A program made the translations under genes and the position numbers. This document shows, in pieces, positions 1 through 49,554 of a stretch of DNA of 49,554 bases. Location: the NCBI GenBank assembly GCA_013298775.1, contig JAAFIV010000034.1:1-49554 (forward strand). The letters run 5' to 3'. How positions within the stretch are numbered: position 1 is the stretch's first letter; every line of letters starts with the position of its first letter. The notes under the pieces are model-generated. The model was not told the DNA's origin, did no database searches, and saw only the letters and a program-made list of their open reading frames with translations. The DNA is from Ignavibacteria bacterium (lineage in GTDB: Bacteria > Bacteroidota > Ignavibacteria > Kapaibacteriales > UBA4661).

Positions 1-80
1 CAAAGACCATGTTTCCAAAAAGCCCGTCCCAAAAACGACTCCAGCGTTTGCTTAAAAAAACTTGACTTTTCCATAGAAAT

Positions 81-205
81 CGGGCGGCTGTTATCACAAG
101 CGCAGTAGCCGTCCGGCGGGTTTACAAGGGACGTGCTGCGCGGAGATAAGAACCCGCCGGACGGTCAAGAAACCGCCCGACGGGATAGTACCTGACCAGC
201 TACAA
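81..205. repeat. Fold-back intergenic repeat, copy 1
   Basis: This ~125-bp segment is nearly repeated at 4101-4220: both hold cgggcggctgttatcacaag, then tagccgtccggcg, then cccgccggacggtcaagaaac and gacgggatagtacctgaccag. It folds internally: gtccggcggg at 111-120 pairs with cccgccggac at 153-162, and cgggcgg at 81 pairs with ccgcccg near 173. It lies just downstream of the minus-strand aminotransferase, so it may also act as that gene's 3' end structure. It carries no ORF; a non-autonomous MITE- or REP-like element is the likely nature. Confidence 0.8.
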
Positions 206-221
206 AAAGTGAAGGAAAGAT

Positions 222-1382
222 TTACTTGAACAAGCGGAGAACATTCGCCAATGCTTCTACGTCGGCGAGTGTATTGTACACGCTTGGGGAAATGCGTATG
301 AAATCACCACGCAAGGAAACATGGACGTTGTTTTCTGCGAAACGTGCTTGCAGTTTGTCGCAATCAATCCCTTTTGGCAAAGCAATACCAAAGAGATGTT
401 CTGCCCGTGAAGAGCTTTTCTTTGCTGGCGTTGCAAAAGAAAATGCCGTATTTTCCAGCAACGACGATAAGTGCTTGTTCAGGGACGCGCAGTATTCTTG
501 TACACGTTCAGGCTTCCACTTCAAAAGCTGCTCCAATGCTGCATTCACGGCGGGAATGAGTGCAAAGTTTGCCGTTTCACCGACGTTGAATTTCGCCATA
601 CCTTTTTTGTATTTCTGCTCATACTTTACCAAATTTTTAAAATCTTCGCTCCCTTTGCGCCCAACCCATGTTTCTTCAATCGGCATGGCATCGGCAAAAC
701 GCTCGCCCCAGTACGCAAACCCGATAGAATACACGCCCATCATGCACTTGTAGGAAGCCGCAATGAGAGCGTCGGGCTGAATTTCCTGCACATCAAAGGG
801 CAGCGCACCAATACTTTGCGTTCCGTCCAATACAAACACTGCGCCCACTTTTTTTGCGGCTTTACTGATTTTCTTCAAGTCAAAAACGGTGCCATCTGTC
901 CATTGTATTGTACTGAGAATAACAACCGCCGTATTTTCATCAATCGCTTCCAAAATAGCTTTGTTCCAGCTACGCGCTTTGTCCTTCGTATTTTTCGGCT
1001 CTACTAGACGCAATTCCATACCTCGTCGAATATGCTCGTGCCACGCATAAATGTTGCTCGGAAACTCATCAACCACCGACACGATATTCTGCCCTTTTTT
1101 TGCTTTTACATTCTTTGCCACAATCGCCGTCCCGTAGGAGACCGATGGTAAAATCGAAATGCTATGGTACGAAGGCGCGTTGATAAGTTTGGCAAAAAGT
1201 TTGCGCGATTCCTGCGGAAGGTCGAAAAAATCAGCCCCGGAAATCAGGTGTGGGAGGCTTTTCTTTTGCAATCCCCGCATTCCTGCCTCTTCCACACTTT
1301 TGAGTAAAGGCGACATATATGCGCAATTCAGATAATGAATTTCATCGGGCAATGAGAACAAATGACGCTGGCAATCAAGCAT
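222..1382 (-). CDS. Class V aminotransferase (cysteine desulfurase/NifS-like fold), PLP-dependent
   Basis: Predicted 386-residue cytoplasmic PLP enzyme of the class V aminotransferase superfamily. The start chosen is the ATG at 1382 (MLDCQRHLFSLPDE), because the longer reading begins with about 28 residues that lack family character. Visible signatures are the N-terminal substrate loop (YLNCAYMSPL), the PLP-binding aspartate in FVLDGTQSIGALPFD (about D186) and the Schiff-base lysine in AASYKCMMG (about K212). Length fits the family. The substrate cannot be read from sequence: relatives include cysteine desulfurases, selenocysteine lyases, isopenicillin-N-epimerase-like and kynureninase-like enzymes. 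It has no neighbouring Fe-S assembly genes, so an iron-sulfur role is not supported. It is transcribed divergently from parA, with 232 bp between the starts. Confidence 0.85.
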   Translation of the reverse strand: MLDCQRHLFSLPDEIHYLNCAYMSPLLKSVEEAGMRGLQKKSLPHLISGADFFDLPQESRKLFAKLINAPSYHSISILPSVSYGTAIVAKNVKAKKGQNIVSVVDEFPSNIYAWHEHIRRGMELRLVEPKNTKDKARSWNKAILEAIDENTAVVILSTIQWTDGTVFDLKKISKAAKKVGAVFVLDGTQSIGALPFDVQEIQPDALIAASYKCMMGVYSIGFAYWGERFADAMPIEETWVGRKGSEDFKNLVKYEQKYKKGMAKFNVGETANFALIPAVNAALEQLLKWKPERVQEYCASLNKHLSSLLENTAFSFATPAKKSSSRAEHLFGIALPKGIDCDKLQARFAENNVHVSLRGDFIRISPSVYNTLADVEALANVLRLFK

Positions 1383-1614
1383 ACGATATGATAAAATTGT
1401 TGAGAAGGAAGTATTTTTTGAGAAATTTGTCAGCCTGAAGTTAGCATTTGTTCGAGAAGGAAACAAGGTTTTCGCGTTCTTTGCGGTGATTTTTGAGAGA
1501 ATATTGTGATACCAAGCCGTAATAATCAGAATTTTTCTGGCTTTTGCAGGGAGATTTGTTGTATTTTTGACGAGGAAAAAATCAACAATTCATTCAAAAA
1601 ATCTGTTGTACTGC

Positions 1615-2373
1615 ATGAAAATTATTACGTTTGCCAATCACAAAGGCGGAGTAGGAAAGACCACAACCGTAGCAAATATCGGCTACGCACTGGCACATAA
1701 TCACAAAAAACGAGTGCTGATGATTGATATGGACCCGCAAACAAACCTGACCACGCACTTTGGTTTGTACGCCCGCCCCGAAAATACAATGTACGAGATT
1801 TTACGCGGCTCGGCGGATATTGTTTCCTCTATTCAAGAACTTTCTCCCAAACTCCATTTACTGCCCTCTTCGCTGGATGTTACCAATACAGAATCTGAAC
1901 TGCAAGGCGTAACGGGGCGCGAGTTTATTCTACGTGAGGCATTGGAATCTATTCAAGGCTACGATGCTGTTTTGATAGACACGCCGCCAAGTTTGGGCAT
2001 TCTCACCGTGAATGCTTTTACTGCTTCGACCGATATTTGCATTGTTGTACAAACGGAATTTTTCGCGTTGCAAGGGTTGGCAAAATTGTATGAAATCATT
2101 ACGATTGTGCAAAAACGTACCAATCCTCAACTCACCATTTCAGGTGTGATTCCAACGATGTTCGACCGCAGAAAAGGAATGCACGTAGAAGCATTGCAAG
2201 CCCTTGAAGAACGCTTCAAAAAAGAACTGTTCAACGTGCCTGTTACCGAAGCGATTGCGCTTGTAGAAGCGGCTTCGGCGGGTAAAAGCATTTTTGAATA
2301 TAAGCCTTCTTCCAAAGCTGCCGAACAGTACGACGAACTTGCAAAAATAATTGCTAAAAAAATTCTTCGCTAA
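1615..2373 (+). CDS. parA: ParA/Soj-family partition ATPase
   Basis: A 252-residue deviant Walker ATPase of the ParA/Soj type, which binds DNA non-specifically when ATP-bound and moves ParB-bound DNA. The start at 1615 (MKIITFANHKGGVGKTTT) puts the deviant Walker A motif KGGVGKT at residues 10-16, as usual in short chromosomal or type Ib ParAs; the upstream extension is poorly coding. Other motifs seen are the Walker A' region LMIDMDPQTNLT and the Walker B region VLIDTPPSLG. There is no N-terminal helix-turn-helix, so it is not a type Ia autorepressing ParA. A ParB-like gene follows after 40 bp on the same strand, which makes a partition operon very likely. Whether it serves a chromosome, chromid or plasmid cannot be told from the window. 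Confidence 0.93.
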   Translation: MKIITFANHKGGVGKTTTVANIGYALAHNHKKRVLMIDMDPQTNLTTHFGLYARPENTMYEILRGSADIVSSIQELSPKLHLLPSSLDVTNTESELQGVTGREFILREALESIQGYDAVLIDTPPSLGILTVNAFTASTDICIVVQTEFFALQGLAKLYEIITIVQKRTNPQLTISGVIPTMFDRRKGMHVEALQALEERFKKELFNVPVTEAIALVEAASAGKSIFEYKPSSKAAEQYDELAKIIAKKILR

Positions 2374-2413
2374 AATTTTCTTTGTCTTTTCTAACCGTTT
2401 AGAATACCCAACT

Positions 2414-3241
2414 ATGAGTACAAAAAAACCAAAACTTCAGAATAATCCTTTATCATGGGTGGAGACGAAGAAAGTAGAAATTCAAGGCATTCGCCTTTCG
2501 GATGTGCAGTACGTTTCGCCCTCGAAGCTCAAGCCCAACCCATTCAACCAAGATTTTTTTCGCGAAGAAAGTGCGGAGTATTTTAATAACCTTCGCAAAG
2601 ATATTCAAGAGCGCGGGATAATCGTTCCGCTTATTTCCAAAAGAGACGATACGCTGCTTGCGGGACACAATCGTTTACGCTTGGCGCAGGAATTGGGTTT
2701 GGAAAATATCCCCGTGCAATATGTCTTGGATGCGCTCCCAAAAAATGCCGAGCAGGAATTTATCATTAAAGACAATCTCTTTCGCCGTCAGTTCTCTTCG
2801 GCGGAATGGATAACCTTGTATAAAAAGCTCTACCCCAATTTCGACGAGCAGATACAGCAGGAAACACGCGGTGGCGGACTAAAGTGGAGTAAAACGGAAC
2901 GTTCCGTTTTACTCGAACAGGAAGACATTGCAAACCGTTTGACTGCTGATAAAATTGCCCACGATACGGGACAAAAGGTCTCGGCGGTGCAGAAACAGTT
3001 GTCGAAATACCGTAAGGAAATAAAGGAAAACACTACTCAAAGCAAAACCTCAACAGCAAAAAAGAATGGTACGCAAAAGAGCAGTACGCAAAAGAATGTT
3101 GTGAATACGGTTTTGGTAGAGGAGACAAGCGAGGTTTTGGGGAAACTTGAAAGCAAAGTAAAGCAGGAAAACGAGAAGACAATACGGATGGTGTTGAAGA
3201 AAGTAGAATCGCTGAAAGTGAAATTGGAGAAACTGCTGTAA
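2414..3241 (+). CDS. parB: ParB-like partition protein
   Basis: 275 residues. The N-terminal half is a ParB/Srx-type domain: YVSPSKLKPNPFN, then IIVPLISKRDDTLLAGHNRLRLAQ, and DNLFRRQFSS in the place of the usual ENLQRE box. The GERR-type motif is GHNR (residues 84-87), so the final arginine is kept but the first two positions differ from chromosomal ParB CTPases. A probable helix-turn-helix lies around 171-200 (DIANRLTADKIAHDTGQKVS). A low-complexity K/T/S/Q linker follows (205-230), then a charged, coiled-coil-like C-terminus (235-275), a possible dimerisation module. The ATG at 2414 (MSTKKPKLQ) is preferred to an upstream ATG that overlaps parA. The gene ends 5 bp from the convergent LytTR gene. 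A 28-bp perfect palindrome spans codons 158-167. Confidence 0.85.
   Translation: MSTKKPKLQNNPLSWVETKKVEIQGIRLSDVQYVSPSKLKPNPFNQDFFREESAEYFNNLRKDIQERGIIVPLISKRDDTLLAGHNRLRLAQELGLENIPVQYVLDALPKNAEQEFIIKDNLFRRQFSSAEWITLYKKLYPNFDEQIQQETRGGGLKWSKTERSVLLEQEDIANRLTADKIAHDTGQKVSAVQKQLSKYRKEIKENTTQSKTSTAKKNGTQKSSTQKNVVNTVLVEETSEVLGKLESKVKQENEKTIRMVLKKVESLKVKLEKLL
2887..2914. promoter_or_regulatory. 28-bp perfect palindrome inside parB (candidate ParB site)
   Basis: The half-site gagtaaaacggaac is followed immediately by its exact reverse complement, with no spacer and no mismatch; symmetry breaks at 2886/2915. It lies in the region between the ParB N-terminal domain and the helix-turn-helix and encodes roughly residues 158-167 (WSKTERSVLL). 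parS sites inside or beside parB/spo0J are known from other bacteria, so a centromere or autoregulatory operator is a reasonable inference. It does not match the common parS consensus TGTTTCACGTGAAACA. Confidence 0.55.
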
Positions 3242-3246
3242 GAAAA

Positions 3247-4059
3247 CTATGAATCCAGCCACTCCTTAAACTGGCTTGCTTTTTCGCGCCCGATGATAAT
3301 CTCGTCGGGCGCGTTTGGTTTTACGACCACTTTGAGCTTGCCATTGAAGGAATTGAGAACATTTTGGATTGCCTGAATGTGCAAGACATACTGCCGGTTT
3401 GCGCGAAAGAAATGCGTAGGATTGAGGACAGAAGCCAAATCCTCAAGCGAAAAATCAACGGAGTAGCGTTTTGCCGCATTGGTAATGAGCCACGAAATTT
3501 TATGCTCGCTCACAAAATACGCAACATCAGCAACATCAATACTAACATAACCCGTTGCAGTTTGGACAAGGAAACGAGACTTGTAGGTTTTATGCGTTGC
3601 TGTGAGTGTTTGGAGTAATCCTTGAATATCTTGTGCATTTGTTTGTGGCAAGGATTGAATCTGAGCGGAGTTGTTTGTAAATAAAGCTCTCATTGCGGCG
3701 AACTTTTCCAAAGACTTCTCTAATGCTTGCTCTTCAATAGGCTTCAGCAAATAATCAATACTGTGAACTTGGAATGCTTTGAGTGCGTATTCGTCGTAAG
3801 CCGTTGTAAAAATAACAGGCGTTTGGAGGTTAATTTCATTGAAAATTTCAAAACTTATGCCGTCAGAAAGCTGAATATCAAGAAAAATGAGGTCTGTTTC
3901 GTTGCTTTGTTGGAAAAAGGTAATCGCCGTGCTGACGCTATCAAGCACTTCGTAAAACTCAGCACGTACGCCACTTTTCGCAAAGTAATCGCTCACAAGT
4001 TTTTGCAAACGATGCGCTGCACGTACTTCATCTTCAATGATGAGAATTTTCATAGCCAT
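3247..4059 (-). CDS. LytTR-family response regulator
   Basis: 270 residues. The N-terminal receiver domain (about 3-125) has the acidic pocket IIEDE, the phosphoacceptor D61 in LIFLDIQLSDG, the switch threonine in VIFTTAYDEYALKAF and the lysine in YLLKPIEE. The C-terminal LytTR DNA-binding domain (about 165-268) contains FRANRQYVLHIQAI and the terminal KVVVKPN...IIGREKASQFKEWL typical of the family. The start could be the ATG at 4059 or the one two codons later (MKILIIEDE). The cognate kinase is the gene just upstream on the same strand (4229-5335), separated by a fold-back repeat. It is the last gene of the RND efflux operon, so control of efflux or of an envelope response is the likely role; its target promoter is not visible. 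Confidence 0.93.
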   Translation of the reverse strand: MAMKILIIEDEVRAAHRLQKLVSDYFAKSGVRAEFYEVLDSVSTAITFFQQSNETDLIFLDIQLSDGISFEIFNEINLQTPVIFTTAYDEYALKAFQVHSIDYLLKPIEEQALEKSLEKFAAMRALFTNNSAQIQSLPQTNAQDIQGLLQTLTATHKTYKSRFLVQTATGYVSIDVADVAYFVSEHKISWLITNAAKRYSVDFSLEDLASVLNPTHFFRANRQYVLHIQAIQNVLNSFNGKLKVVVKPNAPDEIIIGREKASQFKEWLDS

Positions 4060-4083
4060 AAAGTAAATGAAAAAACGTAGCTT

Positions 4084-4220
4084 GTCAGGTCTCCTCTCGT
4101 CGGGCGGCTGTTATCACAAGTATAGTAGCCGTCCGGCGAGTGTACACTTGATGCATGGTCGAGAGAAGAACCCGCCGGACGGTCAAGAAACCACCCGACG
4201 GGATAGTACCTGACCAGTTA
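4084..4220. repeat. Fold-back intergenic repeat, copy 2, between kinase and regulator genes
   Basis: Second full copy of the element at 81-205. Its outer arms also pair: gtcaggt (4084-4090) with acctgac (4208-4214), next cgtcgggcgg (4099-4108) with ccacccgacg (4191-4200), next the central gtccggcg/cgccggac hairpin, so the whole unit can fold as one structure. It fills nearly all of the 169 bp between the LytS-like and LytTR genes and could attenuate or process the shared transcript. It carries no ORF. Confidence 0.8.
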
Positions 4221-4228
4221 CGAAAAAA

Positions 4229-5335
4229 CTACACTGCAAGCTCTTCCATGCTTGATTCTGTCTTCATTTGTGCGCTCTGAGTCCGCTCATTTTCTTCATA
4301 CTTTAACGGCAAAAGTGGCAGCGTTACCGAAAACGTATTCTCGGTTTGTTGCACCTCAACGGGAAGAGGGGTAAGCAACGAGTAGCGATGGCGAATGTTC
4401 CGCAGTCCAAGATTCGTCGAGGTTGGGGGAGTTCTCTTGATTTGGAGCGCGTTTGAAACCGTGATAGTATGTTCTGTGGCGTAAATCTTCAATGAAAGCG
4501 GTTGCCGCTTGGAAATGATATTATGCTTTACCACATTTTCAACGCACAGCTGCAAGGCAAGCGGCGGCAAACCCAGATGTTCACTTGCTTCGGCAGTATC
4601 AATCGTTACACGAAGATTATCACCAAAGCGAAGTTCGTGCAAGTACAAATAAGCGCGTATAAACGTCAGTTCGTCCTCAAGCGGAATCAGGCTTGTGTCC
4701 TTGCTTTGCAACACATAACGATAAACATTCGATAATTCCTTCACAAACTTTGTTGCAAGTCGCGGCTCTTCTTCAATGAGGGCGGTGAGCGTATTCAAGC
4801 TGTTGAAGAGAAAATGCGGGTCAATTTGTTGCTTGAGAGCTTCATTTTGGGCTTCGAGCGAAACGCGCTTGAGTTCTTCGGTTTCTTGTAGTTGTTCCCT
4901 CCAGCGTTCAAAGAGCAACATTCCCACCTGCACAGCATTCATGCCGATTGCGACCACGAGCGCAAAGAGAATATTCGTTTTTATCAAATACACTTTTTCT
5001 TGTGTGTCGTAGCCGTAAATGAGAAGTTGCGAGAGCGTAAAAACATCAATCCAAATAAATGCGGTGAGAAATAAATGAGAAAGAATGAGCTTTTTGAGCT
5101 TCGTTTCAATCGGGAAATGCTGTTGCAACCAGACAAAAAGGCGTAAACTAATTTCCGAGCAAATGAGCGTATAAATAACGGAAGTGCCAATATCTACCAG
5201 AATCTTAAACGGTTCTGTGCGGACAAATTGCTGCCCGTATTCATCAGTCAAGCTGAGAATGTACCCCAATGACACAAATGTAAACGTCAGAAGCGGTACA
5301 AGAACAAACCGAATGAAACGAAACTGCTCTTTCAT
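4229..5335 (-). CDS. LytS/YehU-type sensor histidine kinase (His_kinase family)
   Basis: 368-residue inner-membrane kinase. About four hydrophobic segments occupy residues 8-140 (for example VLVPLLTFTFVSLGYILSL and LFALVVAIGMNAVQVGML). The phosphorylatable histidine is H174 in the diagnostic box QQIDPHFLFNSLNTL. The C-terminal ATPase domain has the N-box LQLCVENVVKHNI and a G-box around TNLGLRNIRHRY. There is no periplasmic sensor domain of note, so the signal is probably sensed in the membrane. The start follows the stop of the RND-TolC gene by 7 bp. An AAGGAG at 5346-5351, lying in the last codons of that gene, is placed to serve this ATG, which implies translational coupling. It pairs with the LytTR regulator downstream. 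Confidence 0.92.
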   Translation of the reverse strand: MKEQFRFIRFVLVPLLTFTFVSLGYILSLTDEYGQQFVRTEPFKILVDIGTSVIYTLICSEISLRLFVWLQQHFPIETKLKKLILSHLFLTAFIWIDVFTLSQLLIYGYDTQEKVYLIKTNILFALVVAIGMNAVQVGMLLFERWREQLQETEELKRVSLEAQNEALKQQIDPHFLFNSLNTLTALIEEEPRLATKFVKELSNVYRYVLQSKDTSLIPLEDELTFIRAYLYLHELRFGDNLRVTIDTAEASEHLGLPPLALQLCVENVVKHNIISKRQPLSLKIYATEHTITVSNALQIKRTPPTSTNLGLRNIRHRYSLLTPLPVEVQQTENTFSVTLPLLPLKYEENERTQSAQMKTESSMEELAV

Positions 5336-5342
5336 AGCTCAT

Positions 5343-8300
5343 TTACTCCTTTCCAAGTGCTTTGGCAATATCTGCCTCCGCAACGAGAATATCGTAAATT
5401 GCTTGTGAATAATTTGCCTTTGCTTGGGCGAGGGCTAAATCTGCGTCGGACACCTCAAGCTGTTTTGACAACCCTTGCTGAAAACGGCTGCGGATAAGGC
5501 GCAGACTGCGCTCTGCGGCTTGCACGGTGCGCTCTTGCGCCAGAAGACGCTGGGCAGCTTCGTTGTAGCTTGCTTCGGCGAGTTGAATTTCTGTGCCAAT
5601 CACGCTTTTTACAAAATCAAGACGCTTTTCCGCTTGTATTTTGGAAATCGTGGATTGCTGAACGCGGCTATCAGTGCGGAATCCGTTGAAAATTGGGACG
5701 TTTACTTGAATGCCCAGAAATGAACTTTGTGGAAACATTTGCTTGGAAAAGTCGAAATTATCTGCTTGCGAAACGATTTGATATTGTCCAAACGCCGCGA
5801 GTGAGGGCAGATATGCTGCTTGGTTGCTGGCAAGTTCAGCTGCCGAGAGGTCGCGCTGTAAGGAAAGTTGCTTCACATCGGGGCGAGTGCTGAGTGCGCC
5901 CGCAAGTTCGTTTTGCAGAGAACGCTGTGTTTCGGGCTTCGCTGCAAGCGTGAGGGAATCTGTCAAAGCAAGATTTTGTGCGCTGTTCAAGCCAAGCGAA
6001 ATTGCCAGCGCGGCGCGGGCAAGATTTGTTCCATTCTGAATTTTCGTCAGCATTGGGCGCAAATTCTCGACCGCAACAAACGCCCGAAGCGTGTCTGCCT
6101 CCGTTGCCAAGCCCTTCGCAAGCAAAGAACGCACTTGCGCAAGTGTTTCCTCACCGCGCGAAATATTTTGCCGCATCAGTTTTGCTTGCTCTTCCGCCAT
6201 GAGAACGTCGTAGTAGCTCTTTTTTACGTCCCGCGCCTTTTGCACACGAGCCGCACCAACACTCTCTTTAGCGAGTGTTTGACCAATCTCCGACATAATT
6301 CCAGCATGGCGCAAATCCTCCTGAATAAGCGGCATCTGCACACTTCCTGTGAGATTGTACGAATTTGCCAACCCCGCGCGAATGGCTTGCAATCTGCCTT
6401 CTTCAGGAACTAAGCCTTCTACGGGGTCGAATTTGAAGGCAGGAAAAAAGAACACGGGAACTTGAATATTCCGAATGTATTGCAAACTTGCTGAGACCTG
6501 TGGCAGAAACGCGCTTCGTACCTCGCGTGTACGCTGCACCGCTTTATCTTCCTCCAAACGTGCTATTTGCAATTCGGGATTGTTTTCCATTGCCATTTTC
6601 ACAGCATCCGAAAGAGAAAGAGCTTGTGCGCCTGAGGTTTGCTTGGTTGGAAGGCTGTTCGGTTGCGCAAACATTGTTTGTTCTGCAAAAGTAAGCGCGA
6701 CGAGGAGAATGAGCGTTTTTGCTACCGTTTGCGCCGCGCCGTTGCCATTTTTCGCATGACCATTTTTACCATTTTCGGAATGACCGTTTTCAACGTGCAA
6801 TTCCTCGGAAAGCCCATTATTGCTTACGTTGTGGGTATGTATTTCTCCGTGCATTTTTCCTTTTCCGCTTAGTTTTTGTGCAATGCGAAGAGTGAATGCC
6901 CGTAGATTTTCAATATCCACATAGATAGTTGGAACAATGAGCAAGGTAAGGAACATTGAGCTTGTGAGACCGCCAATGAGCGCGACCGACAAGCCTGATT
7001 TCCACTCGCCGCCCGCGCCGGATGAGAGCGCAATCGGGAGCATTCCAATCACCATTGCAATCGTGGTCATCAAAATTGGGCGAAGGCGGGTACGTCCCGC
7101 GTCCATGATTGCCTCGCGCACAGTCATTCCTTCGGCACGGGCAGCATTGGTGCGGTCCACAAGGAGAATTGCATTTTTTGCCACCAAGCCAATCATCATA
7201 ATTATTCCCAAAATCGAAAAGATATTGAGCGATTTCATTGCCAACGCCAACGCCAAAAGCGCACCAACCATCGCAACCGGAATCGAAAATAGAACGATGA
7301 ACGGATAGACCCACGAGTTGTAGAGCGCGACCATGAGCAAATACACGAATAAAATTGCTGCAAGTAAGGCAATTCCGAGACTTCCGAAAGCATCACCTTG
7401 ATTTTCTAAATCGCCCAAGTAATCTACCTTGATACCTGCTGGAAGCCGCGTCGTTGCGAGCTTTGTTTTCAATTCTTCACCCATTGTGCCGCTTGGAACG
7501 CCGATTGCTTTTGAAATAACGGTAATCGAAGCATTACGATTGCGGCGGTCAAGTTTTGAGGGACTTTGCGCTTGTTGGATGGTGGCGAATTGCTGCAATT
7601 CGATTTTTTGCCCCATCATGTTGGTAAAGGTTAAGGTCTTCAAACGCTCTGTTTGTGCGCGGTCTGCGGCATCGTAGCGAATACGCACGGGATATTCTGT
7701 TCCTGCAAGGCGGATTTTACCGTCGTCGTTTCCAGCTAATGCTGTGCGCGTTGCAAAGCCGACTTCTTCCAGCGACAAACCAAAACTCGCCATCTTCTCG
7801 CGGTCAATTTCTACGCGGGTTTCAGGCTTTGTATCTTCAACCGACAAGCGCACATCCGCCGAGCCTTTTATTGTTTTTAGCACATCAGCAACGATGCGCC
7901 CTGCAGCCAGCACCGAATCTCGGTTCGCGCCAAAGAGCAGCACTTGAATTGGTGCGTCGTCCGCACCGCCAAACATTCCAATTGGCGCGACGCGAGCTTT
8001 TACGCCAGGCGTTTCTTGCGCAATGAGTTTGAGTTTTAACGCCAAACGTGCCGCGTCTTGGTCGAGGCGTGTGCGCTGGGCTTTTGGCGTAAGCGTTACG
8101 TCAATGTACGCGCCATTGCTCACGCCTTCAGCATCGAAGCCGCTTGAGGTCGTGCCGATGTTGGTGTTCAGCTTTTTTACTTCGGGCATTTTGGTAAATT
8201 TTTCCTCAATTTTTCGCACAACCGCGTTTGTTTGCTCAATCGGCGTGCCGGGCGGTAAGGTGAGCGAAACCGATAACTCGCCTCTGTCCGAGCCGGCAAC

Positions 8301-9983
8301 GAACTCGCTACCAACAAAACCAAAGGCGGGAAGCATGAACGATGCCACAAGCAAGGTAAATGCGCTCGCTGCAACGGTTTTACGATGGTCTAATGCCCAC
8401 GCTAATACGCCCGCATACCAATTCGTGAGGCGGTCGAACAGAGTTTCAAACCACAATCCGAAGCGTCCCATGAGCGTATTTTTTGTTAAATGCTCAAGGC
8501 GCGAAAAGCGGGAAGCCAGCATCGGCGTTAGCGTGAAGGACACGAGCAAACTGAGCAGCGTGGAAATCACGACCACAAGCGCGAATTGCCGCATAATGTC
8601 GCCAATCAAGCCAGAAACCAGCGAGAGCGGCAGGAACACGACGACATCCACAAGTGTAATGGCAAGCGCGGAGAAGCCAATGTCCATGCGCCCTTTGAGC
8701 GCGGCAGAGCGAGCATCCATGCCGCGTTCAAGCTGTTGGTAAATACTTTCCAGCACCACAATCGAATCATCCACGAGAATCCCGACCACGAGCGACATTG
8801 CAAGCAGCGTCATCAAGTTCAGCGAAAAATTGAATAAGTACATCGCAATAAACGTGCTGACGAGCGAGGCGGGAATAGAAATCATCACAATCAAGGAATT
8901 GCGCCATGAGTGGAGGAAGACCATCATCACAAGCGCGACCAGTACGATTGCTATTTGCAAGTCGTGAACAACAGCATCGGCGGCTTCGAGCGTAAATTCC
9001 GCTCCATCTTGCGCAACGGTAAAGGAAATGCCATTTTGCTTGTATTCATCCTGCAATTTCACAATTTCCTCGCGCACCAAACGGCTTACTTCCACCGTAT
9101 TTGCGTCGGTTTGCTTTTGTACGAGAATGCCAACTGCGTCCTTGCCCTGCAAGCGCGACATCGTTTCTATGTCCTTCACGCCGTCGCTCACGTTGGCAAC
9201 GTCGCTTAATTTTACCACGCTCTGTGAAACACCGTTTTGTGCTGCAACGCTTGAAACGACGAGGTTTTTGAGGTCGTCAATGCTTTCAAATTTCCCGCGC
9301 ACACGCACACCAAATTGCGCATCTTTATCGTTCACTTTTCCTGCTGGAACGTCGAGATTTGCGCGGCGCAACGCCTCCGAGACCTGTACAATGGACATAT
9401 TATAGGCGCGGAGTTTGTCGGCATCAACGCTGATGCTGATTTCGCGCTCGGTCAAGCCGATAATGGAAATTTGCGACACGCCTTTTATCTGCGCCAAGCG
9501 AGGTTTTACCTGCTCTTTGAGGATTTGTGAAAATTCACGCTCTTCCAGCGAACTTGTTGCCGAAATGCGCAGAACGGGGAGTTCATCAAGCTGAAACTTC
9601 AGTACCATCGGGCGTTTCACGCCAAGCGGGAGGTCGCCGAGTTCATTGATTTTGCGCTGTACGTCTTGCGTTGCGAGGTCGGCATTGGCGGTTTGTTGAA
9701 ATTCCACGAACACGGTTGAAACGTTCTCGCCAGAGTTGGAAAAAACGCGCTTGAGCTTGCTCACACCCGCGACGGATTCTTCGATGCGCTTGGTGACGCT
9801 GTTTTCCACTTCGCTCGGACTCGCGCCTGGATACAGCGTAATCACGGTAACGAAGGGCGAAGAAATTTTCGGTAATAACTCGTAGGAAAGCTGATTATAG
9901 CTGAAAATGCCCAGAAAACCGAGTACCGTGAAGAGAACGATGATGAGAATTGGGCGTTTTATGGATAATTCGGTGATAGTCAT
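5343..9983 (-). CDS. RND efflux transporter fused to a TolC-type outer-membrane channel
   Basis: A single 1546-residue ORF. Residues 1 to about 1030 are a complete HAE1-type RND pump: TM1 in IKRPILIIVLFTVLGFLGI, porter domains, the TM4 proton-relay DD in GILVDDSIVVLES, and a second half ending LTLLIVPTIYVDIENLR. A linker rich in His, Asn and Gly (about 1040-1085) follows. A hydrophobic stretch (TLILLVALTFAEQTMFA|Q, ending near residue 1105) looks like an internal signal peptide with a signal-peptidase-type end. The rest (ALSLSDAVKMAMENNPELQ onward, about 430 residues) is an outer-membrane efflux protein with its two repeats. The RND C-terminus is cytoplasmic, so the internal hydrophobic segment would re-export the channel domain; cleavage there would release two proteins. 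The adaptor lies upstream and the two-component genes directly downstream. Confidence 0.93.
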   Translation of the reverse strand: MTITELSIKRPILIIVLFTVLGFLGIFSYNQLSYELLPKISSPFVTVITLYPGASPSEVENSVTKRIEESVAGVSKLKRVFSNSGENVSTVFVEFQQTANADLATQDVQRKINELGDLPLGVKRPMVLKFQLDELPVLRISATSSLEEREFSQILKEQVKPRLAQIKGVSQISIIGLTEREISISVDADKLRAYNMSIVQVSEALRRANLDVPAGKVNDKDAQFGVRVRGKFESIDDLKNLVVSSVAAQNGVSQSVVKLSDVANVSDGVKDIETMSRLQGKDAVGILVQKQTDANTVEVSRLVREEIVKLQDEYKQNGISFTVAQDGAEFTLEAADAVVHDLQIAIVLVALVMMVFLHSWRNSLIVMISIPASLVSTFIAMYLFNFSLNLMTLLAMSLVVGILVDDSIVVLESIYQQLERGMDARSAALKGRMDIGFSALAITLVDVVVFLPLSLVSGLIGDIMRQFALVVVISTLLSLLVSFTLTPMLASRFSRLEHLTKNTLMGRFGLWFETLFDRLTNWYAGVLAWALDHRKTVAASAFTLLVASFMLPAFGFVGSEFVAGSDRGELSVSLTLPPGTPIEQTNAVVRKIEEKFTKMPEVKKLNTNIGTTSSGFDAEGVSNGAYIDVTLTPKAQRTRLDQDAARLALKLKLIAQETPGVKARVAPIGMFGGADDAPIQVLLFGANRDSVLAAGRIVADVLKTIKGSADVRLSVEDTKPETRVEIDREKMASFGLSLEEVGFATRTALAGNDDGKIRLAGTEYPVRIRYDAADRAQTERLKTLTFTNMMGQKIELQQFATIQQAQSPSKLDRRNRNASITVISKAIGVPSGTMGEELKTKLATTRLPAGIKVDYLGDLENQGDAFGSLGIALLAAILFVYLLMVALYNSWVYPFIVLFSIPVAMVGALLALALAMKSLNIFSILGIIMMIGLVAKNAILLVDRTNAARAEGMTVREAIMDAGRTRLRPILMTTIAMVIGMLPIALSSGAGGEWKSGLSVALIGGLTSSMFLTLLIVPTIYVDIENLRAFTLRIAQKLSGKGKMHGEIHTHNVSNNGLSEELHVENGHSENGKNGHAKNGNGAAQTVAKTLILLVALTFAEQTMFAQPNSLPTKQTSGAQALSLSDAVKMAMENNPELQIARLEEDKAVQRTREVRSAFLPQVSASLQYIRNIQVPVFFFPAFKFDPVEGLVPEEGRLQAIRAGLANSYNLTGSVQMPLIQEDLRHAGIMSEIGQTLAKESVGAARVQKARDVKKSYYDVLMAEEQAKLMRQNISRGEETLAQVRSLLAKGLATEADTLRAFVAVENLRPMLTKIQNGTNLARAALAISLGLNSAQNLALTDSLTLAAKPETQRSLQNELAGALSTRPDVKQLSLQRDLSAAELASNQAAYLPSLAAFGQYQIVSQADNFDFSKQMFPQSSFLGIQVNVPIFNGFRTDSRVQQSTISKIQAEKRLDFVKSVIGTEIQLAEASYNEAAQRLLAQERTVQAAERSLRLIRSRFQQGLSKQLEVSDADLALAQAKANYSQAIYDILVAEADIAKALGKE

Positions 9984-10206
9984 AATTTGAAAAAGTGTAA
10001 TTCGAGAATAAAAAAGCTAAAATTTTTGCGAAAAAAGGCACTTCGGAAAGTGAGGTTTTACGCCATTTTGCGGGGATTTTTTGAATTATCAGATAAAATA
10101 GTAAAAAATAAATAGCCGAAAATATGCGATTATCGTTAATTTAGAATCCAACACAACGTTTTGTGAAGAAAAATGCAACTCTTTTTTAGTGAAAGTTTCT
10201 TGAAAC

Positions 10207-10293
10207 GTTTGGAGCCAGAGACTCCAAACATACCTTCACAGGTATCTCGTACAGCGCACGTACCAATCCTTGGGGAGTACGTGCGTTTTTTTT
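10207..10293 (+). ncRNA. Candidate small RNA: three hairpins ending in an intrinsic terminator
   Basis: Read on the plus strand, three hairpins follow one another: gtttggag/ctccaaac (10207-10229), atacc/ggtat (10230-10245), and cgcacgtac/gtacgtgcg (10255-10285) followed by eight T residues. All neighbouring genes are on the minus strand, so the terminator serves no annotated gene. A short structured transcript starting upstream of about 10207 would explain the arrangement. It could act in trans, or antisense to a 5' leader of the RND gene. The start of the RNA and its promoter cannot be fixed by eye, and no known RNA family was recognised. Confidence 0.45.
10255..10293 (+). terminator. Intrinsic terminator, plus strand
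   Basis: Perfect 9-bp stem cgcacgtac/gtacgtgcg with a 13-nt loop, followed directly by eight T. On the minus strand no T-run follows the stem, so it is directional. It would end a plus-strand transcript although no plus-strand gene precedes it. Confidence 0.75.
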
Positions 10294-10366
10294 CTGTGTG
10301 AGCCTTCAGAAAAAAGGTGTTGAAAATTTCTTGTAATGTCGATTACTCCTTGCTTACAGCGATTTC

Positions 10367-11179
10367 CTAGACCAATTCTCCTACGTGTATATCGGCAATT
10401 TTTGTTGAAATACTCTTGATAAATGCAGAGGGATTATCAACTGAGATAGTAAAGACTTTTACTATTTTTTTTCGACCATAATAGCCGAGAAAAGGAATCT
10501 CTGTGTGGCAAGCAATGACTACATTGCCAGCAGATAACGTACTAAAACTTGGCACCGCTTCTTGATGCTGCAATCCCTCCTCATTCCTTGATTGTGGGAC
10601 TTTTTGCAGCAGTGATACCGAAGAAATTGCAGAATAAGGAATCTCTACATTCCAGCGAATACCGAGACGGAATGCAAGATGGTCTTGGCGAAGAACGATT
10701 GGGCGTTTTATAATCGCAACACAATCTGCTAATAATGCAAGCATTCTATACGCACTGAGAATTGTTACAACAGTAGCAACGGTGATGTTTACAAGGTATA
10801 GAAGTAAAAAGTGAACTCCGATAAGTTCCACAACAACAACAGCGAGTAATATAGGCATCAAACTACCATATCCTGAGCTTTTATGCGTTGTGTAGGCTTC
10901 TTCATGCTGCGTGCTTTCGGTGTTTCCTTGCCAAAAGAACAGCGCATATCGCAGCATTGCTGTTTCAAAGGAAAGAATGTTCGTGATAGCATTGATGCGC
11001 CCTTTGAAGAAAATATCTGCAAAACTTTGGCGCAGATTCAGCAAGAAATCACGCTTTTTTGCGTCAAGTATTTTGTAGCGCGTAACAACTTCTTTGAGCT
11101 TTTTCAAGGAATACAAAGCGAAAACTATCTCAAAGGTGAGCATCGCGTACCCCAGATATTTCAATGCGTCCAGCAACAT
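10367..11179 (-). CDS. Membrane protein of unknown function in the efflux operon
   Basis: 270 residues from the ATG at 11179 (MLLDALKYLGYAML); a longer reading starts at a TTG overlapping the adaptor gene's end. There is one hydrophobic segment near the N-terminus (YAMLTFEIVFALYSL) and a long central hydrophobic pair (LMPILLAVVVVELIGVHFLLLY and VATVVTILSAYRMLALL). The C-terminal ~100 residues are soluble and strand-rich (IVLRQDHLAFRLGIRWNVEIP, then VVIACHTEIPFLGYYGRKK), which recalls a PH-like membrane domain, but the resemblance is weak. It lies between the adaptor (end at 11235) and the RND fusion on the same strand, so a link to efflux or to envelope stress sensing is possible. No named family was recognised. 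Confidence 0.7.
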   Translation of the reverse strand: MLLDALKYLGYAMLTFEIVFALYSLKKLKEVVTRYKILDAKKRDFLLNLRQSFADIFFKGRINAITNILSFETAMLRYALFFWQGNTESTQHEEAYTTHKSSGYGSLMPILLAVVVVELIGVHFLLLYLVNITVATVVTILSAYRMLALLADCVAIIKRPIVLRQDHLAFRLGIRWNVEIPYSAISSVSLLQKVPQSRNEEGLQHQEAVPSFSTLSAGNVVIACHTEIPFLGYYGRKKIVKVFTISVDNPSAFIKSISTKIADIHVGELV

Positions 11180-11234
11180 ACAGCATGAGAAAAAGTGAAT
11201 AAAACAGTTCAAAGCTACGATTGTTCCAGACGTT

Positions 11235-12293
11235 TTACTGCACAACTACTTCCGAGCCGTTGCGGACATTATTTTGTCCTGCTGTAATCACCCGCTCGCC
11301 ACGCTCAAGACCGCTTAAAACCTCGATATTTGTTCCTTTTTCTGCGCCAAGTTCAATCGTGCGTTCTTTTGCAAACGTTTTTCCGTTTTCTTGCGTAACA
11401 ACGTACACACTGGCGCGTTTGCTGCTGCCGATGAGTGCCAAGCGAGGAATCATCAGGGCTGTGCGAGGAGCTTTGTTTTCAAGGTAGATTTTCGCGCTCA
11501 TGCCTGATTTTATCGGATGCGTAGAGCTGTTTGGTAAGAGAACTTCTATCGGATAATTATGCGTTTCATTGCCGCGAACACTGATAAATGCTACTGTTCC
11601 CGTGAATTTTTCGCCCGCATACACATCCACCGACACGCGCACCTTTTCGCCTGTGCGCAGCTTCAAAACGGCTTGTTCTGGCACATTAGCGCGAAGTTTC
11701 AATGTGGAAATATCCACCACCGTCGCAACGGGCATTCCGGGCATAACCATCGTGCCGACGCTGACTTGCCGCTCGACAACCGTGCCAGAAATGGGGGATT
11801 TAATCACAGCGTCTTGAAATTGCCGCTCCGCCCCGATAAACTGAGCTTTCGCGCTTTGATAGCCAAGCTGTGCGCCTTCCAGTTCGTTTTCCGAAGCGTT
11901 GTTTTCTTTGCGCAATGCCTCCAAGCGGTCAAGGTCGCGCTTTGCTTTGTCCATGTTAGTTTTTGCAAGCAAATACGATGAATATTTTAGCGTCGTGTCC
12001 ACTTTTACAAGTGCAGAACCCGCATGGACACGCTCGCCGAGCGATACATAGACTTTAATTGCCCGCCCTTGCGTTTCCGCCATTACGGGAACTTCATTGT
12101 TCGCATTGATTGTTCCAGAGAACGTGAGGCTTTCGGTCAAGGTTTGCTCTTCCACGCTTTGCGCTTGCACGTTGATAGCGAGATTCATCGGCTGTTCCGC
12201 CTTTGCTTCCATTGTGGCTTTATTGCGCATAAGCAAAAACGTGATGCCGCCGCCTAAAAGGAGAACAACGATAATTGTTTTGAGTGCTTTCAT
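11235..12293 (-). CDS. RND efflux membrane fusion (HlyD/AcrA-type) periplasmic adaptor
   Basis: 352 residues. The N-terminal membrane anchor (IIVVLLLGGGITFLL, residues 7-21) is followed by the split lipoyl domain: GRAIKVYVSLGERVHAGSALVKVD on one side and AVIKSPISGTVVERQVSVGTMV on the other. Between them is a short alpha-helical hairpin (KTNMDKAKRDLDRLEALRKE). A beta-barrel domain (LRANVPEQAVLKLRTGEKV) and a membrane-proximal domain follow. It bridges the inner-membrane RND pump and the outer-membrane channel; here both partners are encoded by one downstream ORF on the same strand. No lipobox cysteine is present, so it is anchored by its N-terminal helix. The adaptor precedes the pump, the common order. 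Confidence 0.95.
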   Translation of the reverse strand: MKALKTIIVVLLLGGGITFLLMRNKATMEAKAEQPMNLAINVQAQSVEEQTLTESLTFSGTINANNEVPVMAETQGRAIKVYVSLGERVHAGSALVKVDTTLKYSSYLLAKTNMDKAKRDLDRLEALRKENNASENELEGAQLGYQSAKAQFIGAERQFQDAVIKSPISGTVVERQVSVGTMVMPGMPVATVVDISTLKLRANVPEQAVLKLRTGEKVRVSVDVYAGEKFTGTVAFISVRGNETHNYPIEVLLPNSSTHPIKSGMSAKIYLENKAPRTALMIPRLALIGSSKRASVYVVTQENGKTFAKERTIELGAEKGTNIEVLSGLERGERVITAGQNNVRNGSEVVVQ

Positions 12294-12335
12294 GGTGATA
12301 AATGTTTTGTGAAAATTATGAATAGATGTCAGTAT

Positions 12336-12668
12336 TTATGAGGCTTTGAGGTGTTTTTCACGTTCAATTTCTCGAAGAAACAAAAATAGTGGCAGAGCGA
12401 ACGACGCGCCGCCCAAAAACAAGGCTGCCACGCAAGCAAGTATTGAAGAGGTTTTGAGACCAATTCGCCAGCCTTCGTGTGCGGTAAAGGCGAGAATCAC
12501 CAGCGCGGTGAGAAAAAAATCATTGACAAACGCAGTAGTGATGCGCTCTTTGTAGAGGTGTTCAACGGCAAGCGAAAGATTGATACCATGCGCGGAAATA
12601 AATCCGAAAATATCCCAATATGGTACGCAAAGCCCAATGATTGCTGCGATGAAATAGAAAATTTTCAT
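12336..12668 (-). CDS. DUF2834-family small membrane protein
   Basis: 110 residues with three hydrophobic segments (FYFIAAIIGLCVPYWDIFGF, FFLTALVILAFTAHEGW, ILACVAALFLGGASFALPLF). The C-terminal pattern ASFALPLFLFLREIE and the central HEGWRIG match my recollection of DUF2834, a family of unknown function. It is the first gene of the minus-strand efflux run, 42 bp before the adaptor, so it probably shares the adaptor's promoter. The start ATG at 12668 is the first in frame and opens a reasonable first transmembrane helix. Whether it takes part in efflux is unknown. Confidence 0.75.
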   Translation of the reverse strand: MKIFYFIAAIIGLCVPYWDIFGFISAHGINLSLAVEHLYKERITTAFVNDFFLTALVILAFTAHEGWRIGLKTSSILACVAALFLGGASFALPLFLFLREIEREKHLKAS

Positions 12669-12968
12669 AGATACTTGGTGAAATGTGCGCTGAACTCTAT
12701 GCTTGAAGACGAATAATCATGGTAAGGATTATGATATTCTATCATTCATTCTACAAACAAAGATACGATGCGCCCTCGCGTCAAGTTTCACGCATTCAAC
12801 CGAATTGATAAAAACACTGACCGAATTGACAATTTTTGCGACTGAAAAGTGTATATTAGAGTTTACCGTTATTGATACGATCTAGGTTATTACCTTTGTA
12901 CAACGTTCCAGTATTGCTCTTGGCAACTATCTGTCAGGAGAGTCGTTTTCTAAAATATATTTTAAATT
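12669..12968. other. 300-bp divergent intergenic region
   Basis: Separates the minus-strand efflux run from the plus-strand DUF2141 gene and must hold both promoters. It contains the inverted repeat atgata-ttc-tatcat at 12731-12745. Short open frames here have no start context or composition suggesting a gene. A TTGACC/TTGACA-like pair occurs around 12820-12830, without a convincing -10. Confidence 0.5.
12731..12745. promoter_or_regulatory. Inverted repeat, candidate operator upstream of the efflux genes
   Basis: atgata and tatcat are perfect inverse copies around a 3-bp centre, 63 bp upstream of the DUF2834 start, where a regulator of the efflux run could bind. The site is A/T-rich and short, so chance is possible. 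Confidence 0.3.
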
Positions 12969-13460
12969 ATGCTGAATTACATATCGAACATGGTGCCGAA
13001 AAAGCTGTATGTATTGTATATGTGCGGCTTCTGGTTTCTCGTTGTTGTTATTCCGTCGGAGATTTTTTCGCAAGGATTGTCTGTGCAAACAAGTGGCGCA
13101 AGCACGGGTACGGTTTCAATAAAAATGCGTGGAATGCTCTCCGATGTAGGTGTTATGCGGGTTGCGCTGTATAGCGAACGCAATGAATTTTTAAGTGAAA
13201 AGCCGATGTTTGGTGGAACTGCGGGCATTCAGCACCATGAGGCTACGCTGGATTTTCATCATGTTCCTTTTGGATTTTATGCTGTTTCCGTTTTTCACGA
13301 TGAAAATGCCAATGCAAAGCTGGATGTGAATATCTTCGGACCAATTGAACGGTATGGTTTTTCCAATGGCGCACGTGGAATAATCGGACCACCGAGTTTT
13401 GATAAAGCAAAAGCATTTTTCAATGAGCCGCATAAAATCTATATTGTTGAGGTAAAATAG
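12969..13460 (+). CDS. DUF2141-family exported protein
   Basis: 163 residues. The N-terminus is a signal peptide (LYVLYMCGFWFLVVVIPSEIFSQG). The mature part has the DUF2141 hallmarks: GFYAVSVFHDENANAKLDVN, FGPIERYGFSNGARG and IGPPSFDKAKAFF. The family adopts a small beta-sandwich and is exported; its role is unknown. Translation could start at 12969 or at the ATG seven codons later (MVPKKLYVLY), which gives a more compact signal peptide. The AlkA-like gene follows 13 bp after the stop, so the two may be co-transcribed, although their functions have no obvious link. Confidence 0.88.
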   Translation: MLNYISNMVPKKLYVLYMCGFWFLVVVIPSEIFSQGLSVQTSGASTGTVSIKMRGMLSDVGVMRVALYSERNEFLSEKPMFGGTAGIQHHEATLDFHHVPFGFYAVSVFHDENANAKLDVNIFGPIERYGFSNGARGIIGPPSFDKAKAFFNEPHKIYIVEVK

Positions 13461-13473
13461 CATTGACAATTTT

Positions 13474-14172
13474 TTGAAAGAGAATCTCTTCGTGAACGAT
13501 ACATCAAAAACAACAACAACGAAAAAAGCTCCAAAAGCCTCGCCAAAGCTCACGCTGAGGGAAACACTCACAAAAGCAGAAAAGCATCTCGCGAAATCTG
13601 ATTCTGTGATGAAAACGCTTATCAAAAAACATGGCGAGTGCCGCTTACAACCACAATCCGATGCCTTTTTTGTCCTGTGCGATTCGATTATTTCACAGCA
13701 AATTTCCGTAAAAGCGGCTGCGGCAATTATGAAACGCTTCGTGGCATTATTTCCCAAGGAACAGCCAGACCCTGCATTATTACTAGGTTTGCCAGATGAA
13801 GTTGTGCGTGCTGTTGGATGTTCCAATTCCAAAGTAAAGTATCTCAAAGATTTAGCAGGAAAATTCCACGATGGCACGCTGAAACCCAAGAAATTCGCGG
13901 TATTGGAGGATGAAGAGCTTATCAAAACGCTGACGCAGGTGAAAGGAATTGGCAGGTGGACGGCAGAAATGTTCCTCATTTTCTCACTCAATCGCATGGA
14001 CGTAATGGCAACCGACGACTACGGCTTGCGCAAAGCAATGATGCTGCTCTACAACATGCCAGAAATGCCAAAACGCGCACCAATGCTTGAACTTGCAGAA
14101 GCATGGAAGCCGTATCGAAGTGTGGCTTCGTGGTATTTGTGGCGGTCGCTTGATAATGAGCCGAAAATATAA
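13474..14172 (+). CDS. DNA-3-methyladenine glycosylase II-like (HhH-GPD) base-excision enzyme
   Basis: 232 residues. The helix-hairpin-helix and GPD signature is clear: LTQVKGIGRWTAEMFLIFSL followed by DVMATDDYGLRKA, where the second aspartate of the DD pair occupies the catalytic position of AlkA. The upstream SIISQQISVKAAAAIMKR segment is the typical DNA-interacting helix of the family. It should remove alkylated purines to start base-excision repair. There is no Fe-S cluster loop, unlike MutY/Nth. The first ~25 residues are a Lys/Thr-rich tail. No ATG is available near the 5' end: the frame opens with TTG at 13474 or GTG at 13492 (NDTSKTTTTKK), so the exact start is uncertain. Confidence 0.88.
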   Translation: MKENLFVNDTSKTTTTKKAPKASPKLTLRETLTKAEKHLAKSDSVMKTLIKKHGECRLQPQSDAFFVLCDSIISQQISVKAAAAIMKRFVALFPKEQPDPALLLGLPDEVVRAVGCSNSKVKYLKDLAGKFHDGTLKPKKFAVLEDEELIKTLTQVKGIGRWTAEMFLIFSLNRMDVMATDDYGLRKAMMLLYNMPEMPKRAPMLELAEAWKPYRSVASWYLWRSLDNEPKI

Positions 14173-14225
14173 TGTAATGTACCTTTGATGTAAAGAATTA
14201 TCACACCAAGTACCCTCAACACAGC

Positions 14226-15644
14226 ATGAATACTACAACGCCATTTGCAACCGCCCTTGCTGCGCAGCTCAAAACGCTTCCCGACCTCCAGAATGTGCCT
14301 GAGGAACAGCTTTGTTGGCTCATTAACAACAGCGAAGTGCGGCAGTATGAAGTGGGTGAGCATACCTTCAAAAAAGGTGATGCGATTGACGAAATGTACA
14401 TTGTGCTGAATGGTGTTATTAGTATTCGCCTTGAGCAAAATGGACAGTTTCGAGAATTATTAGAATTGAAAGAGGGAAATATTAGCGGGACGCTGCCGTT
14501 TTCACGCACCGCAAAAGCTGGTGGTTACGGGCTTGTGCAGGAATCAACGAGTATTTTATTTTTGCATAGAAGCAATTTTCGTGAAATGGTTGCCACGTGT
14601 TATGAACTTACAGAAGCACTTGTCCACGTGATGTCCACGCGCGTTCGCACATTGACCGAGCGTCAGCAACAGACCGATAAAATGGCAGCACTGGGGCGGG
14701 TTTCGGCAGGTTTAGCGCATGAATTAAACAACCCATCGGCAGCGATTGTACGCTCGGCATCAGAATTCAAAAAACATCTTTCCAACACGCCCGACCGCTT
14801 CAAGCGAGTAATGATGCTGCAACTGGACATTGATGCTGTTGATGCGTGTAATAATCTCGTGTTTCAAAAAGCACAGGCTGGAATACAAGATACCATGACA
14901 AGTTTAGAACGTGCCGATGCTGAAGATGAGCTTCTATCGTGGTTGGAAGACCGTAACGTTGAAGATGGGTATCACATTACGGGAAATTTTGTGGATTATG
15001 GGTTGGGAATTGCCGATTTAGAATTTATCTATGAAAAAATTGGCGAAAAAAACTTTTTTACTGTCTTGGAATGGCTTGATAACGTCCTTACCACAGAACG
15101 CTATGTGCAGGAAATGGGTGAGGCATCCAAGCGTATTCATGAAATTGTGAGCGCGGTAAAATCGTACTCCCATCTCGACCGAGCCGCAGAAAGGCAGCGT
15201 GTGGATATTCATCAAGGAATAAAGAATACATTCTTAATTTTAGGTCATAAAATCAAAAAAGCGAATATTAAAATCGTTAAGAACCTTGATTATACCTTGC
15301 CTGAAGTGAACGTATTTGTTGGGGAATTAAACCAAGTGTGGACGAATCTGCTGGATAATGCGATTGATGCCCTTGAAGGTGTTGCAGAACCAACATTGGA
15401 ACTTGTTTCGCGTCGTTACAAAGAAGATTTTATTGAAATACTTATCATTGACAATGGTACGGGAATTCCAGAAGACGCTTTGCCGAATATTTTTGACCCA
15501 TTTTTCACCACCAAACCAATGGGAAAAGGCACGGGACTTGGCTTGCACACGGTTCAGAATATCCTTAAACAGCATAATGGTGATATAAAAGTAGAGTCTC
15601 GCCCGGGAAGAACAGCGTTTCGTGTTTGTCTGCCGATAGGATAA
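14226..15644 (+). CDS. Soluble sensor histidine kinase with N-terminal cyclic-nucleotide-binding domain
   Basis: 472 residues, no membrane segment. Residues 20-135 form a cNMP-binding (CRP-like) domain ([20 protein letters not shown]). The kinase core follows, with the H-box histidine H165 in [21 protein letters not shown]-box [13 protein letters not shown]1 [11 protein letters not shown]-box FDPFFTTK and G2 GKGTGLGL. An unusual long helical insert lies between the H-box and the ATPase domain. Kinases of this build are commonly encoded beside a receiver/thioredoxin-reductase fusion; the window has such a fusion at 44756-46429, about 29 kb away. There is no response regulator next to this kinase. 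The AlkA-like gene lies 53 bp upstream. Confidence 0.92.
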
Positions 15645-15663
15645 AATGGTCGTTTTACCCTTT

Positions 15664-15806
15664 GTACACGACAAAATCTCTGGAAGTCTGGTACCATCAG
15701 GTTTCAGAGGCACAGACATTCTTGTCTGTGTTTATTGCTTGAAACCCGCGCCAACGCTTACAGACAAGAATGTCTGTGCCACTACTGAAGAAGTTTTGTC
15801 GCGTAC
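15664..15806. mobile_element. 143-bp fold-back element with terminal inverted repeats
   Basis: The ends are gtacacgacaaaa (15664-15676) and ttttgtcgcgtac (15794-15806), inverse copies with one mismatch. Inside, cacagacattcttgtctgtg and cagacaagaatgtctgtgcc form further inverted arms. There is no transposase, so this is a MITE-like non-autonomous element. A partial relative lies at 35005-35108. It sits between the cNMP kinase gene and the AraC-type gene and extends an open reading frame upstream of the latter without being part of that protein. Confidence 0.7.
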
Positions 15807-15835
15807 TGAGTGTTTTACCAATCATAGAACATCTG

Positions 15836-15877
<42 letters not shown>

Positions 15878-15888
15878 ATAATTACATA

Positions 15889-17139
15889 ATGCTCGACCCC
15901 TCACTCTTTTTTATTTTCGGTATCAGTATTGCCATTTTTCTTAGCGTTTTGCTCTTTATCCAACCTCGCAGAACGCAAGCAAATACAATACTTTCAGCGT
16001 GGTTGTTCCTGATAGCGTTCCACACTACCCTTTATGTTATTGTAAGGACAAACGACCTTGAAATGATAGTACATCTTTTTCCTGTCGGCATAGTTCTGCC
16101 TATGGTTGAGGGGATTTTTTTGTATGCCTACACTGCTGCCGTCACCAATCAAATGCCTCGTCGCAAAAGCTCATGGTTGCTGCATTTGGTCGTGCCAATG
16201 ATTTTTCTTGTGTGGATGATTCCCTTTATGCAATTACCTAAAGCGCAGCAAATTGAGGTCCTTCGCAATAAAGGTGCAGGGTATGAGGTGTTCCTGATTT
16301 CAAATAGAATCGCCGTTGTCGGATCAATGCTCGGCTATACATTGTGGGCGCAAGTATTGCTTCATCGTCATCGTCGAAACATTCTGCATGAATTTTCCAA
16401 TACCGACAAAATTACCCTGAACTGGCTTCAATACTTGATTTATGGATTCGGCATCGTCTTACTCGCGGTTATTTATCAAGGAGGGAATTGGATTATTTAC
16501 GCTGCTGTTACAGCAATGGTGATGTATATCGGCTTTTTTGGTATTCGCCAAGGGGCTATTCTTACAGTAAACACTCAGCATGATTTGCAACACATTTTGC
16601 CTGTTGAACATACTCAGCACGAGCAAGATACCCAGAATCTTCTTTCTGAAAACATCTCCGCAGTACCCCAAACGCAAGATGTAATCAGGATTGTAGAAGA
16701 TATTATCCTCAAAACCTCTCCCACGCTTACCGACAACAACGAAGAGAAGAAAAAGTACGCAAAATCAGGTTTGACGGCAGTTATGGCGGAGGAATATCAC
16801 AACAAGCTCCGAGAAGCTATGCAAGTGCGAACGCTCTACACCAACAACGAACTCACCTTGAGCAACTTAGCGGAGGAACTCGGCATTTTGCCAAATTACC
16901 TTTCGCAAATTATCAATGAGCGCGAAGGGAAAACGTTTTATGATTATGTGAATGAACTGCGGATTGAAGAATTCAAGCGGCGGGTGACTCTCCCTGAGTA
17001 TAAAAATTTTACATTGCTCGCTGTTGCGTTCGATTGCGGTTTCAATTCCAAATCATCCTTCAATCGCTGCTTCAAAAAAGTGATGAACTGCTCGCCATCG
17101 GAATATTTGGAAAAAATGCACCTCCCCACGCACTCCTAA
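15889..17139 (+). CDS. Membrane-anchored AraC-family transcriptional regulator
   Basis: 416 residues from the ATG at 15889 (MLDPSLFFIFGISIAIF). An in-frame extension upstream comes from a fold-back element and the (TC)18 tract and is not counted. Residues 1 to about 225 hold seven or so hydrophobic segments (LFFIFGISIAIFLSVLLFI, ILSAWLFLIAFHTTLYVIV, WIIYAAVTAMVMYIGFFGI). A cytoplasmic linker leads to a C-terminal AraC/XylS double helix-turn-helix: LTLSNLAEELGILPNYLSQIINEREGKTF... and LLAVAFDCGFNSKSSFNRCFKK. This architecture is common in Bacteroidota. Ligand and targets are unknown; the hydrolase gene downstream could be a target. Confidence 0.9.
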   Translation: MLDPSLFFIFGISIAIFLSVLLFIQPRRTQANTILSAWLFLIAFHTTLYVIVRTNDLEMIVHLFPVGIVLPMVEGIFLYAYTAAVTNQMPRRKSSWLLHLVVPMIFLVWMIPFMQLPKAQQIEVLRNKGAGYEVFLISNRIAVVGSMLGYTLWAQVLLHRHRRNILHEFSNTDKITLNWLQYLIYGFGIVLLAVIYQGGNWIIYAAVTAMVMYIGFFGIRQGAILTVNTQHDLQHILPVEHTQHEQDTQNLLSENISAVPQTQDVIRIVEDIILKTSPTLTDNNEEKKKYAKSGLTAVMAEEYHNKLREAMQVRTLYTNNELTLSNLAEELGILPNYLSQIINEREGKTFYDYVNELRIEEFKRRVTLPEYKNFTLLAVAFDCGFNSKSSFNRCFKKVMNCSPSEYLEKMHLPTHS

Positions 17140-17320
17140 ATGGTCTCATCCTACACGATTACACTTCTTTCTGCTTCTCGCAAAGCATTGAAAAATTGAC
17201 TTTTGTGGGCAATGACACTCCTCTAAAATCCTGCCTCCACCATTGGGACGATATTGCTTCCTGAAAAGCATAGATTTGAAACGAAATTTTTTTGTTTCAT
17301 TGCTCAAGGATGTTGTTCCA

Positions 17321-18280
17321 ATGACTCTTTCCAAAATTATTCTTTCCCTTTCCTTGTTTATATGCTGTGCTGTGTCTGCGTGTACGACGCTTAACCCTTC
17401 CGAAGGGGGTAATCTTGTTCCCAAAACGGTGGACCAAGACGCGACACTGCCGTCCATCAAGGTAAATGGTACGCACCTTCACGCCGAGACCTTTGGCAAT
17501 CCAAATAACCCGATAATAATTGCACTACATGGCGGTCCGGGCGGTGATTATCGCTATATCTTGAACGCAAAAGCATTGGCAAATGACGGCTTTTTCGTGG
17601 TCTTCTACGACCAGCGCGGGTGCGGCTTGTCGAAGCGATATCCGCGTAAATCTATTGACTTGGACAATACGTTGGGCGATTTGAAAGGTGTTATCAATTT
17701 TTACCGCAAATCTCCCTCGCAAACCGTGATTTTGCTTGGTCATTCGTGGGGCGGTATGCTCGCAACGGCGTATGTGAACCAGTATCCAAGCGAGATAGAT
17801 GGCGTGATTGCTATGGAGCCAGGCGGCTTCACGGATGTTCAAGTAAATGCGTATTTCAGAGGAGCTACGCCAAGAAGTCCTTTTGGAGAAATAACCAGCG
17901 ACGTTTTGAGCCAAGAACAGTTTTTTACGGCAAGTGAAAGTAGTAATCACGAGCTTTTGGATTACAAAGTTGCCTTGATACAGCAGATGGGGGAGTTTCC
18001 GCATTTTCGCATGGGCTATATGGCAGCTCAAGATTTACTCGTGGATGGAACAAAAGCTGGTTTTGACTTCACGACTAATCTTCAACAATATAAACGAAAA
18101 ATACTCTTTATTTACAGCGACGGAAACGTGGCATATCCCACTGAACATGCACGCTCGGTCTCGTCGGCATATCCAAATGTTCTCCTTCGACAAATTCCGA
18201 ATTCCGTCCACAGCATGATTTTGCAAAACTGGGAAGCCACCTATCCCGAAGTGCGTTCGTATTTATCCACCTTCAAATAA
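17321..18280 (+). CDS. Lipoprotein alpha/beta hydrolase (proline iminopeptidase-like)
   Basis: 319 residues from the ATG at 17321; the longer frame opens with TTG and lacks a signal. The N-terminus is a lipoprotein signal (IILSLSLFICCAVSAC) with the lipidated Cys at 21. The catalytic domain shows the oxyanion motif ALHGGPGGDYRY, the FYDQRGCGLSKR strand typical of proline iminopeptidases and relatives, and the nucleophile elbow LLGHSWGGM (Ser142). The acid is probably the Asp in IYSDGNVAYP and the base the His in IPNSVHSM. It should act at the cell envelope on a peptide or ester; the substrate cannot be deduced. The outer-membrane protein gene begins 20 bp downstream, so the two may form an operon. 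Confidence 0.9.
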   Translation: MTLSKIILSLSLFICCAVSACTTLNPSEGGNLVPKTVDQDATLPSIKVNGTHLHAETFGNPNNPIIIALHGGPGGDYRYILNAKALANDGFFVVFYDQRGCGLSKRYPRKSIDLDNTLGDLKGVINFYRKSPSQTVILLGHSWGGMLATAYVNQYPSEIDGVIAMEPGGFTDVQVNAYFRGATPRSPFGEITSDVLSQEQFFTASESSNHELLDYKVALIQQMGEFPHFRMGYMAAQDLLVDGTKAGFDFTTNLQQYKRKILFIYSDGNVAYPTEHARSVSSAYPNVLLRQIPNSVHSMILQNWEATYPEVRSYLSTFK

Positions 18281-18300
18281 CTTTTACCTTCATTTTTAAT

Positions 18301-18981
18301 ATGAAAACAACAAACATTATCATCGCTCTTATTGCAAGTATTCTTGTGATATGCAGCAATCGTAGCAATGCACAAATTAATAACTGGCGGGCGTGGCAAG
18401 GCGAGCAGGCGTACATCGTCTCGTTGCAATTTGCCTTTGATTATGGCTTCGGCATCGGTGTGGGCTATGCCTACAAACTGAATACCGTGCTACCGATATT
18501 GCTCAACATTGACGTTTCTACGCAATTTGGCGAAAAAATTCTGGATGATTACAAAATACGTATCGGCGGGCAGGCAGAATTGGTGCGGCTTGGCGACTTT
18601 TCGACCACATTCAAGGCACAAGGAATTGTGCGGCGGCTCAGTAATCATTATGCGCAATATCTGAATATCGGTTCTGAACTCGGCATTATTGCTGGGTTTT
18701 ATCGACCAACGTGGTTTATGGTAGGAGAATTCACCTACGATAAAACGCTGTTCACTAATGTTCAGCACAGCGAAACGGCAAAGCAAAACTCCTTTCATCA
18801 ACCGCGCGATGGTTGGTATGCCTCATCGGGTGGAAATTTTCTCTACGGAATACAAGGTGGTTACTCGTTTCCGGCGATTGACGTGAATGCGAGATTGGGC
18901 GGAATTTCTACGGAAGATTTCAAAGGCGCACCGTTGTATCTACCGCTTTATGGTGTTTTGGGGATGAATGTTCGGTTTTGA
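18301..18981 (+). CDS. Predicted outer-membrane beta-barrel protein, unknown function
   Basis: 226 residues. A clear signal peptide (MKTTNIIIALIASILVICSN, cleavage near SNAQ) precedes alternating amphipathic strands (GFGIGVGYAYKLN, YKIRIGGQAELVRLG, NARLGGISTEDFKG). The protein ends in GMNVRF, a terminal phenylalanine that fits a BAM-recognised barrel. Glycine and aromatic residues are frequent. No named family was recognised. It follows the lipoprotein hydrolase closely and is followed by a terminator hairpin at 19063. Confidence 0.75.
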   Translation: MKTTNIIIALIASILVICSNRSNAQINNWRAWQGEQAYIVSLQFAFDYGFGIGVGYAYKLNTVLPILLNIDVSTQFGEKILDDYKIRIGGQAELVRLGDFSTTFKAQGIVRRLSNHYAQYLNIGSELGIIAGFYRPTWFMVGEFTYDKTLFTNVQHSETAKQNSFHQPRDGWYASSGGNFLYGIQGGYSFPAIDVNARLGGISTEDFKGAPLYLPLYGVLGMNVRF

Positions 18982-19062
18982 TAAAGGAACTTGAATTTCT
19001 ATCAAAGCCTTATTTTTACTTGCTCTGAAGGCATTTTTCTTGAAAATGCTCTTAAAATACAG

Positions 19063-19105
19063 AAGCCCTGTATGCAAGATATAATCAAGCATACAGGGCT
19101 TTTTT
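19063..19105. terminator. Terminator-like hairpin repeat, copy a
   Basis: A perfect 13-bp stem aagccctgtatgc/gcatacagggctt (19063-19075 with 19089-19101), loop aagatataatcaa, ending in six T on the plus strand. It follows the barrel protein gene. The same stem and loop recur at 21135, 24412 and, degenerate, at 24857. Confidence 0.85.
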
Positions 19106-19189
19106 GTGTAAAGGTGCGCTGGCTTATGCTAGTTTCAATTTCTTTGATTCAAAAATAATTGCTCTCCATTCCTTGCAACAAAAGCTCTG

Positions 19190-21100
19190 ATGCGGCGTAT
19201 GTGTCATCGTAGAAAAAATATTCTATCATCAATGAGTCCAATTATGTTGAACGTGGTACTTACTTTTGTCGCATTATTTTTGACCTTTGACCTTCTCTAT
19301 ACACAAGCCCCAAAGCCTAACGCCAATGCCATTTCCAAAGAATTACAGCGCGTACTCTCCGAAGAAAAACTTGCTGGAGCAGTCTGGTCAATCGTTGATT
19401 CCAACGGGCAGATTTTGACAGGAGCAGTGGGCTACAAAAACCTCAAAACAAAAGCTCTGATGCGCCCTGAAGACCGTGTTAGTGTTGGGTCAATTACAAA
19501 AACGGTTGTTTCATTGGGAATTTTGCGCCTTATTTCGCAAAAGAAAATCGGGTTGGATGATGCGGTCGAGAAAATTCTGCCAAACATTCATTTTCAAAAC
19601 GCTTGGCAAGCCACAAACCCAGTAACGGTGCGTCATTTGCTCGACCACCGCGCAGGGTTGGAGGATGTTCGCCTTTGGCAAATGTTTAGTGCGGAGGCAC
19701 GTCCAAACACGCCCTTGCAAGCAGCATTTGAGCGCGATACAACCGTGTTGCACGTTTTCGCTCCACCTGGAACAGTTTTTTCCTATTCCAATATCGGCTT
19801 CACCGTGCTTGGAATGGTCATCGAAGCGGTTTCGGGCATGAAATACGAGGTGTATTTAGATTCTGAAATACTTGCTCCACTTGGTATGACTCGTAGTACA
19901 GCCCACTTTGTAACACAAACTGGCGCAAACGCAGATTCTACCCTAGCTCTAGGGCATTTGGAAAATGGCGAAACAGCCCCCGCAATGCCAATGTATCTGC
20001 GCCCTGCTGGACAGCTCACGACAACCGCACACGACATCGCAGTTCTGATGAGCTTTCTGATGAGCAATGGCACCATCAATGGGCAAGAATTTATTGCACT
20101 AGAACTTCTGAAGCAAATGGGACAACAGCGCGAAAGCCCTGCTGCAAAGCGGGGTTTGGAAATTGGATATAGTTTGGGAGTTGGAAAACGCGATAGAAAT
20201 GGCGTTACGGCGTTGTTCCACACAGGCGCGATTGTGGGCTATAATGCTATGATGCAGTTTTTTCCCGCAACACGCTGCGGCTTTTTCATTTCGCACAATA
20301 TGGACAGCGAAACGGCGCAATATGAGCGTTCCAATCAGGTCTTGCTGGCGCATTTGCCCGTGAAGCCTCGTCAGAATAAGCCTGTCCCACAGAACCCTCA
20401 GGAATTATCGACATTTGACGGCTATTACACGCGGATTTTCTCGAAGTACAGCCGTTTCGCGCTTCTCGATGAACTCACGACCATCACTCGCGCCCGCTTT
20501 GAAGGCAACCGAGTCTATCTTGAGCCATTGCAAGGAAAAACAAAAACGCTCACATATTTGGGACAAGGTTTATTCCAAATGCAAGACAGGACGATAGCCT
20601 CACACGCTTTTTACCAGACGGAAAGCGGCGATTTTTTGATAAGCGATAGCAATACCACCATCAAGAAAACAAGCCTTCTGCGGCTTGTCGCGCTTTGGAC
20701 AAGCCTCCTTGCAGGGCTTTTGGGAATAGTATTGGTGCTAGGTTTAGGCGTTATTCACCTTGCCAAATATCGCACACGTGCTTGGAAAAGTGCAATCGCG
20801 CCAGCGTTTGGGGCAGTTTGTGCTTTCCTTGTGCCAGCAGTGCTTTTTTCCTTCGTTCCCTACACGCAATGGGGTGATTTGACCGCAGCAAGCGGCAGTT
20901 TGTACGCAGCAACTCTGCTTTTGCCAAGCGCGTGTGTGGCTTCATTACTGTGTTTGTGGCAGGAAAGCGGTAAGCAACATTGGCGAGAATTTTTCACCAA
21001 ACCAGTTTCTCTTTTATCACTATTTGCGCTCGCAATGATTCTACAAATGTGTTCAATGCTTGGTTCTTGGGGAATGATGCCGTTTTCGCTTTGGCAGTAA
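19190..21100 (+). CDS. Serine hydrolase (beta-lactamase/PBP-like) with C-terminal membrane helices
   Basis: 636 residues. An N-terminal signal or anchor (VVLTFVALFLTFDLLYTQ) is followed by a class C beta-lactamase-type domain: SITK (SxxK nucleophile in RVSVGSITKTVVSLG), the YSN motif in FSYSNIGFTVLGMVIE, and HTG in ALFHTGAIVGYN. A middle region of about 110 residues has beta character. The C-terminus has four hydrophobic segments (LLAGLLGIVLVLGLGVIHLA, FGAVCAFLVPAVLFSFVP, ATLLLPSACVASLLCLW, LLSLFALAMILQMCSMLG). It is predicted to be a membrane-bound peptidase or esterase with an extracytoplasmic active site; beta-lactam resistance is not implied. Start ATGs are possible at 19190, 19199, 19232 and 19244. 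Confidence 0.88.
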   Translation: MRRMCHRRKNILSSMSPIMLNVVLTFVALFLTFDLLYTQAPKPNANAISKELQRVLSEEKLAGAVWSIVDSNGQILTGAVGYKNLKTKALMRPEDRVSVGSITKTVVSLGILRLISQKKIGLDDAVEKILPNIHFQNAWQATNPVTVRHLLDHRAGLEDVRLWQMFSAEARPNTPLQAAFERDTTVLHVFAPPGTVFSYSNIGFTVLGMVIEAVSGMKYEVYLDSEILAPLGMTRSTAHFVTQTGANADSTLALGHLENGETAPAMPMYLRPAGQLTTTAHDIAVLMSFLMSNGTINGQEFIALELLKQMGQQRESPAAKRGLEIGYSLGVGKRDRNGVTALFHTGAIVGYNAMMQFFPATRCGFFISHNMDSETAQYERSNQVLLAHLPVKPRQNKPVPQNPQELSTFDGYYTRIFSKYSRFALLDELTTITRARFEGNRVYLEPLQGKTKTLTYLGQGLFQMQDRTIASHAFYQTESGDFLISDSNTTIKKTSLLRLVALWTSLLAGLLGIVLVLGLGVIHLAKYRTRAWKSAIAPAFGAVCAFLVPAVLFSFVPYTQWGDLTAASGSLYAATLLLPSACVASLLCLWQESGKQHWREFFTKPVSLLSLFALAMILQMCSMLGSWGMMPFSLWQ

Positions 21101-21134
21101 ATTATTTTGAAAGTAAAGGCTGTTTTTGAAATAG

Positions 21135-21177
21135 AAAAGCCCTGTATGCAAGATTTAATCAGACATACAGGGCTTTT
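21135..21177. terminator. Terminator-like hairpin repeat, copy b, between convergent genes
   Basis: A 14-bp perfect stem aaaagccctgtatg/catacagggctttt around a loop that contains aagatttaatca. The A-run on one side and T-run on the other make it bidirectional, and it lies between the stops of the plus-strand hydrolase (21100) and the minus-strand membrane gene (21198). Confidence 0.88.
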
Positions 21178-21197
21178 TAGCAATATTTCAGCGTAGA

Positions 21198-21749
21198 TTA
21201 TTGAGATACTTGATGTGATTTCCCGTATCTGAACATTCCGTACATCGTTATACCAAAGGCAATTTCAATCAATCCGCCTGTTAAAACTGAAAGAAATCCT
21301 CCCGCACCAAGCCTGAACAGCAGATATGATACCGCTCCTAAGGTTGCTCCCAGAATCCAATAAAGCCGCAAACCATAGAGGCTTGCAAAGGTCAGATAGC
21401 GACCGCCGATAATCATCAGCATCCCCTGAAAGAACCATTCTACCTTGATTTGAGCCAAACCCAATGCTAAGGGAATGCACATCAGCATCCAAATTGTTCC
21501 CTCCATTGCCAGTTTTTGCAATGGATTGTTTTTATCGTTTCCCGCCAAACCAATAACTTTATCCAGCAAGGTTGCGAGTGGATAGATAAGTCCACCACCG
21601 ATAAGCAAAGCCCAAACAGCTTTCTGAGGAGACACGAAATAAAAACACAATGACGACATAAGCCAGACAAACCCAGAAACCATGACCCCTGTTGAGCCAT
21701 AACCGTTTCCGTCTCTCATATCGCGCTGTGCGTCTTGTAGATTTTGCAT
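21198..21749 (-). CDS. DUF7010-like polytopic membrane protein
   Basis: 183 residues from the ATG at 21749 (MQNLQDAQRDMRDG); the longer frame opens with TTG. The opening acidic helix and VMVSGFVWLMSSLCFYFVSPQKAVWALLIGGG, then LAMEGTIWMLMCIPLALG and IIGGRYLTFASLYGLRLYW, resemble the DUF7010 family as I recall it. About six hydrophobic segments are seen. The function is unknown. It is convergent with the serine hydrolase gene and shares the bidirectional hairpin at its 3' end. Confidence 0.75.
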   Translation of the reverse strand: MQNLQDAQRDMRDGNGYGSTGVMVSGFVWLMSSLCFYFVSPQKAVWALLIGGGLIYPLATLLDKVIGLAGNDKNNPLQKLAMEGTIWMLMCIPLALGLAQIKVEWFFQGMLMIIGGRYLTFASLYGLRLYWILGATLGAVSYLLFRLGAGGFLSVLTGGLIEIAFGITMYGMFRYGKSHQVSQ

Positions 21750-21884
21750 ACTTGTTGTGAATGGTAAGTGAATGGAAGATAATATCAAATTGAGTTAATC
21801 ATTGTGCATACAAAGGGGCTGCAAACCGCTTGTTTACTCAGTTGCTATGTGCAATTCTCAACTTACATTGATATTACATTTGCA

Positions 21885-23396
21885 TCACGGCTTTTTCATC
21901 ATATCTTCAATTTTCTGTATCTCCTTTTGAGCGTGGCTGTTGTTGCTATCTAATGCAATGGATTTTTTGTAATTCGCTAAGGCTTTATCGTAGTTTTTAT
22001 CAAGGAAATATGCCTCTCCCAAGCTGTCGAACGCATTGGATGAGAGCGGATATACCTCGCAGTTGAGCGCGAAGATTGCAATCGCATCTTTTACGCGACC
22101 ATTTTGTAGCAAATCATATCCCATACTGTTCAGTAGGCGTTCTCTGAACTTGTTATTGTTTTGCGGCGAGGAGGCGGTAAGCGGCTGTGCGCGTTTCAGT
22201 TCGTGATATTTTTGCACGGCTGCTTCCACGCCTTTTTGCAAGAGTGCTTCGGTGATAATTTCTCGCGCCTGCGCTTCAGGAACTTTGTACTCTGCTCCGA
22301 ACACGATAGCTGCAAGGTCGTATGCAACTTTGCTTGCGGATGCTTCATCGCTATTGCTCAGAATGATGACGGTTACTCGCTCCGACGGCACACGCATCAA
22401 ATACGTCGAAAAACCATTGCCGCTTCCTGCGTGTCCGATAATGGTGCGATTAAATTTCTGCGAAATATGCTCCCAACCGTAGCCAGCCGCCTTGAACGGC
22501 GTAGCCATCGCATCCAACGACTTTTGAGAAACAAGTTTGGTTGTGGAGAGTGCCTTGTCATACAGCAGCAAATCCTCCGTTGTGCTGTACAACGAACCTG
22601 CTGAATACGGTATGAGTGGATTTTCGTAATGCGAATTGACGAAGGAATTCAGCGACCAATAATAGCCCGAAGCACGATTCATCACGAGTTGCGGGCGATT
22701 CATAAATTGCTCTCGCGGGTAGGGTGCGCCTGTATGCTTCATTCCAAGAGGGTTGAAGACATTTGCTTGCAAAAAATCGTAGTATGATTGCCTAGAAACT
22801 TTTTCAATAATCAATCCTAGCAAATGATAGCCCGTGTTGCTGTATTTGAACTTTTCGCCCGGCGGGAAATGAAGCGGCAGAGGGCGCACCAAATCAACAA
22901 CTGCCGTGTTTGTGTACGGCTGAAAAGAATGCTTTTCATCCCAATCCGGCAGCGATGACATATTCGGAATGCCAGAAGTATGCGTCAGAAGGTGATGGAT
23001 AGTGATGGGCTGCCACGCTGCGGGGCATTTATCAAGATATTTCCCAATCGAATCATTGACGCTCAATTTCCCGCGTTCCTGCAACTGCATAATTGCCATT
23101 GCGGTAAACTGCTTTGTTATTGAAGCAATGCTAAAAACTGTTTTGGGCGTATTCGGAACGTTCAATTCGTAGTTTGCCATGCCGTAGCCTTTGCTCAAAA
23201 GCGGCACACCGTCTTTTGCGATGAGGATTGACCCGCAAAATTGTTCGTGCTGCATGGAGGCTTTCATGTAGTTTTCGGCTTGCGCAATAATTTTTTCTGA
23301 TGAAACAACTTGAGCCGTGCCAGAGACCGCCAACAGCGCACAGAAACACGCTGCGAGCAGTATGAGCATAGAATATTTTCGCATAACGATCCGCAT
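21885..23396 (-). CDS. Exported serine hydrolase (beta-lactamase/PBP family) with C-terminal TPR
   Basis: 503 residues. The start at 23396 is set by an AAGGAG ideally spaced upstream, one of the few clear Shine-Dalgarno sites here. A signal peptide (MLILLAACFCALLAVSGTAQ) precedes the catalytic domain: SITK nucleophile motif at 92-95 (FSIASITKQFTAMA), YSN in KFKYSNTGYHLLGLI, and HAGSGNGFSTY in the KTG position. The last ~110 residues contain tetratricopeptide-like repeats (SSNAFDSLGEAYFLDKNYDKALANYKKSIALD), probably for protein contacts. Hydrolases of this type cut peptides, esters or cell-wall D-Ala linkages; the substrate is unknown. The AraC gene 109 bp upstream on the same strand is a candidate regulator. 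Confidence 0.93.
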   Translation of the reverse strand: MRIVMRKYSMLILLAACFCALLAVSGTAQVVSSEKIIAQAENYMKASMQHEQFCGSILIAKDGVPLLSKGYGMANYELNVPNTPKTVFSIASITKQFTAMAIMQLQERGKLSVNDSIGKYLDKCPAAWQPITIHHLLTHTSGIPNMSSLPDWDEKHSFQPYTNTAVVDLVRPLPLHFPPGEKFKYSNTGYHLLGLIIEKVSRQSYYDFLQANVFNPLGMKHTGAPYPREQFMNRPQLVMNRASGYYWSLNSFVNSHYENPLIPYSAGSLYSTTEDLLLYDKALSTTKLVSQKSLDAMATPFKAAGYGWEHISQKFNRTIIGHAGSGNGFSTYLMRVPSERVTVIILSNSDEASASKVAYDLAAIVFGAEYKVPEAQAREIITEALLQKGVEAAVQKYHELKRAQPLTASSPQNNNKFRERLLNSMGYDLLQNGRVKDAIAIFALNCEVYPLSSNAFDSLGEAYFLDKNYDKALANYKKSIALDSNNSHAQKEIQKIEDMMKKP

Positions 23397-23505
23397 GATA
23401 ATTTCTCCTTGAAAAATTTGTCGTGAATGATGCACAATAATTTCAAGGACAAATCTATACAATCATGTTTTCACAAAATAGTATGAGATTAGCCTCATTG
23501 AGCAA

Positions 23506-24300
23506 TCAGCAATTCCGAAAGTCTTTCGGCAAAAAACCGGTCGTTTCTTTGAAAACTTTGGTGAAGTGGCTTTGGTCGGAAAAGCCGCATTGGTAGGAGA
23601 TTTCCGTGAGAGCGAGGCGGGAGTTTTTAACAAGCGGAATACTGTGTTCGATTTTGAGTTTTCGTGAAAATTCTCCCAGTGTACAGGCAAAATATTTTCG
23701 GAAATGCTTGGAAATCGTTACTGGATGCGCTCCAGTAGCCAGCGAGAGTTCTTCGAGGCTGATAGATTCATTCCATTTGTCGCGCAAAATCTCGTTCACG
23801 CGCCGCGCCCAGAGTGGAGCGGCTTTGGTGGATACATTCGCTGAAGAGCTGATGAATTCAAGCACGAGTGCCTGAATGCTTGCCGAGCTGCACGTATCAG
23901 CAATCAGTAATTCTTTCTGCATTTTTAGCATCAGAAATTTTGCATCAAAGCGAGATTGCACGGCGTGTTCAAGCTGCATTTCCGAAACATTATACTTTTG
24001 CAAAAATGCTTGTTCAAACTCAATGAGCGTATTTTTAGTAATCGTTGTCCGGGCAAGAGAAGAGTGTTCTTCGCCAGCGTGATAAAAGTGCAGGTCGCCC
24101 GCTTTACGTGTATAGGAGCCATGTTTGCGGCGTTCGGTATCCTCGCCATGCAGTAAAAAACACAGATGCGGATTTTCGTGATAGTGCATCCCAAAACGGC
24201 ATTCCTCCGAAGAATACTCCGCCGTATGAATGATAACGCCTTCGCTCGTAAAACTGCGAAGTATCTTACCCGTAGATTTTCCTGCGCTTAAAGCAACCAT
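23506..24300 (-). CDS. AraC-family transcriptional regulator
   Basis: 264 residues. The N-terminal part is a cupin-like sensor (FGMHYHENPHLCFLLHGEDTERR, then AGDLHFYHAGEEHSSL). The C-terminal ~100 residues are a double helix-turn-helix: ISLEELSLATGAHPVTISKHFRKYFACTLGEF and ALTEISYQCGFSDQSHFTKVFKETTGFLPKDFR. It is soluble. It lies directly upstream of, and on the same strand as, the exported serine hydrolase, and it may control that gene and itself. The effector is unknown. Confidence 0.93.
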   Translation of the reverse strand: MVALSAGKSTGKILRSFTSEGVIIHTAEYSSEECRFGMHYHENPHLCFLLHGEDTERRKHGSYTRKAGDLHFYHAGEEHSSLARTTITKNTLIEFEQAFLQKYNVSEMQLEHAVQSRFDAKFLMLKMQKELLIADTCSSASIQALVLEFISSSANVSTKAAPLWARRVNEILRDKWNESISLEELSLATGAHPVTISKHFRKYFACTLGEFSRKLKIEHSIPLVKNSRLALTEISYQCGFSDQSHFTKVFKETTGFLPKDFRNC

Positions 24301-24411
24301 AACCTTCTTTCTGTGGGATATTGAATGTATGCAATATGCTTTGTACGCAAAAAACCTTTCGTCGGTTGCAGTGTTTGCTTTTTCTTACACGGTGTCCCTA
24401 AAAAATACTAC

Positions 24412-24456
24412 AAAATCCTTGTATGCAAGATAATATCAAGCATACAAGGATTTTTT
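24412..24456. terminator. Terminator-like hairpin repeat, copy c
   Basis: A 15-bp perfect stem aaaatccttgtatgc/gcatacaaggatttt with loop aagataatatcaa and a six-T tail on the plus strand. It lies between two minus-strand genes, after the small membrane protein gene and before the AraC gene's upstream side. The stem differs from copies a and b by compensatory C-to-T/G-to-A pairs, so structure has been kept. Confidence 0.85.
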
Positions 24457-24492
24457 GGGAAATGCTGACTTTCTGTACACCTAAGGATGATG

Positions 24493-24699
24493 CTAGGCTT
24501 TGGTCATTTTCGCCAGAGCAACGATAATTATTCCCATAGAAAGAAGAATTACTCCTACTCCCGCCGCAGCAATCATGCCACCTTCATGCGTTCCACGTGG
24601 AATTGCAACTATTTTCCCCGATAAAAATAGAGTAATGAGCGTACTCGTCATGATGGAAAGCGATAGTCCCACTGCTGCTTTTAAGGTATTGTTGTTCAT
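24493..24699 (-). CDS. Small two-helix membrane protein, unknown function
   Basis: 68 residues with two hydrophobic segments, AVGLSLSIMTSTLITLFLSG and MIAAAGVGVILLSMGIIIVAL, joined by a short loop (KIVAIPRGTHEGG) with several charges. An AAGGAG about 8 nt before the ATG supports real translation. No family was recognised. It stands alone between hairpin repeats c and d. The segment encoding the loop includes the palindrome ttccacgtggaa. Confidence 0.7.
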   Translation of the reverse strand: MNNNTLKAAVGLSLSIMTSTLITLFLSGKIVAIPRGTHEGGMIAAAGVGVILLSMGIIIVALAKMTKA

Positions 24700-24856
24700 A
24701 TCGAACTCCTTTGTATGAATTTAAGTACAGTTTAACTAGCATTTGAGCCAATTCACGAAGAATACGTACTTTTTATTGGATTGTTGCACTACCATACACT
24801 TCTTTCATTGCTTGCAATTCAAAAACTTATCACAGATTAAATTTTTTTAAAGGACA

Positions 24857-24897
24857 AAAGCCTTGCACACAAGATCTTATCAAATGTACAGGACTTC
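24857..24897. repeat. Degenerate copy d of the terminator-like hairpin repeat
   Basis: aaagccttgcacacaagatc and the downstream tcaaatgtacaggacttctg align with the stem and loop of copies a-c but with several unpaired positions and no T-run. It is a decayed member, 31 bp past the end of the 84-residue minus-strand gene. Confidence 0.6.
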
Positions 24898-24927
24898 TGT
24901 ATTGTTTAAGTGCGTAAAAGTATGATA

Positions 24928-25182
24928 TTATTGACATTCAAAATCGCGCTGAAAGATGCTGCGAAGCTCTTCCAATACCTCGTCGGAACATCGAAATTCT
25001 CCTTCTGTGTAGTTATCCCATGTACAGCGAATCCGCTCGCTCCCTTTTTTCAGAACGCACGAATCGTAATCAATTCCAGCATCAAAACCCTCATATTGTC
25101 GGGTAGCTTTCCAGCCCCTGTTTTGCAACTCGGAAATAATCGCATACCAATCTTTTGTGGTGATGTTGATGGTTGTTTTCAT
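24928..25182 (-). CDS. Small hypothetical protein
   Basis: 84 residues, soluble, with a mixed charged composition (WYAIISELQNRGWKATRQYE, then FDAGIDYDSCVLKKGSERIR and CTWDNYTEGEFRCSDEVLEE). The pattern of D/G/Y and W residues looks like a folded domain and I have an impression of similar hypothetical proteins in Bacteroidota, but no family name. Its start overlaps the stop of the upstream 73-residue frame in an ATGA arrangement, so the two are probably translationally coupled. Confidence 0.6.
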   Translation of the reverse strand: MKTTINITTKDWYAIISELQNRGWKATRQYEGFDAGIDYDSCVLKKGSERIRCTWDNYTEGEFRCSDEVLEELRSIFQRDFECQ

Positions 25183-25400
25183 CTGGAAATACGAGCAAAA
25201 AAATCTTGAATTTCAAGTCGTGAAATGTGTCCGAAAAATACATCAATGTAACATTCTTCTCCAAATTTCGTTAGTTTGGGTTTCACGTATGTTGTTTTAT
25301 CACAATCTCTCCAAACCGCATGAATACATGGCTTCTCGTTGGTATCTACTACGTTCTTACGCTCTTTTTGACCGTACTCATCGCTGGAATGCAACAGCAA
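25179..25400 (-). CDS. Small hypothetical protein, possibly 5'-truncated
   Basis: 73 residues at most. The part from HAVWRDCDKTTYVKPKLTKF to YIDVFFGHISRLEIQDFFAR reads like a genuine protein, but it has no ATG: the frame opens at TTG 25400 or 25394, inside the 5' end of the CPBP protease gene on the other strand. Either the real start is unusual or the gene lost its 5' end when the neighbouring gene came to lie here. Its stop overlaps the next start by four bases. The function is unknown. Confidence 0.4.
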   Translation of the reverse strand: MLLHSSDEYGQKERKNVVDTNEKPCIHAVWRDCDKTTYVKPKLTKFGEECYIDVFFGHISRLEIQDFFARISR

Positions 25401-26048
25401 ACGGGCTTAATTACACCAGAAACCCTGATTTTACCGCAACTCGCGCCTGGTTTGGCGGCAATTCTCATGCTTCTTTTCTTCAAAAAAGAACGCTTCTCCA
25501 TAAGCCTTTCCTTGCAAGGAATTTCGCTCAAGAACGTAGCACTGGTGCTGCTTGTGCCGATGAGCATTACCACTCTTATTTTCTTTCTTTGTCGCACGTT
25601 TATTTCGCCAATTTCACCACGAACGCCGGAACTCAGCGCGTTGCCACTTGTGTTGGGCGGAATGCTCTTGGGTGCATTTGGCGAAGAATTAGGCTGGCGT
25701 GCCTACGCACAACGCCTCGTCCATGACCGCAAAACCAGCATTCTTGCTGTGCTGACGATTGGTCTTTTGTGGGGATTATGGCACATTGGGAATTATCAAA
25801 ACGGTGCGCTGTATGTCGCGTATTTCCTACTCTTTGGCGTTGGAGCGTCGGGTGTGATGACGCATTTGCTTGGTGGAACGCGATATAATCTTGTCTTGGC
25901 GGCATTATTCCATGTTGTACTGAATTGCGGCTATTACACGATGCGGGAAATTCTGCCAGATGTGCGCTTTTCACTTATCAACGGCGTGGTGTGGATACTG
26001 GCGTGGGGGATTATCCTTTTGCTTGAGCGGCGGTGGAAAGCACTCTAA
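25320..26048 (+). CDS. CPBP (CAAX/Abi-type) intramembrane metalloprotease
   Basis: 242 residues with about seven hydrophobic segments. The family motifs are present: EELGWR (E122, E123, R127) in GAFGEELGWRAYAQRLV, the histidine of GLLWGLWHIGNYQ, and HVVLNCGY near the C-terminus. These glutamate-type intramembrane proteases process prenylated proteins in eukaryotes and have roles in bacteriocin immunity and maturation in bacteria; the substrate here is unknown. The ATG at 25320 lies in a 5' region that overlaps an opposing small frame. Confidence 0.92.
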   Translation: MNTWLLVGIYYVLTLFLTVLIAGMQQQTGLITPETLILPQLAPGLAAILMLLFFKKERFSISLSLQGISLKNVALVLLVPMSITTLIFFLCRTFISPISPRTPELSALPLVLGGMLLGAFGEELGWRAYAQRLVHDRKTSILAVLTIGLLWGLWHIGNYQNGALYVAYFLLFGVGASGVMTHLLGGTRYNLVLAALFHVVLNCGYYTMREILPDVRFSLINGVVWILAWGIILLLERRWKAL

Positions 26049-26108
26049 ATACTCGATTCTTACATTATGCGACGATTATTTGGAACGCCGATGAAGCCCA
26101 GACTCTCA

Positions 26109-26160
26109 GGATTTTGAGGACTGTTTTCCATCCTTAAAGTCCTTGTGAGTCCTCAAATCC
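26109..26160. repeat. Intergenic fold-back repeat
   Basis: ggattttgaggact (26109-26122) is the inverse of agtcctcaaatcc (26148-26160) apart from one extra base. The 25-nt loop includes tccttaaagtccttg. It lies in the 212-bp gap between the CPBP protease and the HIT protein genes and holds no ORF. It could be a transcription terminator without a T-run or a member of a dispersed repeat family. Confidence 0.55.
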
Positions 26161-26260
26161 GCGTTCTCAGAATCATTATGCAATTCAAGAGTCGTGTACT
26201 AAACGTTGTTTGCTTTTAGGGAAATGAAAAATGTATTCACTTTTACGCATTGTATTTAAA

Positions 26261-27358
26261 ATGAAAACCTTCGTTACAATCGCTTCAATACTTGCGTTGC
26301 AAGGTATTGGGTTTGCACAACAACCGTCTGCAGAATATCAGGCAAAAAAAGCGAAAGGTCTCGCTGCACCGTCGCCCTTTACCGAAGCTGCCGACAAAAC
26401 ACGCGAGTTGGTCTATGAAGACGATTTGGTCATCGGTTTCAAGCCAATCTCTTTCCAAGCACCCGTCCACGTGTTGATTATTCCTAAACGCCGCATTCCA
26501 ACGTTTAATGACGTTGTTGATGCAGATAGTCTCGTACTGGGTCGTATGATGCTTGCTGCAAAGCGCATTGCTGCAAAATTCGGCATTGCCGAAAGCGGAT
26601 ACAGACTGGCATTGAACACGAATGAAAACGCAGGGCAGTCCGTATTTCACATTCATTTGCATCTGCTTGGTGGGATGCCGCTCGGACCAATGGTTGACCA
26701 AACGTGGAGAAAACAAAACTCTCCTTTACCTCCTCAAAACGCGCAAGAATTTAATCTTTCAAGCCTTTTTGAGAATGGTAAAATAAGCGGAATCAATCGT
26801 GAAGTACACGTTATCAAGCCCATATCGTCTGGCTCGCCGAAGCAGGATAGCGTGCCGTACCTTCAACTCTCCGAAAAAGCCAATGAAGGCTTGGTGTGGC
26901 TGCCTGTCGAGGATTTTCAGCAGGGGACAGTCACAGTAGAGATGCGAGGAAAAGATGTCTTTCAGCGAAGTTTTATCGGCATTGCCTTTCACGGTGCGAA
27001 CGATTCCACTTACGATGCGGTGTATTGCCGTCCGTTTAATTTTTTTGCAAAGGATTCCGTGCGCCGCATTCATGCGATTCAGTACATTTCTCACCCAACC
27101 TACACGTGGAAAAAACTCCGTGAAGAACGCAACGGCGAGTTTGAGAAAGAAATCGTGAATCCTCCGAAGCCTGATGAATGGCTGACGCTGCAGCTTGTCG
27201 TCGAAAAAACAACCGTAAAAGCCTTCATCAATGCCGCAACTACGCCATCATTGGTAATTGAGAAATTGAACAACCGCACCGCAGGAAAACTGGGTATTTT
27301 CGTTGCCGATGGTAGCGGTGGAGATTTTCGCAAAGTCGTTGTTGTTCCTTCAAAGTAA
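26261..27358 (+). CDS. Exported HIT-domain protein fused to a laminin-G/DUF1080-like domain
   Basis: 365 residues from the ATG at 26261 (MKTFVTIASILALQGIGFAQ), which opens a signal peptide. Residues 40-165 are a histidine triad domain: LVYEDDLVIGFKPISFQAP, HVLIIPKRRIPTF and the active-site triad HIHLHLL (H130, H132, H134). HIT proteins hydrolyse or transfer nucleotides and are normally cytoplasmic. The C-terminal half (from about 175) has concanavalin/DUF1080-like strands (VEMRGKDVFQRSFIGIAFHG, DEWLTLQLVVEKTTVKAFIN, GKLGIFVADGSGGDF), a fold often linked to sugar binding. An exported HIT enzyme joined to a lectin-like domain is unusual. Confidence 0.85.
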   Translation: MKTFVTIASILALQGIGFAQQPSAEYQAKKAKGLAAPSPFTEAADKTRELVYEDDLVIGFKPISFQAPVHVLIIPKRRIPTFNDVVDADSLVLGRMMLAAKRIAAKFGIAESGYRLALNTNENAGQSVFHIHLHLLGGMPLGPMVDQTWRKQNSPLPPQNAQEFNLSSLFENGKISGINREVHVIKPISSGSPKQDSVPYLQLSEKANEGLVWLPVEDFQQGTVTVEMRGKDVFQRSFIGIAFHGANDSTYDAVYCRPFNFFAKDSVRRIHAIQYISHPTYTWKKLREERNGEFEKEIVNPPKPDEWLTLQLVVEKTTVKAFINAATTPSLVIEKLNNRTAGKLGIFVADGSGGDFRKVVVVPSK

Positions 27359-27509
27359 AAGTGTGAACAGCGCATTAAATCTTGCTTTGTTGCGTATGTA
27401 TTGACCTACCTCTCCTCGTTGCATCGCACAAAACCGCTGTGGATGCTCCTTCTTTCCTTGAACAAATTATTGGCACGATGAACACGCATTTTTACCATTC
27501 CGTTAGGTA

Positions 27510-27860
27510 CTACAGTTCTCCACGAATAATTTTTTTTCGATGTTTTTTACCCCATCGCGCCAAGGCACCGATAGGCTCATCAAGGCTTTTGGCGTATTTC
27601 GTGAGCGTGTATTCGATGCGAACAGGATAATCATCAATGACGTTTCGCGCAATGAGTTGATTCTCCTCCAACGTTTTCAATTCGTCGGACAGAACTTTTG
27701 GATTGATGCTGGAAATGCTTTTTTGAATCTCCGTAAATCGTTTGTTGCCGGCATTGATAGAAATCATGATGAGCAATCGCCATTTGCCGCCAAGGACAAA
27801 GAGTGCATCGCTCACAGCCCGCATGGATTCAGCACAGTCAATAGGAATAGTTGTTTTCAT
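27510..27860 (-). CDS. HxlR-family transcriptional regulator
   Basis: 116-residue winged-helix protein. It has the family N-terminal cysteine (IDCAESM), then ALFVLGGKWRLLIMISINAG, KRFTEIQKSISSINPKVLSDELKTLEEN and the wing DYPVRIEYTLTKYAKSL. In several HxlR members the N-terminal cysteine senses quinones or electrophiles; that role is inferred here. It diverges from the DUF2306 gene across a 104-bp region with an inverted repeat, the usual arrangement for a regulator of its neighbour. Confidence 0.93.
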   Translation of the reverse strand: MKTTIPIDCAESMRAVSDALFVLGGKWRLLIMISINAGNKRFTEIQKSISSINPKVLSDELKTLEENQLIARNVIDDYPVRIEYTLTKYAKSLDEPIGALARWGKKHRKKIIRGEL

Positions 27861-27866
27861 ATATTG

Positions 27867-27899
27867 CTTACTTTTGGGTAAGTGCTACAAAAAAGTAAG
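27867..27899. promoter_or_regulatory. Candidate HxlR operator
   Basis: cttac-ttttgg-gtaag (27867-27882) is an inverted repeat and is followed by a further aagtaag half-site (27894-27899 region). It starts 7 bp from the HxlR start codon in the divergent promoter region, where autorepression and control of the opposite operon would be expected. Confidence 0.5.
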
Positions 27900-27964
27900 T
27901 GAATTTATCGTAATTTGGTGAAGGAAACAAACAACTTTTTTGTTTACACATTCACCAAAAAACT

Positions 27965-28615
27965 ATGTCGAAAAAGTCTGATTGGCTTATTCCTTTGGGC
28001 TTGATTTTGCTTTGTCTTGTGCCAATATTGGGCGGCGCAGTGCGTATCGGCGAACTGGCTGGCAACAAATCCATTACTCCGCAAAATGCACGTTTTTTCA
28101 CTGCGCCAAGCGTTGTAATAACCCACGTCGTCTGTTCGCTGGTGTATGGAGTATTAGGCGCGTTCCAGTTCTCACGCGGCTTCCGAAGGCGATGTATGCA
28201 ATGGCATCGCAGAGTTGGGACGCTACTCATAGCATTCGGTCTGCTCTCTGCACTGACGGGGTTGTGGATGACGCAGTTCTTCCCTCATGTGGCGACTGAT
28301 GGACCAGCGTTGTACTCTATTCGGCTCGTCGTCGGTATTGTCATGGCTGCTTGTCATATCTTTGCAATTGTAGCAATTCGTGAAAAGAATTTTCGCCAAC
28401 ACGGTACGTGGATGATGCGCGGCTACGCGCTCGGGATGGGCGCAGGAACACAAGTTTTTACGCATTTGCCATGGGTAATTGCATTTGGTTCACCTCCAAC
28501 GGACTGGGAACGTGATATTGCAATGGCGGCAGGCTGGTTGATAAACGCACTCGTTGTAGAGTGGTTTATCTGGCGAAAAGCCCTAAACCGTAGTTTTCTT
28601 GCGGCACAACACTGA
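27965..28615 (+). CDS. DUF2306-family membrane protein
   Basis: 216 residues, about seven hydrophobic segments (WLIPLGLILLCLVPILGGAV, TAPSVVITHVVCSLVYGVLG, WHRRVGTLLIAFGLLSALTG, IVMAACHIFAIVAI). The CMQWHRRVG motif after the third segment and the conserved His residues in the helices fit DUF2306, a family of unknown function. It is the first gene of a plus-strand run (DUF2306, DUF4386, another membrane protein, a Crp/Fnr regulator) and faces the HxlR gene, which probably regulates it. Confidence 0.85.
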   Translation: MSKKSDWLIPLGLILLCLVPILGGAVRIGELAGNKSITPQNARFFTAPSVVITHVVCSLVYGVLGAFQFSRGFRRRCMQWHRRVGTLLIAFGLLSALTGLWMTQFFPHVATDGPALYSIRLVVGIVMAACHIFAIVAIREKNFRQHGTWMMRGYALGMGAGTQVFTHLPWVIAFGSPPTDWERDIAMAAGWLINALVVEWFIWRKALNRSFLAAQH

Positions 28616-28646
28616 TTTCTTCTCAATAATTTTTTATAGTATTTCT

Positions 28647-29369
28647 ATGAGTTTTCTTTCCTCATCCTTTTCCATTCCACGCCGCAACACCGCTCGTTAT
28701 GCAGGTTTGCTCTATTTGCTTATGGCAATTACTGCGGCTTTTAGTTTGATAACGATTCCATCAAAGGTGATTGTGAGCGGTGATGCCGCACAAACACTAC
28801 AAAACCTCCTCTCAAACGAAGCATTAGTGCGCTGGGTGATGGTTTCGCACTTCGTCTGCCACAGTATTTTTCTCCTTCTAGCGATGACCCTGCATCGGCT
28901 CTTCAAAAGTGTACATGAGCATTCTGCGTGGCTCATGGTGCTGTTTGTGGCAGTGCAAGTGCCGCTTATTTTTGTTGGTGAAGCGTGCAGTTTCTCTGCA
29001 TTGATGCTCGCCAAGGGCGAATTGATACAATCGCTGGAAGCCGCTCGCAAGGCTGATTATGTACTCCTCTTGCTTGAATTGCGCGGATATTGCTTGCTCA
29101 CGGCACAAGTATTTTGGGGATTGTGGCTTATTCCCTTAGGAAGATTAGTATTTGCCGCAGGTTTCATGCCGCGCATTTTGGGTGCTGTCCTTGTGGCGGG
29201 CGGTCTTGCGTACCTGGTGCAAACCTCAGCGTATGTCCTCATGCCAGGGCAGTCTTCATTTCTTATTTCGCTTGTCTATCCAATTCACACCATTGCGGAA
29301 ATTTCCATGATTCTTTGGCTACTCATTATGGGAACAACCGATAAAACCAATGTTTCACCGTCATCATAA
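28647..29369 (+). CDS. DUF4386-family membrane protein
   Basis: 240 residues from the ATG at 28647 (MSFLSSSFSIPRRNTARYAG); an upstream TTG would overlap the previous gene. The opening RRNTARYAGLLYLLMAITAAFS is typical of DUF4386. Six hydrophobic segments follow. The PRILGAVLVAGGLAYLVQTSA region near the C-terminus is also family-like. The function is unknown. It begins 31 bp after the DUF2306 gene, so co-transcription is likely. Confidence 0.88.
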   Translation: MSFLSSSFSIPRRNTARYAGLLYLLMAITAAFSLITIPSKVIVSGDAAQTLQNLLSNEALVRWVMVSHFVCHSIFLLLAMTLHRLFKSVHEHSAWLMVLFVAVQVPLIFVGEACSFSALMLAKGELIQSLEAARKADYVLLLLELRGYCLLTAQVFWGLWLIPLGRLVFAAGFMPRILGAVLVAGGLAYLVQTSAYVLMPGQSSFLISLVYPIHTIAEISMILWLLIMGTTDKTNVSPSS

Positions 29370-29566
29370 TCAAATCTGTGTTGGGCAATTCGTCAATCTT
29401 CATCAAGCTATGGTGCGGCTTGCGTTAGAATAGGAATGAGCTACAAAATATAACGTTTACACCATCTTACCTGCTTTCCATCACAAATTCCATTGCGACC
29501 TTTGGTAAAATCTCTATCTTGCTCGCTTGGGAAATACTCGTCTTTTGTCTAATCATCTCTATTGAA

Positions 29567-30295
29567 ATGTCCGCTTCAAGCCGCACAAATACTCGCTTCT
29601 TGACATTTGAAAACGCTGCACCATTCATGCTTATTTTGCTTGCGGTCATTATTGGCGGTTTTTGGCAAGCATATTTCTCCCAAATGCTTCCAAGCGGCGA
29701 TTTTACGCGCATTTCGTTCTGGACGCACCTGCATTTAAGCCTAGCTGCCTCATGGATGCTTCTTCTTATCATACAGCCGATTCTTATTCGACGCAAAAAA
29801 GTACAATTGCACCGCAAAATAGGTCGTCTTTCCTATGTCCTTATGCCATTTCTGATGCTTTCGGTGCTGTGTATCTTTCGCTCGCGGCACGAGGCAAGTG
29901 AGCCAATGCTGGGAATGGCATTCTTTATTGGATGCAAGGATTTATGCGTACTTGGGGTGATGTTTTTCTGCGCTGTGAAATTTCGCTATGTGCCGCAGAT
30001 TCATGCACGAGCGATGATTGCAACAGGCATTGCCTTTATTGAGCCAGCACTGGTGCGGCTTCTCATGTTTGCCTTGCCAAGATTTGCTGCCTACAATTAC
30101 CTACTTACGGTACTGATAATTCATGCCATTATTCTCACTCTCATTGTGCTGGAACGCAAGCAAACACGAGGTCGGTGGGTGTTTCCAAGTTTGTGGGGAA
30201 TGTATATCGTGTTGCATTTTGTCGTGCTGACAGGTGCGCGATTTGCCGTCATGGACGATATAGCGCGGTACGTGGTTTCGGTGCCTTTGCCATAG
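29567..30295 (+). CDS. Polytopic membrane protein, unknown function
   Basis: 242 residues from the ATG at 29567 (MSASSRTNTRFLTF). Seven hydrophobic segments are visible, among them FMLILLAVIIGGFWQAYF, LAASWMLLLIIQPILI and YNYLLTVLIIHAIILTLIV. The HRKIGRLSYVLMPFLMLS stretch after the second helix resembles the conserved loop in DUF2306 proteins, so it may be a distant relative of the gene at 27965. It lies 197 bp after the DUF4386 gene and 48 bp before the Crp/Fnr gene. Confidence 0.75.
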   Translation: MSASSRTNTRFLTFENAAPFMLILLAVIIGGFWQAYFSQMLPSGDFTRISFWTHLHLSLAASWMLLLIIQPILIRRKKVQLHRKIGRLSYVLMPFLMLSVLCIFRSRHEASEPMLGMAFFIGCKDLCVLGVMFFCAVKFRYVPQIHARAMIATGIAFIEPALVRLLMFALPRFAAYNYLLTVLIIHAIILTLIVLERKQTRGRWVFPSLWGMYIVLHFVVLTGARFAVMDDIARYVVSVPLP

Positions 30296-30343
30296 AATTT
30301 CTCAAAAGTGGATTATTGCGTATCTTTATTTCATTTTCGTGCT

Positions 30344-30916
30344 ATGCTCGACGAACTCAAACACTATCTACAATCGAATTTTGCCTTTTCTGACGAGGAA
30401 ATTGTGGAATTTTTTAGCCATTTTCGCATTCTTCAATTAAAAAAAGGGGAGAGTTTTTTGAGAGTAGGACAGGTCTGCGACCGCATTGGCTACGCTACAA
30501 AAGGTCTTGTGATGTACGTTCAGACGATTGATGGGGAAGAAAGTGTCTGCGACTTTCTGCACGAAGGCGAATGGGTTTCTTATATGAAAAGTCTCACGCA
30601 AAACCTGCCGTCCGACATGGAAATACGCGCTTTAGAGGACACAGAGTTATACGTTATTTCAAAAACATCATTGGAAGAATTACACCGAAAATTTCCCAAA
30701 ACACTACTTGTGCGCACACAACTCTCGGAAGACCGCTTCGTGAGCATTGCTACACGCATTGCGGAGTTTTTACGCTTAGATGCTCAGGAGCGGTATGCAC
30801 GATTTCAACGCGATTTCCCAATGCTAGAGCAACGCGTACCGCAATACTACATTGCTGCTTTTCTCGGCATTACACCCCAGTCATTGAGCCGTATTCGGAA
30901 GAATTTGATGTTGTAA
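30344..30916 (+). CDS. Crp/Fnr-family transcriptional regulator
   Basis: 190 residues from the ATG at 30344 (MLDELKHYLQ). The N-terminal beta-roll cNMP-type domain (ILQLKKGESFLRVGQVCDRI, then GLVMYVQTIDGEESVCDFL) leads to a short C-terminal helix-turn-helix (VPQYYIAAFLGITPQSLSRIRKNLML). No Fe-S cysteine pattern of FNR is present, and the sugar-phosphate pocket arginine of true CRP is not obvious, so the effector is unknown. It closes the membrane-gene run and may regulate it. Confidence 0.9.
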   Translation: MLDELKHYLQSNFAFSDEEIVEFFSHFRILQLKKGESFLRVGQVCDRIGYATKGLVMYVQTIDGEESVCDFLHEGEWVSYMKSLTQNLPSDMEIRALEDTELYVISKTSLEELHRKFPKTLLVRTQLSEDRFVSIATRIAEFLRLDAQERYARFQRDFPMLEQRVPQYYIAAFLGITPQSLSRIRKNLML

Positions 30917-31027
30917 ATTTCCTTCAAAACAGCGCGAGTATTTCTTACCAAATGTGAATGTACACCGCGAAAAAGATTGGTAGTTTTGTGCTACAATTTT
31001 TTTTACTAATCTTTTCGCAGTTTTTCA

Positions 31028-31714
31028 ATGAAAAATATTCTTGGTACACTTGCTTTCGCACTCTTTGGTGCAATTACTCCCATTCACGCACAAAACTCTT
31101 CCTCGCAGAACCTCTCTGCGCAGGATAGTCTTTCGCAAAGTTACAATCCCAGATTTAGCCTTGTGTTTGGGCTAACACAACCTCTCATTTTGCGCGGTTT
31201 TAACGTCGAGGTGGATTACTGGGCGGATAAATGGATGCTGGATTATTCGCATGGTTTTGGCTTACGTTTGGGAACAATTCCCATTCCAACACCCCTCAGT
31301 TCTCGTCAAATCGCATTGGATGTTGTCGTTCCGCACACGCTTGGTGTTGGTATTGGCTATCGCTTCACACCCGCTCTGCATCTCCGTCTTGAGCCGAAAC
31401 TGCACTTTTTTGATTTGTATTTCGATGGCGATGAAAAAACGGCTGCAAACCGCATTGCATCATATTATACCTTTACGCTCGGTGGTGGCGTGTATTATCG
31501 CTGGTTACCATTTGAAATGAATACCGACTGGACGCGGGGAATAACAGTGATGCCGAGTGTACGCTACTGGCCCAACGTCGCATCCAGTCTACCTGAGAAC
31601 AAACTCACGTATCAAAATCGCTTGACGGGCGCAAACGAAACTCACCAAGCACTCAACATCGGTGTCCTGAATACGCCGTGGATAGTGAATATCAGCATTG
31701 GGTATTCATTTTAA
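31028..31714 (+). CDS. Predicted exported outer-membrane beta-barrel protein
   Basis: 228 residues. A signal peptide (MKNILGTLAFALFGAITPIHA|Q) is followed by a Ser/Gln-rich spacer and alternating strands (FSLVFGLTQPLILRGFNVEV, HTLGVGIGYRFTPALHLRLE, YTFTLGGGVYYRWLPFE). The protein ends NISIGYSF, with the terminal aromatic expected for barrel insertion. No family was recognised. It stands alone; a 568-bp gene-free region follows. Confidence 0.75.
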   Translation: MKNILGTLAFALFGAITPIHAQNSSSQNLSAQDSLSQSYNPRFSLVFGLTQPLILRGFNVEVDYWADKWMLDYSHGFGLRLGTIPIPTPLSSRQIALDVVVPHTLGVGIGYRFTPALHLRLEPKLHFFDLYFDGDEKTAANRIASYYTFTLGGGVYYRWLPFEMNTDWTRGITVMPSVRYWPNVASSLPENKLTYQNRLTGANETHQALNIGVLNTPWIVNISIGYSF

Positions 31715-32282
31715 GTACAAAACTGTCTAATCGGAGGGTATTTTCCTTCGTAAATGCCTTTGAATTCAACCGCTTGTGTTTGCAATTCGCTTCCGATATA
31801 TTTCTACTTAGGACGTTCGCAAATGACGCAGACAGTAGTGTTCCGCGCTACCACGTGATGTAGATTGTACGCGTCTTCGGTAGCACCGACACTCTTGTCT
31901 GTGCCACAAAACGAGCATTTTGTGAAAGTCCTAATACTGTGATAATGAGATTTCGTGTTCGTACAAACAAAATTTACGCTAAATTAGAAAGAGCATAACG
32001 TATGAGGCATGAATAGAGCGGCGGGCAAGATACATGAGCAGATTAATAATTGTTTCAGTTCGCACTGTTTTTGAATTCAACATGTGTAAAGGGTGCGATT
32101 TCCTCAAGAATGTCTGAATACAAGCAGATATGCGGGTGAACGAGGAATGTCTATGGGTTTATCCCAAATTGCTACAATACATATTCTGCGTAGATTTGTG
32201 ATTTAAAATAATTGTTCTGTGGCAGGGTGTTGAGCTGTCAAAAGCCCACCAATGTACAGTTGTTGTTATTTTTTTTCATTGT
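31715..32282. other. 568-bp gene-free region holding a MITE
   Basis: Apart from the 127-bp element at 31808-31934 there is no ORF with a start. On the minus strand around 32060-32150 a short stop-free stretch reads protein-like (HPHICLYSDILEEIAPFTHV) but has no start and is broken upstream, so it may be a gene remnant. Nothing else stands out. Confidence 0.4.
31808..31934. mobile_element. 127-bp MITE-like element, copy A
   Basis: The ends are ttaggacgttcgcaaatg (31808-31825) and cattttgtgaaagtcctaa (31916-31934), imperfect inverse copies. Internal segments also pair (cagacagtagtgt with the inverse of acactcttgtctg; gctacc with ggtagc), so the whole unit is one long imperfect palindrome. A second copy with the same length lies at 38816-38942. 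It encodes nothing, so it must be moved by a transposase elsewhere, if it still moves. Confidence 0.75.
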
Positions 32283-32825
32283 ATGCTTTACACAAATATT
32301 TCTTTAAAGAACGTCCACTACACGCTGCGTTCCCTTGCAGCACAAGATTCTATGCTGCTTGCACGGTATTTTGCTGAATTATCGGAGGAAACAAAAACGA
32401 GGTTTCAACCACATCCGCTTACCGCCGAAAAAGCAAGAGATATCACTCGGAACCCGCATGAAAGCACGTTTCGACTTGTTCTTTTTCATGGTACTCGCAT
32501 TTGCGGGTATTTCATCTTGGAAGCTGAAATGTCTATTCATGAAAAAACGCGATACGCAGAACATGGAATTGAGCTAGAATCAGGCTTGGACGTACTTTTC
32601 GCGCCGTCAATTTTGGACGAATATCAAAACACCGGGCTTGCTTCCAGCGTCATGCCACATTTGCTCGACCTCGCACGGCGCATCAATGCTCGCAGTCTCG
32701 TCCTGATGGGTGGCACGCAAGAAACCAATGCCCGCGCAATAGCATTTTATGAAAAGTTCGGTTTCAAGCGGTTTGGCGGGTATTCTACGGAAATGTTTAA
32801 TCACGATATGAGGTTAGTTCTATAA
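32283..32825 (+). CDS. GNAT-family N-acetyltransferase
   Basis: 180 residues. The acetyl-CoA binding motif A is seen in LDEYQNTGLASSVMPHLLDLA (Q-N-T-G-L-A), and the C-terminal motif B is ETNARAIAFYEKFGFKRFGG. An N-terminal strand order typical of the fold (YTLRSLAAQDSMLLARYFAE) precedes it. It should transfer an acetyl group from acetyl-CoA to an amine, but the substrate is not deducible. It stands alone, with its own promoter presumably in the preceding gene-free region. Confidence 0.9.
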   Translation: MLYTNISLKNVHYTLRSLAAQDSMLLARYFAELSEETKTRFQPHPLTAEKARDITRNPHESTFRLVLFHGTRICGYFILEAEMSIHEKTRYAEHGIELESGLDVLFAPSILDEYQNTGLASSVMPHLLDLARRINARSLVLMGGTQETNARAIAFYEKFGFKRFGGYSTEMFNHDMRLVL

Positions 32826-32957
32826 TTTTTGTATTCGCAAGAATTTATTGTCGTCTTTGCTTGAAAGCGCGTATGTACTGGGCTGGTGGCATGAAGTAAA
32901 CTCTTTGTAGAAGCATTGTGTAAAAGCAAGAGACAGATGTTTTGTTGCGCATACAGT

Positions 32958-32996
32958 TCATTTTTTCGAGTCATTTTTTCGAGTCATTTTTTCGAG
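32958..32996. repeat. 13-bp tandem repeat, three copies, in a 5' leader
   Basis: Three perfect copies of tcattttttcgag end 8 bp before the ATG at 33005 of the T9SS cargo gene. Change of copy number by slippage would lengthen or shorten the leader next to the start codon. Confidence 0.9.
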
Positions 32997-33004
32997 GTTT
33001 TTCT

Positions 33005-34828
33005 ATGAAATTGTTTCGTTTTTTGGTGAGCAGTTTCGCGCTGCTCTTCATTGCTCACGTGAGTATTTTTGCTAGTTCTGGTGGGATTGTTGGGGTAGTT
33101 CAAGCAGGTTGTACGTGTCACGGTTCGGCAAGTGGTGGCACAAGTTTGTCTATTCCGGGCAGAAGTGGTGGAATCACCGTGAAAGCTGGTGAAACCTTGT
33201 CGCTGTCGCTGATGGTGGCGCATTCTTCGCAATCGCGAGCGGGAATGAATCTTGCCGTAAGAAATGCTGCTGGCGCGAATGCTGGTACCTTGCAAGCAGG
33301 AAACGGCTCGCAACTCATTAGCGGCGAATTGACACATTCCTCGCCACAAGGTTTTTCAGGTGGTTCAGCGTCCTTCCCATTTCAATGGACTGCCCCCACA
33401 ACACCTGGTACGTACACGCTCAGTGCAGTTGGAAATGCCGTCAATGGTGATGGCGGGACGGGCGGCGATGCGTGGAACTCACTTACACCTATCACCATAA
33501 CCGTTGAACCGCCCGCACCTGCTGGATTTACCCTGTCGGGAAGAATCCTCAATACAAGCGGTGCTGCGGTTGCTGGGGTGAATGTGAATTTGACAGGAAA
33601 CAATCAAAACTTCAGTGCAACAACCGACGCGCAAGGAAATTATTCTATTGCAAATGTCCCCAATGGCGCATATATACTCACTCCCAGTCTGTTGAATTGG
33701 GTTTTTGAACCAGCAACCCTGAGCGTAACGGTAAACGGCGCAAATGTAACTGCACCAACTATCACAGGGCGACGATTCTGGACAATTACAGGAACAATCT
33801 TGAATCCAAGTGGTGGTGCGGTTGTTGGGGCAATCGTGCATGCGTATCTTGGCACTGGTACAACCATTTCTAGTTCTGCAACAACGGATGTGCAAGGAAA
33901 CTACACGCTCACCGTATTGAACGGAAGCTACTCTGTACGCGCCTTTCAGACGAATTGGGTATTTGAGCCGAGTGCAATAAATGTTGCGGTCAATGGTGCG
34001 AATGTGGCAGGGCAGAATTTCACGGGACGGCGGCTGTGGGCAATTACAGGAACAATCTTGAACCCAAGCGGTGGTGCGGTTGCTGGGGCAATTGTGAATG
34101 CGTACAATGGTGCGGTAATTTCCAGTTCAGCAACGACGGATGCACAAGGAAATTACACGCTCGTCGTGTTGAACGGAAGCTACTCTGTACGCGCCTTTCA
34201 GACGAATTGGGTATTTGAGCCGAGTGCAATAAATGTTACTGTAAATGGTGCAAATGTGGCAGGGCAAAACATCACGGGGCGTAGGCTCTGGGCGGTTTCA
34301 GGCAATATTTCCAATCCAACGGGTGAAGCGGTTGCAAATGTAAGTATTTCGGCTGCAAACGGCACGCTTACAGCAAGTACAGCCACAACTGATGCGCAGG
34401 GAAATTACACACTGTGGCTGCTGAATGGCTCGTACACCATTACGCCAAGCCGCACAAACTGGGCATTTCTGCCTACAACGCTCACGGCAACGGTAGCAGG
34501 AGCGAATCTGAATCTTGACCGCATTACAGGACGATTGCTGATGTCTGTTCGAGATTTTGCAAATGAGATTGCCGTACAAACCGCTCCAAATCCTGCTTCG
34601 GAGCAAATTATCGTTTCGTACACTCTCTCCTCGCCACAGCGCACTCGTATTGAGGTGTTCAGCATCACCGGGGAACGTGTCCGCTCTTTGTATGAAGCAG
34701 CAAGCTCTGGAGGCAAGCAAACAAGCACGATTGACGTGCGTGAGCTTCCAACAGGAATGTACTTTGTTCGTATTCAGGCAGGAACAGAATTGCTGAAAAG
34801 CGCACCAATACTTGTGCGTAAGCAGTAA
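33005..34828 (+). CDS. T9SS-secreted protein with choice-of-anchor-like domain and four Ig-like repeats
   Basis: 607 residues from the ATG at 33005, which opens a signal peptide (LFRFLVSSFALLFIAHVSIFA). Residues 30-175 hold a GCTCHG motif followed by strands (LSLSLMVAHSSQSRAGMNLA), resembling the choice-of-anchor V type domain. Four carboxypeptidase-regulatory/Ig-like repeats of about 85 residues follow, each with GNYxL..LNGSY and a closing NVxxxxITGRR. The last ~80 residues are a type IX sorting domain (QTAPNPASEQIIVSYTL, IEVFSITGERVRSL, GMYFVRIQAGTELL). It should be exported and anchored to the surface. Function beyond surface display is unknown. Confidence 0.9.
   Translation: MKLFRFLVSSFALLFIAHVSIFASSGGIVGVVQAGCTCHGSASGGTSLSIPGRSGGITVKAGETLSLSLMVAHSSQSRAGMNLAVRNAAGANAGTLQAGNGSQLISGELTHSSPQGFSGGSASFPFQWTAPTTPGTYTLSAVGNAVNGDGGTGGDAWNSLTPITITVEPPAPAGFTLSGRILNTSGAAVAGVNVNLTGNNQNFSATTDAQGNYSIANVPNGAYILTPSLLNWVFEPATLSVTVNGANVTAPTITGRRFWTITGTILNPSGGAVVGAIVHAYLGTGTTISSSATTDVQGNYTLTVLNGSYSVRAFQTNWVFEPSAINVAVNGANVAGQNFTGRRLWAITGTILNPSGGAVAGAIVNAYNGAVISSSATTDAQGNYTLVVLNGSYSVRAFQTNWVFEPSAINVTVNGANVAGQNITGRRLWAVSGNISNPTGEAVANVSISAANGTLTASTATTDAQGNYTLWLLNGSYTITPSRTNWAFLPTTLTATVAGANLNLDRITGRLLMSVRDFANEIAVQTAPNPASEQIIVSYTLSSPQRTRIEVFSITGERVRSLYEAASSGGKQTSTIDVRELPTGMYFVRIQAGTELLKSAPILVRKQ
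33779..34540 (+). repeat. Tandem coding repeats (units of 252-258 bp)
   Basis: Units two and three, starting at the tryptophan codons at 33779 and 34037, are almost identical in DNA (for example ttacaggaacaatcttgaa and gcctttcagacgaattgggt in both). The fourth starts at 34289 and is more diverged, as is the first (about 33526). The close match between two and three points to recent duplication or conversion. Confidence 0.85.
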
Positions 34829-34906
34829 AAATAATCGCTCAAGATAAAACCTAACAACCTTGATGTGATGATGCCGTGCATTTACGCAGGTATTGTTCAA
34901 TCAGAA

Positions 34907-34952
34907 AGCTCGTCTTCATGCCGCATTGCGGCGGTGCAGACGGGCTTTTTTT
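34907..34952 (+). terminator. Intrinsic terminator after the T9SS cargo gene
   Basis: agctcgtct pairs with agacgggct (one G-U), and the inner arms catgccgc and gcggcggtg extend the stem. Seven T residues follow. It is placed 79 bp after the stop at 34828. Confidence 0.8.
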
Positions 34953-35004
34953 GTGCATTGATTTCTGCGTGATATTTGTGTAGTTTTGAAGAGTAATCAC
35001 ACAA

Positions 35005-35108
35005 TACACGACAAAATTTTCCATAGTGGCATAGGCATTCTTGCCTGTGAGTATTGATGCACGATTCAGGATAAAAACACAGACAGGAATGTCTGTGCGA
35101 CTATGAAA
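35005..35108. mobile_element. Fold-back element related to the one at 15664, right end truncated
   Basis: The left end tacacgacaaaa matches the terminal repeat at 15664. ccatagtggcataggcattc and its partner gaatgtctgtgcgactatg are imperfect inverse arms of the same cacagacattcttgtctgtg core. The terminal ttttgtcgcgtac of the other copy is missing here, where an A-run and the DUF4249 start follow. Confidence 0.6.
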
Positions 35109-35131
35109 AAAAATTCCGCATTTATTTCAAC

Positions 35132-36064
35132 ATGAGCTTTCGTATGCGCCTTCGTTTCCCACGTTTTTCCCTTCTTTTCCTCTTCTTCGTCAGCATCATT
35201 CCGCTCTGGAACGGCTGTTTTACGCCCATTACCGAGCCGCCAGACCTGCCATATGACGAGCGCATCGTCATTCGCGCAATTCTCATGGTGGGCGAGCCGA
35301 TGAATGAAATCCAGATTTCACGCACCCTTCCGCCCTTAGATACCTTTGCGTATCGCAAAATTTTTATTGAAAATGCCAAAGCCAGCATCACGGTGGATGG
35401 TCAAGTGTTGCCGCTCGAATTATACACGCGAAATACGACGGGAACAGCAATTGTGCGGAGTTTGTACCGTGTGCCGAATATGCGCACACAACCTGGAAAA
35501 CTCTACACGCTCAATGTGGAATGGCAAAGCCCAGTAACGGGGCGGACGCTGAGAGCAAGCGCGGAAACACGCACACCGTCAGCACCACTTGTTGATTCCG
35601 CCCGTGTCATTGCTGCATTTCGGACAAATAGTGTGACGCAGCGCACAGATACAATTTTTGTGAGCGAAGCCTTTGTCCAAGCCAGAGCGCAAGAATCTAT
35701 GCGGGTTGGGACATTGCTTTTGAATGGTGCTGGAATAGCCGTTTCCTCGCGTGGCTACGGCGATGCGAGTTTTATTCAAACGAGCGCAAGTATCAGCCTC
35801 CGCTCGAATAATTGGGAACTTCCTCGTGAACTCTCCACCGCAACGGTGCAGGTGTTGAACGGATTCCTGCAAAGCCGCGTGATTATTGAAACCTATGATA
35901 CCGATTACAACAAATACTTTCAAACCCGCAACCGAAGCGGGCAGCCAAGTCCCTTGAATCCAGGCGGTCCGAACATTGATTGGAATGTGAAAGGCGATGG
36001 AATTGGGATGTTTATTGGCGCGGCGCAGTGGTTTCGCGTCGTGCCAGTGCGTAGAGCGCAGTAA
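35132..36064 (+). CDS. DUF4249-family lipoprotein
   Basis: 310 residues. A lipoprotein signal (FSLLFLFFVSIIPLWNGC) gives an N-terminal Cys near residue 29. The mature start, ITEPPDLPYDERIVIRAILMVGEP, then VEWQSPVTGRTLRASAETRTP, is typical of DUF4249. These proteins are commonly encoded next to TonB-dependent receptors in Bacteroidota and are probably accessory lipoproteins of the receptor; the TonB receptor gene follows here on the same strand. The first ATG (35132) is used; a second at MRLRFPRF four codons on is also possible. Confidence 0.87.
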   Translation: MSFRMRLRFPRFSLLFLFFVSIIPLWNGCFTPITEPPDLPYDERIVIRAILMVGEPMNEIQISRTLPPLDTFAYRKIFIENAKASITVDGQVLPLELYTRNTTGTAIVRSLYRVPNMRTQPGKLYTLNVEWQSPVTGRTLRASAETRTPSAPLVDSARVIAAFRTNSVTQRTDTIFVSEAFVQARAQESMRVGTLLLNGAGIAVSSRGYGDASFIQTSASISLRSNNWELPRELSTATVQVLNGFLQSRVIIETYDTDYNKYFQTRNRSGQPSPLNPGGPNIDWNVKGDGIGMFIGAAQWFRVVPVRRAQ

Positions 36065-36190
36065 TTTTCTCAAACCTCAGTATTGATGAGCTTTCCAAGA
36101 TTTTTTCTTTTGTAATATGCAAAATTCTTCTACTCCTTTTTTACCTTTCATTGCACAAGTAGAGAAGCCAAAGCGGTTTATAGCAGTCGT

Positions 36191-36352
36191 ATTCGCCCCC
36201 TTGATAAAGGGGGAACGGGGGATTTACCGCCTACTGAGCGTACTAACCTTATTTCCTGACTGTATGAGAGCAGGGGTGTTGTATTTCAAAATACTAGCTC
36301 AATTTGATGCCCATTACCGCCAATCCCCCGTTCCCCCTTTATCAAGGGGGCG
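36191..36352. mobile_element. Palindromic fold-back element before the TonB receptor gene
   Basis: Arms of about 33 bp: attcgcccccttgataaagg... (36191 on) is the inverse of ...tatcaagggggcgaat (36322-36355 region), nearly perfect, with a loop of about 97 bp. It separates the DUF4249 gene from the receptor. It is open in the receptor's frame, so a longer protein starting at 36117 is possible on paper, but that extension is just the translated element. Confidence 0.75.
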
Positions 36353-36353
36353 A

Positions 36354-38810
36354 ATGAGTGGGGCTGCTTTGCGTGGTCTTTGGGTACTGGTATGTGCAAT
36401 GAGTTTATTTTCGGCAAATATTCTTCTGGCACAAAACCCGCAAAGTAGTACCAATACTAGTCCGCAAGCTACAAGCACCAGTAAAAGCGGAAACGTGATT
36501 AGCGGAACGGTCAATGAAGCCGCTTCCGGCGAGGCGGTTATTGGCGTAAACGTGATGCTGTACAAAGAAGGATTGTCGAAAATATCAGGTTTGAAGCCAC
36601 TTGCGGGCGCACGAACAAATAAGTTCGGCTTCTTTGCCATCCCCAATGTGGAAGCGGGAGAGTATGATATTATTTGTCGCGGGATTGGCTACAAAGATTT
36701 TGTAAAGCAAGTAACTGTGCGCTCTGGCGAAGGTTCGGTGCGGGTAAATATTGCTTTGAAAAATCAAGCGGCGAAATCGGGCGAAGTTGTTGTGCAAGGG
36801 CGGCGGTCGAGCGAAGAATCAAGCTCGCCAAGCCGCATCAGTTCTATCGAAATGTCACCAGAAATGATGAAAAAACTGCCCGCGCTGGGCGGCGAAGCAG
36901 ATGTCTTTCGCGCCTTTATGCTCATGCCGGGAGTGAAGGCTTCCAGCGAGGTTTCAAGCGGCTTGTACGTGCGTGGCGGCTCGCCCGACCAAAACTTGGT
37001 ATTGCTGGATGGTGTTCCGATTTACAATCCCTCGCACTTAGGCGGGCTTCTCAGCGTTTTTAATAACGATGCTTTGCGCGATACAAAACTCCTGAAAGGC
37101 GCATTCCCAGCAGAGTACGGCGGACGTTTGTCGAGCGTGATTGATTTAACAATGAAAGAAGGTACAAAAGAAAAATTCTCGGGCGACGGCGGTGTAAGCG
37201 TTATAAACTCTCGGCTCACGCTCGAAGGACCGATTGGCGAAAACGCAACCTTTATGCTTTCGGGACGACGCTTGTATTTGGATTTGATTTTTGCTGCCGT
37301 CAAAGGCTTGCTTCCACCAAACATCGCATCAAATGTACCGTCGTACTACTTTTACGATTTGAATGCAAAGCTCAATTACAAACTCGGCGAGAACGACCGC
37401 TTGTATTTAAGCGGCTACTGGGGCTACGACTTGCTGCAACCCTCGTCGTTTGGCGATATTCGCGTGGGCGTGTCGTGGGGAAATGCGATTGGTAATTTGC
37501 GCTGGTCGCACATTGTTTCGCCAACATTATTCACCAATTTTTCCGTCGCGCTGACGAATTATGATTTTATCACTGACATCGGAAGCAAGGATCCACGCGG
37601 GAATGACGTGAATTTCCTTTCCGCATCGCTCATCCGCGATTGGATTGTGAAAGCGCACGCCGAGTGGTTTGAAATTCCAGACCACGATGTGAAATTTGGC
37701 GTAGAATCTACCTTCCACCGCTTTCGCGGCGCAGTGGAGAGCGACGGACGCTTTAGCGCGGGCAATTTCACGTTAGATGCAACGGGTGGCACAACGAATG
37801 AATCCGCCGAGATTGCAGGATTTGTGCAGGATGAGTGGAGTATTTCGCCCTCGCTCACGGTAAATGGCGGTTTGCGTGGCGTTTGGTGGCAACAAGGTAA
37901 CTACTTTTTCCTTGAACCCCGCTTGGCAGCTACATTTGTAGCAAGCGAGGATGTTACCGTGAAAGCCGCCGTTGCACAATCAAACCAGTTTGTACATTTG
38001 ATTATTCGCAATGATATTGGTGTGCCGAGCGATGTGTGGTTCCCGTCCACAGAGCGCGTAAAACCTGCTTCTGGCACGCAATATGTGTTGGGCGTGGAAG
38101 GGCAATTTGCGGAAAAAGAGTGGACAGCAAGTGTGGAAGGCTATTACAAATTCACGAACAATGTGTATGAATTCAAGGATGAAGCCACGTTCAGCCTTCT
38201 CGCGCCTGTGGACGACCAATTTACCGCAGGAATAGGCGAAGCATATGGCGTGGAATTTTTCCTGCGTCGCAACTTCGGACAACTCACGGGATGGGTTGGA
38301 TACACGCTTTCCTGGGCATGGCGCACCTTTCCCGACCTTAATTTTGGCAGACCTTTCGCGCCGCGTTTTGACCGCAGACACGATATTTCCGTCGTTCTCA
38401 GCTACAAGCTGGATGATAGGTGGGAACTGGGCGCGACGTGGGTTTATCAAACAGGACAAGCCTACACCATGCCCGCCGCACAGTTCGATTTCGTCATTCT
38501 CACCAACGGAAAAAATCCACTCGGAACGCCCGCACCCCGCTTCCTTTCTACCGAACGCAACGCTTTTCGTCTGCCCGCATTTCACAAACTCGACCTCACT
38601 GCAAGTTACAATTTCGAGTGGCTGGGGCTGCCATTTACCGCATCCTTCAGCGTGTATAATGCTTACAACCGCGCAAATCCGTTCTTCTGGCAAATTCAGT
38701 ACGAGCCAATTCCCGCGAACACCCCGCCACCGCCAGTGCGTGTGCCGTTCGTGAACCAAGTTGCACTGTTTCCCATTTTGCCGTCGTTTGGGCTTGGGGT
38801 GAAGTTTTGA
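36354..38810 (+). CDS. TonB-dependent outer-membrane receptor with carboxypeptidase-regulatory domain
   Basis: 818 residues from the ATG at 36354, which opens a signal peptide (GLWVLVCAMSLFSANILLAQ). A carboxypeptidase-regulatory-like domain (GTVNEAASGEAVIGVNVMLY, then GFFAIPNVEAGEYDIICRGI) precedes the plug (PALGGEADVFRAFMLMPGV, LYVRGGSPDQNLVLLDGVPI). About 20 beta strands follow, ending SFGLGVKF. It imports a TonB-energised substrate, with the DUF4249 lipoprotein as likely partner. No SusD gene is present, so it is not a glycan utilisation locus of the Sus type. The substrate is unknown. The alternative ATG at 36117 would add only repeat-derived sequence. Confidence 0.92.
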   Translation: MSGAALRGLWVLVCAMSLFSANILLAQNPQSSTNTSPQATSTSKSGNVISGTVNEAASGEAVIGVNVMLYKEGLSKISGLKPLAGARTNKFGFFAIPNVEAGEYDIICRGIGYKDFVKQVTVRSGEGSVRVNIALKNQAAKSGEVVVQGRRSSEESSSPSRISSIEMSPEMMKKLPALGGEADVFRAFMLMPGVKASSEVSSGLYVRGGSPDQNLVLLDGVPIYNPSHLGGLLSVFNNDALRDTKLLKGAFPAEYGGRLSSVIDLTMKEGTKEKFSGDGGVSVINSRLTLEGPIGENATFMLSGRRLYLDLIFAAVKGLLPPNIASNVPSYYFYDLNAKLNYKLGENDRLYLSGYWGYDLLQPSSFGDIRVGVSWGNAIGNLRWSHIVSPTLFTNFSVALTNYDFITDIGSKDPRGNDVNFLSASLIRDWIVKAHAEWFEIPDHDVKFGVESTFHRFRGAVESDGRFSAGNFTLDATGGTTNESAEIAGFVQDEWSISPSLTVNGGLRGVWWQQGNYFFLEPRLAATFVASEDVTVKAAVAQSNQFVHLIIRNDIGVPSDVWFPSTERVKPASGTQYVLGVEGQFAEKEWTASVEGYYKFTNNVYEFKDEATFSLLAPVDDQFTAGIGEAYGVEFFLRRNFGQLTGWVGYTLSWAWRTFPDLNFGRPFAPRFDRRHDISVVLSYKLDDRWELGATWVYQTGQAYTMPAAQFDFVILTNGKNPLGTPAPRFLSTERNAFRLPAFHKLDLTASYNFEWLGLPFTASFSVYNAYNRANPFFWQIQYEPIPANTPPPPVRVPFVNQVALFPILPSFGLGVKF

Positions 38811-38815
38811 GAAAA

Positions 38816-38942
38816 AGGACGTTCGCAAATGGCGCAGGCAGGAGTGTTACGCGCTACCACTTGATGCGGATTGTGCATGTTCCCCCGGTAGCACAGATAC
38901 TCTTGTCTGTGCCACAAAACGAGCATTTTGCGAAAGCCCTAA
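38816..38942. mobile_element. 127-bp MITE-like element, copy B
   Basis: Same length and design as copy A at 31808. The ends aggacgttcgcaaatg and cattttgcgaaagccct are imperfect inverse copies, and tcttgtctgtgccacaaaac plus gagcatttt match copy A exactly. It begins 6 bp after the TonB receptor stop codon. Confidence 0.75.
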
Positions 38943-39240
38943 CCCAAATGAGTATAATGCCGCGACATTCCTGATGGGCATAAATATTTCCCAAGTTCGC
39001 AGTTGCACGGGGTTGTAGAAAATCCTATATTTGTGTTATGAATGTCCTTAAATCTGGTAATTTTAAGCAGGGTGTCGGTTCTTGGTAATAGTTTCTTGGT
39101 GATAATTTCTTGGTGCGAAGGGATGAAAGATGGGTGCTTGTAAGTGTATAAATACTATGGGATTGAGGTTCTGTTTCTGCTCCTCTCTTTAGTTCCTTCG
39201 TTTAAAGTGGCAAATTTTTTGAACAGTAACTTGTTTCGCT
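38943..39240. other. 298-bp region upstream of the chemotaxis receptor gene
   Basis: No ORF. A loose tandem motif, ttcttggtaatag / tttcttggtgataa / tttcttggtgcg, lies at about 39078-39118. The MCP promoter presumably lies here, but no clear box was found. Confidence 0.4.
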
Positions 39241-41433
39241 ATGAGCATTTTAAATCATGGGAAAATACTTGAAGAAAAAAAACGCGCAAGCACTTCAAGT
39301 TCTCGCTCCAATTCTGAAGAACATATCCTTTCAGAAGCAAATGTCTTTACCGATAATCTCATCACGAATGCTTTTTCCTCTACGATTGGGAAAAATCGCT
39401 ACGTGAAGGGCGTTACTTCGACGATGACCTCTACTGCTTCGTCGGTGACAAATCTTGCAGCAAAGCTCACCTTTATTGATAAGCTGAAGAATTTGAAAAT
39501 CCGAACACAAGTGCTTTCCGGCGGCATTATTGCTTTGCTGCTCCTCATGCTTGTAACGGCAATTACGTTTTTCAGTGTTGGGGATTTGGCAAATACTGCT
39601 CAAATTATTGAAAAAAATAGTACAACTATTTCTACATCGCAAGCAATGGTGCGCTATGTGGGAGATATGGAACGCTATGTGATTGCGTATTCGCTTTTCG
39701 GTTCACCCGGAATCCTGCGTGAATACACGCTTGCAGGCAAAGCGTTTGATTCATCCGTACAAAACTTGCGAACAATTGTCGCTCAAAAGCCAGACCAACT
39801 CAAGCGTTTGGATAGTTTACTTCAGCAAAAGACTATTTGGAGCAGCTCCCAAGCCGAGCCGCTTATTGCTATGCGCCAAATGGTGAATGTTGGAGCAAAA
39901 TCAATGGACGATTTTAGCGCATTTGCTCGCCAACTTGATAGCCGTCCCGTGCAAGCAATGAAGAGCCTTGCAGGGGATTTTATTGCTTTAGAAGAAGAGG
40001 AAAATCGCGAACTTATCAGTAAATCCAGAATTGTAGCTTTGGCAACAAAAAGCTCGACGGTAACCTTCACTATTTTTGCTCTCGGAATGGCGTTGTTTGT
40101 GTTACTCGTGGTTTCAAAAAATCTTGCCGAACCGATTCGGATGATTGCAAAAGCGGCGGTGGACGTTGTGAAAGGGAATTTGAACACAAGCATTGATATT
40201 CATTCCAAAAATGAAGTCGGCATCCTTGCGCGGAACTTTAATTTGATGGTCGCAAGTATTGGTAATGGTTTGGAGGAATTGCAACGCGAAAAGGAGAGCG
40301 TAGAAAAAAAGGTTCAAGAGGCAGTTGCAGCCGCCGAAGAGCAGCGCAAATACTTAGAAACCAGCGTTGATACGATGCTCGAATCCATGCGTCAGTTCGC
40401 AAGCGGCGACTTAACTGTTTCGCTTCACACCCAGCAAAATGACGCTATTGGGCAATTGTATGCAGGTTTTAATGAAGCAATTGAAAATATTCGCTCAATG
40501 ATGTTGCAAGTGGCAGAAGCCGTCCAGACCACTGCTAGTGCGGCTTCGCAGATACGTTCCGCAGCCGAAACTCTTGCGGATGGTGCTGGTGAGCAGTCGC
40601 GGCAGACCGGCGAAGTTGCAAACGAAGTTGGCTACGTTGCGCAAATGACGGAGGAAAGCTCGAAGCATGCGACAACAGCAAAAAATCTTACCGAAGCAAG
40701 TGGTACTGCGGCTGAGGAAGGTAGTCAGGTGGTATTGCAAACGGTGAATAAAATTGAACGTATCGCAAATGTTGTTGCAACTTCTGGCGAAACAGTCGAG
40801 CAGCTCGGGCGTTCCAGTGAGGAGATTGGCGAAATTGTGCAGGTTATTAACAAAATTGCTGACCAAACAAACCTCCTTGCTCTGAATGCGGCTATTGAAG
40901 CGGCTCGTGCGGGTGAGCATGGACGCGGGTTTGCGGTTGTTGCCGATGAAGTGCGGCAGCTTGCAGAAGGTACGGCAAAAGCCACAAAACAAATTAGTAC
41001 CATTATCAAGCGAATTCAAGGCGAAACCCATCGTGCAGTGGACGCGGTAAAACTTGGCAAAGGGGAGGTACAGAGCGGCTTAGAGCTTGCTCACAAAGCA
41101 AATGAAGCATTGCAAGGAATTGTACAATCCTCAGGCAGAGTGGCATCGGTGGTGCAAAATATCGCTCAAGCAACCGAGAAGCAAGCAAAAACGAGTTCGC
41201 AAATTGTTACGCATATAGATAAGATGCTGTCGGTAACCCATGATTCTGAGCATGGTGTAGAGCAGATTGCCCAAGCCGCAACAAACCTGAATACGCTGAC
41301 GCAGGATTTGAACACACTTATCAATCGTTTTCGGCTTGACATTTCAACGACACAATTTGGTTCAATAGCAAGTAATAAAGCGGCTTCCAACGCCTTGAAG
41401 GGAAAGAAGTATTCTCGTCAGCTCCCTGCATAA
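39241..41433 (+). CDS. Methyl-accepting chemotaxis protein
   Basis: 730 residues. An unusually long Ser/Thr-rich cytoplasmic N-terminus (about 85 residues) precedes TM1 ([18 protein letters not shown]). A periplasmic helical sensor of about 160 residues (CHASE3-like; [20 protein letters not shown]) leads to TM2 ([19 protein letters not shown]). HAMP ([20 protein letters not shown]) and a second HAMP-like segment ([20 protein letters not shown]) follow, then the signalling hairpin core [20 protein letters not shown] and [16 protein letters not shown]. It should signal to CheA/CheW, encoded elsewhere. No C-terminal CheR-tether pentapeptide is seen. No motility or che genes lie nearby. Confidence 0.94.
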
Positions 41434-41758
41434 GCTCTGTTTTTTGGGGAATATACCTGTTCATATTCCTGCGTTTTTGGAGCTGTATTTTAAAAGTACC
41501 AAACGACCAAGTTTACGGAGAATCAATACCGAAAAGTGGTCTGAATTAGCCTTGCTTCCTGCCTTTTTCCGTTGTAACTTACATTTGTAAAACTTTCACA
41601 CGTAGTGCAAAAGCTCTTATTTGTGCTGTACAATATGCTGTACAATGGTCATTATGAGAGAGTGCGCAGTTTTGTACGTGTACTTTTCGTTGTAGAAAGT
41701 TGTAGAAAATTGTAGTGTAGTTGATTCCTTTTTCCTTCACCCTTCAATACCAAGCGCA
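41434..41758. other. 325-bp intergenic region with short direct repeats
   Basis: No ORF. tgctgtacaat occurs twice in close succession at about 41622-41646, and gttgtagaaa occurs twice at about 41690-41712. These might be binding sites upstream of the molybdenum hydroxylase genes; nothing firmer can be said. Confidence 0.4.
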
Positions 41759-42265
41759 ATGGAACTCAGTATTAACGGCAAAAAATATAGCACTTCTGGT
41801 GACCCAGAAGAGTTTCTCGTGTGGGTGCTTCGTGATGAATTGGGCTTGACAGGCACAAAATTTGGCTGTGGTGCAGGGATTTGTGGCGCGTGTACTGTCC
41901 TTGTGGATGGCTCGCCCGTTCGTAGTTGCATCACTCCAGCAACAGCCTTGAAAGGGCAACGCATCACCACGATAGAAGGTATTTCAAAGACCTTGCCGAA
42001 TGGGGAAATCAAGTTTCATCCCGTACAGCAAGCATTTATTGATGAGCAAACCCCGCAATGCTCTTGGTGTATGAGCGGGCAAATACTAACTGCCCTTGCT
42101 TTTCTCAAATCAACACCAGAGCCAACAGATGAAGAAATTGAGCAAGCAATGAGCAATAACTATTGCCGATGCGGTTGCTACGACCGTATTCGCTCGGCAG
42201 TGAAGCGTGCGGCAATGTTAATGAATGAAGAAAAAGACCAAAAATCAACGCTTCGCGTATCGTAA
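41759..42265 (+). CDS. (2Fe-2S) subunit of a molybdenum hydroxylase (isoquinoline 1-oxidoreductase alpha-like)
   Basis: 168 residues. The plant-type ferredoxin domain carries C37, C42, C45 and C57 (FGCGAGICGACTVLVDG), and the C-terminal helical domain carries C101, C104, C136 and C138 (QCSWCMSGQ, NYCRCGCYDRI) for the second cluster. It passes electrons from the molybdopterin subunit. The subunit organisation with no FAD subunit, and the large subunit directly downstream (119 bp), match the isoquinoline 1-oxidoreductase/aldehyde dehydrogenase group, which donates electrons to a periplasmic or membrane acceptor. It has no signal of its own, so it may be co-exported with the large subunit. Confidence 0.93.
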   Translation: MELSINGKKYSTSGDPEEFLVWVLRDELGLTGTKFGCGAGICGACTVLVDGSPVRSCITPATALKGQRITTIEGISKTLPNGEIKFHPVQQAFIDEQTPQCSWCMSGQILTALAFLKSTPEPTDEEIEQAMSNNYCRCGCYDRIRSAVKRAAMLMNEEKDQKSTLRVS

Positions 42266-42384
42266 AAGCATGTTTTGCAATATACGTATCATAAGTTGAT
42301 GTTTTGTTCGTCTGGTATGAAACCAAATGGTAGATGTACGCATCAAAAAAATACATTCAAAAATAACTCTTCGGTAGTTCAGTC

Positions 42385-44703
42385 ATGAAAAAAGAACATT
42401 CACAGCAGGAACATTCTCAACAAGAATACTCTCAACAAGAATATTCTCAACAAGAACCCAAAAGCTCACTGAGAAGAAAAATTCTCTTTGGCATCGGTGC
42501 TACTGGCGCGGTTGCTTTGGTTGGTGGTGGTATCGCTTTTCGCAATTTGCGCCGCTCTCTGGCAAGTTTTGGTGCTGAAGACCAAAAGGCTCGTGTTCCT
42601 TCCAACGCAATGCTGTGGTGTGAGATTGGTTCAAATAACGAAATCACCCTCTTTATTCCGAAAACAGAGATGGGACAGGGTATTCATACAGCCCTTGCTC
42701 AAATTTTTGCTGATGAATTGTGTGCAGATTGGAAAACGATAACTGCTAAACAAGCCCATTCTAAGCATGGTTTCGACCCATTTAGCACCATGTTTTCTAA
42801 TGGAAGCGTTTCGGTGATTACCCTGTACGAACCAGCTCGCAAGGCTGCTGCATGCGTGCGAGAAGGATTAGCCGCAAAAGCCGCACAAATGCTTGGTGTT
42901 CCGCGCTCGGAGTTGCTTGTCGAGAATGGTGTGATTTCTGTGAAAGGTTCCGAGAAACAACAAGGAAAACAAGAAGGGAAATCAGCAACAAAGCCAGAAA
43001 CGAAGCAAAGTTTGAGTTTTGGTGAAATTGTAGCCGATACAAAATTCAAACTCGAAATACCTGAAAAAGCTGATTTGAAGCCATCTTCGGAGTTTTCCCT
43101 TATCGGAAAAAATGTCAAGCGTGTAGATTTTCAAGATAAAATTGCTGGTAAAGCTATCTATGGCTACGACGCTCGCGTGCCGAATATGCACTATGGCGCG
43201 GTTGCTCGTCCGCCCAGATATGGTGCGGTATTGAAGTCTGCAAACGGTAGCGAAGCTGAAAAAATGCCTGGTGTTGTAAAAGTTGTTATTCAAGATGGTT
43301 TTGCGGGCGTTGTGGCTACAAGCCGTACCAAAGCTCGTGCGGCGGCAAAAAAACTTGTTACCAAATGGGAAGGTGGCACAAATGTTCAGCAAGAAGAATT
43401 GATGAACATCACGCGCATTCCAACGAAAGGTTTTGCTGATGCGCAAGTGGTGCAAGAGCGCGGAAGTGCGCAAAAGAATTTGCCAGAAGATAGTTATAGT
43501 GCTGAGTTCAGCACGCCATACGCGGTACACGCCCATTTAGAGCCGCAAGCAGGACTTGTGGAAATAAAAGATGGCAAAGTGTATGTGCATTGCTCAACGC
43601 AAGGTCCTGGCTTAACGCAAATGGCAATTTCTTCAGCTATTGATGTGAGTACCGACGACATCACGGTATATCCCTGTTTCATGGGTGGTGGATTCGGTCG
43701 GCGTGGCGGACATGATGCCGCAAAAGAGGCTGCAATCCTCGCCAAAGCAAGTGGAAAGCCTGTTCACGTGGGATGGAATCGCGAGGAAGAAATGAAATAT
43801 GGATATTATCGCCCACCAACGCATCATCGTTTGCAAGCAAGTGTTGATGCGGATGGTAGGGTACAAGCTCTTCGCCATTTGATTTCAAGCGGTGATATTC
43901 TTTTTTCAATGGGTGAATTGCTCTACAACGAGTGGGGTTCTCGCTTGGGAGATGCTCTGGTTGCCACTTTTGGCGCGGATGTTGGCACTCTGGCAGGAGC
44001 TTCGCTTGTCTATAACACCCCAAACATGGAAATTCTGTACCGGCGTGCTGATTTGCCCATCACGACTGGCTCGTGGCGCGGCTTGGGCTTGCTTCCGAAT
44101 ACCTTTGCTCGTGAAAGTTTTATGGATGAATTAGCAAAAAAAGCAAAGATTGACCCCATTGAGTTTCGCTTGAAAAATCTGCCCGATGATGCAACGGGAA
44201 AGCGCGTAAAAGCTGCTTTACAGCGAGCTGCGGAGAAATCAGGATGGAAAGAAATTCCTGATTATGGGCGTGCTAAAGGAGTCGCGTTGTGCTTTAGTGC
44301 AGGGACGGTGGTGGTGCAAGTTGCAGAGGTTTCGGTTGAAGAGGGCGCAATCAAAGTTCACAAAGTTCATGCAGTTGTGGATGCTGGTTTGGTCATCAAT
44401 CCCAACGGTGCAGCCGCACAAACACTGGGTGCAATAACAATGGGCTTGAGTTCAACGTTACTGGAAGAATTGACCTTCAAAGATGGTCTCGCCGAAGCAA
44501 GTAATTTCGATTCCTATCCATTGCTCACGTTGCCGCAAACACCACGCATTGAGGTAGAGTTTATTGGTGGTGGCGAAAAGCCGTTTGGAATGGGCGAACC
44601 CCCGATTGGTCCCATTGCTGCTGCCGTCGCGAATGCCGTCTTTGCATTGAATGGTCAGCGTTTGCGGTCGTTGCCATTGCGCTTGGAAGCAGAAAAATCG
44701 TAA
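42385..44703 (+). CDS. Molybdopterin-binding subunit of xanthine dehydrogenase-family oxidoreductase (IorB-like)
   Basis: 772 residues. The N-terminus has four HSQQE/YSQQE repeats followed by SLRRKILFGIGATGAVALVG, a Tat-like or membrane-anchor segment with paired arginines. The molybdopterin domains follow: FIPKTEMGQGIHTALAQIFA, GKAIYGYDARVPNMHYGAV, the Gly-rich MGGGFGRRGGHDAAKEAA loop, GSWRGLGLLPNTFARESFMD, and the C-terminal GEPPIGPIAAAVANAVFAL containing the catalytic glutamate region. It hydroxylates an aldehyde or N-heterocycle using water; the substrate is unknown. The partner Fe-S subunit is upstream. No molybdenum cofactor maturation genes are in the window. Confidence 0.92.
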   Translation: MKKEHSQQEHSQQEYSQQEYSQQEPKSSLRRKILFGIGATGAVALVGGGIAFRNLRRSLASFGAEDQKARVPSNAMLWCEIGSNNEITLFIPKTEMGQGIHTALAQIFADELCADWKTITAKQAHSKHGFDPFSTMFSNGSVSVITLYEPARKAAACVREGLAAKAAQMLGVPRSELLVENGVISVKGSEKQQGKQEGKSATKPETKQSLSFGEIVADTKFKLEIPEKADLKPSSEFSLIGKNVKRVDFQDKIAGKAIYGYDARVPNMHYGAVARPPRYGAVLKSANGSEAEKMPGVVKVVIQDGFAGVVATSRTKARAAAKKLVTKWEGGTNVQQEELMNITRIPTKGFADAQVVQERGSAQKNLPEDSYSAEFSTPYAVHAHLEPQAGLVEIKDGKVYVHCSTQGPGLTQMAISSAIDVSTDDITVYPCFMGGGFGRRGGHDAAKEAAILAKASGKPVHVGWNREEEMKYGYYRPPTHHRLQASVDADGRVQALRHLISSGDILFSMGELLYNEWGSRLGDALVATFGADVGTLAGASLVYNTPNMEILYRRADLPITTGSWRGLGLLPNTFARESFMDELAKKAKIDPIEFRLKNLPDDATGKRVKAALQRAAEKSGWKEIPDYGRAKGVALCFSAGTVVVQVAEVSVEEGAIKVHKVHAVVDAGLVINPNGAAAQTLGAITMGLSSTLLEELTFKDGLAEASNFDSYPLLTLPQTPRIEVEFIGGGEKPFGMGEPPIGPIAAAVANAVFALNGQRLRSLPLRLEAEKS
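42397..42456 (+). repeat. 15-bp tandem repeat encoding HSQQE/YSQQE
   Basis: Four in-frame 15-bp units near the start of the molybdopterin subunit gene encode HSQQE twice and then YSQQE twice. The last two differ at one base. Units are multiples of three, so copy-number change would keep the frame. Confidence 0.9.
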
Positions 44704-44755
44704 TTGAACATGTTCCACCCCGAGCAATTTTTTGCCAATACATCTCAAAAAAAGC

Positions 44756-46429
44756 GTGAAAATACCGTACATTCTAGCCGTCGATGATGATATTGCCGTT
44801 TTGCGAGCATTAGAGCGCGATTTACGGAAATCGTTCCGAAAAGATTACAAAATTCTCACAACGCTTTCGGCAAAGGAAGCCTTAGAAACGCTCCAAACCT
44901 TGAAGCAAAAACAAGAAGTGGTTGCGCTCTTGCTTTCCGACCAGCGCATGCCTGAGATGCAAGGTGTGGACTATCTTTCAAAGGCAATTACTATTTTTCC
45001 GAAAGCGAAACGCGTCTTACTGACTGCCTATTCGGATATAGAAGCGGCAATCAAAGCAATCAACGCTGTGCAGCTTGATTACTATCTTTCTAAGCCTTGG
45101 GAGCCACCAGAAGAGAAGCTCTATCCAGCACTGAATGAATTATTGGAAGATTGGCAAGCCTCGTACAAGCCCGATTTTACTGGCTTGCGCGTGATTGGCT
45201 ATCAATGGTCGCCAAAGTCGCATAAAATCAAGGATTTCCTTGCTGGAAATCTTGTTCCCTACAAATGGTTGGATGTACAAACCAGCTCGGACGCAGCAGA
45301 AATGCTTGCTTTGTACGGACTCGAAACAAATGATTTACCCGCTTTGCTCTTTGAAGATGGATTTGTCGCAAAAAATCCAGAACCTGTGGAAATTGCTTCT
45401 CGCATTGGCTTAAAAGCTGAGGCTTCGGCGGAAGTGTACGATGTGGTGATAGTTGGTGCAGGACCATCGGGGTTAGCGGCGGCGGTGTATGGTTCTTCGG
45501 AAGGTCTTAAAACCTTGCTTGTAGAGCGTCACGCACCTGGAGGGCAGGCAGGAACAAGTTCGCGGATTGAAAATTATCTCGGTTTTCCCTCAGGTCTGAG
45601 CGGTGCGGAACTCACGCGACGAGCAATAACGCAAGCAACCCGTTTAGGAGCTGAGTTTCTCGCGCCGCAATCGGTTATGTCAATTGAAATTTCCCCAAAC
45701 CCGCATGAACACTACAAAACGATTCAGTTTGCTGATGGAAAAAGTGTTGTTGCGAAAAGTATCATCATTGCAAGTGGCGTAGAATATCGGCAGTTGGAAG
45801 CGGAAAATATCAGCGATTTCACTGGCGCAGGAGTGTATTACGGAGCCGCTACAACAGAGGCAAATGCTTGTCGCGATACGGATGTGTACATTGTTGGCGG
45901 TGGAAATTCAGCAGGTCAGGCGGCAATGTATTTATCGAATTTTGCGAAGAATGTGTTTATCGTGATTCGCGGTGCAGGGCTTGGCGCAACGATGTCGCAG
46001 TATCTCATTGACCAAATTGCTCACACTCCCAATATTCAACTCGTACCATTTACGGAAATCAAAAAAGTAACCGGCGCGGAAACCTTAGAAGAAGTAGTGC
46101 TGTTTAATAATAAAAGCTCTGAACACCGCTCTGCAACTGCTCGTGCGCTGTATATTTTCATTGGTGCAAAACCTGCAACAGATTGGGTTCCGCCAAGCAT
46201 TTTGAGAAATGAGCGCGGGTTTCTTGAAACTGGCGCAGATGTTGTCCGCTCGGCAGATTTTCCAAAGTTTTGGAAATTAGACCGCAATCCACTTCTCTTG
46301 GAAACAAGCATTCCGGGTATCTTTGCCTCTGGCGATGTACGCTCTGGCGCAATGAACCGTGTGGCATCGGCGGTGGGTGAAGGCTCAATGGCGATAAAAT
46401 TTGTTCATGAGTATTTGGGAAGTTTGTAA
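44756..46429 (+). CDS. Response regulator fused to thioredoxin-reductase-like FAD oxidoreductase
   Basis: 557 residues from GTG 44756 (KIPYILAVDDD); a TTG at 44732 is the alternative and no ATG fits. Residues 1-130 are a receiver domain (LAVDDD pocket, phosphoacceptor in LLSDQRMPEM, lysine in YLSKPW). A glutaredoxin-like linker domain (RVIGYQWSPKSHKIKDFLAG) follows. The rest is a pyridine-nucleotide oxidoreductase: FAD motif VIVGAGPSGLAAAVYGS, NADPH motif YIVGGGNSAGQAAMYL, and GIFASGDVRSG. The active CxxC of thioredoxin reductase is absent (VYYGAATTEANAC), so disulfide reduction in the usual way is unlikely. It probably works with the cNMP-domain kinase at 14226, which has the matching architecture. 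Confidence 0.92.
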   Translation: MKIPYILAVDDDIAVLRALERDLRKSFRKDYKILTTLSAKEALETLQTLKQKQEVVALLLSDQRMPEMQGVDYLSKAITIFPKAKRVLLTAYSDIEAAIKAINAVQLDYYLSKPWEPPEEKLYPALNELLEDWQASYKPDFTGLRVIGYQWSPKSHKIKDFLAGNLVPYKWLDVQTSSDAAEMLALYGLETNDLPALLFEDGFVAKNPEPVEIASRIGLKAEASAEVYDVVIVGAGPSGLAAAVYGSSEGLKTLLVERHAPGGQAGTSSRIENYLGFPSGLSGAELTRRAITQATRLGAEFLAPQSVMSIEISPNPHEHYKTIQFADGKSVVAKSIIIASGVEYRQLEAENISDFTGAGVYYGAATTEANACRDTDVYIVGGGNSAGQAAMYLSNFAKNVFIVIRGAGLGATMSQYLIDQIAHTPNIQLVPFTEIKKVTGAETLEEVVLFNNKSSEHRSATARALYIFIGAKPATDWVPPSILRNERGFLETGADVVRSADFPKFWKLDRNPLLLETSIPGIFASGDVRSGAMNRVASAVGEGSMAIKFVHEYLGSL

Positions 46430-46729
46430 AACCTTTTTGTGTCTTAGAGCCAGTATTGACGGGCTTTGTGTGGTTTTTTATTTGCGAGTATATTTCACGC
46501 TCCAAAATTTTGTCCTCATTCCTAGAGTTTTGCAGAAATTTTCTCTGGGAGTTTTCCGAAAAGCGCATAAATTACCACTTGCGAACAACAACACTATAAA
46601 TTTTTGTTGGTAAAAAGTGTGTATTCTCTGTCCTCTTCGGCATCGCTTTTGAACTCATCTTTGTCCAATATACAGTGCAATCTTGATGTGGATTTTTTCT
46701 GTTTAGGTAGATTGCCCTTTCATGTTCCA
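46430..46729. other. 300-bp gap before the alpha/beta hydrolase gene
   Basis: An open frame in line with the hydrolase runs through part of the gap from 46604 but lacks coding character. At 46449-46480 agcc...gggct followed by a T-rich stretch may be a weak terminator for the fused regulator gene. Nothing else stands out. Confidence 0.4.
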
Positions 46730-47737
46730 ATGAAGCAACTGCGCAACGATTTATTTTCCCTTCGTGGTTTGAAGCGGTTTGTAGGAAATTTTTTTCTACA
46801 AACGAGTATCGTATTGTTTCTTATGATTGGGAAAAGTTCCATTGTGTTTGGTCAGTTCATTCCTCCAAAAGAGCCGATGTTGCCGTATGCAAAGAGTGGC
46901 GGAAAAGAAATGATGTTGGATATTTACGCTAAAGATACCGTTACTGCAAAGCCTCTGCCCGTGATTTTATGGCTGCATGGCGGCACGTGGTTCTCTGGAA
47001 ATAAAAATGGTTTTGGTTCAAACTATGCTGCATCCATGATAAAATATGGCTTTGCGGTTGTTTGTGCGAATTACGTTACCACCGACCGCTTTCCAGCACA
47101 GCTTCACAATTGCAAGGCAGCCGTGCGATGGATTCGAGCAAATGGGAGCAAATATAACCTCGACACCAGTAAAATTGCGGTCTGGGGAGAAGGAGCTGGC
47201 GGACACCTCGCAGCACTTCTTGGTACAACAGGCGGAGTAAAAACAGCAACTATTGGCAACGTGACGGTAGAAATTGAAGGAAATTTAGGAAATAACGAGT
47301 ATTCAAGCCGTGTTGAGGCTGTTGTAGATTTATACGGTCCGACAGATTTTTTGAAAATGGATGAACAAACCATTGAAGATTGCGCTAGTCCTGTGGTGCA
47401 TAACCTGCCTACTTCTCCAGAAGCACTCCTGCTCGGTGCAGCTATTCCGACGATTCCTGATAAAGTAAAAGCCGCCAATCCGATTAGTTATATTACCCCA
47501 GACGACCCGCCATTTCTCATTCAGCATGGAAACGCTGATTGTAATGTTCCGTTTAATCAAAGCGAACTTTTAGATGAAGCCTTGAATAAAGCAGGGGTTC
47601 AATCCACTTTGGACTTGCTGGATGGATACCGCCATTGGGATAGCGGTTTTTACACACCTGGCAATCTGCGTCGCATTCGGCTGTTTATTGAACAGGCTTT
47701 CGCGCCAAAACAAACAGCGAGCAATACTTCAGAATGA
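46730..47737 (+). CDS. Exported BD-FAE-like alpha/beta hydrolase lacking the catalytic serine
   Basis: 335 residues from the ATG at 46730; a hydrophobic signal or anchor lies at 21-42 (FFLQTSIVLFLMIGKSSIVF). The fold is that of BD-FAE/carboxylesterase-type enzymes: oxyanion motif ILWLHGGTWFSGNKNG, VVCANYVTTDRFPAQLHN, CKAAVRWIRANGSKYNLD. The nucleophile elbow reads VWGEGAGGHLAALLG, so glycine (G155) stands where GxSAGG has serine. The acid in QHGNADCNVPFNQS and base in DGYRHWDSG remain. It may bind a ligand without hydrolysing it, or use another residue. It lies 100 bp before the M20 peptidase gene. Confidence 0.85.
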   Translation: MKQLRNDLFSLRGLKRFVGNFFLQTSIVLFLMIGKSSIVFGQFIPPKEPMLPYAKSGGKEMMLDIYAKDTVTAKPLPVILWLHGGTWFSGNKNGFGSNYAASMIKYGFAVVCANYVTTDRFPAQLHNCKAAVRWIRANGSKYNLDTSKIAVWGEGAGGHLAALLGTTGGVKTATIGNVTVEIEGNLGNNEYSSRVEAVVDLYGPTDFLKMDEQTIEDCASPVVHNLPTSPEALLLGAAIPTIPDKVKAANPISYITPDDPPFLIQHGNADCNVPFNQSELLDEALNKAGVQSTLDLLDGYRHWDSGFYTPGNLRRIRLFIEQAFAPKQTASNTSE

Positions 47738-47837
47738 GGTTGTTTCTGCTTGGAGCAAAGATTTTTCGCTGAAAATTGTCTGACAACGCCATTCCTTTTT
47801 TGAGTAATATTTCCCACTCACACCACACTTCACCACA

Positions 47838-49412
47838 ATGAAAAACCTTGTACTGATGCTGCTTTGCAGCATTTTTTTTTGTGAATGTTGCACGAATAGT
47901 AGTTTCGCACAACATTCGCAAGCAAGCAAAATCCTTTCCCAAACAAGAACGTATCGTCAAGCAAATGAAAATGCAATTATCCGTGAATTCCGTGATTTTC
48001 TCGCACTTCCAAACATTGCCAATGACAGTGCCAGTATCGCGCAGAATGCTTCATTCCTCCTAGCAATGATGAAAAAGCGTGGCATTGAAAACGTGCAATT
48101 ACTCGGTGGAACCAAGTCTGATGTGCCGCCAGCAGTCTATGGGGAAGTGCGTGTAAAGGGTGCGACGAAAACAATCGTCCTCTATGCTCATTACGATGGA
48201 CAGCCTGTAAACCCGCTTGAATGGTCGTCGGGCGGGAAACCCTTCGCACCAGTCTTGCGAACGGGAGCTTTGGATAAGGGCGGGGAAGTGATAGAATTTC
48301 CCGCCGAGAAAGCAGGAGAAAAAGTCGTATTCAATCCCGAACACCGCATATATGCTCGTTCCGCTTCCGATGATAAAGGTGGCGTTGTTGCGATTTTGAA
48401 TGCGTTTGATGCCATTATCAAAAGTGGCGTTCAGCCAAGTATGAACATCAAATTCTTTTTTGAAGGCGAGGAAGAAGCTGGCTCGCCGCATCTGGGCGAT
48501 ATTTTGGAACGAAACAAGGCACTGTTGAAATCAGACGGTTGGATTATTTGCGATGGTCCTGTGCATCAATCTGGTAAAAAGCAGGTGGTATGCGGTGTGC
48601 GAGGCGACGTTGGTATGGAAATAACGGTATTTGGTCCGAAACGTCCCTTGCATAGCGGGCATTATGGAAATTGGGTGCCGAATCCCGCACAAAAGCTCGT
48701 TTCCTTGCTTGCTTCAATGAAAGATTCGACGGGAAAAGTATTGGTGGAAGGCTTTTACGATGACGTTGTTTCTTTTTCCGAAGAAGAACGTACTGCAATC
48801 CGCTCCATTCCTCATCCCGACGAGCAAATGAAACGTGAACTCGGCGTTGCAAAGCCCGATGGAGCAGGTGCATTGCTTTTGGAAATGCTCAGTTTGCCAT
48901 CGCTCAATATCAACGGCATACGCGCTGCAAACGTTGGTGCGATGGCGGCAAACGTCATTCCTACGCAAGCAGTCGCCGCGCTGGATCTACGCTTAGTTTT
49001 GGGGAATGATTGGCAACGGCAAACCGATAAAGTGAAACGCCACATTCTCAAACAAGGCTATTATGTGCTTGACCGCGAGCCTACGGACGAAGAGCGTTTG
49101 CAATATCCAAACATCGCTAAAGTGCGCATCAATTCAGGCTATAATGCCCAACGTACACCACTTTCGCATCCTCTTGCAAAAGCTGTTATTCAAGCGGTGC
49201 AGGCAAGTTCGGAGGAAACAATCGTCGTTGTGCCGTCCTTAGGCGGAAGTCTGCCGTTGTACTTATTTGAGAAATACCTTCAAAGTACGACGGTTACTGT
49301 TCCCATTGCCAATCACGATAATAACCAACATGCTGAAAATGAGAACTTGCGTCTGAAAAACCTGTGGAATGGCATTGAAACATTTGTGGCGATAATGACA
49401 ATGAAGTTTTAG
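47838..49412 (+). CDS. Exported M20-family metallopeptidase
   Basis: 524 residues with a signal peptide (LVLMLLCSIFFCECCTNSSFA). Zinc ligands and catalytic residues of the M20/M28 fold are all present: YAHYDGQPVNP (His ligand), YARSASDDKGGVVA (bridging Asp), FFEGEEEAGSPHLG (catalytic and ligand Glu), ICDGPVHQSG (Asp) and NHDNNQHAENEN (terminal His). A lid or dimerisation domain is inserted (RPLHSGHYGNWVPNPAQKL). It should cleave dipeptides or N-acyl amino acids with two zinc ions, outside the cytoplasm. It may work with the neighbouring exported hydrolase, but nothing shows a common substrate. Confidence 0.94.
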   Translation: MKNLVLMLLCSIFFCECCTNSSFAQHSQASKILSQTRTYRQANENAIIREFRDFLALPNIANDSASIAQNASFLLAMMKKRGIENVQLLGGTKSDVPPAVYGEVRVKGATKTIVLYAHYDGQPVNPLEWSSGGKPFAPVLRTGALDKGGEVIEFPAEKAGEKVVFNPEHRIYARSASDDKGGVVAILNAFDAIIKSGVQPSMNIKFFFEGEEEAGSPHLGDILERNKALLKSDGWIICDGPVHQSGKKQVVCGVRGDVGMEITVFGPKRPLHSGHYGNWVPNPAQKLVSLLASMKDSTGKVLVEGFYDDVVSFSEEERTAIRSIPHPDEQMKRELGVAKPDGAGALLLEMLSLPSLNINGIRAANVGAMAANVIPTQAVAALDLRLVLGNDWQRQTDKVKRHILKQGYYVLDREPTDEERLQYPNIAKVRINSGYNAQRTPLSHPLAKAVIQAVQASSEETIVVVPSLGGSLPLYLFEKYLQSTTVTVPIANHDNNQHAENENLRLKNLWNGIETFVAIMTMKF

Positions 49413-49413
49413 G

Positions 49414-49436
49414 GTAACTGGTCAGGTTATCCCGTC
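49414..49436. repeat. Terminal fragment of the fold-back repeat family, inverted
   Basis: The reverse complement of these 23 bases matches the end of copies 1 and 2 (gacgggata..acctgaccagttac) with a two-base deletion. The rest of the element is absent; the 118 bp to the window end show no ORF or recognised family. It begins 2 bp past the M20 peptidase stop codon. Confidence 0.65.
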
Positions 49437-49554
49437 TATTAGGTTTGTATTGTCCCAAAAGACAGAAAAAAGTGATAGATTCTGAATAATTCCTAGATTA
49501 TTGTCCAATCGACAAGACCAAAGGCAAGCCGATTAAGTCTATTTCCCGTCTCTG

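Follow-up and report, generated by a model that had tools for sequence, protein, structure and literature searches.

An RND pump and a TolC-type channel in one open frame: a probable polyprotein with a putative internal signal peptide in Ignavibacteria

Organization of the locus

The window (the whole stretch of DNA analysed here, 49,554 nucleotides) carries on its minus strand, at 5343-9983, a single open frame of 1546 codons with an ATG start. An AcrB-like RND pump comes first in this frame, followed by a linker rich in His, Asn and Gly, a short hydrophobic segment ending in TMFA|Q, and a TolC-type channel (OMF). Pfam searches with the 1546-aa product gave 867.6 bits for ACR_tran at residues 4-1023 and 160.1 bits for OEP, which matched in two stretches. 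The hydropathy profile shows the 12 peaks of an RND pump (KD19 1.88-2.85) and a 13th, weaker peak (1.58) at residues 1082-1100. The parts of the fused gene and its neighbors are listed in Table 1.

Table 1. Parts of the fused gene and neighboring genes in the window
Feature	Position	Strand	Evidence
RND pump part, residues 4-1023, AcrB-like, 12 TM peaks	6915..9974	minus	Pfam ACR_tran, hydropathy, MdtB relative
Linker, residues 1025-1081, hydrophilic, His/Asn/Gly-rich, presumed cytoplasmic	6741..6911	minus	identity, in-frame gaps, dN/dS, pLDDT
Putative internal signal peptide, residues 1082-1106, core LILLVALTFA, end TMFA	6666..6740	minus	hydropathy, +1 Gln, G008 OMF
TolC-type OMF part, residues 1107-1546, and stop codon	5343..6665	minus	Pfam OEP, sequence matches, Foldseek
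Separate periplasmic adaptor (MFP) of the pump	11235..12293	minus	TIGR01730, 219 bits, over cut-off
Histidine kinase gene, 7 bp downstream of the fusion	4229..5335	minus	PF06580
LytTR response regulator gene	3247..4059	minus	PF00072 and PF04397
292-codon ORF between adaptor and fusion	10367-11245	minus	without NCBIfam match

The adaptor, the fusion, the kinase and the regulator look like one regulated efflux operon, whose genes would be transcribed together. A kinase-like frame of similar size also follows the fusion in four relatives (G001, G005, G006 and G007). For the 292-codon ORF, no frame of similar size was found at that place in G005 or G007.

The two halves of the fused protein

The pump half matches ACR_tran over its full length (profile positions 2-1019 of 1021). 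Its best solved relative is MdtB (2.9e-122), and AcrB-like structures are the nearest. The pump scores below the NCBIfam cut-offs of the HAE1-type models (TIGR00915: 565.7 of 940.35 bits; NF033617: 730.4 of 1250 bits) as well as that of the HME (CusA/CzcA) model (TIGR00914: 423.6 of 701.45 bits). It is therefore called HAE1-type only, a label derived from a tree of RND pumps and from its TM4 Asp-Asp and TM10 Lys motifs, which we take to be a sign of an HAE1-type pump.

The channel half matches the chains of TolC, SilC, CusC and OprM by sequence. An AF2 model of residues 1025-1546, built from 7 rows, has a mean pLDDT of 69.7, and most of the linker falls below 50. When this model was compared with the PDB by Foldseek, 40 of the best 41 ranked matches were plainly OMFs (by description or entry family), with TM-scores of about 0.3. 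Given these TM-scores and the mean pLDDT, support for the OMF fold is weak, and the Foldseek result appears to support the OMF family more than the geometry.

The linker and the putative internal signal peptide

Residues 1044-1083 comprise 6 His, 8 Asn and 7 Gly (21/40, manual count). When the window is compared with G001, G006 and G007, the pump is 77-79% and the OMF 62-65% identical, against 22-30% for the linker (1041-1081) and 8-20% for the signal region. Between the window and G005, the linker contains gaps of 12 and 24 nt, both in frame, and dN/dS is 0.043 for the pump, 0.25 for the linker, 0.51 for the signal region and 0.030 for the OMF. This dN/dS pattern marks the linker as translated, loosely constrained sequence between two strongly constrained domains. 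The same values bear on the idea that the fusion is a tolerated relic, of which the OMF half is not exported while another channel serves the pump. Other OEP proteins are indeed present in the genome, where 2 of the 18 OEP stretches over the cut-off lie in the fusion gene. However, strong purifying selection acts on the OMF half, which is also conserved within the genus, and this makes a relic very improbable.

In the putative cleavage site TMFA|Q, TMFA corresponds to residues 1103-1106 and is followed by Q1107, so that the predicted cut lies between bases 6666 and 6665. The segment in the window has a hydrophobic core and Ala at -1; the Met at -3 is atypical and the n-region is weakly charged. 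The 14 residues preceding the core contain two Lys or Arg in the window and in G005, one in G001 and in G006, and three in G007. An alignment of the window with these four relatives shows the hydrophobic core and the A|Q site retained in all five fusions, and the Gln at +1 is the sole invariant column upstream of the OMF domain in a 7-row alignment that includes two separate OMFs. A site rule blind to the +1 residue placed Gln at +1 in four of the five fusions: in G001 the chosen site lies nine residues earlier and is not followed by Gln. In G007 the chosen site lies two residues before the aligned one. The 13th hydropathy peak and the retained A|Q support the signal-peptide-like character that had been proposed for this segment. 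The segment is most simply read as the old N-terminal signal peptide of the OMF, since a separate OMF in a genome of another genus (G008) starts with a signal peptide of its own, ending in VFA|Q, at the equivalent place.

PMC5837995 describes the Q-rule for Bacteroidetes and reports that it does not hold generally across the FCB group. A signal-peptide census of this genome covered 20 stretches (400 kb; C1, C12) and the window, with a rule-based finder blind to the +1 residue. Among 327 ORFs, 59 signal peptides were called by rule, with Gln at +1 in 24 of them versus 4 at +2, from which it follows that the kapabacterial host obeys the Bacteroidetes Q-rule. Q1107 is thus a Gln at +1 in an organism where this is common. 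One signal peptidase I gene was found in the genome. A glutaminyl cyclase was not identified there; the broad M28 family, searched for on this account, was represented by one match, in a 564-codon frame.

Relatives in the genus and family

The linker and OMF part were used as a query against 60 relatives and the genome itself. Four of the seven other genomes of the same genus (G001, G005, G006 and G007) carry the fusion, with open frames of 1553, 1553, 1568 and 1636. The remaining three gave a 75-residue fragment at a contig end (G002) or distant OMFs alone, with 22-26% identity (G003 and G004). G009, of the same family, contained no close match to this query. The matching records are Candidatus Kapaibacterium and Ignavibacteria MAGs with differing isolate names. 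Together with the frame and the Pfam matches, the four same-genus carriers bear out the original observation that pump and channel share one ORF. Orthologues in separate assemblies, rather than raw reads, speak against the stop or frameshift in the linker that would have refuted it. The fusion is real, and assembly error is not its cause.

In G008, which belongs to another genus of the same family, the parts are separate (L051:4857-13136): adaptor and pump form a gene pair, and the OMF, kinase and regulator genes are divergent from this pair. In a 14-row RND tree the G008 pump adjoins the clade of fused pumps with moderate support (SH-aLRT 89), and the unfused paralogue of the window genome lies outside. 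This divergent layout and the position of the G008 pump suggest a rearrangement. Most likely, the fusion would have arisen through a placement of the pump gene in front of the OMF gene, whereby the OMF signal peptide became internal.

Fusions with a lipobox junction

A second type of internal signal was found in G052 (L109:5709-10268, minus strand; further loci of this group, L164-L166), in a search that scored 2 candidates per genome and listed the strongest matches. Here, a NodT-type OMF follows an HAE-like pump in the same frame, and the junction GLQS|CKVGPDY is an internal lipobox. Matches were obtained in eight of the 23 genomes of the family. The lipobox fusion is shared by G342, and the same junction occurs in G340 on a contig that ends early. 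In G339, G341, G059 and G343 the OMF is a separate frame with an N-terminal lipobox; the eighth match is a distant OMF in G033. A search of 247 genomes with TIGR01845 gave one frame of more than 1000 codons among the matches listed, that of G052. In each type of fusion the internal signal is of the class expected for the OMF that follows, which suggests that the internal segments work as signals.

Alternatively, translation of the OMF could begin for the most part at an internal start within the linker, in which case the read-through fusion would be incidental. Start-like codons do occur in the linker of the window (an in-frame ATG at codon 1044 and a TTG at codon 1062) and in those of G005, G001 and G007, and ATG codons lie near the lipobox junctions of G052, G342 and G340. 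However, the ATG at codon 1044 has no counterpart in G005, where an ATG is found at codon 1038. In G006, a search for ATG, GTG and TTG between the end of TM12 and codon 1097, a position within the core, found none, so that none of these codons could give a full signal peptide. An internal start also leaves unexplained why there is no stop codon between the genes in five assemblies. As the main source of the OMF it is accordingly regarded as improbable, although some separate initiation at codon 1044 of the window, or near the lipobox junctions, may occur.

Fusions across the phylum

A search of 148 genomes with the CusA/CzcA model, limited to 4 scored candidates per genome so that the counts are lower bounds, gave at least 66 frames of at least 1437 codons among the matches listed, alongside unfused ones near 1050. 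Among these listed matches, 65 of the 66 long frames are RND-OMF fusions, and by our own count at least 54 of the 148 sampled genomes have one or more. The related fusions that had been guessed to exist in other Bacteroidota are therefore not rare. The other long frame (L091 in G186, 1777 codons) is a CusA-type RND without such a fusion; as it ends about 20 residues past TM12, its extra length lies upstream of the pump.

The 65 CusA/CzcA-type fusions were aligned with the G052 fusion (alignment A3, 66 rows, L091 left out; identical or near-identical rows such as L154-L157 are included). OEP was present in all 66 rows and the end of ACR_tran in 65. The two best-conserved junction columns are the Gln at the putative +1 (64/66) and the Ala at -1 (57/66); the two rows that depart from Gln at +1 are L111 (A|D) and L109 (lipobox). 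A conserved putative cleavage site, for which a survey of the phylum had been proposed, is apparent at the level of sequence. As MAFFT may pull Gln residues into one column, the junction sites were also chosen blind to the +1 residue. A first TM12 pattern placed 60 frames (L091 included) and left seven without an anchor, with Gln at +1 in 48/60. With a looser pattern, an anchor was assigned in 65 of 67 (without L091 and L109), which gave 61 unique junctions, with L141 mis-anchored. In this set Gln occurs at +1 in 47/61, versus 2-14/61 at the positions from +2 to +12. Given the number of genomes with fusions and the conservation of the +1 Gln, the window gene exemplifies a phylum-wide type of fusion. 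The view that it is an oddity of one genome was rejected on account of these fusions and the four carriers in the genus.

Similar frames are found on plasmids, with coverage of at least 80% of a CusA-type fusion in 40 of the 4570 records that matched. Of the 25 records listed, 23 are annotated as one CusA/CzcA or CzcA CDS. All 25 carry genus names of Bacteroidota, and for three of them the record taxonomy confirms this. Uninterrupted frames occur in the complete plasmids of Spirosoma linguale DSM 74 (1480 aa, ASA|Q), Runella slithyformis DSM 19594 (1446 aa, VQA|Q) and Haliscomenobacter hydrossis DSM 1100 (1451 aa, LNA|Q). These plasmids of culture-collection strains also bear on an assembly or sequencing artefact, for which it speaks that every nameable carrier of the HAE1-type fusion is a metagenome assembly. 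As the same fusion is present in five assemblies with diverged linkers, and as analogous CusA-type fusions occur in complete plasmids, the chance of an artefact is negligible and this explanation was rejected.

The RND-OMF fusion as such is therefore ordinary in databases, where it is annotated as an ordinary single gene. What is new here is the HAE1-type pump and the long low-complexity linker within a kind of fusion that databases already hold. A literature search of partial coverage found no description of an RND-OMF fusion or of its internal signal.

Proposed maturation of the fused protein

The gene quite probably makes an RND-OMF polyprotein that is cut by signal peptidase I, yielding pump and channel 1:1 and leaving the signal peptide on the pump. 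The pump half would first insert into the membrane through 12 TM helices, leaving its C-terminus on the cytoplasmic side. Past the linker, the former N-terminal signal peptide of the OMF would re-engage Sec, and signal peptidase I is predicted to cut after A1106. The released OMF, with Gln at +1, would go to the outer membrane. Unless trimmed off, the signal peptide would remain at the C-terminus of the pump and form a 13th hydrophobic segment. The separately made adaptor would join pump and channel. The likely benefit would be the 1:1 synthesis of the two proteins, which matches their 3:3 ratio in these machines. The topology originally put forward (cytoplasmic RND end, re-entry into export, release of the channel) is supported by these considerations as a predicted topology. 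The accompanying proposal of a bacterial polyprotein stands as the best explanation, with the cleavage step itself deduced.

Alternatively, the hydrophobic segment may be an uncut 13th TM helix by which the OMF remains covalently tethered to the pump. The length of the uncharged runs differs among the fusions: the 21 residues of G006 are long enough for a TM anchor and G001 has 17, whereas the window and G005, with 11-12 residues, have rather short runs for such an anchor. An uncut chain would have about 17 residues, or at most about 6 nm, between the membrane and the first OMF helix (near residue 1124 in the AF2 model). For MexAB-OprM, PMC4754349 gives membranes about 23 nm apart, with 7 nm for MexB, a gap of about 6 nm and 10 nm for OprM. 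If the architecture is like that of MexAB-OprM as given there, the tether could not span the roughly 13 nm to the near end of the OMF, and cutting is likely for this reason. A tether also leaves the kept A|Q and the internal lipobox unexplained. The uncut helix is thus considered unlikely, and cleavage by signal peptidase I is the preferred reading.

Descriptions of tripartite efflux pumps present them as three proteins, each made separately. On balance, the fusions would rather suggest that Bacteroidota build many RND pumps as polyproteins: after TM12 an internal A|Q or lipobox signal re-enters Sec, the channel is freed, the spent signal becomes a 13th TM segment and synthesis is 1:1, with at least three origins in separate RND lineages. 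This phylum-wide regularity of the internal signal is a more interesting result than the single fusion. If it holds true, a virus-like polyprotein supplies two parts of one machine, destined for two membranes, in equal amounts, and many database entries named 'CusA/CzcA RND transporter' in fact stand for two proteins. A direct and cheap readout of cleavage would be the N-terminus that the OMF has in cultured strains.

Comparison with known systems

The FbcH cytochrome b/c1 polyprotein of Bradyrhizobium combines a membrane protein with an exported one in a single chain, which is cut at a signal sequence within it. FbcH differs in that its proteins are unrelated to those in the window and in that both of them remain associated with the inner membrane. 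A literature search for this precedent found no paper. AcrAB-TolC and MexAB-OprM share with the window the pump and OMF families and the separate adaptor, whereas their pump and channel are encoded by separate genes. The HAE-like/NodT-type fusions of G052, G342 and G340, genomes of the same order, are also RND-OMF fusions and have a signal sequence at the junction. However, they belong to a different RND lineage in the tree, and the lipobox Cys replaces the A|Q. The CusA/CzcA-type fusions (annotated as 'CusA/CzcA family heavy metal efflux RND transporter', about 1440-1500 aa) likewise contain an RND part followed by an OMF, a hydrophobic segment after TM12 and an A|Q junction. They differ from the window in that the pump is a metal (HME) pump and in that the median distance from TM12 to the core is 17 residues, compared to 58-117 in the five fusions of the window's genus.
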